From assembly GCA_032139905.1 (NCBI GenBank), contig JAQJDB010000007.1:1054001-1118000 (forward strand): a stretch of 64,000 nt of DNA. The letters run 5' to 3'. The notes beneath the pieces were generated by a model, which was given only the letters and a program-made list of their open reading frames with translations, was not told where the DNA came from and ran no database searches. Both the position numbers and the translations under genes were made by a program. Every line of letters begins with the position of its first letter. The stretch's first letter is position 1. Shown one piece after another: positions 1 to 64,000 of the stretch. Source of the stretch: Nitrospira sp. MA-1. Its GTDB lineage: Bacteria > Nitrospirota > Nitrospiria > Nitrospirales > UBA8639.

Positions 1-2
1 TC

Positions 3-668
3 AACACCCTCACCAGCGAGGGACTGGCCGAAGTCCTGGAAGGCGCTTCGGTTGTCGTCGATGTCTCGAATTCGCCATCCTTCGAGGAGAAAGCGGTGAT
101 GGAGTTTTTCACCACGTCAACCCGCAACCTTCTCACCTATGAAGCTGCCGCAGGGGTAAACCATCACGTGGCGTTGTCGGTCGTGGGCACCGAGCGGCTG
201 TCCGAGAGCGGCTACTTTCGCGCGAAGATCGTTCAGGAGAAGCTTATCAAGCGATCCTCGATCCCCTACTCGATCGTTCAGGCGACACAGTTTTTCGAAT
301 TTCTCAAAAGCATTGCCGACATTTCCTCCGACGGCGACACGGTGCGTTTGCCACCTGTGCTCTTCCAGCCCATGGCAGCGGACGATGTCGCGAGTGCCGT
401 GGGAAGGATCGCGGTAGGTCAGCCGGTAAACGGCATCGTGGAAATTGGGGGTCCGGAGGAGTTTCGGTTGGATGAACTAGTACGGCGGCGTTTGGCCACG
501 CTCGAAGATCTCCGCGAGGTCATCCCTGATCCCAAAGCTCTATACTCTGGGGCCAAAATCAGCGAGAGAACACTGGTTCCGGGCAATACCGCTCGACTCG
601 GCAAGACCAGCTTCGAAACCTGGCTCACTCATTCCCCAGCACGCCCAGATGTCGCAGCCACCCGTTAG
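3..668 (+). CDS. NmrA-like SDR family NAD(P)-binding protein (5' partial)
   Basis: The reading frame is open from base 3 to the TAG at 666-668, so the gene starts before the window and the ATG at 96 is internal. The visible 221 residues look like the C-terminal three quarters of an atypical short-chain dehydrogenase (NmrA/NAD(P)-binding group). They include a VVVDVSN strand, the HHVALSVVGTERL segment and a YFRAKIVQEKLI helix where this group carries its Tyr/Lys-like region. Such proteins bind NAD(P)H and act as reductases or redox sensors; the substrate cannot be told. The glycine-rich nucleotide loop is outside the window. Codon use is GC-rich, as in the hydrolase that follows, and unlike the AT-richer genes from 1990 onward, which hints at transfer from a proteobacterium. 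Confidence 0.75.
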   Translation, partial: NTLTSEGLAEVLEGASVVVDVSNSPSFEEKAVMEFFTTSTRNLLTYEAAAGVNHHVALSVVGTERLSESGYFRAKIVQEKLIKRSSIPYSIVQATQFFEFLKSIADISSDGDTVRLPPVLFQPMAADDVASAVGRIAVGQPVNGIVEIGGPEEFRLDELVRRRLATLEDLREVIPDPKALYSGAKISERTLVPGNTARLGKTSFETWLTHSPARPDVAATR

Positions 669-1103
669 CGAGGACAGGGGCGCTCCGGTCCTCATGCCAG
701 TCAAGTGACTGTCGGAACGGCCCATGTAGAAATCGAATGAGGAGAGGGGTTCATATATTGAGTTCGTTTGATTTCTTACGGCCTGCGAGAAAAATGGGGT
801 CCGAACTTTTCCAGGAGTTATTTAGGTATGGAAATGAATGATTTGTGAAAAGGCCAGAGAAGATTAAGCATTGAAGTTACGAGAACCACAATATTCGGAC
901 ACACAAAAATGAGGGAAAGTCCAATGCCATCTATTACTGCCGTTAGGGATAAATTCAAAAAGGATATGGAGATCTCGCTCCGCAACGTGCTGCTCGGTGA
1001 GACCGCTGCCCTGACCTCGACGGCACTGCCAGCGGTGAAGGTTGCCGTCAGCGCTAAGGCTGCGACTTCATTCTCCCCCAACCGGACGCAAAGGAGAGAA
1101 TCT
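669..1103. other. Intergenic stretch with an in-frame open extension before the hydrolase
   Basis: This stretch has no independent gene that I can support. From 909 to 1103 the frame is open and continuous with the hydrolase at 1104, which would add 65 residues rich in Ala, Thr and Val. A good ribosome-binding site (aaggagagaa, 1091-1100) sits immediately before the ATG at 1104. The extension has no homology that I recognise and is probably leader sequence or the remnant of another gene. Confidence 0.5.
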
Positions 1104-1934
1104 ATGAGTACGCTCACTACCAAAGATGGGGTCGAGATCTTCTACAAGGACTGGGGATCCAAAAAGGCGCAACCCATCGTCTTTCATCATGGCTGGCCGC
1201 TTAGCGCCGACGATTGGGACATCCAGATGCTCTACTTCCTGGGAAAAGGGTATCGCGTTATTGCGCATGACCGGCGTGGCCATGGCCGCTCAAGCCAGGT
1301 CACCGATGGTCACGACATGGACCACTACGCCGCGGACATCGCTGCCGTGGTCGAGCATCTCGATTTACGCAAGGCTGTCCATATTGGCCACTCCACCGGT
1401 GGCGGCGAGGCGACGCACTATGTCGCCCGCCATGGCAAGGGCCGCGTCGAAAAGCTGGCGCTCATAGGTGCTGTGCCGCCGATTATGGTGAAGACGACCT
1501 CCAACCCAGGCGGTTTGCCAATCGAGGTCTTTGACGATCTTCGGCGACGGCTCGCCGAAGGTCGGGCACAGTTCTATCGTGATTTCGCGAGCGGTCCCTT
1601 CTACGGATACAACAGGCCGGGCGCGAAAATATCTGAGGCCGTGATCGAGGACTGGTGGCGCCAGGGTATGATGGGGGGAGCGAAGGCGCATTACGACGGT
1701 ATTGAGGCATTCTCGGAGACCGATTTCACCGAAGACCTTAGACTCATCGAGGTGCCGACGCTCGTCATGCATGGCGACGACGACCAGATTGTACCAATCG
1801 CCGATTCTGCACTGCTGTCGGCAAAACTCCTCAAGAAGGGCAGCTTGAAGGTCTACGAGAAATTCCCGCATGGCATGTGCACGACGCATGCCGAAGTCAT
1901 CAATGTCGACCTTCTCGCCTTCATCAAGGGGTGA
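1104..1934 (+). CDS. Non-heme chloroperoxidase-like alpha/beta hydrolase
   Basis: The 276-residue protein has the size of cofactor-free haloperoxidases and related esterases. The nucleophile elbow GHSTGG puts the catalytic Ser at about residue 97, the acid is in GDDDQIVP (225-227), and the His is in FPHGM (about 256). The oxyanion region [11 protein letters not shown] near residue 28 is typical of the group. Family members hydrolyse esters and can perhydrolyse acids; halogenation is usually a side activity, and the natural substrate is unknown. The start is chosen at 1104 because aaggagagaa lies 3-12 bases before it and the family begins with MxTxxTKDG. No signal peptide follows this start, so it is probably cytoplasmic. 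Base composition matches the gene at 3-668 and suggests shared foreign origin. Confidence 0.85.
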
Positions 1935-1989
1935 ACGGACACGCTGCCAGCAAGGTCACAATTAACCTTCAGTGGAAGGGAACAGATCA

Positions 1990-2353
1990 ATGAACCGGAT
2001 TGAAATAACGTTTCCAGAATCCACGATTTTTCTCACGGATCCATTAGGCAAAGATGGCGAACAACTTGAGAGCTTGGGCAAAAGAAATCATAGGGCTCTT
2101 GGGACGTTGATCGATCGCCACATTGATCGCTTCCTTTCAAGACTTCTGGGACTGGCCAAGATGTTTGTCTCAAATGAAACGGAAGCAGAAGAAGTCGTCC
2201 AGGAGATGTGGGAACAAATCTTGGAAGATGTTGAGCAGGTTGAAAGTCGATCATGCCTGGAGATCTTGCTTTTCCATATCCTCACGAAACGGAGCCAAAC
2301 TTCACATGGTCAGGAAAGGGTGGGGAAATTCCCAATACATTTATGAACGATGA
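1990..2353 (+). pseudogene. Decayed ECF sigma factor (region 2 only, frameshifted)
   Basis: From the ATG at 1990 the frame encodes a recognisable sigma region 2: an SNETEAEEVVQEMWEQILED segment parallels SNQAVAKEVVQETWMAVLEG of the intact sigma factor downstream at 2652. After LLFHILTK the frame goes off at an AAA run near 2286-2288. Reading the +1 frame restores a family-like stretch (NGAKLHMVRKGW) and runs to the stop at 2351-2353. Region 4, which binds the -35 element, is absent. The piece is therefore a truncated and frameshifted paralogue and is unlikely to make a working sigma factor. It has no other reading that I recognise. Divergence from the neighbour is high, so the duplication is old. 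Confidence 0.7.
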
Positions 2354-2651
2354 AAAATAACATGTGAGGGTCGAGCCAAATACGGCGAAGGAAACTAAGG
2401 GAAACTGCATGGACTATGATCGTGGCCGGTTCCTACTAGTGCCAGGTCGATTGTCATATTTTCAGGAGACGAAATTTCATGGTGATGACTGGTGGTGCAG
2501 CTGTTTGAAAATACGTTTAACGTAAGGCGCTGCTGAACTCGAGAAATTGGCAGTCAGGATTTTAAATAGAAAAAAGCTTCCTGACACATTGAACAACTGA
2601 CGAAGGCATGACGAGTGGCGTAATCCAAGACTCGTCAAGGGGTGGATAATC
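2354..2651. other. Gap between sigma remnant and intact sigma gene; nothing recognised
   Basis: Short open frames here have no family features. Sigma region 4 is not recoverable in any frame, so the rest of the decayed paralogue has been deleted rather than merely frameshifted. Confidence 0.4.
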
Positions 2652-3479
2652 ATGAAGACTTTTGAAATGTCGTTTTTTGAACCTGTAGGCGTCAACTCGT
2701 GTGGGACACAAGCCTGGGGCATAATCCCGGACCTCCGTGAGATGACCCAAAACATAGGTCCTGAGAAAAAAATAGCTGTGACCTGCGAAGAATTTGAACT
2801 GATTGAGTCCCTCCGCAAGAAGGATGAACCGGCATTTGCCACCTTGGTTGAACGCTATCATGGTGGGCTACTTCGGTTCGCCCAAACCCTTGTGTCAAAT
2901 CAAGCCGTGGCGAAAGAGGTGGTTCAAGAGACCTGGATGGCCGTCCTGGAAGGTATTCATCGTTTTGAAGGTCGATCATCCCTAAAAACGTGGATTTTTC
3001 GAATCCTTCATAATATTGCCAAGACAAAAGGGAAACGGGAACACCGGTATGTGTCATTTTGCGATGTCGATGGTTCAACAGACAAAGAAATAAATAGCGC
3101 GTTGGCATCAGAACGGTTTTACACTTCTGGCGACTTAACCGGTCGCCGGGGTTTTCCGTCCGTCATATGGGATGAGAACACGCCCGAACGGTCACTCGTA
3201 TCAAAACAAAGTCTGGGCCAGATTTACGAGGCGCTTCAGGCCCTTCCTCCTAACCAGCGGCAGGTCATCATTCTTCGTGATATCGAAGGCGTTAATGCGG
3301 AAGAAATTTGTCAAATTCTGAATATAACCTTAACCAACCAACGAGTGCTCTTGCATCGAGCTCGGGCGAAGATTCGATTGGCTTTGAACCCTTACCTTCA
3401 GGGACATTCCCCCAAGAGCCCGGCTCCCGCTGTTTGGGCGTCTTTGGTACCGAATGAAAAACCGGGAATCTCGTTATAA
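2652..3479 (+). CDS. ECF-type RNA polymerase sigma factor (sigma-70 family)
   Basis: This protein directs RNA polymerase to a stress or envelope regulon that cannot be named. Region 2 covers roughly residues 55-130 (ATLVERYHGGLLRFAQTL, VVQETWMAVL, LKTWIFRILHNIAKTK). Region 4 covers about 195-255 (LQALPPNQRQVIILRDIEGV and a helix-turn-helix ending RVLLHRARAKIR). A linker of about 60 residues with DVDGSTDKEINSAL separates them, which is longer than in short ECF factors and is common in Nitrospira paralogues. The ATG at 2652 gives 275 residues; the ATG at 2742 (MTQNIGPEKK) would give 245 and is an equally reasonable start. No anti-sigma factor gene follows, so control is not evident from the neighbourhood. 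Confidence 0.85.
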   Translation: MKTFEMSFFEPVGVNSCGTQAWGIIPDLREMTQNIGPEKKIAVTCEEFELIESLRKKDEPAFATLVERYHGGLLRFAQTLVSNQAVAKEVVQETWMAVLEGIHRFEGRSSLKTWIFRILHNIAKTKGKREHRYVSFCDVDGSTDKEINSALASERFYTSGDLTGRRGFPSVIWDENTPERSLVSKQSLGQIYEALQALPPNQRQVIILRDIEGVNAEEICQILNITLTNQRVLLHRARAKIRLALNPYLQGHSPKSPAPAVWASLVPNEKPGISL

Positions 3480-3631
3480 TAAATAATTTCCAAAATAATA
3501 ATGCTCCCTATAACGAATTTTCTCTTGGACGGGCTAATGGACAAATACTTTAATGAAATAAACAAATTTCCGGTTCGTGGGTTCACTCACAAAATTCATG
3601 GTTTTATGAAGTTTATGCATGTGGAGGCTCT

Positions 3632-4843
3632 ATGAGTTTTTGGCTCCTACCTTTACTTTTTATGGAATCCGCTCTCTTTTTGCTCACAGCCCTCTCCTTG
3701 GCTATCTGGGTCTACCTCTGTTTTGGGCATGGCCGCTTTTGGTATGCGGATCAGCGACTCGGTAGGGATCAGCCGATTTCTCACCAAATTACGTCATGGC
3801 CCACTGTCGTCATAGTTGTTCCCGCTCGGAATGAAGCGGATGTCATTGAACGAACGTTGCGTTCTCTTTTAGAGCAGGACTACCCAGGTGAATTCCATGT
3901 GGTGATGGTGGATGATCAAAGTGATGATGGTACCGGCGACCTTGCACGAGAGCTTGCTACGCAACATCCAGGGGGAACGCACCTCACTGTGAAGGACGCC
4001 GAAGATCGCCCCGCTGGCTGGCTGGGAAAAGTGTGGGCCCTTCACATCGGATTACGGTATGCCGAGAAGGAGTGGCCTGATGCCAACTATCGATATTTGA
4101 CGGATGCTGACATTGAGCATAGCCGGGGAAACCTGCGCGAGCTGGTTTCCAAAGCCGAATGCGAAGGGCTGGATCTTGTGTCCCTCATGGTCCGATTGCA
4201 CTGTCAACATGCCTGGGAGAAGGTCCTGATTCCAGCATTTGTGTATTTCTTTCAAAAGCTCTATCCCTTTCCCCTCATCAATGATCATAATTCACCTGTC
4301 GGAGGCGCAGCTGGAGGGTGCATTCTTGTGAGGAATCATGCCCTGAAACAGGTAGGAGGGATAGGAATCATTCGCGCCGAAGTTATTGATGATTGCGCGT
4401 TGGGGGCAGCAATCAAGAGGGTAGGAAAGATCTGGGTAGGTCTAACGGATTCGGAGCACAGCATTCGTCCCTATGCAGGGCTTGCTGATATCTGGGGAAT
4501 GGTGAAACGCACGGCCTATACCCAACTGAGATATTCCCCTTTGAGGCTTGTGGGTACCGTCGTGGGCCTGGTTCTTGTCTATCTCCTCCCACCGCTTGTG
4601 GTTTTGTCTTGGCCCCTTCACGGAAGTGTTCTGGCGGGAGGATTGGCGGTCTTCGCCTGGCTCATCATGATGTATACATTTCAACCCACCTTGCGTCTAT
4701 ACGCACTGGTTCCGACCTATGGCATGGTGTTGCCCGTGGCGGCCTCGCTCTATCTGGGCATGACGATAGACTCAGCTTGGCGACATTGGTTGAAGATCGG
4801 AGGACAATGGAAAGGACGGACGGGAATTGGTTGCACTAATTGA
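3632..4843 (+). CDS. hpnB: Hopanoid-associated glycosyltransferase HpnB
   Basis: The 403-residue protein is a membrane-bound family 2 glycosyltransferase. An N-terminal membrane segment (about 5-32) precedes the GT-A domain with PTVVIVVPARNEADVIERT, the DDQSDDGTGD nucleotide-sugar motif and a TDADIEHS metal-binding DxD-type motif. Several hydrophobic segments follow in the last 110 residues. The AIWVYLCFGHGRFWYADQRL stretch and the PAGWLGKVWAL segment are characteristic of HpnB, which is associated with hopanoid side-chain modification. The substrate is not proven in most species. A weak Shine-Dalgarno (gtggag) precedes the ATG at 3632. The squalene-hopene cyclase gene lies at the other end of the window, so the hopanoid genes are dispersed. 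Confidence 0.85.
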   Translation: MSFWLLPLLFMESALFLLTALSLAIWVYLCFGHGRFWYADQRLGRDQPISHQITSWPTVVIVVPARNEADVIERTLRSLLEQDYPGEFHVVMVDDQSDDGTGDLARELATQHPGGTHLTVKDAEDRPAGWLGKVWALHIGLRYAEKEWPDANYRYLTDADIEHSRGNLRELVSKAECEGLDLVSLMVRLHCQHAWEKVLIPAFVYFFQKLYPFPLINDHNSPVGGAAGGCILVRNHALKQVGGIGIIRAEVIDDCALGAAIKRVGKIWVGLTDSEHSIRPYAGLADIWGMVKRTAYTQLRYSPLRLVGTVVGLVLVYLLPPLVVLSWPLHGSVLAGGLAVFAWLIMMYTFQPTLRLYALVPTYGMVLPVAASLYLGMTIDSAWRHWLKIGGQWKGRTGIGCTN

Positions 4844-5138
4844 GCCTTGGCCGCCATTCAGTCCCGTAGTGATCAGCTCACTCAGAACGGCAGTGGCCCC
4901 GCTCTTGTTGGTGATGGCCCCAAGAAACTGCACAACCGGATTCGTGGAGACACGCCCCGAAAGTTAGCATGATGAAACCAACTCTGAAAAGAGCGCTTCT
5001 TGAGAAGATGGCCTTTTCGAAAACACGTACCATCTTTCAAATCGGAAGTGGTTTTGGCTTCGATCAAAGGCGAACAGACGGTGGCAGAACGGGTACAGAG
5101 GTTTGATGTTCACCCAAATCAAATAAAGGAGCCATAGG

Positions 5139-5888
5139 ATGAAACGATTTGAAAACAAGACCGTGCTCGTCACGGGTGGCAATAGTGGCATCGGCCTGGC
5201 AACCGCGCTGGCGTTTGAGAAAGAAGGTGCCCGCGTCGTATTCACGGGGCGCGATCAGTCTACCTTGGATAAAGCGGCAGCCCGGTTTGGCGAAAATGTC
5301 ATTGCAGTGCGGAGCGATGCCGGTAGCATCACAGACGGGATCAAGCTGGCAAGGTTCCTCCAGCAACAGGAGGTGAAGCTCGACGCCGTATTTATCAATG
5401 CGGGGATCGCCAGGCTTGCCCCGTTCGATGCAACTGAAGAAGAAATGTGGGATGCGACTTTCAATACCAATGTGAAAGGTCCGTATTTCTTCATCAAGGC
5501 TCTGTTGCCACTTCTGAACCCGGAAGCGGCTATCGTGCTCAACGGTTCGATCAACGCTCACATCGGCATGCCCAATACGAGCGTATATGCCGCCAGCAAG
5601 GCCGCATTAATCTCGTTGGCGAAGACACTATCCTCCGAGCTCTTGAGTCGGGGCGTCCGTGTCAATGTGGTAAGCCCTGGTCCCGTCACGACACCGATCT
5701 ATGGCCGATTCGGTCTCCCTGCGGAGCAGCTTTCCGAGGTCGCGGCAAGCATCCAGGGTCAGATTCCGCTCAAGCGTTTCGGTACGCCCGACGAGATTGC
5801 GAGTGCTGTCCTGTACCTTGCTTCGGCCGCTTCGGCGTTCATCGTTGGCACCGAGCTGGTGGCCGATGGTGGTATGAGCCAACTCTGA
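5139..5888 (+). CDS. SDR family oxidoreductase
   Basis: The 249-residue protein is a classical short-chain dehydrogenase/reductase. It has the cofactor motif TGGNSGIG near residue 12, an NAG motif (INAGIARL, about 86), the catalytic Ser in LNGSINAH (about 135) and YAASK (Tyr and Lys near 150). The ending IVGTELVADGGMSQL is typical. After the second strand the sequence FTGRDQSTL suggests an Arg that favours NADP(H). The substrate is unknown. A good ribosome-binding site (aaaggag) precedes the ATG. It stands alone between hpnB and the phosphate island, and its GC-rich coding resembles the genes at 3-1934. Confidence 0.9.
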   Translation: MKRFENKTVLVTGGNSGIGLATALAFEKEGARVVFTGRDQSTLDKAAARFGENVIAVRSDAGSITDGIKLARFLQQQEVKLDAVFINAGIARLAPFDATEEEMWDATFNTNVKGPYFFIKALLPLLNPEAAIVLNGSINAHIGMPNTSVYAASKAALISLAKTLSSELLSRGVRVNVVSPGPVTTPIYGRFGLPAEQLSEVAASIQGQIPLKRFGTPDEIASAVLYLASAASAFIVGTELVADGGMSQL

Positions 5889-6091
5889 TGTTTCCGAATG
5901 TTTCTTCAAAACCCACGGGAACTTGCAGAAAGGAAAATGGGAACAATGAGAATTCTGAAAGAACGAAAACACATCAAGGAGTGCGGCCAAATAAAAGGAC
6001 GGCAAATTTGCCTACGAACTTTTCTCCAAGGATACCGGGGAAAGACGAATTCCATACTAGGGCTGACTAGTTATTCATCGGCGATGAAATA

Positions 6092-6475
6092 TTAGAATTC
6101 ATCGATAGCCACAGGGTGCAGGAGGTCGCGAACTGACACGATCCCGACAATGTCCTCCCGGTGAGTGACGGCCAGGTGCCGGGTGCCGGATCGATCCATC
6201 AAGTCTGCCGCTTCGAAAATCGGTGCGTCTTGATCAATGGTGATCACGGGAGCCGTCATAATAGTTTCGACGGTGGTTTGGTCTGGCGACCGACGGGTCG
6301 AGACCACTTTCCGGACAATATCAGCTTCAGTGACGATGCCCACAATATGCCCCTGTTGTTCGACAAACACGCAACCGATGCGGCGAATCCGCATTAGGGT
6401 AGCTGCTAGGGACACGAGGTCTCCGCAATTCACTGAGGCAAGATCCTGTTTCATGAGTTCTTCGACTCGAATCAT
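6092..6475 (-). CDS. CBS-domain pair protein (first copy)
   Basis: The 127-residue protein consists almost entirely of two CBS motifs, about residues 8-60 and 70-125 (IGCVFVEQQGHIVGIVTEAD and RHLAVTHREDIVGIVSVRDL). CBS pairs bind adenine nucleotides and act as energy or ionic sensors. A stand-alone pair usually controls a partner by contact. A strong Shine-Dalgarno (aaggag) precedes the start. It is a clear paralogue of the CBS protein at 7518-7901, and the two flank a PsiE-like membrane protein, which suggests that the three proteins work together. Confidence 0.85.
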   Translation of the reverse strand: MIRVEELMKQDLASVNCGDLVSLAATLMRIRRIGCVFVEQQGHIVGIVTEADIVRKVVSTRRSPDQTTVETIMTAPVITIDQDAPIFEAADLMDRSGTRHLAVTHREDIVGIVSVRDLLHPVAIDEF

Positions 6476-6985
6476 AGTTGGGCTCCTTTTGTTAGTGAAT
6501 TATAGATTGAGAGTTCCGAATCCTCTCGTCCTGGTTGAAGTCGGCGTCTAAGCCACAAGCGAAAATTTTCCTTTCGGGCCTTTCCCATGCAAAATCGGAT
6601 AGCAGTGGCGTGGGCGCCGGGAGAGATGGAGAAGAGTATGAATACCGTAAATGAGTGGCTGAAGGAGTATGAGTACTCCCACTATCATGATCATGAATTT
6701 CATTGTGTGTCTCCTGCTGGACTGGTTGTGTCATCGTTTCTTGATGCTCTGAGTAGCATGACATGGTGGTGTTACCATGGGGTTTCCGAATCGTTAGCTG
6801 TTCGTAACATTTCATGATGTTGTGGTGAACTGGTGCAATTGGATCTTAGGAATTCAGGGGGGGGAACCCGTCACATTTTCCGTTTCTTTAAAAAATATTT
6901 CAGGGATGTGGCCGATTGAAAAGTGATGAGTCAAATTTTCAATCCGCCGGGAAGTGTTGGGAATTGCCCTCCAACTCGATCGAGG
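6476..6985. other. 510-bp gap; no gene supported
   Basis: Open frames on both strands here lack a ribosome-binding site, biased composition or family features. The part next to 6475 must hold the promoter of the CBS gene, but I see no clear -35/-10 pair or palindrome. Confidence 0.4.
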
Positions 6986-7528
6986 TTAGTGAGATTTTTG
7001 AGCTTGAGGCCATTCCTGGGTATTTTCGCCTCGCGTCGGAGACCATTGGACGGCCACGACCCGGATGATGGCCAATACCACTAATATTCCACCCAAGATC
7101 ATCCACTGTTCCAGATGGGCTTCCGAAAACCATTTCGAGATAATTTCGGTAAGCATGACCACGAGAATCGTATCGACAATAAACGTGACCTTCACCCGCC
7201 CTTCGGAAAAATAGGTCACGGTTGTTTTGAAGACCTCCACGATGGCCAGTATGATCAACGTGTCCACGATGAGTTGACGAAAGACCTGTTCGAGGGGTTC
7301 TGTGAAAAGAGCTTCTAAATTCAAGAAAATCCTCAAGACGCCTCCAGCGAGTCCTACGAGGATGGTGACAATTAATAAGCTCAGGACGGCTTTGATACCT
7401 TTCATCCAGAAATGGGTCAGGTCGGCCTCTAACGCTTTGGCCAGCCAGGCGGATGACTGTTGAAAGGAGCTGTTGAACATGGAGGAATCGTTCGACTGCA
7501 TCGTGGCTTTCATGGTTTTATAATTCAT
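6986..7528 (-). CDS. PsiE-like phosphate-starvation-inducible membrane protein
   Basis: About 180 residues with four hydrophobic segments (near 45-65, 80-105, 118-140 and 145-165 from the first ATG). The central FKTTVTYFSEGRVKVTFIVD stretch fits the PsiE family, whose E. coli founder is induced by phosphate starvation and has no established biochemical role. The ATG at 7528 overlaps the end of the upstream CBS gene by 11 bases; ATGs at 7513 and 7501 are alternatives. The overlap implies co-transcription and probably translational coupling with the CBS gene at 7518-7901. The Pho-like half-sites in front of that gene fit the PsiE assignment. Confidence 0.75.
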   Translation of the reverse strand: MNYKTMKATMQSNDSSMFNSSFQQSSAWLAKALEADLTHFWMKGIKAVLSLLIVTILVGLAGGVLRIFLNLEALFTEPLEQVFRQLIVDTLIILAIVEVFKTTVTYFSEGRVKVTFIVDTILVVMLTEIISKWFSEAHLEQWMILGGILVVLAIIRVVAVQWSPTRGENTQEWPQAQKSH

Positions 7529-7901
7529 CCTTTGCAACAGGAGCTAATAAATCACGAACAGAAAGCATGCCGGACACATGGGACTCATTGCCTACCACCA
7601 AATGTCTCGTGTAAGCCGCCTTCATGATCCCGGCAGCCTCAGAAATCGACTCTGATTCATCAATGGAGACAATGGGACTACTCATGATATTTCCGACTTG
7701 GATATACTCTGAAGGGAAATGAAATGCCACGACCTTTCTCACGATATCGCTTTCCGTCACAATTCCCACTAACTCTTCTCCGTGTTTCACTAACAGGCTG
7801 CCAATTTTGCGAATTCGCATCAGGTTGGCCGCGATTGATACCGCTTGGGTGAACTCAACACAGGCCAGTTCTCTGGTCATTAACTGTTCAACTCGTACCA
7901 T
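7518..7901 (-). CDS. CBS-domain pair protein (second copy)
   Basis: The 127-residue protein has two CBS motifs (IGSLLVKHGEELVGIVTESD and TRHLVVGNESHVSGMLSVRD) and ends LLAPVAKDEL, against LLHPVAIDEF in the first copy. It has a strong ribosome-binding site (aaaggagag) 5 bases before the ATG at 7901. It overlaps the PsiE-like gene and is divergently oriented to the lipoprotein gene at 8087, sharing a control region that contains Pho-like half-sites. A regulatory role for the PsiE-like protein or for phosphate uptake through adenine-nucleotide sensing is an inference. Confidence 0.85.
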   Translation of the reverse strand: MVRVEQLMTRELACVEFTQAVSIAANLMRIRKIGSLLVKHGEELVGIVTESDIVRKVVAFHFPSEYIQVGNIMSSPIVSIDESESISEAAGIMKAAYTRHLVVGNESHVSGMLSVRDLLAPVAKDEL

Positions 7902-7963
7902 ATTTCTCTCCTTTGTTAATATGAAGGTTCATGATGGAATGTACTGGATTGGTATTAAACCTA

Positions 7964-7991
7964 CGTCGCAAGTATATGACGTACGTGTAAC
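7964..7991 (+). promoter_or_regulatory. Putative Pho box between CBS/psiE-like and lipoprotein genes
   Basis: The hexamers TATGAC (7975-7980) and TGTAAC (7986-7991) are in 11-bp phase, with a weaker CGTCGC one period upstream (7964). This resembles the fuller arrays before pstS, the porin and the third pstS in this window. The site lies 73 bp from the CBS start and 95 bp from the lipoprotein start, so it could serve both. The weakness of the outer half-site makes it the least certain of the four. Confidence 0.45.
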
Positions 7992-8086
7992 ATTTTTTCT
8001 CCTCCACTCCTTTTGTGGTGGACGTCTAGGGTAGAATGACTCGGAAAAGCAGGGGTATGATCATGGTTGATGGGAGGAATATCTGT

Positions 8087-8821
8087 ATGAAACGATCTGC
8101 AGGGTTGATGGGGTTTATAGTCGTGGGAGGGATTTTTCTGGGAGGATGTCAGGGGCCACAATTTCAAACATTGAAAATTTCAGATAGTCCCAATCGTGTG
8201 GTGGCCTTACAGGCTATGCCGGATGCCTTTGGCGGAAAAGGCTATGATCACCCGGTGGTGTTCACGAAAGAAGAAATGATGCAAATCATGCAAGGAATCC
8301 GGGCAGAAAAAAGCGGTCTGTACAGCGCTTCATCCTCCGGTAGTTCCCGGGCACATCCGGTTTTTAGCCCATCAGAGATTGATTTTTTTGCACCCTTGAT
8401 TGTCAAAGGGTTGAGTCAAGCCACTCCGGAGGAGATGGTGACCTTCTTTGAAACTGCCGAAATTGAAACGGACGATCTAGAAAAGTATTTTCAACTCACC
8501 ACCTCGGGTGGGTTCTATGTCGCTGGTGGAAAACTGTATGTTGTCGTGAGTAACTTTTCCGTGAAAACTCCGCTCTGGCAGGATGCGCAGAAGTCGAGTT
8601 ATGACGTAAACTCTGTTCGCACCAATGCTCTTGAGCAATTAAAACCTCAGCCCGGTCTGCTCGTGTTTGAGCCACGAGAGTTCATGTCGGAGTCGTCCGG
8701 TGGGGAAGACATCGGGAGTTTCTTGAAAGGAAAACCCTGGCATGTGGCCATTGGATATCGTGAGTTTCTAGGCCATTCATTGTCCCCCAAGACACCGCTG
8801 AACAAACGGGAATCCAATTAA
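8087..8821 (+). CDS. Exported lipoprotein of unknown function
   Basis: The 244-residue protein starts with a signal peptide ending in the lipobox FLGGC (Cys at about residue 21), so it should be lipid-anchored. The mature part has no domain that I recognise. It contains a Ser-rich loop near residue 80 (ASSSGSSRA) and a repeated pattern of beta-rich segments. The ATG at 8087 is chosen over upstream in-frame starts because gggagg lies 9 bases before it and the signal peptide follows directly. The gene faces phoU convergently and has Pho-like half-sites in its control region, so a role in phosphate starvation is plausible but unproven. Confidence 0.75.
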   Translation: MKRSAGLMGFIVVGGIFLGGCQGPQFQTLKISDSPNRVVALQAMPDAFGGKGYDHPVVFTKEEMMQIMQGIRAEKSGLYSASSSGSSRAHPVFSPSEIDFFAPLIVKGLSQATPEEMVTFFETAEIETDDLEKYFQLTTSGGFYVAGGKLYVVVSNFSVKTPLWQDAQKSSYDVNSVRTNALEQLKPQPGLLVFEPREFMSESSGGEDIGSFLKGKPWHVAIGYREFLGHSLSPKTPLNKRESN

Positions 8822-8919
8822 GGTCTTCCCTCCAACCTGACGTCCCTCTGCGGTGACGGAAGCCTTCTCAATGATTCTGAGGTCTGGAGGGGATTTGAAT
8901 GTGGTGTGCGTCTCATTCT

Positions 8920-9609
8920 TCATAACAGTTCGCTGATTTTGGGACGGGGGCCTTGCAAAGGAAGACCGGTGACCATTAAATATATTTCTTCAGCAATGTC
9001 GGTCACATGATCGCCGGCGCGTTCCAACCCTTTGGCGATAAATAATAATTGAGTCCCGTCACCGATGTTCCTGGATTCCTGGCTCATCATGCGGAGCAGG
9101 TGCTCAAACAGGTTGGCATAGACGGTGTCCAATTCGGCGTCATCCGTCCAAGCAACATTGGCCAACGGGGCATTATGGTGAATATAGGACTCCGTGACCT
9201 GGGACAACATGGATTGGATGCGTTTCCCCATCCATAGAAATTCTTCAGCAAATTCGGCAGAGATGGGCCGTGCCAAATGCCGGCTGCGTTTGGCGGTATT
9301 TTTTGCGTAATCACCGATCCGTTCCAAATGAATCGCGATGCGAGAAGCCGCCAGAATAGCTCGCAGGTCGTCCGCCATCGCCTGTTGACGGGCAAGAGTG
9401 CGGGTCGTATGGGTATTGATTTTTTCTTGCAGGGCATCTGCAATACGGTCGTTGGCAATAACCTGCTCCGCCAAGTCGGCATTGTTCTCCACCAAGGCGG
9501 TCAGCGCACGGTGCAGTTGCTCCGACACGTGATTTGAGAGAGCCACAATCTCCTGTCGAAGGGTGTTCAAATCTTCGTCAAAAATTCGTAGGGTGTGTTG
9601 ATTGTTCAT
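8920..9609 (-). CDS. phoU: Phosphate transport regulator PhoU
   Basis: The 229-residue all-helical protein has the duplicated PhoU three-helix repeat. Repeat one is about residues 12-105 (LNTLRQEIVALSNHVSEQL, LERIGDYAKNTAKR) and repeat two about 115-220 (LLFIAKGLERAGDHVTDIAE). The two E-R-x-G/A-D-[HY] motifs are the metal-binding signature. PhoU connects the PstSCAB transporter to the PhoR sensor kinase and keeps the Pho regulon off when phosphate is plentiful. It is the last gene of the pstS-pstC-pstA-pstB-phoU operon, 32 bp after pstB. A clear aaagga ribosome-binding site precedes the ATG. Confidence 0.95.
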   Translation of the reverse strand: MNNQHTLRIFDEDLNTLRQEIVALSNHVSEQLHRALTALVENNADLAEQVIANDRIADALQEKINTHTTRTLARQQAMADDLRAILAASRIAIHLERIGDYAKNTAKRSRHLARPISAEFAEEFLWMGKRIQSMLSQVTESYIHHNAPLANVAWTDDAELDTVYANLFEHLLRMMSQESRNIGDGTQLLFIAKGLERAGDHVTDIAEEIYLMVTGLPLQGPRPKISELL

Positions 9610-9641
9610 GATGATCCTTTCGAAATCGGTGTTCCGCCGGT

Positions 9642-10475
9642 TTATCCAAACCGGCCGGTGATATAATCCCGCGTCAGCGTTTCTTGCGGCGTGGTAAACA
9701 GTTCTCCTGTTGGAGCGAATTCAATGAGTTTGCCCAGATGCATGTAGGCGGTAAAGTCCGAAATCCGGGCCGCCTGCTGCATGTTGTGGGTGACAATGAT
9801 CACCGTGAACCGATGGCGAATTTCTGTAATCAGATCTTCAACTTTGGCGGTGGCAATGGGGTCCAATGCCGAGGTGGGTTCATCCAGTAAGAGGATTTCA
9901 GGTTGTGGGGCCAGGGCCCTGGCGATACATAATCGTTGCTGCTGTCCGCCTGAGAGGCCGTAGGCCGATTGTGAAAGGCGATCCTTCACTTCCTCCCACA
10001 AGGCCGCATCCCGCAAGGCCTGTTCCACACGGTCGCTCAACAGTTTTTTGTTCTGAACGCCCTGAATCCGAAGGCCGGCCGCTACATTTTCAAAGATGGA
10101 TTTGGGAAAAGGATTGGGTTTTTGGAACACCATCCCGATTCGAAGTCTGACCATGAAGGGATCAAGGTCGATGAGGTTGTGGTTTTCAGGGAAAAGACGA
10201 ATCTCTCCGCTATACCGATTTCCGGGATACAGATCATGCATACGATTAAACGATCGAAGGAGGGTGCTTTTCCCGCATCCGGATGGTCCGATCAACGCGG
10301 TGACTTTCCGATTGGCAATTGACAAGGTGATTTCCTTCAAGGCTTGGGTTTCACCATACCAAAAACTGAGTTTCCGAACTTCCGCCGCCAGCGATTCCCG
10401 TTCGGTGTTGGTTGTGGGGGAGGCGTTGAGCGACATGAGTGTGACTTGCTGGTCATGAGAAATTTTCTGTGTCAT
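9642..10475 (-). CDS. pstB: Phosphate ABC transporter ATPase PstB
   Basis: The 277-residue ATPase energises phosphate import at the inner membrane. Walker A is GPSGCGKST (63-71), the Q-loop is in [11 protein letters not shown], the ABC signature LSGGQQQR is at 174-181, Walker [12 protein letters not shown] is at 195-205, and the switch His is in [10 protein letters not shown]. The [17 protein letters not shown] sequence is diagnostic for PstB. The roughly 30-residue N-terminal extension is longer than usual; an internal Met at 14 is a possible start, but aaggaa lies 8 bases before the first ATG. It follows pstA after 62 bp. Confidence 0.95.
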
Positions 10476-10537
10476 ATGCGTGGTTCCTTGGTTCGGCTAA
10501 GAGGGCATCCAATATTCATCTGGGACATCATGGATGG

Positions 10538-11476
10538 CTAACGAACCTGGCGTCGTAAATGAAAGCGCAACCAGATCGCCACTCCATTCATCGCCAGCGT
10601 CATCAGCATCAGAATGACTCCGGCCGCCGCGGCATTAATATGGAATTCTGCCTGGGGTCGTGAGACCCAATTGAACATCTGAATAGGCATGATGGTAAAT
10701 GGGCTTTCGAGCCATTCAAAATTGATAAAAGGCGGGCTGGCCTGAAAAGGGGGGGCGGGTAAAAAGGCGATAAAGGTTAAGGCCCCGATGGTGATGACCG
10801 GTGCGGCTTCTCCTATCGCTCGAGCCAAACCCACGATGGTTCCGGTCAAAATGCCAGCCCGCGCAGCGGGCAGCACGTACAGGCGAACGGTCTGCCACTT
10901 GTCAGCACCCAACCCATATGCGGCTTCCCGCAAATCAAGGGGAATTCCACGAATGGCTTCACGGGTGGATACAATAATTACCGGCAAAATCAGTAATGCG
11001 AGTACCAGGCCAGCCGTGAGGATCGTCTCTCCGAGCCCGAACCCATGGATGAACAGACCAAGCGCTAACAACCCGTAGATAATGGAAGGCACTCCGGCTA
11101 GATTGCTGACGTTGATTTCAATGAAATCCGTGATCCAGTTGCGCGCAGCATATTCCTCCAAGTACACCCCTGCTCCAACCCCCAGCGGTATCGCAATGCA
11201 GGCAGTGACGAGCATGACCAGGATTGTGCCGACCCAAGCGGAAAGGATCCCTGCTTGAAGAGGATGGCGCGAGGGGAAGTTGAGATAAAAATCGGGGTTC
11301 ATGAGTCTGGGCCATCCGCCCACGATCAGGTCGATGACCACTGCCGCCAATAAGCTCATGGCGACGATCAGTACCGAAATGCCGATGCCCGCCATGACCA
11401 GATCTGTTCGACGGTTGGCACTAACAATGCGGGCCAAGTCAGGAGTAAACGTTTGGGACACGTCGGCTTTAATCAT
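10538..11476 (-). CDS. pstA: Phosphate ABC transporter permease PstA
   Basis: The 312-residue inner-membrane permease has six membrane segments and the type-1 ABC permease coupling loop (EAAYGLGADKWQTV, ending GLARAIGEAAP). With PstC it forms the channel. The ATG overlaps the TAA of pstC by one base (TAATG), and a perfect aaggaggt lies inside the end of pstC, so translation is coupled. The IPLGVGAGVYLEEYA segment is the usual PstA signature. It is complete, unlike the second pstA in the window. Confidence 0.95.
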   Translation of the reverse strand: MIKADVSQTFTPDLARIVSANRRTDLVMAGIGISVLIVAMSLLAAVVIDLIVGGWPRLMNPDFYLNFPSRHPLQAGILSAWVGTILVMLVTACIAIPLGVGAGVYLEEYAARNWITDFIEINVSNLAGVPSIIYGLLALGLFIHGFGLGETILTAGLVLALLILPVIIVSTREAIRGIPLDLREAAYGLGADKWQTVRLYVLPAARAGILTGTIVGLARAIGEAAPVITIGALTFIAFLPAPPFQASPPFINFEWLESPFTIMPIQMFNWVSRPQAEFHINAAAAGVILMLMTLAMNGVAIWLRFHLRRQVR

Positions 11477-12429
11477 TAGTACACCTCCTTAAAGCGCCGC
11501 CGGAGATAGAAACCGATCAAATTGAAGGTGAGCGTGATGACAAACAACACGATTCCAGCCGCAAACACGGATTGGTAGGCAATGGAGTCATGAGGCAAAT
11601 CTCCCATGGCCATTTGTACGATATAGGCCGTGATCGTTGCTGCTCCTTCCGTGGGATTGAAAGAAAAATTGGGGTTTTGGCCGGCAGCGATGGCGACGAC
11701 CATCGTTTCGCCCACGGCTCGTGACATGCCCAGAATGAATGCGGCGGTGATGCCGGAAAATGCGGCAGGGACCACGACCCGCATGGCAACCCGGAAGCGG
11801 GAGTATCCCAAGGCGTATCCCGCTTCCCGCAGACCAGGGGGGACTGCCCGCATGGCATCTTCGCTGACCGAGGCTGTGTAGGGAAGAATCATGATTCCCA
11901 TGACGATGCCGGGACCGAGCATGTTAAACCCTTCCAAGCCGGGGATGAAGGTTTGCAGAAGCGGGGTGAAAAAGAGAAGGGTGAAATATCCGTAGACCAC
12001 TGTCGGCACCCCTTCGAGCAACTCAAGAAAGGGTTTGACCGTCTCGCGAACCTCCCTTCGAGCATATTCGCTGAGGTAAATAGCCAAGGCCAGTCCCGCC
12101 GGAATAGAGACGGCTAGCGCAATCCCTGCTACGGTAACCGTCGCCGAGACCAGAGTCATCACCCCGAAGCGGGCATTCTCAAAAACGGGAGTCCATTGGG
12201 TGTCTGTCAGAAAGTCCAGGAGAGATATCTGGGCAAAGAACCCCATGGACTCCGTGACCAGGACATACACGATTCCTAACGTGACAAACACGGAAGTCGC
12301 GGCTGCGACCAAAAGGCACCCCCCGGCTAAAGAGCCCCATAAGGCACGGCGGCGGAGGAACCCTTTGCTGGCGCGTAAGGGAGATCCTGAAGAGGCAGAG
12401 AGGCTTGAGGAAGGTGGTAACGTTGGCAT
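11476..12429 (-). CDS. pstC: Phosphate ABC transporter permease PstC
   Basis: The 317-residue permease has a first membrane helix near residues 32-55, a periplasmic loop (FLTDTQWTPVFEN, typical of PstC), five more helices, and the coupling loop EAGYALGYSRFRVAMRVVVP followed by GMSRAVGETMVV. It pairs with PstA in the membrane. A tggag ribosome-binding site precedes the ATG. It lies 83 bp after pstS, and a stable hairpin fills that gap, which would allow more PstS than permease to be made. Confidence 0.95.
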   Translation of the reverse strand: MPTLPPSSSLSASSGSPLRASKGFLRRRALWGSLAGGCLLVAAATSVFVTLGIVYVLVTESMGFFAQISLLDFLTDTQWTPVFENARFGVMTLVSATVTVAGIALAVSIPAGLALAIYLSEYARREVRETVKPFLELLEGVPTVVYGYFTLLFFTPLLQTFIPGLEGFNMLGPGIVMGIMILPYTASVSEDAMRAVPPGLREAGYALGYSRFRVAMRVVVPAAFSGITAAFILGMSRAVGETMVVAIAAGQNPNFSFNPTEGAATITAYIVQMAMGDLPHDSIAYQSVFAAGIVLFVITLTFNLIGFYLRRRFKEVY

Positions 12430-12457
12430 GCTTTCAACTCCAGATAAAATTCTATGT

Positions 12458-12483
12458 TCCAGGGGCGGCTGGCCACCCCTGGA
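12458..12483 (-). terminator. Intercistronic hairpin between pstS and pstC
   Basis: Perfect 8-bp inverted repeat (TCCAGGGG and CCCCTGGA) with a 10-base loop and no T-run. It probably stabilises the pstS 3' end or attenuates transcription, raising PstS relative to PstCAB, as stem-loops do in many binding-protein operons. The effect is inferred. Confidence 0.6.
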
Positions 12484-12512
12484 GAGGACCGATCCGATTG
12501 TCCAGGTTCCCT

Positions 12513-13511
12513 CTACTGAGGAACCCTGGCCAGCAGGTCTTCGATTCCGACGCCGACTTCAGCCCCATGGAAAACCGTCCCCGTGAGTCGTTTGGTAAAC
12601 TTGTCCAGAGCCATCGTGTAGGCTTTTGAGGGCAACGGCACGTATCCGACTTCCCTCACGAGCGTTTGGGCATGGTCGTTGTTCAAATAAAACTCGATGA
12701 ATCGTTTGACGTGTGGTTTTTTGTCGGCGGCATCCTTATTGACGTAAATAAAAATGGGACGCGATAGGGGTTGGTACGTGGCATTTTTGGCATTATCCAC
12801 AGAAGGGCCCACGGGTTTCCCGCCTTTCCATGAAATCGGTACGGCTTTTAATTTTCCCTTATTTTCCTCGTAATAGGCCAAGCCGAAAAATCCCATGGCA
12901 TTAATGTCATTGCTGACTCCTTGAACCAGGACGTTGTCATCCTCACTAGCGGTAAAATCCCCGCGAGAACTTTTTCCCTCCACAATGGCCTCAACAAAAT
13001 AATCGTAGGTCCCGGAATCAGTCCCAGCCCCGAACAGTTTCAAGGGTCGATCCGGGAAGCTGCTTCGAATTTGATTCCAATTCGTCACTTTGTCCTGGGC
13101 TCCAGGTTCCCAGGCGGTTTTCAATTCCTCCACGGTCAAATGATCCGCCCAGTCGTTTTTAGGATTTACGACGACTGTTAAGGCGTCCAAGGCGATTGGT
13201 AACTCGATATAGCCGATGTTGTGTTCTTTGCACGATTTAATTTCTGACTCCTTTATCGGACGGGAAGCGTCGGCGATATCCGTTTCACCTCGACAGAATT
13301 TTTTAAAGCCGCCGCCTGTGCCGGAAATGCCTACTGTCACCATTGTTTTCCCTCGTTCGGCTTTTTGAAATTCTTCAGCCATCGCCTCGGTAATCGGAAA
13401 GACCGTGCTTGAGCCGTCAATTTTGACCAACTCGCGGGCGGACACGGTGGAAATCGACGCGGTGATGGTCAGAGCGAAGGTCGCCATAACAAGGTGGATT
13501 GGGATTTTCAT
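12513..13511 (-). CDS. pstS: Periplasmic phosphate-binding protein PstS
   Basis: The 332-residue protein captures phosphate in the periplasm for PstCAB. Residues 1-25 are a signal peptide cleaved after ISTVSA. The binding motifs are [39 protein letters not shown] and [12 protein letters not shown], where backbone amides and Ser/Thr/Asp contact the anion. The family is the longer PstS type, common outside enterobacteria. The ATG at 13511 is chosen because a strong ggagg lies 7 bases before it and a signal peptide starts there. Upstream in-frame codons would add a Pro/Phe-rich stretch that spoils the signal. A four-half-site Pho array lies 95 bp upstream. Confidence 0.95.
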
Positions 13512-13605
13512 GCGAAACCTCCGTATGATTAAGTGTGAGAATGGTAATTGGAGTAGTATGAAATAATTTCTTGAAAGATGAATCATCCGACTATCTCAGG
13601 ATAAG

Positions 13606-13644
13606 ATGACACGTCTATGACATTCTCATTACCATCAGGTTAAA
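13606..13644 (-). promoter_or_regulatory. Pho box array upstream of pstS (four half-sites, 11-bp period)
   Basis: On the minus strand, reading toward pstS, the hexamers TTTAAC, GGTAAT, TGTCAT and TGTCAT start exactly 11 bases apart. The last two match the canonical PhoB direct repeat (TGTCAT). PhoB binds head-to-tail on one DNA face with this period, so two dimers could bind. The neighbouring gene makes the reading strong; protection or binding has not been shown. Confidence 0.8.
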
Positions 13645-13762
13645 TGTTACTGGCGGAAGACATGCCATTTATTCGATCTCAACTTTTTCCCATGTACCTT
13701 CTAGAAGGCTGATTCAGGGAGATCCCGCCGGGTCTTCCATTCCGTTGGCGTACCCAATGGAA

Positions 13763-13802
13763 GAACAGGCCTCTTCGGATGACAGCCGATAGAGGCCTGT
13801 TC
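13763..13802 (-). terminator. Strong hairpin after the porin gene
   Basis: The 12-bp arms GAACAGGCCTCT and AGAGGCCTGTTC enclose a loop that itself pairs tcgg with ccga. It lies 37 bp past the porin stop and before the pstS control region, so it probably ends porin transcription. There is no clear T-run, so it may need Rho or act mainly as a 3' stabiliser. Confidence 0.65.
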
Positions 13803-13838
13803 GTGGGACGTGAGGAGTACCTTTACGTCCCGATACAT

Positions 13839-15212
13839 TTAGAATGACACATCCCATTGCAAACGGACCCGCTGTTCATGCTGATTTTGCCCTGCGGGTT
13901 GGGACAGCGTGAGCCAGGACCCATCGAGAGTAATTTTGTTTTTATGTCCTGCGAAAAACCAGTTGATGGCAGTGGTGTATTCCTGCCGTCGATCATTTGG
14001 GGTTGAGACGTTGGGGTCGACAAATGCATAACGAAAGGCGACCTCCAGGGGTTTGGGGACTGCCGGAATGAGACCATGGGGGAAATAACCGATTTGTGAG
14101 TAACTTCCCATCATGTTGGTCTTATGGCCCGGCGCACCCTCTGGATAGCTGTTGTCCTTAACCTCTTTCCAATGGTATTCATGTTGAATCGATAGCCCCC
14201 GCCATTTGAACGCGAATTCCTCCACCATGCCCTGCACCCGGTATTGTCCGGCTTTCGCGTTGGAGTCCGAGGTGTAGGGTACCCCGGCCGAATTGTCTTC
14301 CGGCAATGTTCCGCAACCACTCGAGGACCATCTGGTGCATTTGCCGACAGTGGTATAGGCCCCGAAGGCCACGCTTCCCGTGGGCTGCTCGTGAAACTCC
14401 ACGTCGCTTTGTGACCATTTCAGATCGCGTCCGAGGAAATTCCATTGATACCGTCCGAAGTACATCATGTTGGCGTCGTCGTTGGCTTCTCCCCGACCGG
14501 ATCCTGTAAAGACACCGGCATAATATCGTGAGTCAAAGGCCGTACCAGGGGCCACATGGCCATACAGCATGGCCCCAACCTGGCGGTCGATGGTAAAGAT
14601 TTCATTGACGATTGATCGTTCCACGAACTGCTGGGTGCCGGAAGAGTCTCTTCGTTCGCGGTTATAGTCGACTTTCCATTGTCCAAGTTGCAGAGAAAGA
14701 AACTTGAACTTTTCCAGACTGATCCGCCAGTCGATTAATCTAGTCGATCCAGGTGACCCGCCGGAATTGGAAGTGGATTGCAGATCTAACTCGAAATAGT
14801 ACTTGATCCAGGGTTGATAGCCATGACCACCGATTTTCATTCGAACGCGGCGAAGTTCAAGGGTACTCTCGGGACCCGCATTGAAATCAGCGGCGGATAT
14901 CGGATCTCCGCTTGTGGGATACGTATAGCGCCCTTGGAACCGCCACTGAATTTGTGTCGCAAATTTTCCATCGATTGTTGAGAATTCAAAGCCTTTCGAT
15001 CCCCAGCCGACTTTGACTGGAAATTGAGCATCAAGCGCTTTTTGTTGTTCCACCGCTTTTTTCTCTTCTGCCGCCTCAATTCTGATCCAATCTTCTTTGG
15101 TGAGCACCTTCTTCTCACGCAAGACATCGATCAGTTCATCACTCGCCCAGGCACTTGTCTGCAACACGATGCCCAGGCAGACGAGTCCCGTTAGTAATGT
15201 AAAAACCTTCAT
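13839..15212 (-). CDS. OprO/OprP-type phosphate/polyphosphate porin
   Basis: The 457-residue outer-membrane protein has a signal peptide (1-23, ending SAWA). A short helical linker with EEKKAVEQQKALDAQ, possibly a coiled coil that aids trimer assembly, precedes a 16-strand-type beta-barrel (FATQIQWRFQGRYTYPTSGD, LRRVRMKIGGHGYQPWIKYY) that ends with the aromatic VRLQWDVSF. This fits Porin_O_P, whose Pseudomonas members select phosphate (OprP) or polyphosphate (OprO). Placement directly before the pst operon and behind its own Pho array supports an anion role. The Arg/Lys ladder that sets selectivity cannot be judged by eye. A gggagg ribosome-binding site precedes the ATG. Confidence 0.85.
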   Translation of the reverse strand: MKVFTLLTGLVCLGIVLQTSAWASDELIDVLREKKVLTKEDWIRIEAAEEKKAVEQQKALDAQFPVKVGWGSKGFEFSTIDGKFATQIQWRFQGRYTYPTSGDPISAADFNAGPESTLELRRVRMKIGGHGYQPWIKYYFELDLQSTSNSGGSPGSTRLIDWRISLEKFKFLSLQLGQWKVDYNRERRDSSGTQQFVERSIVNEIFTIDRQVGAMLYGHVAPGTAFDSRYYAGVFTGSGRGEANDDANMMYFGRYQWNFLGRDLKWSQSDVEFHEQPTGSVAFGAYTTVGKCTRWSSSGCGTLPEDNSAGVPYTSDSNAKAGQYRVQGMVEEFAFKWRGLSIQHEYHWKEVKDNSYPEGAPGHKTNMMGSYSQIGYFPHGLIPAVPKPLEVAFRYAFVDPNVSTPNDRRQEYTTAINWFFAGHKNKITLDGSWLTLSQPAGQNQHEQRVRLQWDVSF

Positions 15213-15299
15213 GAATACGGCCTCCCTTTGATTGATAAACTATGTGTGGTAAACGAGAAGAATGTGCGTGCATCTTGAGAAAGAGACTAGCCCACAGGG

Positions 15300-15338
15300 A
15301 TTACGATTCTGTTAACAGAAGGTCAAACCGATGTAAAA
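15300..15338 (-). promoter_or_regulatory. Pho box array upstream of the porin (four half-sites)
   Basis: On the minus strand the hexamers TTTTAC, TTTGAC, GTTAAC and CGTAAT begin 11 bases apart (15338, 15327, 15316 and 15305). They share the A[C/T] ending and spacing of the pstS array, though none is a perfect TGTCAT. The array is 88 bp before the porin ATG. Phasing in four copies makes chance unlikely, but the half-site is loose. Confidence 0.65.
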
Positions 15339-15369
15339 ACGGGGGGATCCAAGGAGAAGAGAGTCTGAT

Positions 15370-16239
15370 CTAACCGCGAATTCCGGAAATGTAGGCGGCG
15401 GTTAATTCCTCTTTTGGGGATTCAAATATCTGCTGAGCGGAACCATGTTCAACCAATTGTCCGATTCCTTCCAATGACCAGAAAACGGCCACATGATCGG
15501 CTAATCGGCGGGCTTGGGCTAGGTTATGTGTGACGATGAGAATGGTGTACGAACCCTGCAAGCTGGCAATTAAATCTTCGATGATTCCGCTTGAGATTGG
15601 ATCTAAGGCACTGCAGGGCTCATCAAGCAGAAGGACATCCGGTCTTAATACGAGTGCTCTTGCGAGGCAGAGCCTTTGTTGTTGTCCTCCTGAGAGGGCT
15701 TGAGCGGGATGGTCGAGCCGGTCTTTGACTTCATGCCAGAGACCAACTTGCTGCAGGACGTTTTCAATGGCCGATTGCAATAGTGTGCGGTCATGCGTTC
15801 CGTGTTCACGGAGAGGGAGTTCCAGATTTTTACGGATGGAAAAAGGAAAAACGGTGGGTTTTTGGAAAATCATTCCCACGTTACGGCGCAATTGAAGGAG
15901 ATCGGTTGTAGGGGCAAGGATATCCAATTCATTCATCTGCAGGTGCCCCGAGACCTGGCATCCGGGAATCAAATCCGTCAAGCGGTTCAGGCTCATAAGA
16001 AAACTTGTTTTTCCGCAACCTGACGGCCCCACTAATGCGGTAATACACCCCCGATTAATTTCAAGTGTGACATTCCGAAGTACCTGAAGATGGTGATAGG
16101 CGATCGAAAGGTTGTTCGCGCGAATATGAGCGTCAGGCTCACAGCAGGGTTCGGTGGATTGATAGGGGAGCCATGCTCTGAACCCGGCCCGTTTGTCGGG
16201 ATCAGGAATTATGTGGGAAGTTGGTTGGATAAGGTCCAT
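15370..16239 (-). CDS. pstB: Second phosphate ABC transporter ATPase (PstB paralogue)
   Basis: The 289-residue ATPase has Walker A GPSGCGKTS near 83-91, GMIFQKPTVFPFSI, signature [15 protein letters not shown], Walker B LLLDEPCSALD and the switch THNLAQARR. The PstB-type SLNRLTDLIPG follows Walker A. It is clearly diverged from the first PstB and has a 45-residue N-terminal extension with a CC pair (EPCCEP). The start at 16239 overlaps the end of pstA by 31 bases. It is the last gene of the arsR-pstS-pstC-pstA-pstB set and no phoU accompanies it. Confidence 0.9.
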   Translation of the reverse strand: MDLIQPTSHIIPDPDKRAGFRAWLPYQSTEPCCEPDAHIRANNLSIAYHHLQVLRNVTLEINRGCITALVGPSGCGKTSFLMSLNRLTDLIPGCQVSGHLQMNELDILAPTTDLLQLRRNVGMIFQKPTVFPFSIRKNLELPLREHGTHDRTLLQSAIENVLQQVGLWHEVKDRLDHPAQALSGGQQQRLCLARALVLRPDVLLLDEPCSALDPISSGIIEDLIASLQGSYTILIVTHNLAQARRLADHVAVFWSLEGIGQLVEHGSAQQIFESPKEELTAAYISGIRG

Positions 16240-17062
16240 CGTGAAGCAATCCAGGAAGAAGAAAGGTTAATTATGAACAAGAGGCTCACCAGGACAAGAG
16301 CCGTGGCATAGGCATGGGGGTTCCCCCCGGCCACATTCATGGATAGATCATAAATGTGCACCGCGAGCGATCGTCCTGAATCCATTAAAGACTCCGGCAT
16401 TCGGTCCACGTACCCACTGGTAAAAATTAAGCCGCAGTTTCGGCTATTGCCCGTCCCAGCCCAAGGATGCCGCCGACCAACAGTCCGGGGATGGCCGCCG
16501 GGAGGAGAATCGTTCGAATGGTGGTCGACTTTGAAAGGCCAAGGGCTGCTGCGGATAATCGCTGTTCACGCGAAATAACCCGAAAACTTTCTTCCACCGT
16601 GCGAATCAGGATAGGTAACACCATGCAGGCCAATGTGAGACCTCCCGACAGAATGGAAAATCCGAATCCCAGGACTTGGCAAAACAGGGCATTGCCAAAC
16701 AGGCCAAAGACAATGGAGGGCACACCTGCGAGGACATCCAGTGACCCACGAATGAGTCGGCCAAGCGCATGATCGTGACGGGTGTATTCCGAAAGAAACA
16801 ATGCTGTTCCCAACCCCATAGGCACGGCCACTCCCATGCATACTCCGACGAGTAAGAAAGTGGATATGAGGATGGGGCCGATTCCGCCCTCCCGCCCGGC
16901 ATTCAGGGGAGCAGAGAACACGAAGTTGAATGACAGGTGGTTCCACCCGTTCCAGAGTAAATCACCCATTAACCAGATAAACGGAATGGAGACCATGGTG
17001 GCCGCCGTCCATATGATCACGGTGAGGCAGTATTCCTGGACGTGGTTACTTTGTCGCGACAT
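16209..17062 (-). pseudogene. pstA: Second PstA permease, interrupted by a frameshift
   Basis: From the ATG at 17062 the frame encodes a good PstA up to GRAIAETAA and then meets TAA at 16427-16429. Re-reading one base back (-1) at that point gives LIFTSGYVDRMPESLMDSG and the last membrane helix, to the stop at 16209-16211. The two parts join exactly where the family continues after the G-R-A-I-x-E-T-A coupling motif. A single missing base in a t-rich run (gcttaattttt, minus strand) explains it. No classical slippery heptamer is present. It is either a true loss of function, a sequencing error, or unorthodox recoding. The upstream part begins inside the last codons of pstC, as in an intact operon, so decay is recent if real. 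Confidence 0.8.
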
Positions 17063-17933
17063 AGGTGTTCCGATGGCGTAAGCCCTCTGCCATGCTGACA
17101 AATAGCACAACGACTCCCATGAGGAAGAGTCCACTCAAGAACAATGCCGCCCGATGATCGCCCAACGCATACCCCATTTCCAGGGCAATGTTGGCGGTCA
17201 GGGTTCTGACCGGATCAAACAGACGGGAAGGAGTTTGTACGACGTTTCCACAGACCATTAGAACGGCCATGGTTTCTCCGAGGGCACGTGCCAATCCCAA
17301 TAGGATGCCGGTAAAAATGCCAACCTTGGTTGTGGGAAGAATCACATGCCAAATCATCGACCATCGACTGAATCCTAAGGCGGAGGCGCTATGGATATAG
17401 GCGAGGGGAACATGAGCAATGCTGGTATGGGCCACTAACATGATGGTGGGCATGATCATAAACGCCAGGATGAGAATGCCGGCAAGCAGGCTTGGGCCGG
17501 GAGGATGCCAGCGGCCGATCATCGGAACCAGAACCACGAGACCCCAAAAGCCGAAGACGACCGAAGGAATCCCGGCCAGGAGTTCGACCATGCGGCGGAA
17601 CCATCGGCTAAGAAGAGGGGGCGCATAAAAATGACAGAAAAGCGCTGAGAGAATTGCGAGCGGGGAGGCAAGAAGAACGGCACCGGTGGACGCGAAGATG
17701 GTTCCCCAGACCATAGAAGTCAGGCGATACGAGTTATCGGTAGGATACCAGTCAGGATCGCTGAAAAACCGTGTGAGCCCAATATGGTGAAGGGCGGGCC
17801 AGGATTCATGAAAGAGAAATGCGATGACCAGAAGCAAGAGTCCTCCTGCCGTCAACGTAAGACATCTCACACTCCCTGAGAGCAGATCATCATTCTTGGA
17901 GTGGGGCGAAATATTGTTGGAGGATGAGATCAT
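17046..17933 (-). CDS. pstC: Second PstC permease
   Basis: About 295 residues with six membrane segments. PstC features are FFSDPDWYPTDNSYRLTSMV after helix 1, LAGIPSVVFGFWGLVVLVP, and the coupling loop SASALGFSRWSMIWHVILP with GLARALGETMAV. The ATG at 17933 (MISSSNNISPH) is preferred; a TTG at 18002 would extend it by 23 residues deep into pstS. Even so it overlaps the end of pstS by 44 bases, unusually long, so translation is probably coupled. It needs the frameshifted PstA as partner, unless it borrows the PstA of the first operon. Confidence 0.9.
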   Translation of the reverse strand: MISSSNNISPHSKNDDLLSGSVRCLTLTAGGLLLLVIAFLFHESWPALHHIGLTRFFSDPDWYPTDNSYRLTSMVWGTIFASTGAVLLASPLAILSALFCHFYAPPLLSRWFRRMVELLAGIPSVVFGFWGLVVLVPMIGRWHPPGPSLLAGILILAFMIMPTIMLVAHTSIAHVPLAYIHSASALGFSRWSMIWHVILPTTKVGIFTGILLGLARALGETMAVLMVCGNVVQTPSRLFDPVRTLTANIALEMGYALGDHRAALFLSGLFLMGVVVLFVSMAEGLRHRNTYVATK

Positions 17934-18732
17934 GGTTTTGAGATGACTGCGCGAAATCAATAAAGGTTTTAATGAGTCCTGCGGGAGGAGAATTTGTGAC
18001 AAGGGTTAGTGGACGAGAGAGAGGAAACGTGCCTTTCCTGACTGTCTCGATCGTGGCCGGAATGTGTTGCAGCGGTAACAATCGGATGGGTATGCCATGG
18101 GTCGCATCATACTGGGCCGTGCCAATGGAGACATATCCGATAGCGTGAGGGTTGCCGGCTACTGTCTTAATGCCTTGTTCGTTATCCCCAATCACGACAT
18201 GGGCGTGGATATCCCGATTCTTGAGATTGAAATACTGAAGAAACAGTTCGAGTGTCGAGCGCCCTTCGGCTTTATTGACGACCAATGTAGGTGCCTCATT
18301 TCCGCCGGCTGTTTTCCAATTTGTGATTGTTCCGGTGTACATGTCTCTGATCTGAGCATCCGTCAAAAACTTTACGGGATTATCACGGTGTAGGATGATG
18401 GTAATGCCGTCATGGGCAATGATGGATCCAAATAGATGAGCTTCCTGAGGTTTCAGAGTCCGGGAGGCCATGCCGATATCCGCCAGGCCGGTCACTGCGT
18501 CTGCAATGCCGCGAGAGGAGCCTCCGGTTTGAACGTCTACCCGATTACCCGGATGGAGGGTCTCAAAGCGTTTGCCGATTTCGGATACCAACGGAGCCAT
18601 GGTGCTGGAGCCGGAGATGATCAGTCTTGTGTCTTCTGCCCGGGCGATTGGATATTCCCACGGCGGGAATGTCCATAAAAAATGGCTAATCAGGATAACT
18701 TTTAGTACGAAAAAAAAAGACGAAAAAACCAT
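17890..18732 (-). CDS. pstS: Second PstS-type phosphate-binding protein
   Basis: About 280 residues with an N-terminal hydrophobic signal (to about residue 32, ending ARA), then LIISGSSTMAPLVSEIGKRF, VQTGGSSRGIADAVTGLADI and NKAEGRSTLELFLQYF. The motifs are those of the shorter PstS subfamily, clearly different from the first PstS. The ATG at 18732 is chosen over a TTG three codons upstream. It is 32 bp after arsR in the same direction and overlaps pstC. Selectivity between phosphate and arsenate cannot be read from sequence, but the arsR linkage raises that question. Confidence 0.88.
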   Translation of the reverse strand: MVFSSFFFVLKVILISHFLWTFPPWEYPIARAEDTRLIISGSSTMAPLVSEIGKRFETLHPGNRVDVQTGGSSRGIADAVTGLADIGMASRTLKPQEAHLFGSIIAHDGITIILHRDNPVKFLTDAQIRDMYTGTITNWKTAGGNEAPTLVVNKAEGRSTLELFLQYFNLKNRDIHAHVVIGDNEQGIKTVAGNPHAIGYVSIGTAQYDATHGIPIRLLPLQHIPATIETVRKGTFPLSRPLTLVTNSPPAGLIKTFIDFAQSSQNHDLILQQYFAPLQE

Positions 18733-18772
18733 AAGGTGCAACAGGATTTTTGAAAGGGTAAAGAACGACGCG

Positions 18773-19072
18773 TTAATCGAAGGAAATTTTGCAGCACCCC
18801 AGATTGATGGCCTTGCCCGCCGTAGAATCTGCGACGCTTTCCGGTAATTGGTAAATCATGGTTTTCCCTTCCCGAGAGGATTCCACTAAGCCTGCGTCGC
18901 GAAGGATGGCCAAATGGTGGGACAATAAACTCTGTTCAACCTCCAACTCACCCATGAGTTCTCCGACATTTTTCGGCCCTGACATGAGTGATTCAAGCAC
19001 GCCGAGGCGGGTTGGGTCCGATAACACTTTCAATTTTTCCGCACAAGCGGGGGATGTAATCTTTGTTTTCAT
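18773..19072 (-). CDS. ArsR/SmtB family transcriptional repressor
   Basis: The 99-residue winged-helix protein has LKVLSDPTRLGVLESLMSG, the recognition helix region EVEQSLLSHHLAILRDAGLV and the wing SREGKTMIYQL. Cys residues lie at about 10 (SPAC) and near the C-terminus (GCC), which could form a metal or metalloid site; the classic ArsR ELCVCDL motif in helix 3 is absent. It is the first gene of the second pst set. ArsR-family proteins normally repress their own operon and release DNA on ligand binding. A perfect 12-bp palindrome 52 bp upstream is a candidate operator. The ligand is unknown; arsenite, another metal or redox are all possible. Confidence 0.88.
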   Translation of the reverse strand: MKTKITSPACAEKLKVLSDPTRLGVLESLMSGPKNVGELMGELEVEQSLLSHHLAILRDAGLVESSREGKTMIYQLPESVADSTAGKAINLGCCKISFD

Positions 19073-19123
19073 GGGGTGGAATGAAAATTTTTGAATGTAA
19101 AAACCTATTTAATATGATTATGT

Positions 19124-19135
19124 ATTCATATGAAT
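19124..19135. promoter_or_regulatory. Candidate ArsR operator palindrome
   Basis: ATTCATATGAAT is a perfect palindrome in an AT-rich stretch 52 bp before arsR. ArsR/SmtB repressors bind such AT-rich inverted repeats near their own promoters. Chance palindromes of this length occur in AT-rich DNA, so support is moderate. Confidence 0.45.
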
Positions 19136-19289
19136 GGAATTTAATATGGACCATTATTGTGAGTCAAGGTTTCATGGATGCAGTCGTACAGTATTTTGGA
19201 TAGCTTGGATATATTAGGTTTTCTAACGAAGGTAGCTACGATTTATACACTCAAAACGATAAATTCCAGCAGGGAGTCCTCAAATAAAA

Positions 19290-19328
19290 GTTAACGTATT
19301 TGTAACATGCGAGACATAATACCGACAC
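19290..19328 (+). promoter_or_regulatory. Pho box array upstream of the third pstS (four half-sites)
   Basis: The hexamers GTTAAC, TGTAAC, AGACAT and CGACAC start at 19290, 19301, 19312 and 19323, exactly 11 bases apart. This matches the layout before pstS and the porin. It is 128 bp before the third pstS gene and could also act on the divergent arsR operon. Confidence 0.65.
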
Positions 19329-19456
19329 AATACGTAGGTAGGCTCTATCCTCAATAATAGAAAATGTGAGAATGAGGGAAGGCTTCTTTCAATTTTTGTG
19401 AAAATGGTGGCATGAGAGACAATAAGGCATATTAATCCTTACTACGAGGGGCGAAC

Positions 19457-20497
19457 ATGAAATTGATAAGACTCAAGGTCCTTAAATCCAGTGTTTTGTT
19501 GGGCGTAATGTTGGTTGGGACACCTGTTATGGGAGAACACGATCTGTTTCCCCCTATCGATCAACAGATTCCTCATTACGCTTCACAAAGTGACGTATCA
19601 GGGAAGATCAACATAGTGGGCTCCAATACCATGGACCCAATTCTGAAGAAATGGAAAGACCAGTTGGGAAAAGTTCAACCTCATTTGGTCATTACCCTGG
19701 ACACGGAGGGTTCCAAAGTCGGATTTGAGTCGTTAATGAGTGGGAAAACCCACATGGCGGCCATGTCCCGTCCGCTGAAAAATGAGGAAATCGAGCTATT
19801 CACCAAACGGCTAGGGTACGCACCTACTACGGTACCCGTTGCCGTGGATGCATTTGCCGTCTTTGTGCATAAGGATAACCCGCTCGACCAAATCACCTTT
19901 CAACAATTAGATGCGGTGTTTTCCTCCGAAAGGCGACGAGGGGCTCAGGAGTCTCTGGACCATTGGGGCCAATTGGGCCTTTCCGGCAGCTGGAAACAAG
20001 CGCCTATCCTTGCGCAAATTCGGGATTCCAATTCAGGAACCGGACAGTTTTTCAGAGAATTAGTCTTGATGGGCGGAAAAGATAAAGAGTCGGTTGCGGT
20101 TCAACCAGGCGCCGCGTCGGTTGTCCATGCCGTTATGAATGATCCTTATGCCATAGGGTATAGTGGAATCGGCTATCGCACCGATTCCGTCAAACCCCTG
20201 CGTGTGGCTACCGAGGAAGGGAAGTCTTTTGTCGAGCCGACATTTGAATCCGCGAGCAATGGATCCTATCCACTTCGTCGGGTGCTCTATCTGTATGTGA
20301 ATCATTCCCCACAAGCACAGGATTCTCCTCTCCTGTCGGAGATTATCAAGTTTGCGGTAAGTCAGGAAGGCCAACAGGTTGTTGCCAAATCAGGCTTTTT
20401 CCCGTTACCCACCAAAGATTTGGTTGCCTTGTACGCCGACTGGTCTGAGCCGGTTACTTCCGCAGCCACCAATGGGAACCCCAAGGAAATCCGATAA
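19457..20497 (+). CDS. PstS-like substrate-binding protein (third copy, orphan)
   Basis: The 346-residue periplasmic protein has a signal peptide (1-26, ending VMG) and phosphate-binding-type motifs INIVGSNTMDPILKKW, LDTEGSKVGFESLMSGKTHM and IRDSNSGTGQFFREL. It ends with PBP-like FAVSQEGQQVVAKSGFFPL. The pattern is that of the PstS/SphX group, but with SNTMDP in place of SSTV, so the ligand may be phosphate or another oxyanion. No permease or ATPase gene adjoins. It has its own phased Pho-like array. It could feed one of the two Pst permeases or serve as a sensor or scavenger. Confidence 0.85.
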   Translation: MKLIRLKVLKSSVLLGVMLVGTPVMGEHDLFPPIDQQIPHYASQSDVSGKINIVGSNTMDPILKKWKDQLGKVQPHLVITLDTEGSKVGFESLMSGKTHMAAMSRPLKNEEIELFTKRLGYAPTTVPVAVDAFAVFVHKDNPLDQITFQQLDAVFSSERRRGAQESLDHWGQLGLSGSWKQAPILAQIRDSNSGTGQFFRELVLMGGKDKESVAVQPGAASVVHAVMNDPYAIGYSGIGYRTDSVKPLRVATEEGKSFVEPTFESASNGSYPLRRVLYLYVNHSPQAQDSPLLSEIIKFAVSQEGQQVVAKSGFFPLPTKDLVALYADWSEPVTSAATNGNPKEIR

Positions 20498-20533
20498 TCT
20501 CTTCCAGAATTAGAGGGTCGGAACAAGCCTCGA

Positions 20534-20737
20534 TTGTTCCTCAAATTTGCAAGGCAAATCAGAGGTGGAGCTGTTTTCAGCGATTCTGTCTTACGAGGCG
20601 GAAACGCTAAAGTTTTGGATATTGTTCTGACAGGCCCGGCGTCTGTGGTTCATGCAATAAAGCATGATCCTATTGCTGGAGGATTAAGCGGAATTGGCTA
20701 TCGCACGAATTCTCTTAGACACTGCGGCGGGAATTAA
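20534..20737 (+). pseudogene. Decayed fragment of a second orphan pstS-like gene
   Basis: The translation contains GPASVVHAIKHDPIAGGLSG and IGYRTNSLR, which line up with GAASVVHAVMNDPYAIGYSG and IGYRTDSVK of the gene just upstream. A preceding stretch (FSDSVLRGGNAK) matches FRELVLMGGKDK. Only about 55 residues of the roughly 345 remain, without signal peptide or binding motifs, so this is a remnant of a tandem duplicate. The divergence shows that it is not a recent copy. Confidence 0.75.
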
Positions 20738-20776
20738 CGAATCGACCACTGACATTCTCCGGATTGATAATCAGGA

Positions 20777-21667
20777 TTATACGAGTGAAGGATGTGGAGC
20801 GGGGCTGACGTCCACGGACACGGCGAGGGTATGGTGTCCGCCTCCAACCATGAAGCCATTAATCGGACTGACATCTCCATAATCCCTTCCCCAGGCCAAG
20901 GTGATGTGTTCATCGCCGGGAATGATATTGTTGGTGGGATCAAAGTCGACCCACCCGAGGCCGGGACTCCATGCGGCTAACCAGGCATGTGAGGCATCGG
21001 CACCTACCAGTTTCTCCTGTCCTTCAGGTGGATGCGTCAAAAGGTATCCACTAATATACCGTGCGGGCACACCAAGGCTGCGGAGTGCGGCGATTTCCAA
21101 ATGCGCAAAGTCCTGGCACACCCCTTTTCGTGAGGTGAGGACATCTTGAACCGGTGTGGAAACTTCCGTCACACCTCCTTCGTACGTGAATTCCTGAAAA
21201 ATTCGGCTGGTTAAATCCATGACTCCGGCCAGAAGGGGGCGTCCGGCTGGAAAACACTCACGAACAAAATCATATGTGGCATCGTCCATGGTGATGTACG
21301 GGGAGTCATACATAAATTGTTGGGCTTCCAGATTCGGCGTGTCCAACGGATTCTGGAGTTGTTGGACGACTTGATCCCAGGGCGGACTTTGATCCAATGG
21401 GATCGGATCAGGCTTCATGACATCCACTAAGGTTTTGGCTTCGACGATCAATTCGGGATGGGGCGTTTGAATGGTCAAATGGGTGATCGGGTTCCCAAAA
21501 TAGTCTATGCCATCTGAACGGACAGATGGCGTCGGGTCAAACCTCATCGTCGATCGGAGGCAATGTTGTCGGGGATGGGACCGGGGAGTGAGACGCAACA
21601 CATGATGAGAAATGGCAACAGGCTGTGTATAGGCAAAAGTTGTCCGGTGAGTGACCTGATATTTCAC
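20777..21667 (-). CDS. Transglutaminase-like family protein with N-terminal beta domain
   Basis: The 296-residue protein has the bacterial transglutaminase N-terminal domain (YQVTHRTTFAYTQPVAISHH, residues 3-80), then the papain-like transglutaminase core. Catalytic residues are Cys184 (SRKGVCQDFAH), His227 (GADASHAWLA) and Asp243 (WVDFDPTN). No signal peptide is present. Members of this group occur beside circularly permuted ATP-grasp and alpha-E proteins, where they are proposed to cut or transfer at amide bonds of a peptide or peptide-modified protein. The start overlaps the stop of the 864-residue gene (ATGA), so the two are translated together. The substrate is unknown. Confidence 0.9.
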   Translation of the reverse strand: MKYQVTHRTTFAYTQPVAISHHVLRLTPRSHPRQHCLRSTMRFDPTPSVRSDGIDYFGNPITHLTIQTPHPELIVEAKTLVDVMKPDPIPLDQSPPWDQVVQQLQNPLDTPNLEAQQFMYDSPYITMDDATYDFVRECFPAGRPLLAGVMDLTSRIFQEFTYEGGVTEVSTPVQDVLTSRKGVCQDFAHLEIAALRSLGVPARYISGYLLTHPPEGQEKLVGADASHAWLAAWSPGLGWVDFDPTNNIIPGDEHITLAWGRDYGDVSPINGFMVGGGHHTLAVSVDVSPAPHPSLV

Positions 21668-24258
21668 GGAATGCCCTCAAGCCATTGAGGCCCGGAAATG
21701 CGTTGAGCCAATGAATGACTGAAAAAGGTATGAGCCACGACATCGGAGAGTTGATGCACGTGTTGATCCAGTTGTTTGAGGAGGCGTTCCAGATTGACTC
21801 GCACTCCGGTTTTTGTCGTGGATTGAGCGAGTTCCATCATGTCGGCCAGTCGAATATCCGTCCACCCACGTGTGGTAATCCTTAGTGCCGGGTTGATGGA
21901 AGCAGCGGCTTCTTCTCGAGGCAACGCGTTGATGTGTGCCTCGATCGTTGATAATTGGAAAATAATTGAACGGGGGTTGGTGTCATCGGCCAATAGTAAA
22001 TCCAAGACCGCTGCAAGTTTGGCTTCGGCCTTATATCGGGTTCGGTAGGTAATGGAGGCGTCGGCTAATTCCAGAAGCAGATTGAGGGCGCCGGTGGTTT
22101 CCGGTGTTCCTCGTGATGCCAAATGACGGATGAGTTTGGATAAATGTCTCACGCGTTCCAGGCGCCGTCCCATTTCCAAAAAACGCCAGGCATAACTGCG
22201 AGTCATATTTTCCATAACCATCCCATTCAACGCGGCCAGATGTTGTATCATCCGGCTCAGTAGGCGAATGGCATCGTCGATGCTTTGTCCTTTGGTCTGG
22301 GCCCATTCCTTCGGCACGCCGGTGAGTTCCATTAAAATATTCCAGGTGTCGAGAGACAACCGGTGGCGGACCAGTTCTGCGGTGCGTCGCACATTCTGGA
22401 GAATGGTTGCCAGGCCGTCCGGCGTATCCGGGTCAAATAAAATCGTTCGGAGTTCCGCCTCCACCGCACCGGCTCCACCTTCTACCGCGCGTTTGGCCCG
22501 ACGGGGGGATAAATGTTTTTGCATCACGAGTAGGGAAACCAAACGATTCAGGGTCTCGGGGTCATCTCCGATTCCCGCCTCTCCGCTCATGCGTAAGACC
22601 AGGCTTCGTAATAAACGGATCGCGCCCTCGGCGCGTTCCGTGTAACGTCCCAGCCAGAAAAGATTGTCAGCGGTTCGACTGGGTAGATCCCGTCCTCCTC
22701 GCCGAAGTTGAAGCGTATGATGGGGAAGTGTGACGGCTGCCGGGATATCAAGAGGACCATTCGATTTCACCCAGGTGTCTTTACTGAAATCACCGGGCTC
22801 ATGCCAGTGACCACGGGGATCTGATTGAACCGATACGCGAGCCAGTCCCCCAGGCATGACGGTATAGCCGTCCTTTGTGGCTGTCAGATAAATGCGGACG
22901 GTCATGGGGGCGGGTTTGAGTTCATCCTGAGACGTCCAAAATGGAGTCGTGGATGGGGAAACGATTTCACGTCCCACGTACTCATGCCCACGCCGGGCAA
23001 TGGCTTGAGCCAGGGCTTTACGGTCTTGCTCATTCAGGTCAGGCCCGAAGGAAGACAGACGGTCGTGGGTGAGGCCCCGCTTGGGGGTCAATACGCGACG
23101 AATTAACAAATGATCCATATTGTCAAGCACGTAGGCCCGCTCGTTGGCTTGTCCACACCACCAGGTGGCGACACTGGGAATTTTAAGCCCTTCACCAAAA
23201 AAGAATTTGGATAACGTCGGCAGAAAGCTTAAGAGGACTTCGCTTTCGATCAATCCGCTCCCGAGCGCGTTGGCCATCGTGACATGTCCGGCTCGAATGG
23301 CTTGAAGTAACCCAGGGACACCTGTGCTGGATTCCGTCATCAATTCGAGGGGATCGCACAAGTCGGAATAAATCCGCCGCAAGACCAGATCAACGGGTTT
23401 GAGACCATCGACCGTTTTCAGGAACAGCCGTTCATCACGTACGGTCATGTCCGACCCTTCGACGATCGGGTATCCCAGATACCGGGCCAGGTACGCATGT
23501 TCAAAATACGCCATGTTTTCTGGGCCTGGTGAGAGCACGACCGCCATGGGATCTTCCCGTTGGGAAAACTGGCGAAAGCTCTCGCTGAAGGTCTGGAAAA
23601 AGGAAGAGAGTCGTTGGACCTGTGTCCGGGCAAATAGATTGGGTAACGACCTGGAGACGATAATACGATTTTCGAGGGCGAATCCGGCACCGGTGGGCGC
23701 TTCGGTGCGATCCCGCAAGACCCACCAATTTCCGTCCGGCGCTCGCGCCACATCGAACGCCAGGAAATGTAAGTAGGTGCCTCCCGCCACCGGTACGCCG
23801 TGACAGGGCTGCAAAAACTGGGGATTTCCAAACACGACAGCAGGGGGTAAGGTTCCATTTTTCAGCAATTGTTGCGGACCATACAAATCACTCAAGATAT
23901 GGTTGAGGAGGCGGGCTCGTTGAATCAGCCCTGATTCGAGGTGTTGCCATTCCTCTTGGCTGATCAACAGGGGAAATAAGTCTAGTTGCCAGGGTCTGTC
24001 AGATTGTCGTCCATTCTGACCGGCAAGATACGTCATGCCGTCATCCTTCAACATTCGTGCGGCAGTTTCGTGAGCCTGACGGCGCTGGGTGGCGTCCAGG
24101 CTCCCGAACTGTTTCAACAGATTCTGCCAATGCGAACGGACGGACCCGTCAGACGCCACGAGTTCATCAAAGGTATCCGGTTGAGGCGGGTACATCGTTG
24201 AGGGCTGGGAAAGGGAATCCGGTGGTTCGGGAGAAAGGGAGGCCGCCATGGAATCCAT
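21664..24258 (-). CDS. Circularly permuted ATP-grasp fused to alpha-E domain
   Basis: The 864-residue fusion has an N-terminal circularly permuted ATP-grasp (about 60-510; WWVLRDRTEAPTGAGFALEN, VVLSPGPENMAYFEHAYLAR, DLVLRRIYSDLCDPLEL) and a C-terminal helical alpha-E domain (about 530-850, beginning with SRTADNLFWLGRYTERAE). ATP-grasp enzymes of this class are predicted amide- or peptide-bond-forming ligases; alpha-E is predicted to be a partner module. The two functions exist as separate genes at 27950 and 29414, so this is a fused paralogue. It overlaps the transglutaminase gene by four bases and lies 72 bp from the DUF2126 gene, forming a three-gene minus-strand operon. The exact start (24258 or 24249) is uncertain. 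Confidence 0.9.
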   Translation of the reverse strand: MDSMAASLSPEPPDSLSQPSTMYPPQPDTFDELVASDGSVRSHWQNLLKQFGSLDATQRRQAHETAARMLKDDGMTYLAGQNGRQSDRPWQLDLFPLLISQEEWQHLESGLIQRARLLNHILSDLYGPQQLLKNGTLPPAVVFGNPQFLQPCHGVPVAGGTYLHFLAFDVARAPDGNWWVLRDRTEAPTGAGFALENRIIVSRSLPNLFARTQVQRLSSFFQTFSESFRQFSQREDPMAVVLSPGPENMAYFEHAYLARYLGYPIVEGSDMTVRDERLFLKTVDGLKPVDLVLRRIYSDLCDPLELMTESSTGVPGLLQAIRAGHVTMANALGSGLIESEVLLSFLPTLSKFFFGEGLKIPSVATWWCGQANERAYVLDNMDHLLIRRVLTPKRGLTHDRLSSFGPDLNEQDRKALAQAIARRGHEYVGREIVSPSTTPFWTSQDELKPAPMTVRIYLTATKDGYTVMPGGLARVSVQSDPRGHWHEPGDFSKDTWVKSNGPLDIPAAVTLPHHTLQLRRGGRDLPSRTADNLFWLGRYTERAEGAIRLLRSLVLRMSGEAGIGDDPETLNRLVSLLVMQKHLSPRRAKRAVEGGAGAVEAELRTILFDPDTPDGLATILQNVRRTAELVRHRLSLDTWNILMELTGVPKEWAQTKGQSIDDAIRLLSRMIQHLAALNGMVMENMTRSYAWRFLEMGRRLERVRHLSKLIRHLASRGTPETTGALNLLLELADASITYRTRYKAEAKLAAVLDLLLADDTNPRSIIFQLSTIEAHINALPREEAAASINPALRITTRGWTDIRLADMMELAQSTTKTGVRVNLERLLKQLDQHVHQLSDVVAHTFFSHSLAQRISGPQWLEGIP

Positions 24259-24330
24259 CAGAGTGTTGTTCTTCGAAAGACGATCAAAATTACCTTACCG
24301 TTTCCTGAATACACTGTCTAGGTTACGTGA

Positions 24331-27300
24331 TTACGCCGGCCAACGGAGGTCGAGGGTACAAGGAAATTCCGGGCGAGAAGTATCTGGTGGTTCGGCATAG
24401 GGTCCCGCGGTATGACCAAAGGCATGAAACCTGGCCAACCGGCGGCTTTCGGCTTCATAGGCGTTGACGGGGAAATGTTCAAAATTCCGTCCGCCCGGAT
24501 GAACCACATGGTAGGTGCACCCGGCAACCGCCCGTTGGGCCCATTGATCGTAAATGTCAAAAGTCAGCGGGGCGTCAATTCCGATTTTGGGATGTAAACA
24601 GTTTGGAGGCTGCCAGGCCCGGTACCGGACGCCGCCGACCGCCTCTCCTTGCCGTCCGGTTGGTGTCATCGGTACGCGTTTGCCATTGCAGGCGATGATA
24701 TAACGGTTTTCTGTTGACCCGGACAGCTTGATCTGTAGCCGTTCGACCGAAGAATCCACATATCGCACAGTGCCTCCAGGGGCTCCTTGTTCTCCCATCA
24801 CATGCCATGGTTCCAGAGCCTGTCGAACTTCCATGACCAGACTGCCATAGTTGATCGAACCAAAGAGCGGAAAACGAAACTCCAGGTGAGGCGCGAACCA
24901 GTCTTCATGCAGTTCGTACCCGGCGCGGTTCATCTCTTGGATGACCTCATGGAGATCCTGAGCGAGGAAATGTGGGAGCATGAAGCGATCATGGAGTTGG
25001 GTGCCCCATCGAACAAGGTTTCCCTGGTCCGGAGATTTCCAAAAACGGGCGACGAGCGCAAGGAGGAGAACCTGTTGAGCCAGACTCATGCGTTCATGGG
25101 GCGGCATCTCGAAGGCCCGGAATTCCACCAAACCGAGTCGACCGGTCGGGCCATCAGGGGAATAGAGTTTGTCGATACAAATTTCCGTGCGATGCGTATT
25201 CCCTGTGACATCAATGAGCAAATTTCGAAAGATCCGATCAACCAACCACGGAAGTGGGGGCGCATCGACGTTGGGGGGAGGAACCTGGGCAAATCCCAGT
25301 TCCAGTTCATACAAGGAATCATGCCGGGCTTCATCGATGCGGGGAGCCTGACTGGTCGGGCCGATGAAGAGACCGGAAAAAACATAGGAGAGGGAAGGGT
25401 GACGTTGCCAGTAGGCGATCAGGCTCCGGAGGAGGTCTGGCCGACGCAGAAAGGGGCTGTCGGCAGGGGTGCTGCCTCCCATGACCACATGATTGCCTCC
25501 CCCGGTTCCCGTGTGTCGTCCATCCAACATGAACTTTTCCGTGCCTAATCGGCAGAGCCTCGCTTCTTCATAGATGGCCGTGGTAATCGCGACCATGTCC
25601 GCCCAATTTTTCGCGGGGTGGATATTGACCTCGAGCACTCCAGGATCAGGAGTGATTTTCAAAACGTTGATACGAGGGTCATAGGGGGGCGTGTAGCCTT
25701 CCAAGTGAATTGGCTGGTTTAATTCCGCAGCGGTGTCCTTAACGACGGCGACCAGATCAAGATAATCTTCAGCCGATTCCAGAGGCGGCATGAACACGCA
25801 GAGGTGCCCGTTACGAGGTTCCACCGTGAGAGATGCGCGAACCACACCTCCTGCGCCGACCCCGCTTTTTTGTCCCATGATCACTTGAGCCGGTTCATGT
25901 GGCCCCCCTTCTCCCTGTAGTTTCTGAAGCCGGCGTTCCTGAAGGGAGGATTCCTGAATCGGATCGGGTAGGGGCCCTCGGATGTCAAATGGGTCCGTCG
26001 GAATGATATAGGGATAATCTTTGGGATCAATAACCGGTAATGACGGGAGGGGCAATCGAAAACCGATTGGCGAGTCACCCGGGACCAAAAACAAGTGCTG
26101 ACTGCGTGTGGTCCATGCTGCGGTGACCCAGCGACGAGGGCCGTCCTTGGCATTCCATCGTTGCAATGGCAGGACATAGCCTGCCGGTTTACCCAGACCG
26201 CGTTCATATACTTTGGCGAGTCGGGCACGAGCCATGGGGTCGTCGAGATTATTGGTGGCCGGTTCGAGGTTTTCCGGCAGCTTTCGTTCCTGACCGATGA
26301 AATGCCAGGGATCTTCATAGACGGGTTGAATGGTTTTGGTACCCACTTCTACCCGATTGGCGATTCCCTGAATGAAGTGATTGGCATCATCGGCTGAAAT
26401 GTTTGAGGCTTGATTTTCCTCGGCGAAGAACTGGTCTTCCTGCCAGATCGGTTTACCATCCTGTCGCCAATAGAGACTGAATGCCCAGCGTGGCAACGGT
26501 TCGCCGGGATACCATTTCCCCTGGCCAAAGTGCAGAAGTCCGCCCGGAGCGAAGCGCTCCCTCAAGTGTTTGATCAGTTTAGCCGCCAACGGGCGTTTCG
26601 TATCGCCGACGGCCTCCGTATTCCATTCAGGAGCATCGGGATGATCAATGGAGATAAAGGTGGGTTCCCCGCCAATGGTGAGCCGGACATCATTGGCCGC
26701 CATTTCCTGATCCAACCGTTGTCCAAATGTGTCGATGGCTTGCCATTGTTCCTCGGTGTAGGGCTTGGTGACCCGTGGCGTCTCAACAATACGAGTGACC
26801 GACATCTCATGGGAAAATGTCGTTTCGCAAATATCCATAACCCCGCTAATGGGCGCGGCGGTCAGCGGATGGGGCGTGCAGGCAAGCGGAATGTGCCCTT
26901 CTCCGGCCAACAGGCCGGACGTGGCATCAAGTCCCACCCATCCGGCTCCAGGCAGATAGGCCTCGACCCAGGCGTGAAGGTCTGTGAAGTCATGATCGGC
27001 ACCAGATGGACCATCCAACGATTTCACATCGGCGACAAGCTGAATCAAATAGCCAGAGACAAATCGACTGGCAATTCCAAGGTGGCGAAGAATCTGCACG
27101 AGGAGCCAACCGGTGTCCCGGCACGATCCACGGCCAAGTTCAAGCGTCTCATCAGGGGTTTGCACGCCGGGTTCCATGCGGACGACGTAGTCGATTTGAG
27201 ACTTGAGTTGCTGATTGAGACTCATGAGAAAGGGAACGGTCGGATCTTCGTGTGGCGCGGTGAATGATCGCAGCCATTCCTGCAATCGAGGGCCAGGTGG

Positions 27301-27663
27301 TTCTTTGGCCAAATACGGCAGCAGGTCTTCTTTGACCATAGGATCATAGGTGAAGGGAAGTGTCTCGGCGTCAGGCTCCAGAAAAAAATCAAAGGGGTTA
27401 TAGACGACCATGTCGGCCACAAGGTCGACTTCCACATGAAATTCCCAAACCTTTTCAGGGTAAATAATCCGTGCAAGATAGTTACCGTGAGGATCCTGTT
27501 GCCAGTTCAGAAAATACCCGGTGGGCTCAATCTTGAGTGCGTAACTCAGTATGGGCGTCCGGCTATGGGGAGCCGGCCGCAGCCGGATGACGTGAGGCCC
27601 CATCTGAACGAGCCGATCGTAGCGATAATGAGTTTGGTGATTGAGTGCGACGTGGAGTGCCAT
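24331..27663 (-). CDS. Transglutaminase-DUF2126 (amidoligase-like) fusion protein
   Basis: The 1110-residue protein combines an N-terminal transglutaminase half (about 1-300) with a long DUF2126 region (about 310-1100). The first half has Cys181 (GRGSCRDTGW), His230 (TDLHAWVEA) and Asp246 (WVGLDATS). DUF2126 holds LTIGGEPTFISIDHPDAPEW, VNIHPAKNWADMV and DGRHTGTGGGNHVVMGG, the latter with a glutamine-synthetase-like ligase character; the region has been predicted to be a COOH-NH2 ligase. One polypeptide may thus both make and break or transfer amide bonds. It is the first gene of the minus-strand operon and is divergent from 27950 across a 286-bp control region. No signal peptide is seen, so it is likely cytoplasmic. 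Confidence 0.9.
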   Translation of the reverse strand: MALHVALNHQTHYRYDRLVQMGPHVIRLRPAPHSRTPILSYALKIEPTGYFLNWQQDPHGNYLARIIYPEKVWEFHVEVDLVADMVVYNPFDFFLEPDAETLPFTYDPMVKEDLLPYLAKEPPGPRLQEWLRSFTAPHEDPTVPFLMSLNQQLKSQIDYVVRMEPGVQTPDETLELGRGSCRDTGWLLVQILRHLGIASRFVSGYLIQLVADVKSLDGPSGADHDFTDLHAWVEAYLPGAGWVGLDATSGLLAGEGHIPLACTPHPLTAAPISGVMDICETTFSHEMSVTRIVETPRVTKPYTEEQWQAIDTFGQRLDQEMAANDVRLTIGGEPTFISIDHPDAPEWNTEAVGDTKRPLAAKLIKHLRERFAPGGLLHFGQGKWYPGEPLPRWAFSLYWRQDGKPIWQEDQFFAEENQASNISADDANHFIQGIANRVEVGTKTIQPVYEDPWHFIGQERKLPENLEPATNNLDDPMARARLAKVYERGLGKPAGYVLPLQRWNAKDGPRRWVTAAWTTRSQHLFLVPGDSPIGFRLPLPSLPVIDPKDYPYIIPTDPFDIRGPLPDPIQESSLQERRLQKLQGEGGPHEPAQVIMGQKSGVGAGGVVRASLTVEPRNGHLCVFMPPLESAEDYLDLVAVVKDTAAELNQPIHLEGYTPPYDPRINVLKITPDPGVLEVNIHPAKNWADMVAITTAIYEEARLCRLGTEKFMLDGRHTGTGGGNHVVMGGSTPADSPFLRRPDLLRSLIAYWQRHPSLSYVFSGLFIGPTSQAPRIDEARHDSLYELELGFAQVPPPNVDAPPLPWLVDRIFRNLLIDVTGNTHRTEICIDKLYSPDGPTGRLGLVEFRAFEMPPHERMSLAQQVLLLALVARFWKSPDQGNLVRWGTQLHDRFMLPHFLAQDLHEVIQEMNRAGYELHEDWFAPHLEFRFPLFGSINYGSLVMEVRQALEPWHVMGEQGAPGGTVRYVDSSVERLQIKLSGSTENRYIIACNGKRVPMTPTGRQGEAVGGVRYRAWQPPNCLHPKIGIDAPLTFDIYDQWAQRAVAGCTYHVVHPGGRNFEHFPVNAYEAESRRLARFHAFGHTAGPYAEPPDTSRPEFPCTLDLRWPA

Positions 27664-27949
27664 GAAGAATTAAGAGCCGATTGAATACCTGTGTTGGTGA
27701 TAAGGAAAGCGGAAGAATGCAATAGCCATCTTCACGTGAACCGATTGAGGAATCTTAGCACCCTCCCTAATCGTTTTGCATCATCCAACTTGATGAGACT
27801 GTGTAATCACCAATCCAACACAAGCGTGGCATGAGCATTTTTCTCCTGTTGAAATTGCCCTTGTCCCGGCCGGCTATGGTACACTCTTTTCCGTAAATTC
27901 CGGCGAGAACGTTTTTTTGCCAAGAGGCCACTGATCAAAGGATAGGGTT

Positions 27950-29410
27950 GTGAAATCGTTATTTGACCGCTATCAGATGAAATCAGGTTTCGATGAAATG
28001 TTTGAGTCGTCCGGCGTTCCGCGTCGTCATTATCGGCGTCTCGTCGAACGGTTACGGAATTTCTCTTCGAAAGATCTGGAATTGAAACGGCGTCAGGCCG
28101 ATCAGGCCTTTTTGCGGCAGGGGATCACCTTTACCGTCTATGGCGATCTCCAACAAACCGAGAAGATTTTTCCCTTTGATCTGATGCCACGGATCATCCC
28201 TGATCTCGAATGGCGAGTCATTGAAGAGGGGATTCGCCAACGCGTCATGGCCTTGAATATGTTTTTAGTGGACTTGTATGGCGATCAACGGATTCTGAAC
28301 GATCAGGTGGTACCTCGCGAACTCATAGAAAGTTCCGTACATTTCCAAAAAGATCTGGTGGGTTTTTGCCCGCCCAAAGAGGTGTTCATCCATGTATCGG
28401 GGATCGATTTAATTCGGAACCATGAAGGCAGCTATTACGTGCTTGAGGATAATCTCCGGACACCTTCAGGTGTGTCGTACGTGCTGGAAAACCGACTGGT
28501 CATGAAGCAACTGTTTCCCAACTTGTTTGCCGACATGCAAGTCCGGCCGGTGGATCAATATCCGACGCAGCTCCTGGAGAATCTCAAGTGGCTGGCTCCC
28601 CTTGGCAAGGAAAATCCCACCGTCGTCCTTCTGACTCCCGGTGTGTTTAACTCCGCCTACTTTGAGCATTGCTTTTTGTCTTTACAAATGGGAATTCAAA
28701 TGGTGGAAGGCCGGGATCTTGTCGTGGAATCTGATGATAAGGTGTATATGAAGACCACTCAAGGTCTCGAGCAGGTGGATGTGATTTATCGCCGGGTGGA
28801 TGATGCCTTCCTCGATCCGGAAGTTTTTCGCAAGGATTCCGTGCTAGGTGTTCCCGGCCTGGTCCGGGCCTATCGGGCAGGAAATGTGGGCCTGGCCAAT
28901 GGCATTGGCAACGGGATCGCGGACGATAAGGCGGTCTATACCTTCGTACCGAAGATGATCGACTACTATTTAAGCGAGAAACCGATTCTGCAGAATGTCC
29001 CGACCTATTTGTGCGGGAATCCTGAAGACCGGAAGTATGTGTTGGATCATCTCGAGTCGTTGGTCGTCAAAGCCGTGGGGGAGTCAGGCGGGTATGGGAT
29101 GTTGATGGGACCCAGTTCGACCAAAGCCGAGCAGGAAGAGTTTCGGAAGAAAATCGAAACCGATCCACGCAGCTACATTGCCCAGCCGGTGGTGACCCTC
29201 TCGCACCATCCCTGTATCGTGGATGGAGAAGAGAACATGCGATTGGTCGGGCGCCATATCGATCTCCGGCCGTTTGTGCTCTGGGGGGAGGAAATTTCCT
29301 TGTCCTTGGGAGGGTTGACCCGTGTGGCCTTAAAGGAAGGCTCCCTGGTGGTGAATTCTTCCCAAGGCGGAGGAAGTAAGGACACGTGGGTTCTCTATGG
29401 GGATGAATAG
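27950..29410 (+). CDS. Circularly permuted ATP-grasp type 2 protein (stand-alone)
   Basis: The 486-residue protein covers the whole circularly permuted ATP-grasp fold: FTVYGDLQQTEKIFPFDLMP, LEDNLRTPSGVSYVLENR, LLTPGVFNSAYFEHCFL, VDVIYRRVDDAFLDPEVF and the C-terminal VVKAVGESGGYGMLMGPSS. It lines up with the N-terminal half of the 864-residue fusion but is closer to the widespread stand-alone type. Predicted activity is ATP-dependent ligation of an amine to a carboxylate. The start is GTG at 27950, preceded by aaagga. The alpha-E gene starts 3 bp after its stop, so they are co-transcribed and probably form a complex. Confidence 0.9.
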   Translation: MKSLFDRYQMKSGFDEMFESSGVPRRHYRRLVERLRNFSSKDLELKRRQADQAFLRQGITFTVYGDLQQTEKIFPFDLMPRIIPDLEWRVIEEGIRQRVMALNMFLVDLYGDQRILNDQVVPRELIESSVHFQKDLVGFCPPKEVFIHVSGIDLIRNHEGSYYVLEDNLRTPSGVSYVLENRLVMKQLFPNLFADMQVRPVDQYPTQLLENLKWLAPLGKENPTVVLLTPGVFNSAYFEHCFLSLQMGIQMVEGRDLVVESDDKVYMKTTQGLEQVDVIYRRVDDAFLDPEVFRKDSVLGVPGLVRAYRAGNVGLANGIGNGIADDKAVYTFVPKMIDYYLSEKPILQNVPTYLCGNPEDRKYVLDHLESLVVKAVGESGGYGMLMGPSSTKAEQEEFRKKIETDPRSYIAQPVVTLSHHPCIVDGEENMRLVGRHIDLRPFVLWGEEISLSLGGLTRVALKEGSLVVNSSQGGGSKDTWVLYGDE

Positions 29411-29413
29411 ACC

Positions 29414-30403
29414 ATGTTGAGTCGAACGGCAGAATCGTTTTTCTGGATCGGGCGCTCGGTGGAGCGGGCTGAATATACCGCCAGGTTCGTGAATGTGCAT
29501 TTTCATTTGCTCACCGAAATCGCAACTCAAGAAGACCAGGCCAATATCTGGACTCGATATTTAGAGGATACCGGGGAACTTGAGGCCTATACCAAAATTT
29601 TTGGGGAAGTGCAGACTCGGCCGGTCATGGAATTTGTTACCCTCTGCCGTGACAATCCGAATTCGCTGACCAATCTGATTGCAGCCGCGAGAAATAGCGC
29701 CCGCGGAATCCAGGATCAGTTGTCCAGCGAAGTCTGGCATTTTATGAATGATTTTTATCTCAGCCTCAAGGGAAAGACCGAACTTGATCTGTGGTCGGAT
29801 ACACACGATTTGCTCAGGTATGTACGGAATACCTGCTACACATTGGACGGGGTTGTCGGCAGCACGATGGTACATGATGAGGGATGGAACTTTTACCGGT
29901 TGGGTCTGAACATTGAGCGGGGTGGTCGGACGGCTCGACTCATTGATATTCCTGTTCTCAGTGATCCCACGACGGAACCCAGGAGAATTTCCGAATATCA
30001 TCAGTGTTTAGCCGCGTTAAAATCAGCCAGCGCCTTCGAGGCCTATCGGAAGTTTTACTCGGCACAGTTGGTGCCGAAACGCATCGTGGAGTTTCTCCTC
30101 TTTCATGATAAATTTCCTCGATCCGTCCGATACACGACGGGACAAATCAGTAAAGTCGTGGAACGGTTAGCCGGAAGTAGTCGGCGGGCCGAAACCCGTC
30201 AGGCGATCAGATTAAGTGGGGCCTTGGCGGCGGATCTGGAATTTGGCAGCTTGCAAGAGGTCTATTCCACAGGTTTATCACTTTTTCTGGGCCAGATGCT
30301 TGAGAATTTTGACCAGCTTTCAAACTTGATCGCGTTGGCATTTTTCCGCACCAGTGGCTATTCGACTTCCTCCCAATCCCAATCCCAAACCCAATCAGTG
30401 TGA
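29414..30403 (+). CDS. Alpha-E domain protein (stand-alone)
   Basis: The 329-residue all-helical protein opens with MLSRTAESFFWIGRSVERAE, the alpha-E signature. It has the conserved Arg/Glu pairs further on (NIERGGRTARLID, EFLLFHDKFPRSVRY). The domain takes its name from conserved helices and acidic residues, and its biochemistry is not established. It is the split counterpart of the C-terminal half of the protein at 21664. A low-complexity Ser-Gln tail (SQSQSQTQS) ends the protein and is probably disordered. Immediate adjacency to the ATP-grasp gene is the usual arrangement. Confidence 0.9.
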   Translation: MLSRTAESFFWIGRSVERAEYTARFVNVHFHLLTEIATQEDQANIWTRYLEDTGELEAYTKIFGEVQTRPVMEFVTLCRDNPNSLTNLIAAARNSARGIQDQLSSEVWHFMNDFYLSLKGKTELDLWSDTHDLLRYVRNTCYTLDGVVGSTMVHDEGWNFYRLGLNIERGGRTARLIDIPVLSDPTTEPRRISEYHQCLAALKSASAFEAYRKFYSAQLVPKRIVEFLLFHDKFPRSVRYTTGQISKVVERLAGSSRRAETRQAIRLSGALAADLEFGSLQEVYSTGLSLFLGQMLENFDQLSNLIALAFFRTSGYSTSSQSQSQTQSV

Positions 30404-30497
30404 GACTCAACAGTGGGAGAGGACAACGTCCCTGTGGGATGTGTCATTACTAACTGTCTGGAGCATAATCTTCCAGGCTTATTCATAGGAGGTCATC

Positions 30498-30836
30498 ATG
30501 AAACAAAAGTTCTTGTTCGTTCTTACGCTTCTCGTCGCCTGTCTGGCTGTCTCAATCAGCCCTGCCCTGGCCGACATCGATGATGGATCGAAGATTACAA
30601 TCACGTCGCCGAAGGATGGAGCTGTGGTGGGGGACACTTTTGAACTTACGTACGAACTTGTCAAAGGTACCCAGGCCGCGCATGGCCATGTCTATCTGGA
30701 CGGTGAACCCCAAAAGGAATTCTCAGGCACATTCGAGGGCCTGAGCAAAGGCAAGCACGAAATCAAGGTGCAGGCCGCGACCCACGATCATGACCACCTC
30801 GCGGCAAGCGACAGCATCTCGGTGACGGTCCAGTAA
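30498..30836 (+). CDS. Exported small protein of DUF4399-like type
   Basis: The 112-residue protein has a signal peptide (1-25, cleaved after SPALA) and a single beta-sandwich-like domain (ITITSPKDGAVVGDTFELTY, AAHGHVYLDGEP). It contains clustered His residues (HGH near 57, THDHDHLAA near 95-103), which could bind metal. The fold suggestion comes from the pattern of alternating strands and resembles DUF4399 and chitin/copper-binding immunoglobulin-like proteins. A good ribosome-binding site (aggaggt) precedes the ATG. It follows the alpha-E gene by 94 bp and may be a separate unit. Function is unknown. Confidence 0.7.
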   Translation: MKQKFLFVLTLLVACLAVSISPALADIDDGSKITITSPKDGAVVGDTFELTYELVKGTQAAHGHVYLDGEPQKEFSGTFEGLSKGKHEIKVQAATHDHDHLAASDSISVTVQ

Positions 30837-30847
30837 CCGGCAAACTG

Positions 30848-30875
30848 TTGCGGGGAGGCCTGGGTCTCCCTGCAA
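30848..30875 (+). terminator. Terminator-like hairpin after the small exported gene
   Basis: The arms TTGCGGGGAG and CTCCCTGCAA pair with one G-T mismatch around an 8-base loop, 12 bp after the stop. There is no T-run, so intrinsic termination is uncertain. Confidence 0.5.
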
Positions 30876-31326
30876 GCAACCGTTCGACCCAGACGTTGCG
30901 ATGTGACTCGACGAGGAGCGGGGGGGCCGGTCAAAGGAGGAATGCCAGGCCGCACGGTATGCTCTTTTCACATAATCTGACGCACTGATTTGGGTGCCGG
31001 ATCCGATTGCTGGACTCCTGAGCAGAATGTCGTGGCCATGGGAAATGGATGGACCCCTGATCGGCTCCTGAACGTTTTTAATATGCCACGGTATTTTTCT
31101 CATGATTCACGGATCAGTGACTGCTGCTAACCGGCCTGCCGAAGCTCCGGCGCAGGCACCGCAGCATTATTCAATCCTTCCGGATACTCTCCTCAGTTCT
31201 GACTTGTCCTCTTTGCTTCACTGGGGTAAGCTTTCCCGTTTCCTTGACAAGGCCTTGCCATCTCAATAACCAGGCGAATAGCCAATCACCGGTATTCGGA
31301 TTGACCGATCAGCATCTCAACCGATC
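30876..31326. other. 450-bp gap before the radical SAM gene; no gene supported
   Basis: Open frames on both strands here have no family features or plausible ribosome-binding site. I also see no tRNA-like cloverleaf or repeat. Confidence 0.4.
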
Positions 31327-33531
31327 ATGTCTGAATTAGCTATCCTCCTGATTATCCCTCCTTTGACTCAACTCAATACGCCGTATCCATCTACGGCCTA
31401 TTTGACAGGGTTTTTGCGGTCACAAGGGTATCGCACGCACCAGGCTGACGTTGGCATTGAGATGGTGTTGGCCCTGTTCTCACGTGGGGGCTTGAGCCGG
31501 GTCTTTGCCGAACTCAGGAAGACTCCACTTGAGGAACTTCCTGGTGAAGCACGACAAATGCTGAGCTTGGAACGCGCATATGTCGAGACAATTAATCCGG
31601 TGATTAGTTTTTTGCAGGGACGAAATCCCACCCTCGCTTCGCGCATCTGTCAGGGCATCTTCCTTCCAGAAGGTCCACGCTTTGCCTCGAAGCATTCAGA
31701 TGACCAAGAAGGAATACATCGTTCACATAATCAGGCCGACCATGCCAAGCATCTGGCAACCTTGTATCTCGAAGATCTTGCCGACCTTGTTCAGGCGACC
31801 ATTACGCCTCACTTTGCATTGAGTCGCTATGCCGAATCCATTGCCATGCAGGCGAATTCCTATGATCGCCTTGAAGAAGCCTTGGGCCAACCCATGAGTC
31901 TCACAGATGAGTGGATGGTCGAAGCGCTCTGGCAGCATGTGGACCGGCATCAACCCGCTGTCGTCGGATTTTCGGTGCCGTTTCCCGGCAATCTGTATGG
32001 CGCACTTCGAATGGGTCAACAATTGCGGGACAAAAAGCCGGAAATCAAAGTGGTGCTGGGGGGAGGGTATCCCAATACGGAGTTGCGCAGGCTGCAGGAA
32101 CCTCGACTGTTTGAAGTCGTCGATTTCGTGACGCTTGACGATGGAGAGCGGCCCTTCCTCTGTTTGTTGGAATACTTGGAGGGAAAACGACGAGAGTCCG
32201 ATCTGTGCCGGACGTTTCTTCGTTCGGGGCGGCATGTCGTCTGGCAGAATGGAGCCAGCGAGCCGGACGTTTCGCAGGTTGAAGTGGGAACCCCAACCTA
32301 CGACGGATTACCTCTCAATCAGTATATTTCCGTGCTGGATACCTTGAATCCTATGCATCGGCTCTGGTCCGATGGGCATTGGAATAAATTAACGGTGGCG
32401 CATGGGTGTTATTGGAAGCAATGTACGTTCTGTGATGTGGGACTGGATTATATTGGCCGGTACGAAGTCTCACCGGGCGAATTGTTGGTGGATCGTATCG
32501 AAGCCCTGATCGCGGAAACGGGAAGTCGCGGGTTTCACTTTGTAGATGAGGCCGCTCCACCAGCGGGTTTGAAAAATCTGGCACTGTCTCTGCTTGAACG
32601 GGACGTCACTATTTCCTGGTGGGGAAACGTCCGGTTCGAACCGGCATTCACGCCGGACCTCTGCCGTCTGCTGGCCGCCTCCGGTTGCATTGCGTTGAGT
32701 GCCGGCTTGGAGGCGGCATGCGATCGTCTGCTGGCTTTGGTCAAAAAGGGCATTACCGTCGACCAAACCGTTCAAGTCGTTCAGGCTTGTCATGAAGCAG
32801 GCATTTTGGTGCATGCCTATCTAATGTATGGGATTCCCAGCGAAACGATCGGTGAAACCATTGAAAGCCTCGAACGTGTGCGTCAATTATTTGCTCATGA
32901 TCTCATACAATCAGCCTTCTGGCATCGATTTACCACCACTGCCCACAGTCCCATCGGCATCAATCCCCAAGCCTATGGCATTCAGCTCGTCGGACCGGCA
33001 TTCGGAGGGTTTGCGGAAAATGATCTGGTTCATGTGGATGCTCTGGCGTCTATGCCGGAATGGATCGGAGAGGGGTTGCGAGCGGCCCTTTGGCATTACA
33101 AAGAAGGGTTGGAATTGACCAGGGATGTCAGGGAATGGTTTCCGGAGCGGGTCCCGAAACCGAAGGTCAAACGCACCTGGGTCCAGCAGGTCTTGGAGAG
33201 CGAACAGCGGGAAGACCATTCCAGGTTAGAGCGAAAATTTGTCTGGATCGGCGGGCAGCCTGATGTTGATCGGGGAAATGGCGAGCAATACAGAATCATG
33301 TTGTCGAACCGAACCACGGATGAAGAAGTGAGGTTAAAGGGAGGCCAGGGCGAATGGTTACTCAATCTCATCGAACGCGCCGTGCCGGTTCATCAAACAG
33401 GGGGACATCGGTATCCCATTTATAAGGAAGTGCGAGCAGGTTTCCCGTTTGGCGGCCCCAAAGGATTCGATAAATGGTGGCAGTCCGCCTCCGCCATTAA
33501 AGCCAGAGCGGTCGGTCTCCTGTTGGTCTAA
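31327..33531 (+). CDS. B12-binding-domain radical SAM protein
   Basis: The 734-residue protein begins like cobalamin-dependent radical SAM enzymes (LLIIPPLTQLNTPYPSTAYL). It has a Rossmann-like B12-binding region (VVGFSVPFPGNLYGALRMGQ, VVLGGGYPNTEL, about 200-300), then the radical SAM core with the cluster Cys at residues 361, 366 and 369 (CYWKQCTFC). The core continues with FHFVDEAAPP, WWGNVRFEP, LSAGLEAACDRLL and YLMYGIPSET. The cluster motif spacing is CX4CX2C rather than CX3CX2C. Such enzymes often methylate or rearrange carbon skeletons; the substrate is unknown. A B12 dependency would tie in with the cobalamin locus 9 kb downstream. The C-terminal 150 residues have no domain that I recognise. 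Confidence 0.85.
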   Translation: MSELAILLIIPPLTQLNTPYPSTAYLTGFLRSQGYRTHQADVGIEMVLALFSRGGLSRVFAELRKTPLEELPGEARQMLSLERAYVETINPVISFLQGRNPTLASRICQGIFLPEGPRFASKHSDDQEGIHRSHNQADHAKHLATLYLEDLADLVQATITPHFALSRYAESIAMQANSYDRLEEALGQPMSLTDEWMVEALWQHVDRHQPAVVGFSVPFPGNLYGALRMGQQLRDKKPEIKVVLGGGYPNTELRRLQEPRLFEVVDFVTLDDGERPFLCLLEYLEGKRRESDLCRTFLRSGRHVVWQNGASEPDVSQVEVGTPTYDGLPLNQYISVLDTLNPMHRLWSDGHWNKLTVAHGCYWKQCTFCDVGLDYIGRYEVSPGELLVDRIEALIAETGSRGFHFVDEAAPPAGLKNLALSLLERDVTISWWGNVRFEPAFTPDLCRLLAASGCIALSAGLEAACDRLLALVKKGITVDQTVQVVQACHEAGILVHAYLMYGIPSETIGETIESLERVRQLFAHDLIQSAFWHRFTTTAHSPIGINPQAYGIQLVGPAFGGFAENDLVHVDALASMPEWIGEGLRAALWHYKEGLELTRDVREWFPERVPKPKVKRTWVQQVLESEQREDHSRLERKFVWIGGQPDVDRGNGEQYRIMLSNRTTDEEVRLKGGQGEWLLNLIERAVPVHQTGGHRYPIYKEVRAGFPFGGPKGFDKWWQSASAIKARAVGLLLV

Positions 33532-33649
33532 GCTGGATTAAAGCTCCTCTGTCATTTCCGACATCATTCACCGGAATCCATCGTTAGGTTTGTCCTCACC
33601 TTCCGGTTACTACCCAGGGTCCATCTGCCAGAAGATTCTGGAGAGAGTA

Positions 33650-33675
33650 CAAGCCCGTTGATATGACTGGGCTTG
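33650..33675 (+). terminator. Hairpin after the radical SAM gene
   Basis: A perfect 7-bp stem (CAAGCCC and GGGCTTG) with a 12-base loop, about 120 bp past the stop and 100 bp before the DUF5069 gene. No T-run follows, so function is only suggested by position. Confidence 0.45.
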
Positions 33676-33775
33676 ATCCTGGGCCGCCATTTCCTTTCAG
33701 GCCCCTCACGAGGTATAACGTAGGAGCCACATTTGACGTTTTCATAGATTCATTTATCACAAAGGAGTATGACCA

Positions 33776-34213
33776 ATGACCACAGCACAATATCCACGCA
33801 GTCCAAAAGAACAAGTCGGCGGGCTTTGCCATCTCGGACGGCTCATCGATAAAATCCGTATGCGCAATGCGGGACAAATTCAAGATTACAATTATTTGAC
33901 GGCGGGGTTCGACAAATACCTACTGGACAAACTGGAAATTCAAGGAGCCGATATTGAAAAGCGGGTGCTGCAAGGTGGTATGGATGGGGAGATTGCCGAC
34001 TGGGTGAAGTCCAACGGGAAAAGCCTGAGTGAAGAAGAAAAGGCCGAATGGAACAACATGGTCCTCACGTTCGGACCAAAGGCTGAAATGGCTCAGAAAG
34101 CATTCGATAGAAATAAAGCGGCCTTGGCTGAAAAGCGTGGGGTTTCAGTGGAGGAACTCTCACACATCACAACCTGGACCGGCCTCATTGACCACGACGA
34201 AGACCGGATGTAG
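33776..34213 (+). CDS. DUF5069 domain-containing protein
   Basis: The 145-residue protein has the DUF5069 opening PRSPKEQVGGLCHLGRLIDK (residues 7-26) and YLTAGFDKYLLDKLEI near 40. The helical remainder ends TTWTGLIDHDEDRM. The family is common in Nitrospirota, Verrucomicrobia and Planctomycetes and has no known function. It lacks a signal peptide and is likely cytoplasmic. A good ribosome-binding site (aaaggag) precedes the ATG. It appears monocistronic. Confidence 0.85.
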   Translation: MTTAQYPRSPKEQVGGLCHLGRLIDKIRMRNAGQIQDYNYLTAGFDKYLLDKLEIQGADIEKRVLQGGMDGEIADWVKSNGKSLSEEEKAEWNNMVLTFGPKAEMAQKAFDRNKAALAEKRGVSVEELSHITTWTGLIDHDEDRM

Positions 34214-34272
34214 CCATTGGCTTAATATCTGGCAGGAAAAATCGGTGCGGCTGGAGAAACACGGGTTCGGGG

Positions 34273-34719
34273 TTAGAGCGGGACTTTGGGCCCACCGGAA
34301 ATATCCTGGTAGGAGAGAATATGGCGGTGACCTTTTCCGTCGTCCTGGATGATCAGTTCCAGAGGCAAATCTTTCGAAAGGTTTAACAGTTTTTCCCACT
34401 GTTCGGAATCCCGTGGGTGGACCGCTAAGGTGGCATCCCCGGGAACGAACTTCCATCCGGTTTCGAACAACGGTCTTGCATCCGATCGTTCTTTCCAATT
34501 CAACCAGAGTGTTTCACGGTCTTTTTCGATATAACGCACGGTGCCCCGGACACCCGTGGGTTCAGAAAAATTGGTAACCCCTTTTATGAAAGTATCCATT
34601 GGGTGAGGTTCAGTTTCGAGCTGAGCATGAGCGATGATGGGTGTGAGGCCCAATCCCATGCATGCGGCAAAGCTTAAGGGAAGGAGACCAGCAAATGGTG
34701 AGAAGCGTCGTGTCGTCAT
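34273..34719 (-). CDS. Exported hypothetical protein
   Basis: The 148-residue protein begins with a basic stretch (MTTRRF) and a hydrophobic segment ending IIAHA, a likely signal peptide. The mature part is a small beta-rich domain (GVRGTVRYIEKDRETLWLNW, LELIIQDDGKGHRHILSYQD) that I do not recognise. The ATG at 34719 is chosen over one 33 bases upstream because the signal peptide begins there. It converges with the DUF5069 gene. No function can be assigned. Confidence 0.6.
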   Translation of the reverse strand: MTTRRFSPFAGLLPLSFAACMGLGLTPIIAHAQLETEPHPMDTFIKGVTNFSEPTGVRGTVRYIEKDRETLWLNWKERSDARPLFETGWKFVPGDATLAVHPRDSEQWEKLLNLSKDLPLELIIQDDGKGHRHILSYQDISGGPKVPL

Positions 34720-34887
34720 GGGAAACCTAACAGGTAAGTGGAAAAATGACATTCTCGATTGTTTATTTTAATCAGAAGCAGAGACGATTCACAAATGCCG
34801 GACTTTTGTGTTTGGCTTGAACTGGGATTTGCTCGAACGCGAAGAAGGTAAGATTTAGTAAGAAACGATGCTTGGTCATTTTTGATT

Positions 34888-35826
34888 ATGGAATACCAAT
34901 ATGAAATTCAGTGTAGAGTTGAAGCGCTTGCTCAAATTGCAATGACATCTATTTCCGCGACATCCTCTTTTCTCCTAGATGAGATTTATTTTTCTCTTTG
35001 GGGTAGGGGGCCGTTTAACGGTAGTAATTTCTGGTTAGCCAAGGTAATTGTTAAGGCAGGAAATAAAAATGAGGCATTTGATTGCTTTAATAAAAAAATG
35101 GCAAGAGTGATACCTCAAATAGCTTTTATTTCTCAATGCTACACTGAGTTTGCTTGTCAGCCTTTTTTGGTGAAGAGATTGGATAAAAATTTTGCCTTTT
35201 TTAGATATGTCCAAGAGTCCCAAGGGGTAGGCTTGATGTTCGGAGATAGGGAGAAAAAGGCATTGGAAATACTTCTCATGGATAAGGTAATCCCTGGTGC
35301 ATTTTATTCCTATTGGAATGATGCAGTTAATACCTTTGGTTATTCCTCTAAAATCCTTTTGCTTTGTGCTGCGTTGGATGCATTGGGTAAAGCCGGTTTA
35401 TCCAGAGAAGATAAGAAATACAAGGAGAAATTTTACCAGAAAATCGAAGAAATTATTGGCCTAGAACTAAAGAAGGACTTGTGGGGAACCAAAGTGGATC
35501 CCAATTCTGGTTTGCGACAAAGATTGGTACATGGAGACTATCTGGGCCAAAATGATGTTGAGAAGAATTATGCCGACCTGTTGCACAAAAGGATTATTAA
35601 GTATTTTAACGAGACAATATTAAAAGGAAAGTTGTTGGAAGAGGATGTTGTTGACCCTCCAAGAAATATTTTTGGTAACAAGGAAGCGTACCAAAATTAT
35701 ATTAGATCTCAGGGAAATAAATCTTTGGATTTAAGAGAGGTTCTATCCGAATTAGAAAAATTTGGAATAAATTCTTTAGAAAATTATGAATGGGTGGATA
35801 ATACTAAATTAACTGAAAACTATTGA
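34888..35826 (+). CDS. AT-rich hypothetical protein with possible HEPN-like C-terminal domain
   Basis: The 312-residue protein is encoded by markedly AT-rich DNA with AAA, ATT and TTT codons favoured, unlike its neighbours. The middle shows a helix with LLLCAALDALGKAG (about 165) and, 60 residues on, LRQRLVHGDYLG. The R-x4-H spacing (RQRLVH) after helical segments is the HEPN-type RNase motif seen in Apea-like proteins. The N-terminal 150 residues (EIYFSLWGRGPFNGSNFWLA) are not recognised. HEPN proteins often act in toxin-antitoxin or antiphage systems, but no antitoxin adjoins. The ATG at 34888 has no clear ribosome-binding site. Confidence 0.65.
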   Translation: MEYQYEIQCRVEALAQIAMTSISATSSFLLDEIYFSLWGRGPFNGSNFWLAKVIVKAGNKNEAFDCFNKKMARVIPQIAFISQCYTEFACQPFLVKRLDKNFAFFRYVQESQGVGLMFGDREKKALEILLMDKVIPGAFYSYWNDAVNTFGYSSKILLLCAALDALGKAGLSREDKKYKEKFYQKIEEIIGLELKKDLWGTKVDPNSGLRQRLVHGDYLGQNDVEKNYADLLHKRIIKYFNETILKGKLLEEDVVDPPRNIFGNKEAYQNYIRSQGNKSLDLREVLSELEKFGINSLENYEWVDNTKLTENY

Positions 35827-35913
35827 GTGTACGTTGCGAGTTTTCTTCCCTAGTATGGAACGAATTTAATTGATTTGGTAAGGATCGAAAAATCTTAATT
35901 GATGAAAAGTTCC

Positions 35914-37356
35914 TTATGTTACTACCCACCCATACGCATGGTGGCTTGGGGAGGGGCCTTCTTCCCGGTAGGCCATTTTGATGTGGCTGAGATAATCCTT
36001 TGGTACTTCCTTTCGTTTGGCTTCGACATCTACCTTAAACAGTTTGGCCGCATTGAGACCAAAGACCTTGGCTTTGAGATCTTTGGTCAAGGCAGGATAG
36101 TGGAATTTTTCCTGGAGTTCTTCGGGAATTTGAAACCGCCGGAAGGCTTCGATCTGCCATTGGGGCGTGCCATACCAAATCGAATCCGTTCCCCAGAGAA
36201 GATGATCTTCACCGAACGCCAGGAGAATTTGTCCCAGCAGGTGGGCGCAGACGACGGGTTCGGTGATGACGAGTTGACCGAATGTGGATCCCAATTCCAT
36301 GTAGATATTCTTCAGCTTCGGTTGCTTGTGTTTTAAACGGCAGAATTCGCTGGTCCAGGGAATCTCCCCTTTTTTGGCTTCATCAAGATTGATGCGAGAT
36401 GTGCCTAAAAATCCGGAATGGTAAATCAGGAAATTTAATTTGGGGAAATCTTGTGCGGCCTGGAGAATATCGCGGGGATGGTTGTAATCGGGCACCGGGC
36501 CGAGCGGCAGGCCTTTGTGCGTGCAAATATTATTGATGTTTAGGGCCTGCGCTTTTTCAAGCATGGGGTAGGCGATCTTTTCATCGCTTAGCCACCAGCC
36601 ATGTTCGAAGCCTTTCGGCGGGGAGCCGGTATAACATTTCCAGGCATCGACCTTGAACGTCTCCGCTTGCTGATCCATGTAATCAAGATCGACCTTGCCT
36701 AATTGGGGCATGACCAGCCCATGGGCGAGCATGCGTTGGGAAGCGGTGAGACGATTAATTGCATCACGGATGTGCGTCATTTCTTTGGGCGGGACGACGG
36801 CTTCCCATGGATAGGGGCCGGGCGGAGTGCTGATGAGCCCGATAGAAGTGTCGCTGTCCAGAAAGACTTCTTTGATGTAGTTTCCCAAGCTCAGGTCCTC
36901 CATTGTTCCACTATCCCCGGAGAGCTTGGGATTCAGGCCCATTTCTTTGGCACGGCGCCGCAATCCCAGAAGTCCGTCTTTCCAGCCCGGCTGGTTGAAG
37001 GATGAACTGACGTAGTGGGTTTGGACATCGAAGATGAAGGGGAGGTTCCCTTTGCGAGCCTGAACCGCTTGGGGTTCCGCCGCTTCAACGTCCAGCACAT
37101 CAAAGAATTTTCCAAATACCTGGTTCATGGCCAGAAAAGCCAGCGCCATTCCACCGGTGGTTTTAAGAAAATCTCGCCGGTTTATGCCGAGGCGGCTGCT
37201 CAGCCGTGTGCTGCTTTGGTGGATCAGCCACTCAACCTGGCTTTGTTTGATGGACTGTGGGGGCGGAAGAAATTCTTCGCTGGAGACCACCTGTGTGGGA
37301 ACCGGTGAGGCGGAGGTATATCCTTGCCGGATATGGCTGGCTGTTCGACGGCTCAT
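35914..37356 (-). CDS. Tat-exported amidohydrolase family protein
   Basis: The 480-residue protein carries a twin-arginine signal (NRRDFLKTTGG at about 59-69, followed by ALAFLAM) after an unusually long N-terminal part, so the true start may lie further in. The mature domain is of the amidohydrolase 2 type: FDVQTHY near residue 110, NNICTHKGLPLG, LNFLIYHSGFLG and LLWGTDSIWYGTP, which would supply the metal-binding His/Asp residues. Relatives are decarboxylases or hydrolases; the substrate is unknown. Export by Tat suggests that the protein folds, with metal, in the cytoplasm. It ends 70 bp before the next minus-strand gene. Confidence 0.8.
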   Translation of the reverse strand: MSRRTASHIRQGYTSASPVPTQVVSSEEFLPPPQSIKQSQVEWLIHQSSTRLSSRLGINRRDFLKTTGGMALAFLAMNQVFGKFFDVLDVEAAEPQAVQARKGNLPFIFDVQTHYVSSSFNQPGWKDGLLGLRRRAKEMGLNPKLSGDSGTMEDLSLGNYIKEVFLDSDTSIGLISTPPGPYPWEAVVPPKEMTHIRDAINRLTASQRMLAHGLVMPQLGKVDLDYMDQQAETFKVDAWKCYTGSPPKGFEHGWWLSDEKIAYPMLEKAQALNINNICTHKGLPLGPVPDYNHPRDILQAAQDFPKLNFLIYHSGFLGTSRINLDEAKKGEIPWTSEFCRLKHKQPKLKNIYMELGSTFGQLVITEPVVCAHLLGQILLAFGEDHLLWGTDSIWYGTPQWQIEAFRRFQIPEELQEKFHYPALTKDLKAKVFGLNAAKLFKVDVEAKRKEVPKDYLSHIKMAYREEGPSPSHHAYGWVVT

Positions 37357-37426
37357 AGGCCAATTGTGCGCGATTCACTCTACTGAGGGCAACATTGGAA
37401 GAGCAGGGTGAACAGCGCTCCAGGAA

Positions 37427-37834
37427 TTATTTTGAACCGAATTCAAACATCTTTATTAACGGCTTTTGCTCGTGTTCAATCATGTCATAGTCCGTTGATT
37501 TGCCGGACTTATATCGAGGGAAGAGCTCAATGGTTCGTCGGGAGGATGAGGTTTCCGGCTCCGCGGATTGTGGCGTTCGCCAGCCCACGGGAGGAGGAGG
37601 TGGTGGTAATCGCCAGTCCCGTTTCTCTTCTTGTGGAATTCTCCATCGGTTCGATTCGAGGAGATTTTCCGAGAGAGGAGATCGGTAGGAGTCTTCATCA
37701 GGAAGCGACAGTTGGGTGCTGGGCTTTTCAAGGGCGGCCGCTGCGAGCAGTGCCGGAAGGAGGAGAAGCATGCCCATCAAGCCTAAGGAGAAAGAGGGCT
37801 GTCCCTCTACAAGGAACCGTTCTGCCCTAGTCAT
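37427..37834 (-). CDS. Small exported or membrane-anchored hypothetical protein
   Basis: The 135-residue protein has one hydrophobic segment (LGLMGMLLLLPALLAAAALE, about 18-37), then a charged, Pro-rich and probably disordered tail (LPPPPPPVGW). The ATG at 37834 overlaps the stop of the upstream solute-binding protein gene as ATGA, which fixes the start and shows translational coupling. No domain is recognised; an envelope-anchored partner of the solute-binding protein is possible. Confidence 0.6.
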   Translation of the reverse strand: MTRAERFLVEGQPSFSLGLMGMLLLLPALLAAAALEKPSTQLSLPDEDSYRSPLSENLLESNRWRIPQEEKRDWRLPPPPPPVGWRTPQSAEPETSSSRRTIELFPRYKSGKSTDYDMIEHEQKPLIKMFEFGSK

Positions 37835-38718
37835 GGGTTCGTGGCCACATCTTTTCTCCACTCAATTCCCTCAAACCAATATTTGTGAACGGAGCTTAAC
37901 CAGGTATCGGCGTTATGGCTGATAATCCATGCGTTGAGGAAATGTACAAAGTCGGGATCTCCCTTGCGAACGGCAAAGGCCTCTTTGGTCTCGAGCAGTG
38001 GTTTGGACAAGGGTTCATCAACGGTCTGAGGATGATCCAGGGCAATAAACGTGGTAATGGGTTCGTGCTCGATGTACCCATGGACCTTTCCGCCCGTGAC
38101 AGCCTCTATGGCCTCCTCACTGGAAGAAAATGTTTTGATGGTGGCCTCCGGGAACACGCGATGGGCAAGGTCCTCGCCAACCGATCCGGTCACCGCAGAA
38201 ATGATCACTTCCGATCGATTGAGGTCTTCTGGGCCATCAAAAGCTTTTGTTAATGGAATATTCGTGACTAATCCGATCCCGGATGAGTCATAGGGCTGGC
38301 TGAAATTGACTTTCAAGGCTCGTTGAGGGGTAATCACGATGCCTGCAGCGATAATATCGATTTCCCCTTTCAGAAGGGCCGGTATAATATCCTCCCATTT
38401 AAAGGGATGGAATTCGGGTTTCACGCCAAGGTCCTTGGCCAATTGTCTGGCCACGTCAATTTCAAATCCGACCAATTCACCATCCTTATTCTTGAATGTC
38501 CAAGGGGTAAACAGTGCGATGCCTACCCGTAATGTTCCTTTCTCCAGAACTCTTTGCAATGCGCCGGATTGGCCGCCAGGAGATGGGCTTAAACGGGATT
38601 TTGATGCGACCTCTGCTTGGGCCGTTGACAGAAGGACAAAGCCTCCGAAGAGGACTGCTGTGAAACAATTGAGTAGGATGCGAAAGAATCGTTGGTGTGT
38701 GTGCATGATGACCGCCAT
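37831..38718 (-). CDS. Family 3 extracellular solute-binding protein
   Basis: The 295-residue periplasmic protein has a signal peptide (ending STAQA, about 35) and SBP_bac_3 features: LRVGIALFTPWTFKNKDGEL, GFEIDVARQLAKDLGV, KGEIDIIAAGIVITPQRA, VNFSQPYDSSGIGL and a hinge near GGKVHGYIEHEP. The Arg after TPQ is the usual amino-acid carboxylate contact, so a polar amino acid or related small acid is a likely ligand. No permease or ATPase gene adjoins, so it is an orphan and could feed a transporter or sensor elsewhere. The ATG at 38706 is an alternative start. Confidence 0.85.
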   Translation of the reverse strand: MAVIMHTHQRFFRILLNCFTAVLFGGFVLLSTAQAEVASKSRLSPSPGGQSGALQRVLEKGTLRVGIALFTPWTFKNKDGELVGFEIDVARQLAKDLGVKPEFHPFKWEDIIPALLKGEIDIIAAGIVITPQRALKVNFSQPYDSSGIGLVTNIPLTKAFDGPEDLNRSEVIISAVTGSVGEDLAHRVFPEATIKTFSSSEEAIEAVTGGKVHGYIEHEPITTFIALDHPQTVDEPLSKPLLETKEAFAVRKGDPDFVHFLNAWIISHNADTWLSSVHKYWFEGIEWRKDVATNP

Positions 38719-38835
38719 GGTTGTGGTTCGCGTTTATGAAAGAAGGCACTGTACCATAGGGCTTCTATCCCTGAAAGTAGGGGGATAGTCCTTGAATGGT
38801 AACAAAAAAAAGAGGATTGATTGCGGGAGAGAGCT

Positions 38836-40245
38836 ATGAAATGTAGAGGGTTGATAAGCTTGATCATTTTGTTGGCGATACTCTGTTCGGTCAATGCGGT
38901 TGCGGCCGAGCCTGTCTTGCAACCTTGGCCGAAGAACCTTTGGTACTGGAGTGATCACGGAGAACCCTTGCTGTTGTTAGGGGGGAGTGATGACGACAGT
39001 CTGTTTCAATGGCCGGAAAAAGATCTTCTTGCGCAGCTTGATCGATTGGTGTCCGCTGGTGGCAATGTCATCCGGAACACGATGAGCAGCCGACAGGATC
39101 GAGGTTTTGAGGTCTTTCCGTTTCAACAGCTGAATGATGGCCAGTATGATTTAGAGCAGTGGAATGACGAGTACTGGACGCGCTTCGAACGGATGCTGCG
39201 AGAAACGGCCAAGCGCGGCATCATCGTGCAGATCGAGGTTTGGGACCCTTGGGACTACATGGGCGACACCTGGCATATTCAGCCGTATAACCCACGCAAT
39301 AATATTAACTACACGATCGAAAAATCGGAATTGGCAGAACGCTATCCCGAACCACCCTATCTCAACACACAACCGTTCTTCTTTACGACGCCAAGGCAGC
39401 GAAACAACCGTGTGGTACTGCAGTACCAGCAACGATTTGTCGATAAGATGCTGGATTATACCCTGCGATTCGGTCATGTGCTCTATTGCATGGACAACGA
39501 AACCACTGGCGATGAAGAATGGAGCCGTTACTGGGCGACATACCTCAAACATCGCGCGGACAAGGAGGACAGAATGATCTTTGTCACCGAGATGTGGGGG
39601 AATAAGGATATTACCGCCGAGATTCATAGGCGAACGTTCGATCATCCGGAGGTGTACGATTTCGTCGATGTTTCGCAAAACAATCACCAGAGCGGACAAA
39701 AGCATTGGGACCAATTTCTTCATGTCCGGAATTACCTGTCCAAGAATCCGCGACCGATCAATTTAACAAAGACCTATGGCGCGACCGGTCAGCGATTCGG
39801 CACCGACCAGGACGGGATCGAACGGTTCTGGCGGAATCTGTTGGGCGGGGCGGCGTCTATTCGTTTCCATCGTCCCACGGCAGGACTGGGACTACATGAC
39901 AAGGCCGTGGCCAGTATTCGCGGGGCCAGAAAGCTGGAGTCGCAGATTCCTTTGTGGACGCTGGAACCCGCGGACGACCTGCTCACCGGTCACAAGCCGA
40001 ATCACGCCTATCTGTCAGCCCGCAGGGGCAGCGCCTTCGCCTTGTACCTACCGGTTGGCGGTGGAGTGCGAATCGATGTGTCCAGCGCGGAAGAGCCGTT
40101 GGTGGTCCGTTGGATTGAAATTGCTACAGGAGACTGGGGACCCGAGCAACAGATTCAAGGCGGCGGGAAGATTTACCTGACGTCTCCAGGGTCTGGGAAT
40201 TGGGCGGCGGCAATCACCGGGCAACATTCAGCGGGGACTGACTAA
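38836..40245 (+). CDS. Secreted glycoside-hydrolase-like TIM-barrel protein
   Basis: The 469-residue protein has a signal peptide (about 1-24, ending AVAA) and a cellulase-like barrel: LLLLGGSDDDSLFQWPEKDL, GGNVIRNTMSSRQDRG, IIVQIEVWDPWDYMG and LYCMDNETTGDEEWSRYWA. Residues 190-210 contain the Asn-Glu pair (NE in MDNETT) that is typical of a catalytic acid in clan A hydrolases. The last 80 residues (RRGSAFALYLPVGGGVRID) look like a beta-sandwich that binds carbohydrate. The protein is related to the DUF4038 group, but I cannot name the substrate. The ATG at 38836 follows gggagag. Confidence 0.7.
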   Translation: MKCRGLISLIILLAILCSVNAVAAEPVLQPWPKNLWYWSDHGEPLLLLGGSDDDSLFQWPEKDLLAQLDRLVSAGGNVIRNTMSSRQDRGFEVFPFQQLNDGQYDLEQWNDEYWTRFERMLRETAKRGIIVQIEVWDPWDYMGDTWHIQPYNPRNNINYTIEKSELAERYPEPPYLNTQPFFFTTPRQRNNRVVLQYQQRFVDKMLDYTLRFGHVLYCMDNETTGDEEWSRYWATYLKHRADKEDRMIFVTEMWGNKDITAEIHRRTFDHPEVYDFVDVSQNNHQSGQKHWDQFLHVRNYLSKNPRPINLTKTYGATGQRFGTDQDGIERFWRNLLGGAASIRFHRPTAGLGLHDKAVASIRGARKLESQIPLWTLEPADDLLTGHKPNHAYLSARRGSAFALYLPVGGGVRIDVSSAEEPLVVRWIEIATGDWGPEQQIQGGGKIYLTSPGSGNWAAAITGQHSAGTD

Positions 40246-40340
40246 GCAGCACACTGTGTCCTGAGCGTAGGTCATCGTTCCAGGCAATGTCGCACACGTG
40301 TGGGGCAAGATATACAGCTATTTCGAAGGAGACAATAGGC

Positions 40341-41885
40341 ATGAAACCGGCATTAGCGATATTGGGGACGGGCTCTGATGTGGGAAAAAGTCTGGTCACG
40401 GCAGGCTTGTGTCGGCTGTTACATCGGGCGGGAGTCAGGGTGGCGCCCTTTAAAGCACAGAACATGTCGTTGAATTCCTATGTCACGCCGGATGGAGGAG
40501 AGATGGGGCGAGCCCAAGTGCTTCAGGCTCAAGCCTGCGGGTTGGCTCCGCATGTGGACATGAATCCGATTTTGTTGAAGCCGGAAGCCGACGCCAAATC
40601 TCAAGTGATTGTTCAAGGAAAAGTATGGCGAAGTCAGAATGCCCGGGATTATTTTGATCGAAAATCGGAGCTGATTGAATTTGTGAGGGCGAGTTATGAC
40701 CGGCTATGCAAGCAGTATGATGTGATGGTGTTGGAAGGGGCAGGGAGTGCCGCAGAAATGAATTTGCGGGATCGTGATATTGTGAATTGGCCGATGGTCG
40801 AGATGGCTGATGCGGCGGTGGTGTTGGTGGCCGATATTGATCGGGGTGGCGTGTTTGCGCAGGTCATCGGGACCATGAATTTGTTAGCCCCGGAAGAACG
40901 GCAGCGGGTGATCGGGGTCGTCATTAATAAGTTTCGGGGGGATCTGACGTTGTTTGAAGATGGTGTCACATTTATAGAAAAACACACGGGAGTCCCGGTG
41001 TTCGGCGTATTACCGTATTTGCGGAATCTGGAATTGGATCAGGAGGACAGCGTGGATATTGATCGATTCCGTAAGACGCTTTTTGAAGACGATACCGTCA
41101 ATATCGCCGTCGTGTTGCTGCCACATATGAGTAACTTTACGGATTTCAATCGACTGGCTGCGGAACCGGATGTGGCGCTTCGCTATGTGACTTCACCCCG
41201 GGAACTTCAGGGGGCGGATGCTATTGTTCTGCCGGGAAGTAAAACGACGATTGCCGATTTGGAGTATCTCCGGAAGGTTGGATTCGAAGAAGCGCTTAAG
41301 ACACATGTCCAACGTGGGAGCGAGCTTATGGGTGTATGTGGTGGATTCCAGATGCTAGGGAAAGAGATCACGGATCCACAGCATGTTGAAACGGGTGGCT
41401 CGTCGAAAGGATTCGGGTTACTGGAAGTCGAGACGGAATTGCTTGCTCACAAGAAAACGGTGCAAGTCCGTGCCTGCTCCTTACCGGAGTCCTGGGGGCA
41501 TGAATGTCCGGTTGAGGGGTATGAAATTCATATGGGGGCCACGAGGGGTGCGAACGACATTCCATCCTGCTTTGGCATTTCTCCTAACCAGGAGAAATTT
41601 TCCTTGGAAAAGGAAGACGTACGATTGGACGGGGCGATGAGTCCGGACGGGCGTGTTTGGGGGACTTACATTCATGGGGTTTTTGATCAACCGGAATTTC
41701 GCCGTCGATGGTTAAATCGAATGCGAATCCGTAAAGACCTCGCGCCGCTTGATTTGGAAATATCAGCGAAGGTTTCCCAGCGAATGTCGCAGGCATTGGA
41801 TCGTTGGGCTGACCATCTAAAAACCCACCTTGATGTGGATCGTATTTTCTCGACATTGGGATTAGGTGGTTCCGTCCCAGACTGA
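40341..41885 (+). CDS. cobQ: Cobyric acid synthase (CobQ/CbiP)
   Basis: The 514-residue enzyme amidates four side chains of adenosylcobyrinic acid a,c-diamide, using glutamine and ATP. The N-terminal synthetase half has the P-loop variant LGTGSDVGKS (about 6-15), NMSLNSYVTPDGGEMGRAQ and LEGAGSAAEMNL. The C-terminal class I glutaminase half has the nucleophile Cys333 (GVCGGFQML) and the His of GTYIHGVFD. The ATG at 40341 follows gaaggag; upstream in-frame codons would add 18 unrelated residues. It is not behind a riboswitch, unlike the rest of the locus, and ends 85 bp before the BrkB gene. Confidence 0.95.
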   Translation: MKPALAILGTGSDVGKSLVTAGLCRLLHRAGVRVAPFKAQNMSLNSYVTPDGGEMGRAQVLQAQACGLAPHVDMNPILLKPEADAKSQVIVQGKVWRSQNARDYFDRKSELIEFVRASYDRLCKQYDVMVLEGAGSAAEMNLRDRDIVNWPMVEMADAAVVLVADIDRGGVFAQVIGTMNLLAPEERQRVIGVVINKFRGDLTLFEDGVTFIEKHTGVPVFGVLPYLRNLELDQEDSVDIDRFRKTLFEDDTVNIAVVLLPHMSNFTDFNRLAAEPDVALRYVTSPRELQGADAIVLPGSKTTIADLEYLRKVGFEEALKTHVQRGSELMGVCGGFQMLGKEITDPQHVETGGSSKGFGLLEVETELLAHKKTVQVRACSLPESWGHECPVEGYEIHMGATRGANDIPSCFGISPNQEKFSLEKEDVRLDGAMSPDGRVWGTYIHGVFDQPEFRRRWLNRMRIRKDLAPLDLEISAKVSQRMSQALDRWADHLKTHLDVDRIFSTLGLGGSVPD

Positions 41886-41970
41886 AACCAAAAATTGAAA
41901 TGAAGAGGCCTCGAATTTTCCAGGAGCCTGCCATGTTTTGATCATATATGAGGGGGTGTAAGAAAAAGGG

Positions 41971-42897
41971 ATGAGGGACGATCAGAAGTTTTTATGGAAT
42001 ACTGCGGAGCCGGGGATGGGCGATCATAAATCCGCCTGGTCCAGACGGCCACGGGAATGGTGGGCATTGGCCAAGGAGGTGTGGGCCGCCTCATGCGAGG
42101 ACGATGTCTTTGGGCGGGCTGCGCAGCTCGGGTTCTATTTTTTATTGGCCTTATTTCCCGCCATGTTGGGAGTGACGGCGCTCATTGGTATGTTGCCCAG
42201 ACAGGTGGTCGTGCCTAATGTTATGCCCTACGCCAGGGAAATTCTTCCCGCTGAATCCTTGATCCTTGTTGAGCGCTATGTTGATCAGATGATCCAGGGA
42301 AGTGGGGGGGGATTGTTTTCTTTGAGTCTCCTTGGTTCTCTTTGGGCGGCTTCCTGGGGCATGATGGCGATTATTAATACACTCAATGCTGTCTACGGGG
42401 TGAAAGAAACTCGCCCGCTTTGGAAAGCCGGCCTGACGGCGGTGTTGCTGACAATAGGGGCTGCGGTCTTTTTCATCACCTCGTTAATCTTGATCTTAGC
42501 GGGTGAAGAGGTGAGCCAATGGGTTACAGAGTTGACCGGGTTGGAGTGGTGGGCGACGATTGCCTGGCCCCTGTTGCAGTGGCCGGTCATCGTTCTTTTC
42601 ATGCTGATGGCTATTAACCTGGTCTATTATTGGGCGCCGAACAGTGATCATGCATGGCAGTGGGTCAAGCCGGGATCCGTGCTTGCCGTGTTTCTCTGGA
42701 TTATTCTTTCCCTGGGGCTTAAATTTTATGTGGAGAATTTCATCAATTACAACGCAGTCTATGGACCCATTACGGGAGTGATTATCCTGATGATGTGGCT
42801 GTATGTGGGCGGGTTGACTCTTTTGCTAGGAGGAGAGCTGAATTTCATTCTCAAACGTCCTCACATCATGGATGGATCTGATTCGTCAGAAGTGTGA
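41971..42897 (+). CDS. YihY/BrkB family inner-membrane protein
   Basis: The 308-residue protein has about six membrane helices and the BrkB features AAQLGFYFLLALFPAMLGVT, GSLWAASWGMMAIINTLNAV, NLVYYWAPNS and GPITGVIILMMWLY. The family was once described as RNase BN, which is wrong, and its function is unclear. It sits between cobQ and the first cobalamin riboswitch in the same direction. A link to corrinoid use is only positional. Confidence 0.85.
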   Translation: MRDDQKFLWNTAEPGMGDHKSAWSRRPREWWALAKEVWAASCEDDVFGRAAQLGFYFLLALFPAMLGVTALIGMLPRQVVVPNVMPYAREILPAESLILVERYVDQMIQGSGGGLFSLSLLGSLWAASWGMMAIINTLNAVYGVKETRPLWKAGLTAVLLTIGAAVFFITSLILILAGEEVSQWVTELTGLEWWATIAWPLLQWPVIVLFMLMAINLVYYWAPNSDHAWQWVKPGSVLAVFLWIILSLGLKFYVENFINYNAVYGPITGVIILMMWLYVGGLTLLLGGELNFILKRPHIMDGSDSSEV

Positions 42898-43114
42898 ATG
42901 GTGAATCTGTGCATTTTTGCATGAAACCTGTGCCGCGTCTCCGTTGCCAATTTCACAAGGGAATGTCCTGATACCGCATGAGCTGAGGAGCTTCGTTTGT
43001 GGTGTGGGTGGGTTGCGAAGGCCGGTTGGGGGAGGGATCTTTTAGAATAGGCAATCCTATGCCGGCCAACAATCACTGAAAAGCCATTTCTTGACAAAGC
43101 GGCCACGTCCCTCC

Positions 43115-43292
43115 TACATTCTTCAAAAACACACACGGAAAGAATGATGGGAAGCGGGTGAAATTCCCGCGTGGTCCCGCCGCTGTAACTGAGGACGAAC
43201 CCCGCAAGAGCCACTGTCCGGATTTGATTGTAATATTCGGATGGGAAGGCGCGGAAAGTAGGTTATTTACTCAGGAGCCAGAATACCTCATT
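43115..43292 (+). ncRNA. Cobalamin riboswitch (first) upstream of btuFCD
   Basis: Between BrkB and btuF lies a cobalamin-aptamer pattern: GGGAAGCGGGTGAAATTCCC, then a tcccgccgctgtaac element, the B12-box AGAGCCACTG near 43207-43216, a long peripheral stem and a terminal GAGCCAGAATACC close to 43280. Binding of cobalamin normally hides the ribosome-binding site or causes termination, so uptake genes shut off when B12 is plentiful. The btuF start is 45 bp beyond. The exact expression platform was not resolved. Confidence 0.88.
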
Positions 43293-43337
43293 CCTTCCAA
43301 GACCAATGTTCCCTCGTGGGCTGGGGAAGTGGTGAGG

Positions 43338-44387
43338 ATGAAGAATCGGGTGCAATCCTCAAGGTTGAGTAAGCCTTGGGGATTTTTTATTTTGAGCAGT
43401 TGCGTTCGCCAGGTGATCTGCGGAATCGTGGCTTGGTGGGTGATCTTCCCATGCGGATTTCCTGGCGTGATGGTTTTGGCCTTTGACGGAGAGATGATGA
43501 AACGGCGCCAACAGGGTATTTTGACCGGCATGCCCTTCATGGCTAATGTGGCTCCCCGCACCTTTGTGGACGATCTTGGACGGAAACTCTATCTGGCCAA
43601 TCCCCCTACGCGCATTGTTTCATTGGCTCCCAGTGTGACCGAAATTCTTTTTGCCATCGGATTGAATGAGGAAATTGTCGGGGTCACCGAATTTTGCGAT
43701 TTCCCTCCCGAAGCATTGGCTAAGCCGAAGGTAGGATATGCCACCCCTAATCTTGAGACGATTCTGGGACTTCAACCGCAATTGGTGTTGGCTCCAAGGT
43801 CTTTCCTGCGTGCCGACCTCATCACCAAATTGGAACAATTAAAGATTCCTATCTTTATCCTTGAGGCGCATACGGTGGAAGACATTCTTGCGCACATTCA
43901 GTTGTTGGGGCGGATGGTCGGTCATTCTGAAGAAGCGAATGCCCAAGCGGCCCTTATGCGAAAACAACTCGCCAGTTTGTCGAGCCGGTTGGTGGATCTG
44001 CCTCGCCCCACATTATTGTATATTTTGAATTCCTCACCACTGATTACGGTCGGGCCCGGGAGTTTTATTCATCGACTGATTGAGTTGGCGGGTGGCAGAA
44101 ATGCTGCTGAGCACGCTGTGGCGCCTTATCCGCGTCTGACCATGGAAGAAGTCTTACGACAAAATCCTGATATTCTGTTGTTTCCGGTGGGGCGACAGGA
44201 AGGGATTTCTCAGGTGGAACAGGATTCATGGAAACGGTGGACGACATTGGCAGCGGTGCAACACGGCAAGCTGGTTCAAGTTGATAGCGATCTTCTCAAT
44301 CGTCCCGGTCCACGGATTCTTGAAGGGCTGAAGCATTTGGTGAAAATTCTGCATCCGGAAGTGAGTCAGGATAACCTTCCCAATTGA
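43338..44387 (+). CDS. btuF: Cobalamin-binding ABC transporter substrate-binding protein BtuF
   Basis: The 349-residue protein has an N-terminal hydrophobic anchor or signal (about 13-50) and a BtuF/FepB-type periplasmic domain: TRIVSLAPSVTEILFAIGLN, VGVTEFCDFPPEA, LETILGLQPQLVLAPRSFL and GGRNAAEHAVAPYPRLTMEE. Such proteins deliver vitamin B12 or siderophores to a BtuCD-type permease; the riboswitch and gene order point to B12. The ATG at 43338 is chosen because the longer open frame from 43158 runs through the riboswitch. It is followed by btuC after 118 bp. Confidence 0.88.
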   Translation: MKNRVQSSRLSKPWGFFILSSCVRQVICGIVAWWVIFPCGFPGVMVLAFDGEMMKRRQQGILTGMPFMANVAPRTFVDDLGRKLYLANPPTRIVSLAPSVTEILFAIGLNEEIVGVTEFCDFPPEALAKPKVGYATPNLETILGLQPQLVLAPRSFLRADLITKLEQLKIPIFILEAHTVEDILAHIQLLGRMVGHSEEANAQAALMRKQLASLSSRLVDLPRPTLLYILNSSPLITVGPGSFIHRLIELAGGRNAAEHAVAPYPRLTMEEVLRQNPDILLFPVGRQEGISQVEQDSWKRWTTLAAVQHGKLVQVDSDLLNRPGPRILEGLKHLVKILHPEVSQDNLPN

Positions 44388-44504
44388 GTGATCTTGTGAA
44401 GAATCATCGAGATCCGGGAATGGGATATACCTTTCCGGTCGGATCCGGAACATTTCACTATTGTGCTCACTGAATTTAAAAAATAAACCTTGTTTGTGGA
44501 CCCC

Positions 44505-45650
44505 ATGGCAAAAGTTCCGCCACTGACCATTTCCCCATCGACAACAGGTTCGACGGAATGGGTACATTCTCCTCCCACTATGCCAATGCCGGTTCCCTCT
44601 TTGCCGACACTCACGATCCGTCGGTGGTGTGTGTGGGTGGGCATATCGATCATGTTGGCGGTAGCAGCTCTGTGGGCATGTCTTGGATTTGGGACCGAGT
44701 CCATTGCTGTCTCCAGGATCTGGTCCATTCTGCTTGGGGCATTGATGGGAAGAGAGCCCGTGACGATTGGGATGGATCCGGCATCAGTCATTCTGCTTCA
44801 GGTGCGGTTGCCCCGGCTGATATTGGCATTTTTCGTTGGCGGGAGTTTGGCCATGGTTGGGGTCGCGCTCCAGGCCTTGTTGCGCAATCCCCTGGCTGAT
44901 CCGTTTATCATCGGCATTTCCAGCGGCGCGGCGCTAGGCGCCGCCATTGCTATCTTGTTTGGCGTGGGGATTTCCGTTTGGAGTGTGTCGGCCTTGCCCG
45001 TGTGTGCCTTTGCGGGAGCCCTTCTGTCTTTGTTGATTATGTATCGTATTTCATCGGCTGGCACTGGTTTTTCGATCTACACCCTGTTATTAGCCGGTGT
45101 GGTGTTGAATGCGATTTTTTCCGCGTTCATTATGTTCCTGACCAGTGTGGCTGATCCCAATCGGGCGTTCGGGATGTATGCCTGGTTGATGGGATCGTTA
45201 ACCGGCCCGGATTTCCACACGCTTGGCGTTCTGGCTCTGTATTTAGGGGTGGGTTTGATTGTGTTGGGGACACAAGCCCAGTCATTAAATCTCTTGACCC
45301 TTGGCGAAGAAACGGCCCGATCGTTGGGGGTTGAAGTTGAGCGGGTTAAACAATTGGTGTTTGTCGCGTCAGCACTGTTGACGGGGGCGGTCGTGAGTTT
45401 TAGCGGAATCATCGGATTTGTCGGCCTGATCGTGCCGCATGCCGTCCGCCTGGTCTTGTGTGCAGATCATCGACTCTTACTCCCGGTTGCCGGATTTGTG
45501 GGAGGCATCTTTCTGATGTTGGCGGATACGGTAGCACGAACCGTCTTAAGTCCCGCTGAATTTCCTGTGGGTGTGGTCACGGCGTTGGTGGGGGGACCCG
45601 TATTTTTGTTTCTGCTGATGAATCGGAATATGCGGGTGGGGATGAGATGA
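44505..45650 (+). CDS. btuC: Cobalamin ABC transporter permease BtuC
   Basis: About 381 residues, a FecCD-type permease with ten membrane helices: LPRLILAFFVGGSLAMVGVA, LADPFIIGISSGAALGA, GFVGLIVPHAVRL and the cytoplasmic coupling helix LGEETARSLGVEVERVK. It forms the channel with BtuD below. The ATG at 44505 is chosen; a TTG at 44490 and an ATG at 44580 are also possible, since the N-terminal 40 residues before the first helix are a Pro/Thr/Ser-rich stretch of no clear function. It overlaps btuD by four bases. Confidence 0.92.
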   Translation: MAKVPPLTISPSTTGSTEWVHSPPTMPMPVPSLPTLTIRRWCVWVGISIMLAVAALWACLGFGTESIAVSRIWSILLGALMGREPVTIGMDPASVILLQVRLPRLILAFFVGGSLAMVGVALQALLRNPLADPFIIGISSGAALGAAIAILFGVGISVWSVSALPVCAFAGALLSLLIMYRISSAGTGFSIYTLLLAGVVLNAIFSAFIMFLTSVADPNRAFGMYAWLMGSLTGPDFHTLGVLALYLGVGLIVLGTQAQSLNLLTLGEETARSLGVEVERVKQLVFVASALLTGAVVSFSGIIGFVGLIVPHAVRLVLCADHRLLLPVAGFVGGIFLMLADTVARTVLSPAEFPVGVVTALVGGPVFLFLLMNRNMRVGMR

Positions 45651-46477
45651 TGGATTCGGATCCTGTTATTGCCGTGCCGGCCTATGGGCTTCGAGATGTG
45701 ACGTTTCGCTATGCCACGTCTTCCCGCGACACATCCGAGTCGGTGCTGAAAAACCTCACTTGCACGATTGATTCGGGGAAGATTCTTGGCATTCTTGGTC
45801 CGAATGGATCCGGCAAAAGTACCTTACTTAAGCTTCTGGCCCGTGTCCTGCGTCAGGGGTCCGGCACCATTGAGTTGTTCGGAAATTCCTTTTCACTCCT
45901 GTCGCAGGCTGATGTGGCCAGGCGCGTGGCGTTGGTTCCTCAAGAGACCATGCAGATTTTCCCCTTTACCATCGCAGAAATGGTGCTGATGGGACGATTT
46001 CCTCATCATCGGGGTTGGGGTGGCTGGCATTGGGAGGATTCCGACGACTGGCGAATCGCGCATCAGGCGATGGAAGACCTGGATGTCACTCGCCTGGGGT
46101 CCAGGCTGGTTACGGATGTGTCAGGAGGGGAACGTCAGCGGGCAGTGATTGCCCGTGCCCTTACTCAGGAGCCACAGATATTGCTCTTGGATGAACCAAC
46201 CGCTTTTTTAGATTTGCACCATCAGTTGGATATTGCGCGAATTCTTCGGCGGCTGAATAGGGAGCGTGGCCTTACGGTGATTCTGGTGTCTCATGATTTG
46301 AATCTGGCCAGTCAATACTGTGATCGCCTGATGTTGTTACACCATGGACGGATTGTGGAGGTTGGATCTCCTTTAGAAGTTCTGCGTCCTGACCTGTTGG
46401 AATCGGTGTACGGGTGCCCGGTTCTGGTAGATGGTCATCCTCAATCCGGGTTACCCCGAGTGTCGTTGCCGGTGTGA
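45647..46477 (+). CDS. btuD: Cobalamin ABC transporter ATPase BtuD
   Basis: The 276-residue ATPase has Walker A GPNGSGKST (about 51-59), a Q-loop (LVPQETMQIFPFTIAEMVLM), the signature VSGGERQRAVIARAL, Walker [14 protein letters not shown] and the switch SHDLNLASQYCDRL. These match the FepC/BtuD group. It overlaps btuC as ATGA and closes the first riboswitch-controlled unit, which then ends before a second riboswitch. Confidence 0.92.
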   Translation: MMDSDPVIAVPAYGLRDVTFRYATSSRDTSESVLKNLTCTIDSGKILGILGPNGSGKSTLLKLLARVLRQGSGTIELFGNSFSLLSQADVARRVALVPQETMQIFPFTIAEMVLMGRFPHHRGWGGWHWEDSDDWRIAHQAMEDLDVTRLGSRLVTDVSGGERQRAVIARALTQEPQILLLDEPTAFLDLHHQLDIARILRRLNRERGLTVILVSHDLNLASQYCDRLMLLHHGRIVEVGSPLEVLRPDLLESVYGCPVLVDGHPQSGLPRVSLPV

Positions 46478-46549
46478 GGGAGTCAAGCCATGAAGTGTCT
46501 TGAGGTGTGTGGGTATCGGTATTAACCATTTAACAAAGGAGTAGGGTTA

Positions 46550-46708
46550 TTTAGAGGGAAATCGACGGTTGTGACGGGGAAGCTGGTGTAAATCCAGCAC
46601 GGTGCCGCCACTGTAAGCGGGGAGTAATTCTGCAAGAATCCATTGTGGACCTGGTGTCCATGAGAAGGCGCAGAAACGCGAAGATCCGCAAGTCAGGATA
46701 CCCGACAA
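46550..46708 (+). ncRNA. Cobalamin riboswitch (second) upstream of btuB
   Basis: This is a near-textbook cobalamin element: GGGGAAGCTGGTGTAAATCC, then GGTGCCGCCACTGTAAGCGG, a peripheral stem with gtccatgagaaggcgcag, and the closing AAGTCAGGATACCCGAC at about 46690-46706. The start of btuB is 46 bp beyond, in reach of a ribosome-binding-site sequestering platform (aaagggaggt before the ATG). It should repress btuB and the long operon behind it when cobalamin is plentiful. Confidence 0.93.
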
Positions 46709-46753
46709 TCAGTCTCTTCCATAAAACCCCTTCGTGCGAAAGGGAGGTGGATC

Positions 46754-48781
46754 ATGTTTTCAGGAATTTTGCGTTCATGTTTTCTCGTCGTATGTTTTCG
46801 AATTTTTGGATTGATCGTCATATCTCTATTCTTTCCAATCATGGTTGCGGCAGCAGATCCTCAAGATTCCGAACCTATCGTGGAGTTTGAGCCTATGGTG
46901 GTGACGGCTACGAAAACACCCGTTCCTCTTAGTCAAGTCACGAGCGCAGTGGAAGTCATAACAGAAGAGAGCATGCAGCGTCGGCACAGTCGAACCCTTG
47001 TGGATGCCATCAGTTTGAGCCAAGGTGTGTCGACGTTTTCCTCTGGTGGGCCAGGGACGAATAATACCGTGAGGATTCGCGGAGGGAGTTCGGCTCAAAC
47101 GTTAGTACTGATTGATGGTGCCATTGTGAACAGTGCGACACTCGGGGAGTTTAATTTTGGTACCGTGACCACGGACAATATCGAATCCGTGACCGTCCTG
47201 CGTGGGGCGCAGAGCATGCTGTGGGGTTCTGATGCTGCCGGTGGGGTGGTCGACATTCGAACCAAGCGCGGTACGGGTGAGCCGGTTGCCAGAATCTTTT
47301 CAGAGTATGGGTCCTATAATTCGATTCGAGAAGGAGGGAGTTTTGCCGGACAAATGGGACCGGTCGACTTTTCTGCCACCTTAACGCGTTGGGATATGAC
47401 CAAATTTTCTTCGGTCAATTACCGGCGTGGGGCAACTGAACGGGATGCGTTTCGCAATTGGCAGGCGTCTTCGTTGTTAGGGGTGAAGGGGCCGTGGGAC
47501 GGGCGGTTGGAATTGGCGTTCCGCTGGATCAATAACGACATCGATCTCGATAGTCCCAGTACATTCGGCGGTCCTTTCGATGTGTTCAAAGCGAAATCCG
47601 CGAATGAACAATTTATTTATAGCGGGAGTTATCATCAACCGATTACTGACTGGTGGGATCAGAAGGTTACCTTCGCCCATGCCCAGGAAAGGTTAATCAC
47701 TCAGGCCGGGGATAACCAACGTAGCATTACCACAGGGCTGGAGAGTACACCTGGAGCGTTTGGCAATTCAGATATTCGAACCAAAAGTAATCGGATTGAA
47801 TGGCAGAGTAATTTTAAAATCGGGAAGCCTCTCCTTTTGACCGTTGGTTATCAATACAGAGAACAAATTGGAGAAAATAAAGGCACCTTTTCTGAAAAAA
47901 CGCTTTCAAGCAATGCCGGATTTGCACAGCTCCAATTGAATTTGTTTGACCGGTTTTTTGCCACCGGGGGATTCCGACAGGATTCCTATAATACATTTGG
48001 CGATGCGACGACCTATCGTGTAACGGGGGCGTATCTGCTCAAAGAAACCGGCACGAAACTTCGGACCAGTTATGCCACCGGATTTCGAGCTCCATCGATT
48101 AATGAACTATTTTTCCCGAATTTTGGGAACCCGAATCTCAAGCCGGAAAAAAGTCAGAGCTTCGATATTGGGATCGATCAAACGTTTTGGGACAAGCGCG
48201 TTACCTTGAGTGCAGGATATTTCTGGAACCGCTATCGCCAACTTATTGTCACGGCGTTTGACCCTGCAGGCTGTGCGCCTTTCTCACCTTTTGGGTTTTG
48301 TGCACAGAACATCGGGTCGGCGAAAAGTCAGGGGTGGGAGGGGAGCGCTAAGCTCGTCCTGGCTGAAGGGCTTCCATATATGAAGTTGCTGGATCTTCAG
48401 GGGCAGTATACCTATACGATCACGAGGGACCTGGAGACAGGGTCCCGGCTGCCGCGCTGGCCGGTTCATCAGGGGAGTGTTGTGTTGACCTATCAACCCA
48501 TTGCTCCTTTGAGTATGACCACCACGTTCCGCTATGTGGGTTCTCGGTTTAACACGACCGGCGATCAACAGCCACTCCCGGATTTTTATCTCATCAATTT
48601 CTCGGCTTCGTATGACATTACGTCCTCCCTGCAGGGGTATGTCCGCGTGGATAATATTCTGAACCGGCATTATGAAGAAGTGCTGTATTTTGGCACGCCG
48701 GTGCGATCGGTGTTCGGTGGCATTCGAGTGACGTTTGACCTACCGGTATCAAAGACCTCCAGCGCGAGTGAAAAATCATGA
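46754..48781 (+). CDS. btuB: TonB-dependent cobalamin receptor BtuB
   Basis: The 675-residue outer-membrane receptor has a signal peptide (about 1-32), a TonB box-like PMVVTATKTP, a plug domain (ITEESMQRRHSRTLVDAISL, RGGSSAQTLVLIDG, LRGAQSMLWGSDAAGGVVDI) and a 22-strand barrel ending with aromatic IRVTFDLPV. The NELFFPNFGNPNLKPEKSQS segment is typical of such receptors. The riboswitch just upstream and the operon downstream identify cobalamin or a related corrinoid as the ligand. The stop overlaps cobB as ATGA. Confidence 0.93.
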   Translation: MFSGILRSCFLVVCFRIFGLIVISLFFPIMVAAADPQDSEPIVEFEPMVVTATKTPVPLSQVTSAVEVITEESMQRRHSRTLVDAISLSQGVSTFSSGGPGTNNTVRIRGGSSAQTLVLIDGAIVNSATLGEFNFGTVTTDNIESVTVLRGAQSMLWGSDAAGGVVDIRTKRGTGEPVARIFSEYGSYNSIREGGSFAGQMGPVDFSATLTRWDMTKFSSVNYRRGATERDAFRNWQASSLLGVKGPWDGRLELAFRWINNDIDLDSPSTFGGPFDVFKAKSANEQFIYSGSYHQPITDWWDQKVTFAHAQERLITQAGDNQRSITTGLESTPGAFGNSDIRTKSNRIEWQSNFKIGKPLLLTVGYQYREQIGENKGTFSEKTLSSNAGFAQLQLNLFDRFFATGGFRQDSYNTFGDATTYRVTGAYLLKETGTKLRTSYATGFRAPSINELFFPNFGNPNLKPEKSQSFDIGIDQTFWDKRVTLSAGYFWNRYRQLIVTAFDPAGCAPFSPFGFCAQNIGSAKSQGWEGSAKLVLAEGLPYMKLLDLQGQYTYTITRDLETGSRLPRWPVHQGSVVLTYQPIAPLSMTTTFRYVGSRFNTTGDQQPLPDFYLINFSASYDITSSLQGYVRVDNILNRHYEEVLYFGTPVRSVFGGIRVTFDLPVSKTSSASEKS

Positions 48782-50175
48782 GTTTTCCGAGGCTCGTCAT
48801 TGCGGGCACGCATAGTGGAGTCGGCAAAACGACGGTGACGCTAGCGTTACTGTCCGCGTTTCGCGCCCAGGGTCGCACGATTCAACCGTTTAAAGTCGGG
48901 CCGGATTTTCTGGATCCGGGGCATCATCAGTTGGCCAGTGGCAGGGAATCCCGGAACCTTGATGGGTGGATGCTCGGGGCGGTATTGAACCGAACGATTT
49001 TTCAAGAAGCGGCTCACGGTGCCGACCTCTCGATTATTGAAGGCATGATGGGTCTCTTTGATGGAAGTTCCCCGGTCAAAGAAACGGGGAGCACGGCTGA
49101 ATTGGCGCACCAACTGAACGCGCCGATCCTCCTGGTCGTGGATGGGAGTGCCATGGCCCGTTCGGCAGCCGCGATGGTCTATGGCTATGCACAATTCGAC
49201 CCTTCGTTGAATGTCGCCGGTGTGATTTTTAACCGGGTTAATAGTGAAGGCCATTACCTGTTATTAAAGGAGGCGGTCGAACAGGAAACCCGTATTCCGG
49301 TTGTAGGCTACCTCGCTACTGATTCGGAGGTGACTATTCCTGACCGGCATTTGGGATTACGGACGGCTTTGGAGGGTTCGGGGACTGAATTGTATGCCAA
49401 GCTCGGTCAACTGGCATCCGCAACAATCGATTTGGATCGCGTTGAACAGTTAGCTCAGGCCAGTCCTGAAATGCTCGTCACGAATTCTGGCATGCCGGCT
49501 AAGGCTTCCAGTCCGGTGAATCAAGCGGTAAGAATCGCAGTGGCGTTTGATCCGGCTTTTTGTTTTTACTATCCAGAAAATCTCCAACTTCTTGAAAAGG
49601 CGGGTGGAGAGTTGGTCCGGTTTTCTCCCATGAAGGATTCGTCACTTCCCGATGTGGATCTGGTGTATCTGGGAGGAGGATATCCGGAGATCTACGCCGA
49701 GGTGTTACAACGGAACAGCACTATGCGTCAGTCCATTCAGGCTTTTGCGGCAAGGGGTGGAGTGGTCTATGCGGAATGTGGCGGATTGATGTATCTGGCC
49801 AACACTCTCAGAGATTTTGATGGAACCGAGTACGACATGGCGGGGGTGATCCCGGCTGAAACGGCGATGAGCCGGACAACGATGACTTTGGGGTATCGTG
49901 AGTTGGCTGTGACTCGCGGAGGACCTATCGGGGACGAGGGAGTGCGGATTCGTGGGCATGAGTTCCATTATTCGACGCTTTCACCCAAAGGAAATCTGGA
50001 ATATCTCGGGCATCTCACGGATGCGCAAGGACGGGACCGGGGAGGGGATGGCATTACAGTAGGGAATGTCATCGCTCTGTATACACATTTGCATTTTTCC
50101 AGTCACCCTCATGTCCCTGCGGCTTTGGTCGAAGCGGCAAGGGGTGAAGCGGGGATGAGAAAGGGTAGGCGATGA
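48778..50175 (+). CDS. cobB: Cobyrinate a,c-diamide synthase (CobB/CbiA)
   Basis: The 465-residue enzyme amidates the a and c side chains of cobyrinic acid with glutamine and ATP. The synthetase half has AGTHSGVGKTT (7-17) and FKVGPDFLDPGHH. The class I glutaminase half has Cys334 (YAECGGLMYL) and a C-terminal THLHFSSHP that supplies the His. In a locus without corrin-ring enzymes this activity serves salvage of incompletely amidated corrinoids, or the ring genes lie elsewhere. It overlaps both neighbours by four bases, so it is fully embedded in the operon. Confidence 0.93.
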   Translation: MSFPRLVIAGTHSGVGKTTVTLALLSAFRAQGRTIQPFKVGPDFLDPGHHQLASGRESRNLDGWMLGAVLNRTIFQEAAHGADLSIIEGMMGLFDGSSPVKETGSTAELAHQLNAPILLVVDGSAMARSAAAMVYGYAQFDPSLNVAGVIFNRVNSEGHYLLLKEAVEQETRIPVVGYLATDSEVTIPDRHLGLRTALEGSGTELYAKLGQLASATIDLDRVEQLAQASPEMLVTNSGMPAKASSPVNQAVRIAVAFDPAFCFYYPENLQLLEKAGGELVRFSPMKDSSLPDVDLVYLGGGYPEIYAEVLQRNSTMRQSIQAFAARGGVVYAECGGLMYLANTLRDFDGTEYDMAGVIPAETAMSRTTMTLGYRELAVTRGGPIGDEGVRIRGHEFHYSTLSPKGNLEYLGHLTDAQGRDRGGDGITVGNVIALYTHLHFSSHPHVPAALVEAARGEAGMRKGRR

Positions 50176-50768
50176 GCGATCAAAGTCATCAGGCTCGCAT
50201 GGAGCGGTTAAAAGCCAGTGTGGATCAACGAATTGCCGCGGCACAGGAAGAAAAAGGTCTATTAATGGTCCACACCGGTGCAGGCAAAGGCAAAACCACG
50301 GCAGCATTGGGCATGGCCATCAGATGTCTCGGACATGGTATGAACGTGGCAGTTGTGCAATTTATCAAAGGGGCCATTGATACGGCAGAAGAGCGCATCT
50401 TGAAAAGCTTCGGCAGCCAGGTGGTCTTTCTTCGAATGGGTGAAGGGTATACCTGGGAAACCCAGGATCGTGAACGGGATGCACAGGTAGCTCAAGATGC
50501 GTGGACAGAAGTAGAAAAGCTTCTTCAAGATCCATCCTTTGGCATGGTCATTCTGGATGAACTGAATATCGCGATCCATCATGAATATGTCTCGCTTGAA
50601 CAGGTGCTGAAGGCGGTGGATCAACGTCCTTCCGGACTTCATGTGGTCATTACCGGGCGGGGTGCGAAACCGGAGCTCATTGAAGCCGCTGACCTGGTTT
50701 CGGAAATGAAAATGATTAAGCATCCCTTTCGCAAAGGCATCAAGGCTCAAAAAGGAGTCGAATTTTGA
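50172..50768 (+). CDS. cobO: Corrinoid adenosyltransferase, CobO/BtuR type
   Basis: The 198-residue enzyme transfers the adenosyl group of ATP to cob(I)yrinic acid a,c-diamide and related corrinoids. The family P-loop is GAGKGKTTAALGMAIRCLG (36-54), followed by VAVVQFIKG, the ILDELNIAIHH motif and a C-terminal MKMIKHPFRKGIKAQKGVEF. Overlaps cobB (ATGA) and bluB (TTGA). The locus has a second, unrelated adenosyltransferase (PduO type) at 52313, so the two may act on different substrates or conditions. Confidence 0.95.
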   Translation: MSDQSHQARMERLKASVDQRIAAAQEEKGLLMVHTGAGKGKTTAALGMAIRCLGHGMNVAVVQFIKGAIDTAEERILKSFGSQVVFLRMGEGYTWETQDRERDAQVAQDAWTEVEKLLQDPSFGMVILDELNIAIHHEYVSLEQVLKAVDQRPSGLHVVITGRGAKPELIEAADLVSEMKMIKHPFRKGIKAQKGVEF

Positions 50769-51484
50769 AACAGAGTATCTCTCAAAGCGTGGGGGCCTTT
50801 TCCGCTGAAGAGCGTGAGGCCGTCTATCGTGCGATATTTGAACGACGAGATGTCCGCAAAAATTTCCTTCCCGATCAGATTCCAGAAGAAACCCTTCGTC
50901 GAATCCTGTTGGCCGCGCATCACGCTGGATCCGTTGGCTATATGCAGCCTTGGGATTTTTTGATCATTCAGGATTCGGACACCAAGCATGCGGTGAAAAA
51001 CCTTTTTGTGCAAGCCAATGATGCGGCAGCCTTGCAGTATAAGGGAGAGGAATCAAGTCGGTATCGAGGGCTGAAGCTTGAAGGGATTCAAGAAGCCCCT
51101 ATCAATATCTGTGTGACCTGCACTCGTGATCGTGGTGGCCCGTCAGTCCTCGGTCGTGCGACCGTTCCCGAGACGGATTTGTATAGTACGTGCTGCGCGA
51201 TTCAAAACCTCTGGCTTTCGGCACGAGCCGAAGGTATCGGGGTGGGTTGGGTGTCAATTCTGAATTATGATTCTTTAAAAAGAGTCTTAGACATTCCTCA
51301 AACGGTTTGTATTATTGCCTATTTGTGTGTCGGCTATGTGTCCGGTTTTGCTCATCAACCGGATCTTGAAAAAGCAGGATGGCGCAAACGATTGCCACTT
51401 GAGGAACTCGTGCATTATGAGAAATGGGGAAAGCGCAGTCGCGATGAATCCGATTCTTCCGGCCCCGACCCCACATCTCAATAA
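50765..51484 (+). CDS. bluB: 5,6-dimethylbenzimidazole synthase BluB
   Basis: The 239-residue flavoprotein-fold enzyme uses O2 to cut reduced FMN and form the lower ligand of B12. It has the nitroreductase-like opening FERRDVRKNFLPDQIPEETL, LLAAHHAGSVGYMQPWDF and the closing GVGWVSILNYDSLKRVL with LCVGYVSGFAHQP. The start is TTG in the overlap TTGA with cobO. It shows that the cell makes its own DMB aerobically, consistent with CobT, CobU and CobS downstream. The Asp residue needed for catalysis in known BluB proteins was not located by eye. Confidence 0.92.
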   Translation: MKQSISQSVGAFSAEEREAVYRAIFERRDVRKNFLPDQIPEETLRRILLAAHHAGSVGYMQPWDFLIIQDSDTKHAVKNLFVQANDAAALQYKGEESSRYRGLKLEGIQEAPINICVTCTRDRGGPSVLGRATVPETDLYSTCCAIQNLWLSARAEGIGVGWVSILNYDSLKRVLDIPQTVCIIAYLCVGYVSGFAHQPDLEKAGWRKRLPLEELVHYEKWGKRSRDESDSSGPDPTSQ

Positions 51485-51522
51485 GGCTTCTGCCGTAACC
51501 AGAGAATTTGGAGGAAAAGTTG

Positions 51523-52203
51523 GTGAAGACGGTGCCCTCTCCACTTCAGATCGATCTACAATATCACTGTCTGATTGTCCGGTTTCCGGGGAATTTTAAT
51601 TGTCTGAGTTGGGCGCCTTGGAATGGTGGGGACGCTTACGTCTCCGCGGTCGCGAATGTCCAGGTGGGCCTTCACGGATCCTCTACTTCGGCCACCCTGG
51701 CGGAGGATTTTGGGGTTCTGTTCAAAGCACATTCTCTCATTCCCGAAGAGACCATCGGATTAATGACGGCTGCGAACGTGAGTGCGTTTACCGACTGTTT
51801 TCTGAATTCATCAGGTGCCTGGGTGCATGTGCTCGTGACTGTCGGACTATCCAATGCCCGCTCCGTTTTAGACGATGCCGATGTTGAGCTGGGTTATCGA
51901 TGCGATTCGGTCGGAACCGTGAATGTGGTGATGGCGACCAATGCTCTTCCGACTATTGCCGGACGTATTCAAGCGGTACATATCGCTTCCTCGGCCAAAG
52001 CTGCCGCGTTTCGAGATAACGGTGTCACCAGTCGCAAGTCCGATCGTCCGGCCGATTTAACCGGGACCGATTGTCTTGTGGTAGGGGCCAGCGGTGAAAT
52101 TAAAGAAGATCATTGTGGTCTTCACACGGTTCTTGGGGAAATGATGGGCCGGGCTGTGTATGCATCGGTGGCACAAGGCATTACGCAATACAGGAGGTCT
52201 TAA
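51523..52203 (+). CDS. cbiZ: Adenosylcobinamide amidohydrolase CbiZ
   Basis: The 226-residue enzyme cleaves the aminopropanol (or nucleotide loop) arm of adenosylcobinamide to give adenosylcobyric acid, so imported corrinoids with a wrong lower ligand can be remodelled. Family features are LSWAPWNGG near residue 26, VGLMTAANVSAF, GTVNVVMATNALPTIAGRIQ and the ending DLTGTDCLVVGAS. The start is GTG at 51523, preceded by gagg at 51511-51514 with 8 bases between; TTG at 51520 is an alternative. With cobU and cbiB both present, the pathway can loop through cobyric acid. Confidence 0.88.
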   Translation: MKTVPSPLQIDLQYHCLIVRFPGNFNCLSWAPWNGGDAYVSAVANVQVGLHGSSTSATLAEDFGVLFKAHSLIPEETIGLMTAANVSAFTDCFLNSSGAWVHVLVTVGLSNARSVLDDADVELGYRCDSVGTVNVVMATNALPTIAGRIQAVHIASSAKAAAFRDNGVTSRKSDRPADLTGTDCLVVGASGEIKEDHCGLHTVLGEMMGRAVYASVAQGITQYRRS

Positions 52204-52312
52204 GCCTTGAGCTGGTTTGATGATTAACGATACGATGGTGGCAATATTCTCTTAGTCCCTGGACAACTGAAGACCAAACGGATTATTCAACTTTTTTCTG
52301 GAGATTTAGACA

Positions 52313-52912
52313 ATGCGGATATCCAAAGTGTATACCCGTACAGGTGATGCGGGGAAAACCCGATTGGCTGGAGGACAGGAAGTCTGGAAAGATTCCGTTC
52401 GGGTGGAAGCCTATGGCACGGTGGACGAATTAAATTCCATGCTTGGCTTGGCTCGTGTGTCGAATGGACAGGCCGGAACGAGTGCTGAGGTTTCTGAGGA
52501 TATGGGAAAGATTTTGAAGTGGACGCAAAATAAATTATTTGATTTGGGTGGTATTCTCGCTACAGCTCCGGGAGAATCCTTCCCGAATATGCCAACCGTG
52601 ACTCCGGAAGATGTGGCCCACTTGGAACATCTTATTGATGAGTGCCAAAAGGATCTGGCGCCCTTGAAAGAATTTATTTTGCCCGGTGGGGGAGAACTCG
52701 CCGCGTTGCTGCATGTCGCCCGTACCATTTGTCGTCGTGCCGAACGGTTGTGTGTCACGCTGTCGAGGGAAGAACCGATCGAGCGCGAATTGGTTGTTTT
52801 TCTCAATCGGCTTAGTGATGCGTTATTTGTGTTTGCCCGGTGGGTGACGAACAAACAGGGAGAAGCAGAATTCCTGTGGGAGAGAGAACAGCCAATTTTA
52901 CCAAAGAGCTAG
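52313..52912 (+). CDS. Cob(I)alamin adenosyltransferase, PduO type
   Basis: The 199-residue trimeric-type adenosyltransferase has MRISKVYTRTGDAGKTRLAG (1-20, N-terminal ATP-binding), VEAYGTVDELNSMLGLARV, LFDLGGILATAPGE, RTICRRAERLCVTLSREEPI and LNRLSDALFVFARWVTNKQG. These match the PduO/ATR group that makes adenosylcobalamin from cob(I)alamin. It is separated from cbiZ by 109 bp but continues in the same direction. The coexistence with CobO in one locus is the odd feature. Confidence 0.92.
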   Translation: MRISKVYTRTGDAGKTRLAGGQEVWKDSVRVEAYGTVDELNSMLGLARVSNGQAGTSAEVSEDMGKILKWTQNKLFDLGGILATAPGESFPNMPTVTPEDVAHLEHLIDECQKDLAPLKEFILPGGGELAALLHVARTICRRAERLCVTLSREEPIERELVVFLNRLSDALFVFARWVTNKQGEAEFLWEREQPILPKS

Positions 52913-52952
52913 CAGGGTTCTATTTTTGTAATACGTTTTCAGAAACCATGCT

Positions 52953-53609
52953 GTGATGGTCCAATGGGTTGAGTTTAGTAAGAACAATTCTATGGGGTCT
53001 ATTCGTCAATCTCATCTGCGTCCCTTCAGGGAGGGTCTTTCTCCACTGTCAAAGGATTCTGGTCTTCATGCGACAAAGAAAAAGGCCACAGACGCCTCTA
53101 ACCTGATATTTGTCCTTGGGGGAGCACGATCGGGAAAAAGTACGTTTGCGTTACAACAGGGCAAAGCAAAATCCCCACGGGCATTCGTCGCAACAGGAGA
53201 ACCGTTCGATCGGGAAATGGCGGGTCGCATACAGAAGCATCAGCGGTCGCGGGGCCGCGGGTGGGAGACCATTGAAATTCCTACCAGGATTTCCGAATGG
53301 CTGGCCGAAGAAGGGTCGAGCTATCCCAGTATTGTCGTTGATTGTTTAACGCTGTGGCTGAATAATCTCTTGCGAGATAAGGTGCGACCTTCGCAAGTCC
53401 CGACACATGTCAGGGCATTCCTTCGGTCCGCTCGGGCCTGTCGCGGTCAGGTTGTTGTGGTTAGTAATGAGTTAGGTCTCGGCTTGGTGCCCGGGGATGC
53501 GATCAGCCGGTCATTTCGAGATGTGGCGGGCCGGATGAATCAACTGGTCGCGGCTGAAGCTGATGAAGTCTATTTTTTGGTGAGTGGCCTGCCTCTCAGA
53601 CTGAAGTAA
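52953..53609 (+). CDS. cobU: Adenosylcobinamide kinase/guanylyltransferase CobU (CobP)
   Basis: The enzyme phosphorylates adenosylcobinamide and then attaches GMP. The P-loop is FVLGGARSGKSTFALQ (53-68), followed by AFVATGEPFDREMAGRIQKH (the guanylyl-acceptor region) and VVDCLTLWLNNLL. The ending VSNELGLGLVPGDAISRSFR is diagnostic. The N-terminal 48 residues before the P-loop are extra compared with the usual roughly 180-residue protein; an ATG at 52992 would shorten that by 13. The start is therefore uncertain. The stop is 3 bp before cobT. Confidence 0.92.
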   Translation: MMVQWVEFSKNNSMGSIRQSHLRPFREGLSPLSKDSGLHATKKKATDASNLIFVLGGARSGKSTFALQQGKAKSPRAFVATGEPFDREMAGRIQKHQRSRGRGWETIEIPTRISEWLAEEGSSYPSIVVDCLTLWLNNLLRDKVRPSQVPTHVRAFLRSARACRGQVVVVSNELGLGLVPGDAISRSFRDVAGRMNQLVAAEADEVYFLVSGLPLRLK

Positions 53610-53612
53610 CCG

Positions 53613-54701
53613 ATGAGCCATTCTTCTCCGTTCATTCAGGAAACTCTTTCGGCGATTCAACTGGTCTCAGATGCCGGTGTGCGTCGCGCTCAGTTGTCAT
53701 GGGATCGTCTAACGAAACCTCAGGGCAGCCTTGGTCGGCTAGAGTCCTTAGGAACCCAGTACGTCTCGATAACCCAGTCGCTTCCCGTAAAAAATCCGGA
53801 GGCCATGGTGTTTGTCCTGGCTGCGGATCATGGGGTGGCAAGAGAAGGTGTGAGCGCCTATCCCTCATCGGTCACGGCACAAATGGTCAAAAACTTTTTA
53901 CAAGGCGGGGCAGCGATCAATGTTTTGGCCCGCCAGATTGGAGCAAAGGTTCGCATCGTGGATATGGGCGTTCAAGAGGACATGGGTGCCCCATCCGGGT
54001 TGTGGGTGAGAAAGATCGGATTGGGGACCAGAAATTTTTGTGAAGGCCCTGCCATGAGTCGGGAACAAGCCGTTCAAAGTGTGGAAGATGGCATTCGTCT
54101 TGTCCAGGAAGCGCACGCTGACGGGATTCGATTAATTGGAGTCGGAGAAATGGGCATTGGGAATACCACTGTCAGCAGTGCCATTACTGCGGTGATGACC
54201 CGCCATTCTGTGGCCGACGTGACCGGGAAAGGCACAGGAGTGGATCCTTCGCAATTGGCGAAAAAAATTCAGGTGATTGAGCGGGGCATCCAACGAAATA
54301 CACCCGATGCTCACGATCCTTTGGATGTGCTGGCGAAGGTTGGGGGATTTGAAATCGGCGGATTGGTGGGGATTCTTGTGGGTGCGGCGGCATGTCGGGT
54401 GCCCGTGGTTCTGGACGGGTTTATTACCGGGGTCGCTGCATTGTTGGCCGTTGCCCTGGAGCCTCATTGTCAGGCCTATATGATTCCTTCCCATGTCTCT
54501 GCGGAACCCGGGCATCGTTTGATTATGCATGCATTAGGGTTTCATCCCCTGTTGGATTTGGATCTGCGGCTCGGGGAAGGCACGGGAGCCTGTTTGGCTA
54601 TCGGATTGCTTCAATCGAGTTTGGCCTGTTTGACGCAAATGGCCACATTCGAAAGCGCGGGTGTGGATGAGGCCGTACGACCGTTCCCGGAATTGGCATG
54701 A
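53613..54701 (+). CDS. cobT: Nicotinate-nucleotide-DMB phosphoribosyltransferase CobT
   Basis: The 362-residue enzyme moves phosphoribose from nicotinate mononucleotide to DMB, giving alpha-ribazole phosphate. Features are LTKPQGSLGRLESLG, VFVLAADHGVAREGVSAYPS, GEMGIGNTTVSSAI and the catalytic Glu at 322 in LGEGTGACLA. The length is usual for the family (about 350). Its overlap with cobS (ATGA) places it firmly in the nucleotide-loop assembly block cobU-cobT-cobS. Confidence 0.95.
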   Translation: MSHSSPFIQETLSAIQLVSDAGVRRAQLSWDRLTKPQGSLGRLESLGTQYVSITQSLPVKNPEAMVFVLAADHGVAREGVSAYPSSVTAQMVKNFLQGGAAINVLARQIGAKVRIVDMGVQEDMGAPSGLWVRKIGLGTRNFCEGPAMSREQAVQSVEDGIRLVQEAHADGIRLIGVGEMGIGNTTVSSAITAVMTRHSVADVTGKGTGVDPSQLAKKIQVIERGIQRNTPDAHDPLDVLAKVGGFEIGGLVGILVGAAACRVPVVLDGFITGVAALLAVALEPHCQAYMIPSHVSAEPGHRLIMHALGFHPLLDLDLRLGEGTGACLAIGLLQSSLACLTQMATFESAGVDEAVRPFPELA

Positions 54702-55474
54702 GGAGTCTATGGGCGTCGTTTTCTTTGGCGTGGCAACTGCTGACAATCATTCCTCTTCCAGGAGGTTCGGGGTCGAAGATTCCTTCAGTGACGTTCGGAG
54801 CCTCCCTTCGCTGGTTTCCTCTTGTCGGATTTCTGCTTGGCGCGAGCCTTGTCATAATCGATCGATTCTTGGCGAGCCTCTTTCCGCCCGTCGTGTTGAA
54901 TATGGTGATGCTGACTCTCTACGTGCTGGTCACAGGAGGTCTCCATCTTGATGGTTGGGCTGATACGATTGATGCCCTATCCGGGGGAAGGGATCACGAA
55001 CATCGGCTCATGATTCTCCGGGATTCTCGAATAGGTGCGCTTGGGGCCACAGGCTTGATACTAATTCTTGGGCTTCGCTATGCCGGACTTCTGGCCCTGC
55101 CAGCAGGAATTCGAGAGGGCATATTGTTCTGTATGCCGGCTATTGGGCGATGGGCGATGGTGATCGGTTGCTGGGGTGTTGTCTATCCCCGATCAGAAGG
55201 GTTGGCTGCGCAGTTTATCCGGACAGTGATGCGGCGGGATGTTCTGATGGCCACAATGGTTGTGGGGTTGGGGGTGTGGGCAATGTTTGACGCGGTCACT
55301 GCGGCTATGCTGCTGATTGTTGTGTGCCTGGTGGTTCGATTGGTCGTCTGGTGGATGTCCAGGAAGTTTGGCGGGATCACGGGAGATGTGTTGGGAGCAA
55401 TGAATGAGGGGGTTGAAGTGCTCTTTCTAATTTTAGGTCCGGTCCTCCTCGTGTTTTCAGAGTTTGGGAAATAA
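54698..55474 (+). CDS. cobS: Cobalamin synthase CobS
   Basis: The 258-residue inner-membrane enzyme joins adenosyl-GDP-cobinamide and alpha-ribazole. It begins with WQLLTIIPLPGGSG (family FLTRxPxP-type start), has the metal-binding GGLHLDGWADTIDALSGGRD segment and MILRDSRIGALGATGL, then about six hydrophobic segments. Overlaps cobT by four bases. The end is followed by a 37-bp spacer and the small Cys-rich gene. Confidence 0.93.
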   Translation: MRSLWASFSLAWQLLTIIPLPGGSGSKIPSVTFGASLRWFPLVGFLLGASLVIIDRFLASLFPPVVLNMVMLTLYVLVTGGLHLDGWADTIDALSGGRDHEHRLMILRDSRIGALGATGLILILGLRYAGLLALPAGIREGILFCMPAIGRWAMVIGCWGVVYPRSEGLAAQFIRTVMRRDVLMATMVVGLGVWAMFDAVTAAMLLIVVCLVVRLVVWWMSRKFGGITGDVLGAMNEGVEVLFLILGPVLLVFSEFGK

Positions 55475-55511
55475 TGAACAGGACAATTCATAAACGGGAG
55501 GCCGATTCCGT

Positions 55512-55718
55512 ATGACACGAACCTATCCTAAACAGTGTGAACGTTGCGGTCGGGCCTTTGAGTGCGGACTCTCACGATGCTGGTGTAAGGATGTTCCCGT
55601 GAGTGACGCCCAATATGACAGCATCGCGAAACGTTATGATGACTGCGTTTGCCCGACTTGCCTTGCAGAATTGACCGGAAACACGTCTGACCCTTCCGTA
55701 TCAAAACTCCCGGGCTAA
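55512..55718 (+). CDS. Cysteine-rich CWC family protein
   Basis: The 68-residue protein has Cys at several spaced sites (CERCGRAFECGLSRCWCKD, then DDCVCPTCL), the pattern of the Cys_rich_CWC family, probable zinc binders. Members often sit in cobalamin loci next to cobS/cbiB, but no role has been shown. The short length and correct ribosome-binding context (cgggagg upstream) support it as a real gene. It ends 2 bp before cbiB. Confidence 0.85.
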   Translation: MTRTYPKQCERCGRAFECGLSRCWCKDVPVSDAQYDSIAKRYDDCVCPTCLAELTGNTSDPSVSKLPG

Positions 55719-55720
55719 CG

Positions 55721-56677
55721 GTGGCGGATGACCTGACGGGGTTCAAATTTCTTGCGGTGTGCGTCGTTGATCTGATGATAGGCGATCCCCGCTGGTTGCC
55801 TCACCCTGTCCGTCTGATGGGGGTCATCATTCAAAGATATGAACGCCTGACGTTAGAGCGAATTTCGAGCACATGGGCAAAAAAATTGGCCGGGATGGGA
55901 TTGGCCGTGGGGCTTCCCCTTGGAGCCTTTTTTGTAACCAAGGGTATCCTGGTATGGGCTGAACTGGTGCATGAACAATTTGGCATGGTGATATGGGTGC
56001 TGCTGGGCTCTACCACTCTTGCCGGCCGGGATTTGTGGGGTCATGCCATGCGGGTCCATCGGGAATTGAAAACGGGGTCACTCGTATCGGCTCGGGTTGA
56101 GGTCGGCCGGTTGGTAGGGCGTGACACGGTTGACCTTTCAGAAGAAGAAATTGTTCGGGCGACAGTAGAATCCGTATCTGAAAATACCTCCGATGGCATC
56201 GTGGCGCCGCTGATCTATCTCGCGTTGGGCGGACCTGCCTGTGCCATGGCCTATAAAGCCATCAGTACGTTGGACTCGATGGTTGGCTATCGTAATGATC
56301 GCTATCGTGACTTTGGCTGGGCATCGGCGCGAGCTGATGATCTTGTCAATTGGGTTCCGGCTCGGCTTACGGCGGTGGCGATGAGTATAGCTGCGGCGAT
56401 TCGATTGGGTACCGGTATTTCAGCCTGGAAAATCTGTTGGCGGGATGCTCGGGATCACCCCAGTCCGAATAGTGGGTGGCCCGAAGCGGCCATGGCTGGT
56501 GCTCTTGGAGTCCAACTCGGTGGGGGTAATGTGTATGGTGGGGTGCGGGAAGCGAGGGCCAGATTGGGTGATCGGATCACGACCTGTTCAATGGCACTTA
56601 TTCCTGTCGCGTTACAAGTCATGGGGATGGCCTATGGGCTATTGTTTTTGGGGATCATGGGTTGGGTGATGTGGTGA
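55721..56677 (+). CDS. cbiB: Adenosylcobinamide-phosphate synthase CbiB
   Basis: The 318-residue membrane enzyme couples aminopropanol phosphate to adenosylcobyric acid. It has the family opening DLMIGDPRWLPHPVRLMGVI, the VGRDTVDLSEEEIVRATVES motif, SENTSDGIVAPLIYLALGG and NDRYRDFGWASARADDLVNW. The start is GTG at 55721, and the 3' end overlaps the next gene by 16 bp. The presence of CbiB together with CbiZ allows both directions, breakdown and rebuilding, around cobyric acid. Confidence 0.93.
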   Translation: MADDLTGFKFLAVCVVDLMIGDPRWLPHPVRLMGVIIQRYERLTLERISSTWAKKLAGMGLAVGLPLGAFFVTKGILVWAELVHEQFGMVIWVLLGSTTLAGRDLWGHAMRVHRELKTGSLVSARVEVGRLVGRDTVDLSEEEIVRATVESVSENTSDGIVAPLIYLALGGPACAMAYKAISTLDSMVGYRNDRYRDFGWASARADDLVNWVPARLTAVAMSIAAAIRLGTGISAWKICWRDARDHPSPNSGWPEAAMAGALGVQLGGGNVYGGVREARARLGDRITTCSMALIPVALQVMGMAYGLLFLGIMGWVMW

Positions 56678-57804
56678 CGCAGCCGGTTGTGCATGGAGGG
56701 CGGGTTCATCAGGTCGCGAAGGCGTTCCGACGATCCGTGGATTCCTTTATGGATTTTAGTGCCAGTATTAATCCCTTGGGTCCACCCGCTTCCGTGTTGA
56801 GGGCTATGCAGCAAGCCATACCCGCCTGCGGGCATTATCCCGATCCTTCCGCTGAAGGGTTGCGTAAACGACTGGCCAAAGAGCATGGAATCTCATCGGA
56901 CTCGATTGCGTTGGGTAACGGGTCGTCCGAATTGATTCGGAATTTACCTCTGGCTTTATCCCTTCGGCATGGATATGTGGCAGCTCCTACGTTTATGGAG
57001 TATGAGGAATCTCTTTATTTAGCAGGTGCGCGTTGTACGCATGTCCTGGCCACCTCCGGCGAACAGTATGCTCCTCCTATGGAAGAGCTTTCGCTTCTCG
57101 TGGACGCGATTTGCTTTAGTTCTCAGAAGGCCGCGTGCAAGGATGGAGAATCGCATACGGCCGTGTTTGTTTGTAATCCGAATAGTCCGACGGGAAGAGT
57201 CGTGACGGCCCGATCCCTTCGAACGCTGTATCGGAAAATTGAAGAAGCCGGGCTTTGGATGGTAGTTGACGAGGCCTTTATCGATTTTTGCCCTTCGTAT
57301 TCCCTCATCAAGGAGATTTCGACCGCCAGACGATTGCTCATTCTCAGAAGCTTTACGAAATTTTATGGAATGCCGGGAATTCGCCTTGGGTACCTGGTGG
57401 GGGCGCCGGAGACGGTTGCCAGAATACGTCGGCTACTCCCTCCGTGGTCGGTCAGCCATTTTGCGCAGGTGGCGGGTGTCGCGGCGGTAGGTGATGTCCG
57501 GTATCGGCAACGGAGTGTAAAATTTATGCGCCAGGAACGACCACGTTTTATAAGACAATTGCGGGCAGTCTCGGGGTTGCGGGTCATTCCCACCTCCGCG
57601 AATTTTGTGATGGTGGAGTTACCTTCGACATGTGTGACCGCCGGCCTTGTTGCACGACTGGCCCGACAAGGGATTCTGGTTCGGGATTGTCAGACATTCT
57701 CTGGAATGACTCAGCCGGCACTTCGGCTTGCCATCCGTCACCCACGTGATAATAATAGGGTGATTCATGCCCTAAAAAAGGCCTTGCGGGAGGGATGGGA
57801 TTAG
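56662..57804 (+). CDS. cobD: Threonine-phosphate decarboxylase CobD (CobC type)
   Basis: The 380-residue PLP enzyme decarboxylates L-threonine phosphate to aminopropanol phosphate, the linker used by CbiB. It has an aminotransferase class I fold: FMDFSASINPLGPPASVL, HYPDPSAEGLRKRLA, LGNGSSELI, NPNSPTGRV, VDEAFIDFCPS and the PLP lysine at 233 (RSFTKFYGMPGIRLGY). The frame opens at TTG 56662 or GTG 56671/56674, and the start is uncertain. It is the last gene of the riboswitch-headed operon. Confidence 0.92.
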   Translation: MGDVVTQPVVHGGRVHQVAKAFRRSVDSFMDFSASINPLGPPASVLRAMQQAIPACGHYPDPSAEGLRKRLAKEHGISSDSIALGNGSSELIRNLPLALSLRHGYVAAPTFMEYEESLYLAGARCTHVLATSGEQYAPPMEELSLLVDAICFSSQKAACKDGESHTAVFVCNPNSPTGRVVTARSLRTLYRKIEEAGLWMVVDEAFIDFCPSYSLIKEISTARRLLILRSFTKFYGMPGIRLGYLVGAPETVARIRRLLPPWSVSHFAQVAGVAAVGDVRYRQRSVKFMRQERPRFIRQLRAVSGLRVIPTSANFVMVELPSTCVTAGLVARLARQGILVRDCQTFSGMTQPALRLAIRHPRDNNRVIHALKKALREGWD

Positions 57805-58013
57805 GAACGGTAGACGGAAGATCAGGCTGACTACTCCTGATTCCCATAATGGCAAGCAACCTCAGGGAGGATACCTATAGAAGCACGCAGGAATCATGTG
57901 TGCTATAACATCAATAGAAATCGGGTCCCCATAGGATCAGATCTCTCTGGTCAGGGGATGATCCCCTCTAAGTAGATAAGAGGTTTTTCAGAAAATAACA
58001 ATGGATAAATGGC

Positions 58014-58538
58014 ATGTCGACTCAATTTAAAAAGATCTTCGGATATCTTCTCGTTGTTTTCCTGGTTATAGGATTTTTTGTGCTGTATCGCTATGTGCAG
58101 CCGACAGGGTATCAGCTTCCAGATGATCCTCTTGCGATGGAGGCCTTGGAGTTGGTCAAAAAACACCGATCACGGGAGGGCTACACGCTGGACGAAGCGG
58201 TTCAATTGATGGTGGATGACTTGAAAACCAAAGGTATACCCTTTCGTGAGGGAGATTGGCAGGTAAAGGCTCAAGGTGAAGATAAATATATGGTGCGTAA
58301 GATTGTGCGGGAGAAAGGCTCCGTGGAGTGGATCGAGCGGGAATATGCCTGGAGAGTGGATAGTAAGGAAAAATCGATACGGGTGATTTCGTTAGCAGCC
58401 CAACAGTTGATGCCGTTTGAGAATTTGCCGCCACTTCCCCATGGAGATCAAATTTCCTCCCTTCCTCATAGAATGCTGAAAGTTCCTGTCCTGACCAATG
58501 TCGAAGGAAAATCTGCTAACGGTGTTCTTCTTACTTAA
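58014..58538 (+). CDS. Membrane-anchored hypothetical protein
   Basis: The 174-residue protein has one N-terminal membrane segment (FGYLLVVFLVIGFFVLYRYV, about 9-28) and then a soluble domain with alternating helices and strands (LDEAVQLMVDDLKTKGIPFR, EWIEREYAWRVDSKEKSIRV). No domain is recognised; the fold might be a small envelope-facing protein. The predicted start gives the anchor at once. It stands alone, 209 bp after cobD and 112 bp before the convergent Rieske gene. Confidence 0.6.
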   Translation: MSTQFKKIFGYLLVVFLVIGFFVLYRYVQPTGYQLPDDPLAMEALELVKKHRSREGYTLDEAVQLMVDDLKTKGIPFREGDWQVKAQGEDKYMVRKIVREKGSVEWIEREYAWRVDSKEKSIRVISLAAQQLMPFENLPPLPHGDQISSLPHRMLKVPVLTNVEGKSANGVLLT

Positions 58539-58650
58539 ACCCCTCACGTTACCCACCCGAACATTTCTCCTTACCCGTCTTATTCGTGAATGGGTAGTGG
58601 GAATTGATGGTAAGAACGATATTTTTTAAATAGTTGAGTGTATCACTATA

Positions 58651-58989
58651 CTATTCCTGCCTATTCTCAGGTGTCTGTTGGGCGACGTGGATGATGCCAT
58701 CAATCACCCGTACCTCATAGCATGGTACGTTCCAGCTCGGGCTCGGGTTTTTTTGGCATACACCCGTTTTGATATGAAACTTCCATCCATGCCAGGGGCA
58801 TTCGACAAAATCTCCAGCTACCGTTCCCTCCCCAAGTGGCCCTCCGGCATGTGGACAGGTATTATCCATGGCATAGATCACCCCATTGAGATTAACTAAG
58901 GCAATGCCGTGTTCATGGAGCTCAATACTTTGACAGGTGCCTGGAGGGAGATCCTGAATCTTGGCAACCGGATGAAAGTTTAAGGACAT
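58651..58989 (-). CDS. Rieske [2Fe-2S] domain ferredoxin-like protein
   Basis: The 112-residue protein is a single Rieske domain with cluster ligands in CPHAGGPLGEG and CPWHGWKFH, of the type used as electron carriers for dioxygenases or nitrite reductase small subunits (NirD-like). There is no signal or membrane segment, so it is cytoplasmic. The ATG at 58989 is preferred to the TTG at 58995. It converges with the hypothetical gene at 58014. The partner oxidoreductase is not in the window. Confidence 0.9.
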   Translation of the reverse strand: MSLNFHPVAKIQDLPPGTCQSIELHEHGIALVNLNGVIYAMDNTCPHAGGPLGEGTVAGDFVECPWHGWKFHIKTGVCQKNPSPSWNVPCYEVRVIDGIIHVAQQTPENRQE

Positions 58990-59137
58990 GTTCAACTCTA
59001 AACGGCCAAAACCCTTAATATATCAACTTCTTCCGGTCGCAACAATAGGCTTATGACCTCTCTTGATTCTCTGGATTGGTCGGTGATATAGGAACAGAGT
59101 TTTATCCAACCTGGCGAGATTTCTGGGGCACGTTCGT

Positions 59138-59674
59138 ATGGAAATGACCCTGCTACTCAATGCTACCTATGAGCCATTGCGAGTCGTGCATTGGCAAAAA
59201 GCCATTAATTTGTTGTGGCAAGGAAAAGTTGAAGTCCTTGAATTTTATGATCGGGATATTCGAGGGGTGTCCATTTCCTTTAAATTGCCATCCGTGATGC
59301 GTCTCCTCAACATGGTCAAACTCCGGTCGAATCATCATGCGGTGAAATTTTCTCGCATCAATATTTTTACACGGGATCGGTATACCTGCCAATATTGCTC
59401 CACACGGTTTCGAACGGAGGAATTAACCTTTGACCATGTGGTGCCTATTGCCAAAGGCGGGAGGAAAACCTGGGAGAATATAGTGACGGCATGCTGGCGA
59501 TGTAATAACCGGAAAAGCGGTCGTACTCCTAAAGAGGCAGGGATGAAGTTGCTCAAGGAGCCCGTCAAGCCTAAATGGACTCCCCGCCTGACACTCATGA
59601 TCGGCATCCGCCATGCCCCGGAAAGTTGGCGGGATTATTTATATTGGAATGTGGAATTGGATGCGGATTCCTAG
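59138..59674 (+). CDS. HNH endonuclease family protein
   Basis: The 178-residue protein has an N-terminal part (LLNATYEPLRVVHWQKAINL) typical of a widespread HNH family, then CQYCSTRFRTEELTFDHVVP and ACWRCNNRKSGRTPKEAGM, which provide a zinc-binding four-Cys site and the HNH His/Asn residues. The role is likely DNA cleavage, but whether in repair, restriction or self-spread is unknown. No intron or intein features adjoin. The ATG begins MEMTLLLNATY, the usual start for the family. Confidence 0.88.
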   Translation: MEMTLLLNATYEPLRVVHWQKAINLLWQGKVEVLEFYDRDIRGVSISFKLPSVMRLLNMVKLRSNHHAVKFSRINIFTRDRYTCQYCSTRFRTEELTFDHVVPIAKGGRKTWENIVTACWRCNNRKSGRTPKEAGMKLLKEPVKPKWTPRLTLMIGIRHAPESWRDYLYWNVELDADS

Positions 59675-59948
59675 ATTCTCTAATTCTCCTGGTTCCTGAT
59701 GGTTGTTAGCAGGAACATTGTTCTATGGTTTCTGCTGAGGGACGACCAAAACGGAACTTCATGCCCTCACAAACAGCGAATTCTACACATTAGGTTGGAC
59801 CCGAGCTATTGCGCGATGAGAAGGGTCCTCACTGATCTGTCCACTTTCTCACAATTCTTTGAAAATTTATACCCTAGACCCGAACAGGCAGGACGTTCAG
59901 GTTTTATCTGCCAATCCGGGTCAAGGAATTGAGGAAGCAAGCACTAAG

Positions 59949-60101
59949 CTAGGACACTTCGATGAGGGGAATCGGTGCTCGCTCGGCTTGTTTCCGTAGG
60001 CCACAATTAATACACCAGAAGACCAGAAGAGACATTCCCGATTCCATGTCGACTTCCCGATCAAGTAACATCGTTCCCTGGCATTTTTCACAGCGATACA
60101 T
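59949..60101 (-). CDS. Short two-CxxC zinc-ribbon protein
   Basis: A 50-residue gene, shorter than usual annotation limits: MYRCEKCQGTMLLDREVD at the N-terminus, WCINCGLRKQ in the middle, and the end LIEVS. Two CxxC pairs separated by 23 residues form a classical zinc ribbon. A good aggag lies 9 bases before the ATG at 60101. Similar small proteins of this layout are common in Nitrospira genomes; their role is unknown, perhaps nucleic-acid or protein contacts. It lies upstream of, and opposite to, the metallopeptidase gene. Confidence 0.75.
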   Translation of the reverse strand: MYRCEKCQGTMLLDREVDMESGMSLLVFWCINCGLRKQAERAPIPLIEVS

Positions 60102-60520
60102 AGATGAATCTCCTGTGGTTCTACCGGTCAGGCTTAAGGAGTCATCAGAATCAATATGGAAGAGACTTACCGGCGTTTGGCCAAAAATGTATGAAGACCA
60201 AAAAAATGAATGAAGCCTTGGGCACTGATTCTTCAGACGCGCTGACTCGGAGTGTGAATAAAAAACTGCATGGTACTGAATGAAGGATTTCTCAAAAAGA
60301 GGGGCAATCTACCATAGGCAAAAAGGTAAAAGCTATGGAATTCAAGAGGGCAACTGAGAATTGGTGAAACATGGTTTCACTTTTGACTTATAGCGGAAAT
60401 GGAGTGAAGATTTACATATCATCTGCCGGTTGATGCGTCATGGTTTGTCAAATGTTCTAGACGGATTCCAGCGAAAGCGTATGAGATGATGATCAAAAAC
60501 CGATACTGGCAGAGGAGGTT
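60102..60520. other. 419-bp gap; no gene supported
   Basis: This divergent region between the zinc-ribbon gene and the metallopeptidase gene must hold promoters for both. I see no clear -35/-10 pair, repeat or RNA structure. The end (agaggaggtt) is the ribosome-binding site of the next gene. Confidence 0.4.
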
Positions 60521-61576
60521 GTGAGTTTGGATCTATTGCCTAATATTCAGCCCCCTGTCCCAGCAGAGCCTGAATGGGTTTCCTGGTCTGATGAACAGCT
60601 GTTGAATCTCCGGTTGTCCGATTTAAAGATCCGTATTTCAGGAACTGAATTGGGTCAATGTGTACGCCAGCTATACCGCGAATTGAAAGATCAAGGGTTG
60701 GTGTTTCGTCCCCACATATGGTTGTCTGACGATTGGTATTCACCCGATGGCACGCCGGGTCTTGCCGTCCCGTTTTATATGGGGCATCCGCGGTTAGCGA
60801 AACTGGAACTCAATCAAATGTTGGAAGTGGAGGGCGGAACCCCGGAATGGTGTATGCGCATTCTTCGACACGAAACGGGTCATGCGATTGAGAATGCCTA
60901 CCGCTTACGGCGGCGGCGCAGCCGACAACACATGTTCGGACATACTTCGGTTCCGTATCCAGATTGTTATTTGCCAAAGCCCTACAGTAAAAGTTTTGTG
61001 TTGCATCTTGATATGTGGTATGCCCAGAGTCATCCCGACGAGGATTTTGCGGAAACCTTTGCTGTCTGGCTCACCCCGCACTCACATTGGCGTGAGCGTT
61101 ATGCAGGATGGCCGGCACTTAAAAAATTGGAGTATATGGACGGGCTTATGAAGGAGTTGGTGGGGGTTGCGCCCATTGTGACGACCAGGGAACAGGTGGA
61201 TCCGATTCACCGTCTTCACAAAACGCTCCGGGAACATTACCAGAGCAAGCGGGAACGATACGGGCTGGACTACCCAAACTTTTATGATCGGGACTTGCGG
61301 CGTCTCTTTTCGGGGGACCCGGATCAATCGACAAATCTGTCCGCTGAAAATTTTATTAGGAAGTTCAGAAAAGAAGTCCGGCGGAAGGTTGCTGCATGGA
61401 CGGGAGAGTATCAATATACCATTGATCAGGTTTTGCAGGATATGATGGCGCATTGCCGAGAACGGAACTTACGGTTAGCCGTTTCTGAAGAGCAGGCAAA
61501 AGTGGATTTTACCATTTTATTGACGGTGCAAACGATGAACTATTTGCATGGTGGACGCCATCGGGTGGTGTTATGA
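60521..61576 (+). CDS. Putative zinc-binding metallopeptidase
   Basis: The 351-residue protein has an HETGH motif (117-121, RHETGHAIENA), an HExxH-type zinc site, with EDFAETFAVWLTP about 70 residues on providing the third ligand and a downstream helix. The rest is helical with no recognised domain. The whole-length pattern (LSDWYSPDGTPGLAVPFYM) matches a family of putative zinc metallopeptidases. The start is GTG at 60521 or TTG at 60527; ggagg at 60514 is rather close to the former and suits the latter. It overlaps the ATP-grasp gene as ATGA, so the two form an operon. Confidence 0.8.
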   Translation: MSLDLLPNIQPPVPAEPEWVSWSDEQLLNLRLSDLKIRISGTELGQCVRQLYRELKDQGLVFRPHIWLSDDWYSPDGTPGLAVPFYMGHPRLAKLELNQMLEVEGGTPEWCMRILRHETGHAIENAYRLRRRRSRQHMFGHTSVPYPDCYLPKPYSKSFVLHLDMWYAQSHPDEDFAETFAVWLTPHSHWRERYAGWPALKKLEYMDGLMKELVGVAPIVTTREQVDPIHRLHKTLREHYQSKRERYGLDYPNFYDRDLRRLFSGDPDQSTNLSAENFIRKFRKEVRRKVAAWTGEYQYTIDQVLQDMMAHCRERNLRLAVSEEQAKVDFTILLTVQTMNYLHGGRHRVVL

Positions 61577-62595
61577 GAAAACTTCGTGTCATGGCCCTTA
61601 TGCATCAAGATCTTGTGCCCCCCGACGATGTGGAACATGCCGATTTGGCCGAGGTCGAATGGAAAACCGAATTTGATGTGGTCTCCACTCTACGCGATCT
61701 TGGCCATGAAGTGATGGCCGTCGGCGTGAGGGACGATTTAAGCGTCATTGATAACCTGGTAACGGATTGGAAACCTCACATCGCCTTCAATCTGTTGGAA
61801 GAATTCAATGGCAATCCGGAGTTCGATCAAAATGTGGTGTCCTATTTGGAGCTCCTGGGAGTGCCTTATACCGGTTGTAATCCCAAGGGGCTCGTGCTCA
61901 CTCGTGATAAAGGCTGGTCAAAAAAAATTATGGCCTACCATGGCATTCGATGCCCGGAGTTTGTGGTCTATCCTATGGGGCGGGTGATCAAGTGGGCAGA
62001 AGAGTTTCCCTTTCCGGTCATTGTCAAATCCATTAGTGAGGAAGCATCCCTCGGTATTTCTCAAGCGTCTATCGTCCATGACGAGGACAAATTAAAAGAA
62101 CGTGTTGAATTTGTGCATCAGAGTGTGGGCACGAGTGTCATTGTCGAGCGGTATATTGAAGGACGGGAATTATACGTGGGTGTGTTAGGGAATCGACGTT
62201 TGCAAGCCCTGCCGGTCTGGGAACTTCACCTGAAAAATCTTCCTCCTGATGCTCTGCCGATTGCGACTGCCAGAGTGAAATGGAGCACGAAATATCAAAA
62301 AAAATATGGGATTCAATCGGGTGAGGTCGAGGGATTAAGTCTTAAGTTGGTGCGTCATATTCAACAAACGGCCAAACGGGTTTTTCATATTTTGGGCTTA
62401 AACGGCTATGCACGAATGGATTTTCGGTTAGACCCTCAGGAACATCTCTATATTCTGGAAGCCAATCCCAATGCCCAACTAGCCTATGGTGAAGATCTCG
62501 CCGAGTCGGCTGAACGAGCCGGTATTTCCTATGAAGCGCTGATTCAACGCATACTGAATATCGGGCTAAGTTGGAAACCCGAAAGCCAGCGGTAA
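61573..62595 (+). CDS. ATP-grasp ligase (D-Ala-D-Ala ligase-like)
   Basis: The 340-residue protein has the ATP-grasp fold: an N-terminal Rossmann-like part (RVMALMHQDLVPPDDVEHAD), PFPVIVKSISEEASLGISQA (phosphate-binding Lys), VIVERYIEGRELYVGVLGN and the metal-binding YILEANPNAQLAYGEDLAES. It resembles D-Ala-D-Ala ligases, but the family partner is the metallopeptidase rather than cell-wall genes. So a carboxylate-amine ligase on another substrate is more likely, perhaps a peptide tag that the metallopeptidase recognises. The gene overlaps its partner by four bases. It is not the housekeeping Ddl by context. Confidence 0.85.
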   Translation: MRKLRVMALMHQDLVPPDDVEHADLAEVEWKTEFDVVSTLRDLGHEVMAVGVRDDLSVIDNLVTDWKPHIAFNLLEEFNGNPEFDQNVVSYLELLGVPYTGCNPKGLVLTRDKGWSKKIMAYHGIRCPEFVVYPMGRVIKWAEEFPFPVIVKSISEEASLGISQASIVHDEDKLKERVEFVHQSVGTSVIVERYIEGRELYVGVLGNRRLQALPVWELHLKNLPPDALPIATARVKWSTKYQKKYGIQSGEVEGLSLKLVRHIQQTAKRVFHILGLNGYARMDFRLDPQEHLYILEANPNAQLAYGEDLAESAERAGISYEALIQRILNIGLSWKPESQR

Positions 62596-62796
62596 TGGGA
62601 ATCCTAGGACAATATGCCCCGAGCAGGGTCGAAGGAATTGTCAGGTGGGACTTTTTGACCACTCCCTCTTGCTCTGAGATGTAGACCGTAGAATAATTTC
62701 CTTGAACCTCTGTGTTGTGTTTCTGTGAGAAAATGAACCTTGTGTGAATATTGCGTGGTTATAACACCCGGACTAGTTTGTTCCAGAGAAATGCAA

Positions 62797-62850
62797 GGTC
62801 ATGAATTCTTTAATCCTGCTTGCCAAGTGGCAAGGGCCAACAGTGGAAAG
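62797..62850. repeat. Direct repeat, copy A (duplicate of shc 3' end)
   Basis: These 54 bases match 63478-63531 with three mismatches. On the minus strand they encode the last residues of squalene-hopene cyclase (LLALATWQAGLKNS) and the stop, but here without the rest of the gene. The match ends abruptly on both sides. Confidence 0.85.
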
Positions 62851-62929
62851 GGGTCGGTCACCTGAATGAGATGGCTTGCCCGGTGGGAAGAGAATTACGG
62901 AAGACAACAAGCAACAACAGACTTGCCCA

Positions 62930-63172
62930 CTACTCAATCCATTTCAAAAGCCATATACGAAGATCTGGCAAAATTTCAAAATCCACTAATAAACTTAAAA
63001 ACATAATAATCCCAAGAATAACCGCACATACCAACCCAAAGAGAAGAACGCGGGCATTCCCTCGTTCCTCCGGAATCGACCAACGGCGCTTCACATCCCA
63101 ATATAAGTACCAACTTCCCCATATCGAGAAGACTACTAACAGAATACTTGAACTTATATCTAGTGAATCCAT
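62930..63172 (-). CDS. Small two-helix membrane protein (hypothetical)
   Basis: An 80-residue open frame from the ATG at 63172 has two strongly hydrophobic segments (SILLVVFSIWGSWYLYW and VLLFGLVCAVILGIIMFLSL) joined by a charged loop (DVKRRWSIPEERGNA). The pattern is that of a real small membrane protein, although the ribosome-binding site is weak and no family is recognised. It lies inside the segment bracketed by the shc 3'-end repeats. The remaining 600 bp of that segment hold nothing else that I can support. Confidence 0.5.
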   Translation of the reverse strand: MDSLDISSSILLVVFSIWGSWYLYWDVKRRWSIPEERGNARVLLFGLVCAVILGIIMFLSLLVDFEILPDLRIWLLKWIE

Positions 63173-63477
63173 CGTTTCTAACAAGATGAAGACAGCGTAG
63201 AATTTTTATGGTTGAAGCGTTGGCGTCCTCGCACTAATCATTATCTTACATGCCCTGAAAACGCCTACTTCGCGATGTTGGTGCTCCCTATTCAATCTTT
63301 AGTCCATCTTGCCCACCCAGAAGGTGAAGGCCACACTCTCTTTATGGAAAATATTCAACAGTCCCATGGAGATTGTAGACGAATTTCCTTAGTCCACTGG
63401 GCTGCATTTGGTGCCTGCAAGGGAAGGAATATTGTATGGTTGTACTCGGCGGACTATTATATTTGAGAGAAGAATAT

Positions 63478-63531
63478 GGTCATGAGTTCTTTAATCCTGC
63501 TTGCCAAGTGGCAAGGGCCAACAAGGGAAAG
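63478..63531. repeat. Direct repeat, copy B (true shc 3' end)
   Basis: This is the copy that carries the working end of squalene-hopene cyclase, stop included (63480-63482). It differs from copy A at three positions, and copy A lies 681 bp downstream in the direction of shc transcription. Confidence 0.85.
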
Positions 63532-64000
63532 TAGTGTGCGTACAAATGGTATTTCAAATAGAAAACGTTAGGGAAGCCGGTTCCTGTCATAAGTTCTTCG
63601 TCCCACCCACCCTGTTGATTCTGATGTGTAAGTAGCCATTCGATCCCCTGATGAACATTTTTTGAAGTTCGATCGCCAGCCGCTTCAAGTGCGAGTAAGC
63701 CCCAGGCTGTTTGTGAAGGTGTGCTTGATGCGGGAACAAATTCCTGCTTTTCATAGCTGGCACAGCTTTCCCCCCAACCACCATCCTGGTTTTGGATTGA
63801 GCGTACCCATGTGGCGGCACGCTGGATTGCGGAGTTTGCAGTTGGGGAACCACTTGCGCGAAGGCCGCGTACGGCGAGAAATGTTCCATAGGTATAATTT
63901 ACGCCCCAGCGTCCATCCCAACTCCCGTTGGCTTGTTGGTGGCCCAAAAGAAATTGGACGGCACGGGCGATTGCCGGATGTTGGTGTGTGTAATCACGCC
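63480..64000 (-). CDS. shc: Squalene-hopene cyclase (C-terminal part)
   Basis: The frame stays open to the window edge, and about 173 C-terminal residues are visible. The signature includes QW repeats (NQDGGWGESC, NQQGGWDEEL), FLLGHQQANGSWDGRWGVN, SSTPSQTAWGLLALEAAG and TGFPNVFYLKYHLYAHYFPL, all typical of the cyclase that turns squalene into hopene in a single step at the membrane. It works with HpnB-type tailoring enzymes, here encoded at the other end of the window. The last 17 codons are duplicated downstream (62797). Catalytic Asp residues of the DXDD motif lie upstream, beyond the window. Confidence 0.93.
   Translation of the reverse strand, partial: RDYTHQHPAIARAVQFLLGHQQANGSWDGRWGVNYTYGTFLAVRGLRASGSPTANSAIQRAATWVRSIQNQDGGWGESCASYEKQEFVPASSTPSQTAWGLLALEAAGDRTSKNVHQGIEWLLTHQNQQGGWDEELMTGTGFPNVFYLKYHLYAHYFPLLALATWQAGLKNS

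Follow-up and report, generated by a model that had tools for sequence, protein, structure and literature searches.

In Bacillus subtilis, the core binding region of PhoP contains four TTAACA-like repeats approximately 11 bp apart, just upstream of the -10. The PHO box is described as two direct repeats of 11 nt (PMC4415409) and, in the account of Escherichia coli given in PMC1906773, 10 bp separate the repeats from a downstream -10 of the form TAN3T/A. Structural models, as summarised in PMC10294691, back a strict spacing between the box and the core promoter, and KdpE is described as likewise using direct 6-bp repeats (PMC3264566). A literature search, which covered few subscription journals, found no Pho-box site model for Nitrospira or Nitrospirae. 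The DNA analysed here, referred to as the window, is a stretch of 64,000 nt of Nitrospira sp. MA-1 (C7:1054001-1118000, in a genome of 4.76 Mb), and contains before pstS a four-unit array which, judged by its sequence and conservation, is a genuine conserved Pho-type site.

Four half-sites upstream of pstS

The array is located in the 327-bp intergenic region between pstS and a porin gene, and its end is 95 nt before pstS, which starts at 13511. This part of the window shows the following features:

8920..12429, minus strand: pstC, pstA, pstB and phoU, downstream of pstS (TIGR02138, TIGR00974, TIGR00972 and TIGR02135, all above cut-offs)
12513..13511, minus strand: pstS, first gene of the operon (TIGR02136, 312.1 bits, cut-off 206.6)
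13590..13595, minus strand: putative -10 hexamer GATAGT, with TG one base upstream, exactly 10 nt after half-site 4
13606..13611, minus strand: Pho half-site 4 (proximal), TGTCAT; GGTCAT, TGTCAC, TGTCAT and TGTCAT in the four same-genus orthologues
13617..13622, minus strand: Pho half-site 3, TGTCAT; TGTCAT, TGTCAT, TGCCAT and TACCAT in the four same-genus orthologues
13628..13633, minus strand: Pho half-site 2, GGTAAT; GGTAAC, AGTAAC, AGTAAC and GTTAAC in the four same-genus orthologues
13639..13644, minus strand: Pho half-site 1 (distal), TTTAAC; TTTAAC, ATTAAC, TTTAAC and AGTTAC in the four same-genus orthologues
13839-15212, same direction as pstS and upstream of it: phosphate-selective porin gene (PF07396)

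On the minus strand the hexamers start at 13644, 13633, 13622 and 13611, and this confirms the exact 11-bp phase before pstS that the first-pass annotation had proposed. The same annotation described the inner pair as canonical and the outer pair as degenerate, and here it has to be corrected: the two TGTCAT units form the promoter-proximal pair and TTTAAC and GGTAAT the distal one, and the TTAAC/GTAAC units taken as degenerate are the best conserved of the group (27 arrays), TGTCAT being the atypical, E. coli-like form. The canonical E. coli-type pattern, in which all units approximate TGTCA(T/C), is restricted to the proximal pair. GATAGT, which the first-pass annotation did not list, shares four of six letters with TATAAT, with A2 and T6 present and a G at position 1, so it is not of the TANNNT form. 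A sigma-70 scan of the pstS strand showed no two-hexamer promoter, which is expected if a regulator replaces the -35. The porin-pstS interval also contains, at 13764-13801, a perfect 11-bp inverted repeat (AACAGGCCTCT / AGAGGCCTGTT) without a clear T run, which is possibly the terminator of the porin gene; a similar sequence is present in the same-genus orthologues.

Orthologues of this pstS were found in four genomes of the same genus (88-92% identity) and in four of another family of the order (60-62%). Upstream of all eight, the four units spaced at 11 bp, the 10-nt gap and a -10-like hexamer are kept while the letters vary, and in the four same-genus orthologues this hexamer shows A2 and T6. 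Conservation upstream of pstS orthologues, which had been set as the refutation test of the array, was found in 4/4 regions of the same genus and 4/4 of the other family. A half-site matrix was trained only on these eight arrays from other genomes, which had first been chosen by eye, and it scores the pstS array at 24.9, the top array of the window.

Genes encoding a PhoB-like and a PhoR-like protein adjoin pstS, pstC, pstA, pstB and phoU genes from C7:1019548 onward, approximately 47 kb from the array, the PhoB-like protein being encoded at C7:1019548-1020225. The PhoB-like protein reaches 266.5 bits on TIGR02154, which is its best model and whose cut-off (296.2) it does not reach, and none of the 59 genomes has a protein passing this cut-off; because of this score, the label PhoB is taken from the gene neighbourhood and the best model. 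The PhoR-like protein is also below cut-offs, with 370.7 against 400 for PnpS and 306.1 against 334.2 for phoR_proteo. The array is very probably a PhoB-type activator site of a phosphate-starvation promoter, most likely read by this PhoB-like protein. Under phosphate shortage, a phosphorylated regulator of the OmpR/PhoB type, most likely the protein encoded approximately 47 kb away, would bind the four direct repeats head to tail, as two pairs, and the lower pair would touch RNA polymerase at the usual location of the -35. Since the last unit ends 10 nt before the -10, at the -35 location, the regulator would take over -35 recognition and would recruit the sigma-70 RNA polymerase for transcription of pstSCAB-phoU. 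We infer that binding by the PhoB-like protein, dependence on phosphorylation, activation and the order of loading would follow this scheme. The first-pass annotation predicts that such control would be strong and cooperative.

Origin of the operon and of the TGTCAT pair

By the pstS of this operon, Nitrospira sp. HKST-UBA08 and two Nitrospirales drafts are the nearest relatives with a name, and five of the 20 genomes of the genus, the MA-1 genome included, carry this pstS at 88% identity or above. PstS shows 72-77% identity to the six nearest gammaproteobacterial loci, three of which are metagenome draft genomes, as against 60-62% to the other Nitrospirales family, and PstC shows 76-83% identity to Gammaproteobacteria as against 59-62% to that family; many of the relatives are incomplete. 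PstS trees were built from nine Nitrospirales proteins together with 48 (main tree) or 27 (constraint test) of 80 named loci; L109-L111 were omitted because they share contigs with L007, L008 and L010, other loci were removed for thinning, and L185 has one internal stop, read as X. In the tree, which is unrooted and drawn with a midpoint root, the PstS of the window and the four same-genus proteins join Vibrionaceae and a Methylococcaceae draft (99/85), and next other gammaproteobacteria (100/98 and 98/91). Constraining the nine Nitrospirales PstS together was rejected (p-AU 5.6e-8), this group having been named after the tree was seen. Given the grouping of PstS with Gammaproteobacteria, the pst operon was probably acquired by horizontal transfer.

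Acquisition of the operon may explain the TGTCAT letters, and it is possible that the promoter was transferred together with the operon. A tentative account, to which we give slightly less than even credence, is that a gammaproteobacterial pst operon was transferred with its promoter, that TGTCAT is a relic of it, and that the distal pair drifted or was selected to the TTAAC form preferred by the recipient's own regulator. The placement of PstS in the tree, the rejected constraint and the PstS and PstC identities agree with this account, as do the limited carriage of window-type pstS in the genus and the exact sequence TGTCAT-N5-TGTCAT, which occurs at a single site of the 4.76-Mb genome, the pstS array (none for the reversed control). 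However, a four-unit array is clearly better than other spacings in only two of the six nearest gammaproteobacterial loci (L112 and L118), the letters are not exclusive to the pst operon, as TGTCAC and TGTCAT units are also present at L107:13998 in the MA-1 genome, and the tree is unrooted, with a tested group chosen post hoc and draft and incomplete genomes among its members. A composite promoter, in which the proximal TGTCAT pair of the donor was kept, the distal pair was converted to the TTAAC of the host, and the rule of four units and -10 is that of the host, is a rather doubtful proposal. The descent of the TGTCAT letters from a gammaproteobacterial promoter refines the reading of the array as a PhoB-type activator site and does not contradict it. 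A case of an acquired transporter operon being fitted to the regulator of a new host may be visible here.

Site model of the order and a probable local phosphate regulon

The form of the site in the order was described from 27 aligned arrays of other genomes, which are related and were picked for having an array, so that they describe its form and not its frequency. L029 and L030 were dropped from the set, since they have no array, the register of L015, L019 and L032 was shifted by one unit from the top automatic hit, and L025 is counted among the 27 arrays and is absent from alignment A1. Units 1 to 4 carry 1.38, 1.34, 0.96 and 0.88 bits of information per position, and flanking hexamers in the same phase show 0.10-0.13 bits in the three upstream and 0.26 in the next downstream; in these 27 pstS-type promoters conservation is confined to the four half-sites and the TANNNT box. 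The fifth base of the hexamer is A in 26, 27, 27 and 27 of the 27 arrays (units 1 to 4), and the -10 hexamer has T1 in 22, A2 in 27 and T6 in 26. At a gap of 10, 21 of the 27 arrays show a full TANNNT; for none of twelve other gaps is the number above two. To judge from this alignment, the usual form in the group would be four units, strongest upstream, followed by 10 nt and TANNNT.

Profile R1 was built from 26 of the 27 arrays, none of them from the MA-1 genome, and core pst promoters weigh most heavily in it; of the 26 sites used for training, 25 are found again. In the MA-1 genome it scores the core pst promoter at 36.2 bits, a third pstS at 26.2 and the pstS site of the window at 20.6, with one further weak match (E 0.4). 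A search of the 59 genomes with R1 yields 80 matches at E <=0.1, spread over 43 genomes. For 60 of these, from 41 genomes, a pstS-like match follows within 600 bp downstream; among the 55 matches outside the training set, 35 have this location. There is no R1 match in 16 of the 59 genomes, and 20 of the 80 matches are not before a pstS-like match; for this placement 21 weak pstS-like rows were first omitted, and the counts were unchanged once they were added. In the 59 genomes the pattern KKTMAY, repeated four times with an 11-bp spacing, is matched exactly at three places, each 95-203 bp upstream of a pstS-like match. With up to two mismatches allowed it has 100 matches and its reversed control 46 (3 and 2, respectively, in the MA-1 genome), so a large part of these looser matches is chance and the three exact matches alone were used. 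The Nitrospira-type site model of the first-pass annotation stands insofar as four units at 11 bp are common in the order; the pstS promoter of the window is a poor template for it, because PstS groups with Gammaproteobacteria and because R1 scores this promoter the lowest of the three. For Nitrospirales, in which genetics is difficult, the result is a site model of the phosphate regulon tested by computation: four units spaced at 11 bp, the upstream pair being the strongest, followed by 10 nt and, in most cases, TANNNT. With it, phosphate genes of the order can be listed from sequence alone.

With the half-site matrix, the window shows four more arrays, each with a hexamer containing A2 and T6 exactly 10 nt further on:

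6771..6809, minus strand: TGTTAC, GCTAAC, GGAAAC, GGTAAC, 10 nt, CATGCT; upstream of a CBS-domain gene (6092-6475)
7954..7992, minus strand: TGTTAC, CGTCAT, TGCGAC, TTTAAT, 10 nt, TACATT; before a CBS-domain gene (7518-7901) and a PsiE-family gene (6986-7537)
15300..15338, minus strand: TTTTAC, TTTGAC, GTTAAC, CGTAAT, 10 nt, TAGTCT; before the phosphate-selective porin gene
19290..19328, plus strand: GTTAAC, TGTAAC, AGACAT, CGACAC, 10 nt, TAGGCT; before the third pstS-like gene (19457-20497)

The score of the porin array was reached in none of 5,000 local shuffles and none of 200 window shuffles, and the array is present in both relatives with covering DNA (L193 and L195). The array before the third pstS has 26.2 bits with R1 (E 4.4e-7 in the window) and is present before an 82%-identical gene in L193. 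None of 5,000 local shuffles reaches the score of the array at 7954..7992, which precedes genes for a CBS domain (PF00571) and the PsiE family (PF06146), a family whose name derives from phosphate starvation. Eight of 200 window shuffles hold some array scoring 18.3 or above, so the scores of the two CBS arrays are not rare by themselves; both arrays are present in both relatives with covering DNA (L194 and L196), and the array at 6771..6809, whose score was matched in shuffles, rests on this presence. R1 misses the porin and CBS arrays, giving partial overlaps of 6.1 bits (E 1) and 4.4 bits (E 3.6), owing to the dominance of core pst promoters in the profile, and the case for these arrays comes from the half-site matrix and from their recurrence in relatives.

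Several other features were observed around these arrays. Pho-type arrays stand before the genes of two CBS-domain proteins and of a PsiE-family membrane protein in the region 6092-7901, and the role of these CBS proteins in phosphate starvation is not obvious. The relative G016 shows a tandem pair of phosphate-selective porin copies (L193:5266-8509), with 91% and 84% identity to that of the window. A second pst gene set is located at 15370-19072, and its pstS is immediately preceded by a gene for an ArsR-family regulator (18773-19072); with the half-site matrix no four-unit Pho array was found upstream of this pstS (score -2.1), and the set may respond to arsenic and not to phosphate. Within it, the second pstA-like ORF (16427-17134) stops early and hydrophobic sequence runs on in another frame to the next gene (16240-16560), possibly by a frameshift or a sequencing error. 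Elsewhere in the MA-1 genome, an array TGTCAC/ATTTAC/TGTGAC/TGTCAT (L107:13998-14036) is just upstream of a nucleotidyltransferase-like gene with a weak GMP_PMI match.

The reading as a phosphate regulon is drawn also from the arrays before the porin, the CBS/PsiE cluster and the third pstS. It is improbable that the pstS array belongs to another OmpR-family regulator using direct repeats spaced at 11 bp: the genome contains at least 40 matches to TIGR02154 among regulators of the OmpR/PhoB type and the PhoB-like protein is under the curated PhoB cut-off, but what follows the arrays (pstS genes, a phosphate-selective porin gene, the PsiE-family cluster) is the content of a phosphate regulon.

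The PhoB-type activator site was also set against chance. Dinucleotide shuffles of the 327-bp intergenic region never reached 24.9 in 5,000 trials (maximum 19.9), nor did 200 shuffles of the whole window (maximum 21.1), and among spacings of 8 to 14 the window shows scores above 18.2 at spacing 11 only. A counter-check matrix was trained on the other 19 arrays, without the eight, and those 19 had been located with the first matrix; its best 11-bp array is the same site in 9/9 regions, that of the window included, and in all nine the score at spacing 11 exceeds those at nine other spacings, clearly in most regions but narrowly in L013 (12.4 against 12.1). The regions before 25 further pstS-type genes were also scored (21 in other genomes, four in the MA-1 genome): 17 of them score 17 or above at spacing 11 and none does so at any of nine other spacings; eight of the 25 stay below 17 at 11 bp, and with the half-site matrix the array is absent from L005, L029 and L030. 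TGTCAT-N5-TGTCAT with up to two mismatches occurs at 367 places against 92 for the reversed control, so loose pairs carry little information. A chance match in AT-rich intergenic DNA, for which the frequency of these loose pairs and the loose four-unit matches of the MA-1 genome could be cited, deserves almost no credence against the shuffles, the 11-bp phase kept in 8/8 orthologues and the spacing control.

Comparison with known systems

The site type itself is a textbook PHO box, an ordinary switch, typically with four units in this order of bacteria. A PHO box consists of 11-nt direct repeats around a core of approximately 7 conserved nt; the locus shows four units at exactly 11 bp, conserved upstream of phosphate-uptake genes, and the fixed 10-bp distance to a -10 of TAN3T type is found in 21 of the 27 arrays, the GATAGT of the window being without T1. 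The Bacillus subtilis PhoP region differs from it in the letters of the proximal pair, and a porin is among the targets here. The PhoP box of Streptomyces shares the direct repeat units of 11 nt, but GTTCACC is given as its most conserved motif (PMC4415409). With the PHO box of E. coli, as described in PMC4415409 and PMC1906773, the array shares the 11-nt direct repeats, the TGTCAT letters (here in the proximal pair) and the 10 bp to the -10, and it differs in that sets of four units recur in the group, the distal units are of the TTAAC/GTAAC type and the regulator is below the PhoB equivalog cut-off. The cyanobacterial SphR box, in the description of PMC1906773, consists of tandem 8-bp CTTAACCT repeats with 3-bp linkers, which gives the same 11-bp period, and the distal unit of the window, which reads TTTAACCT, is likened to CTTAACCT; at least three units are reported for that box, whereas the array before pstS has four, with a proximal TGTCAT pair.
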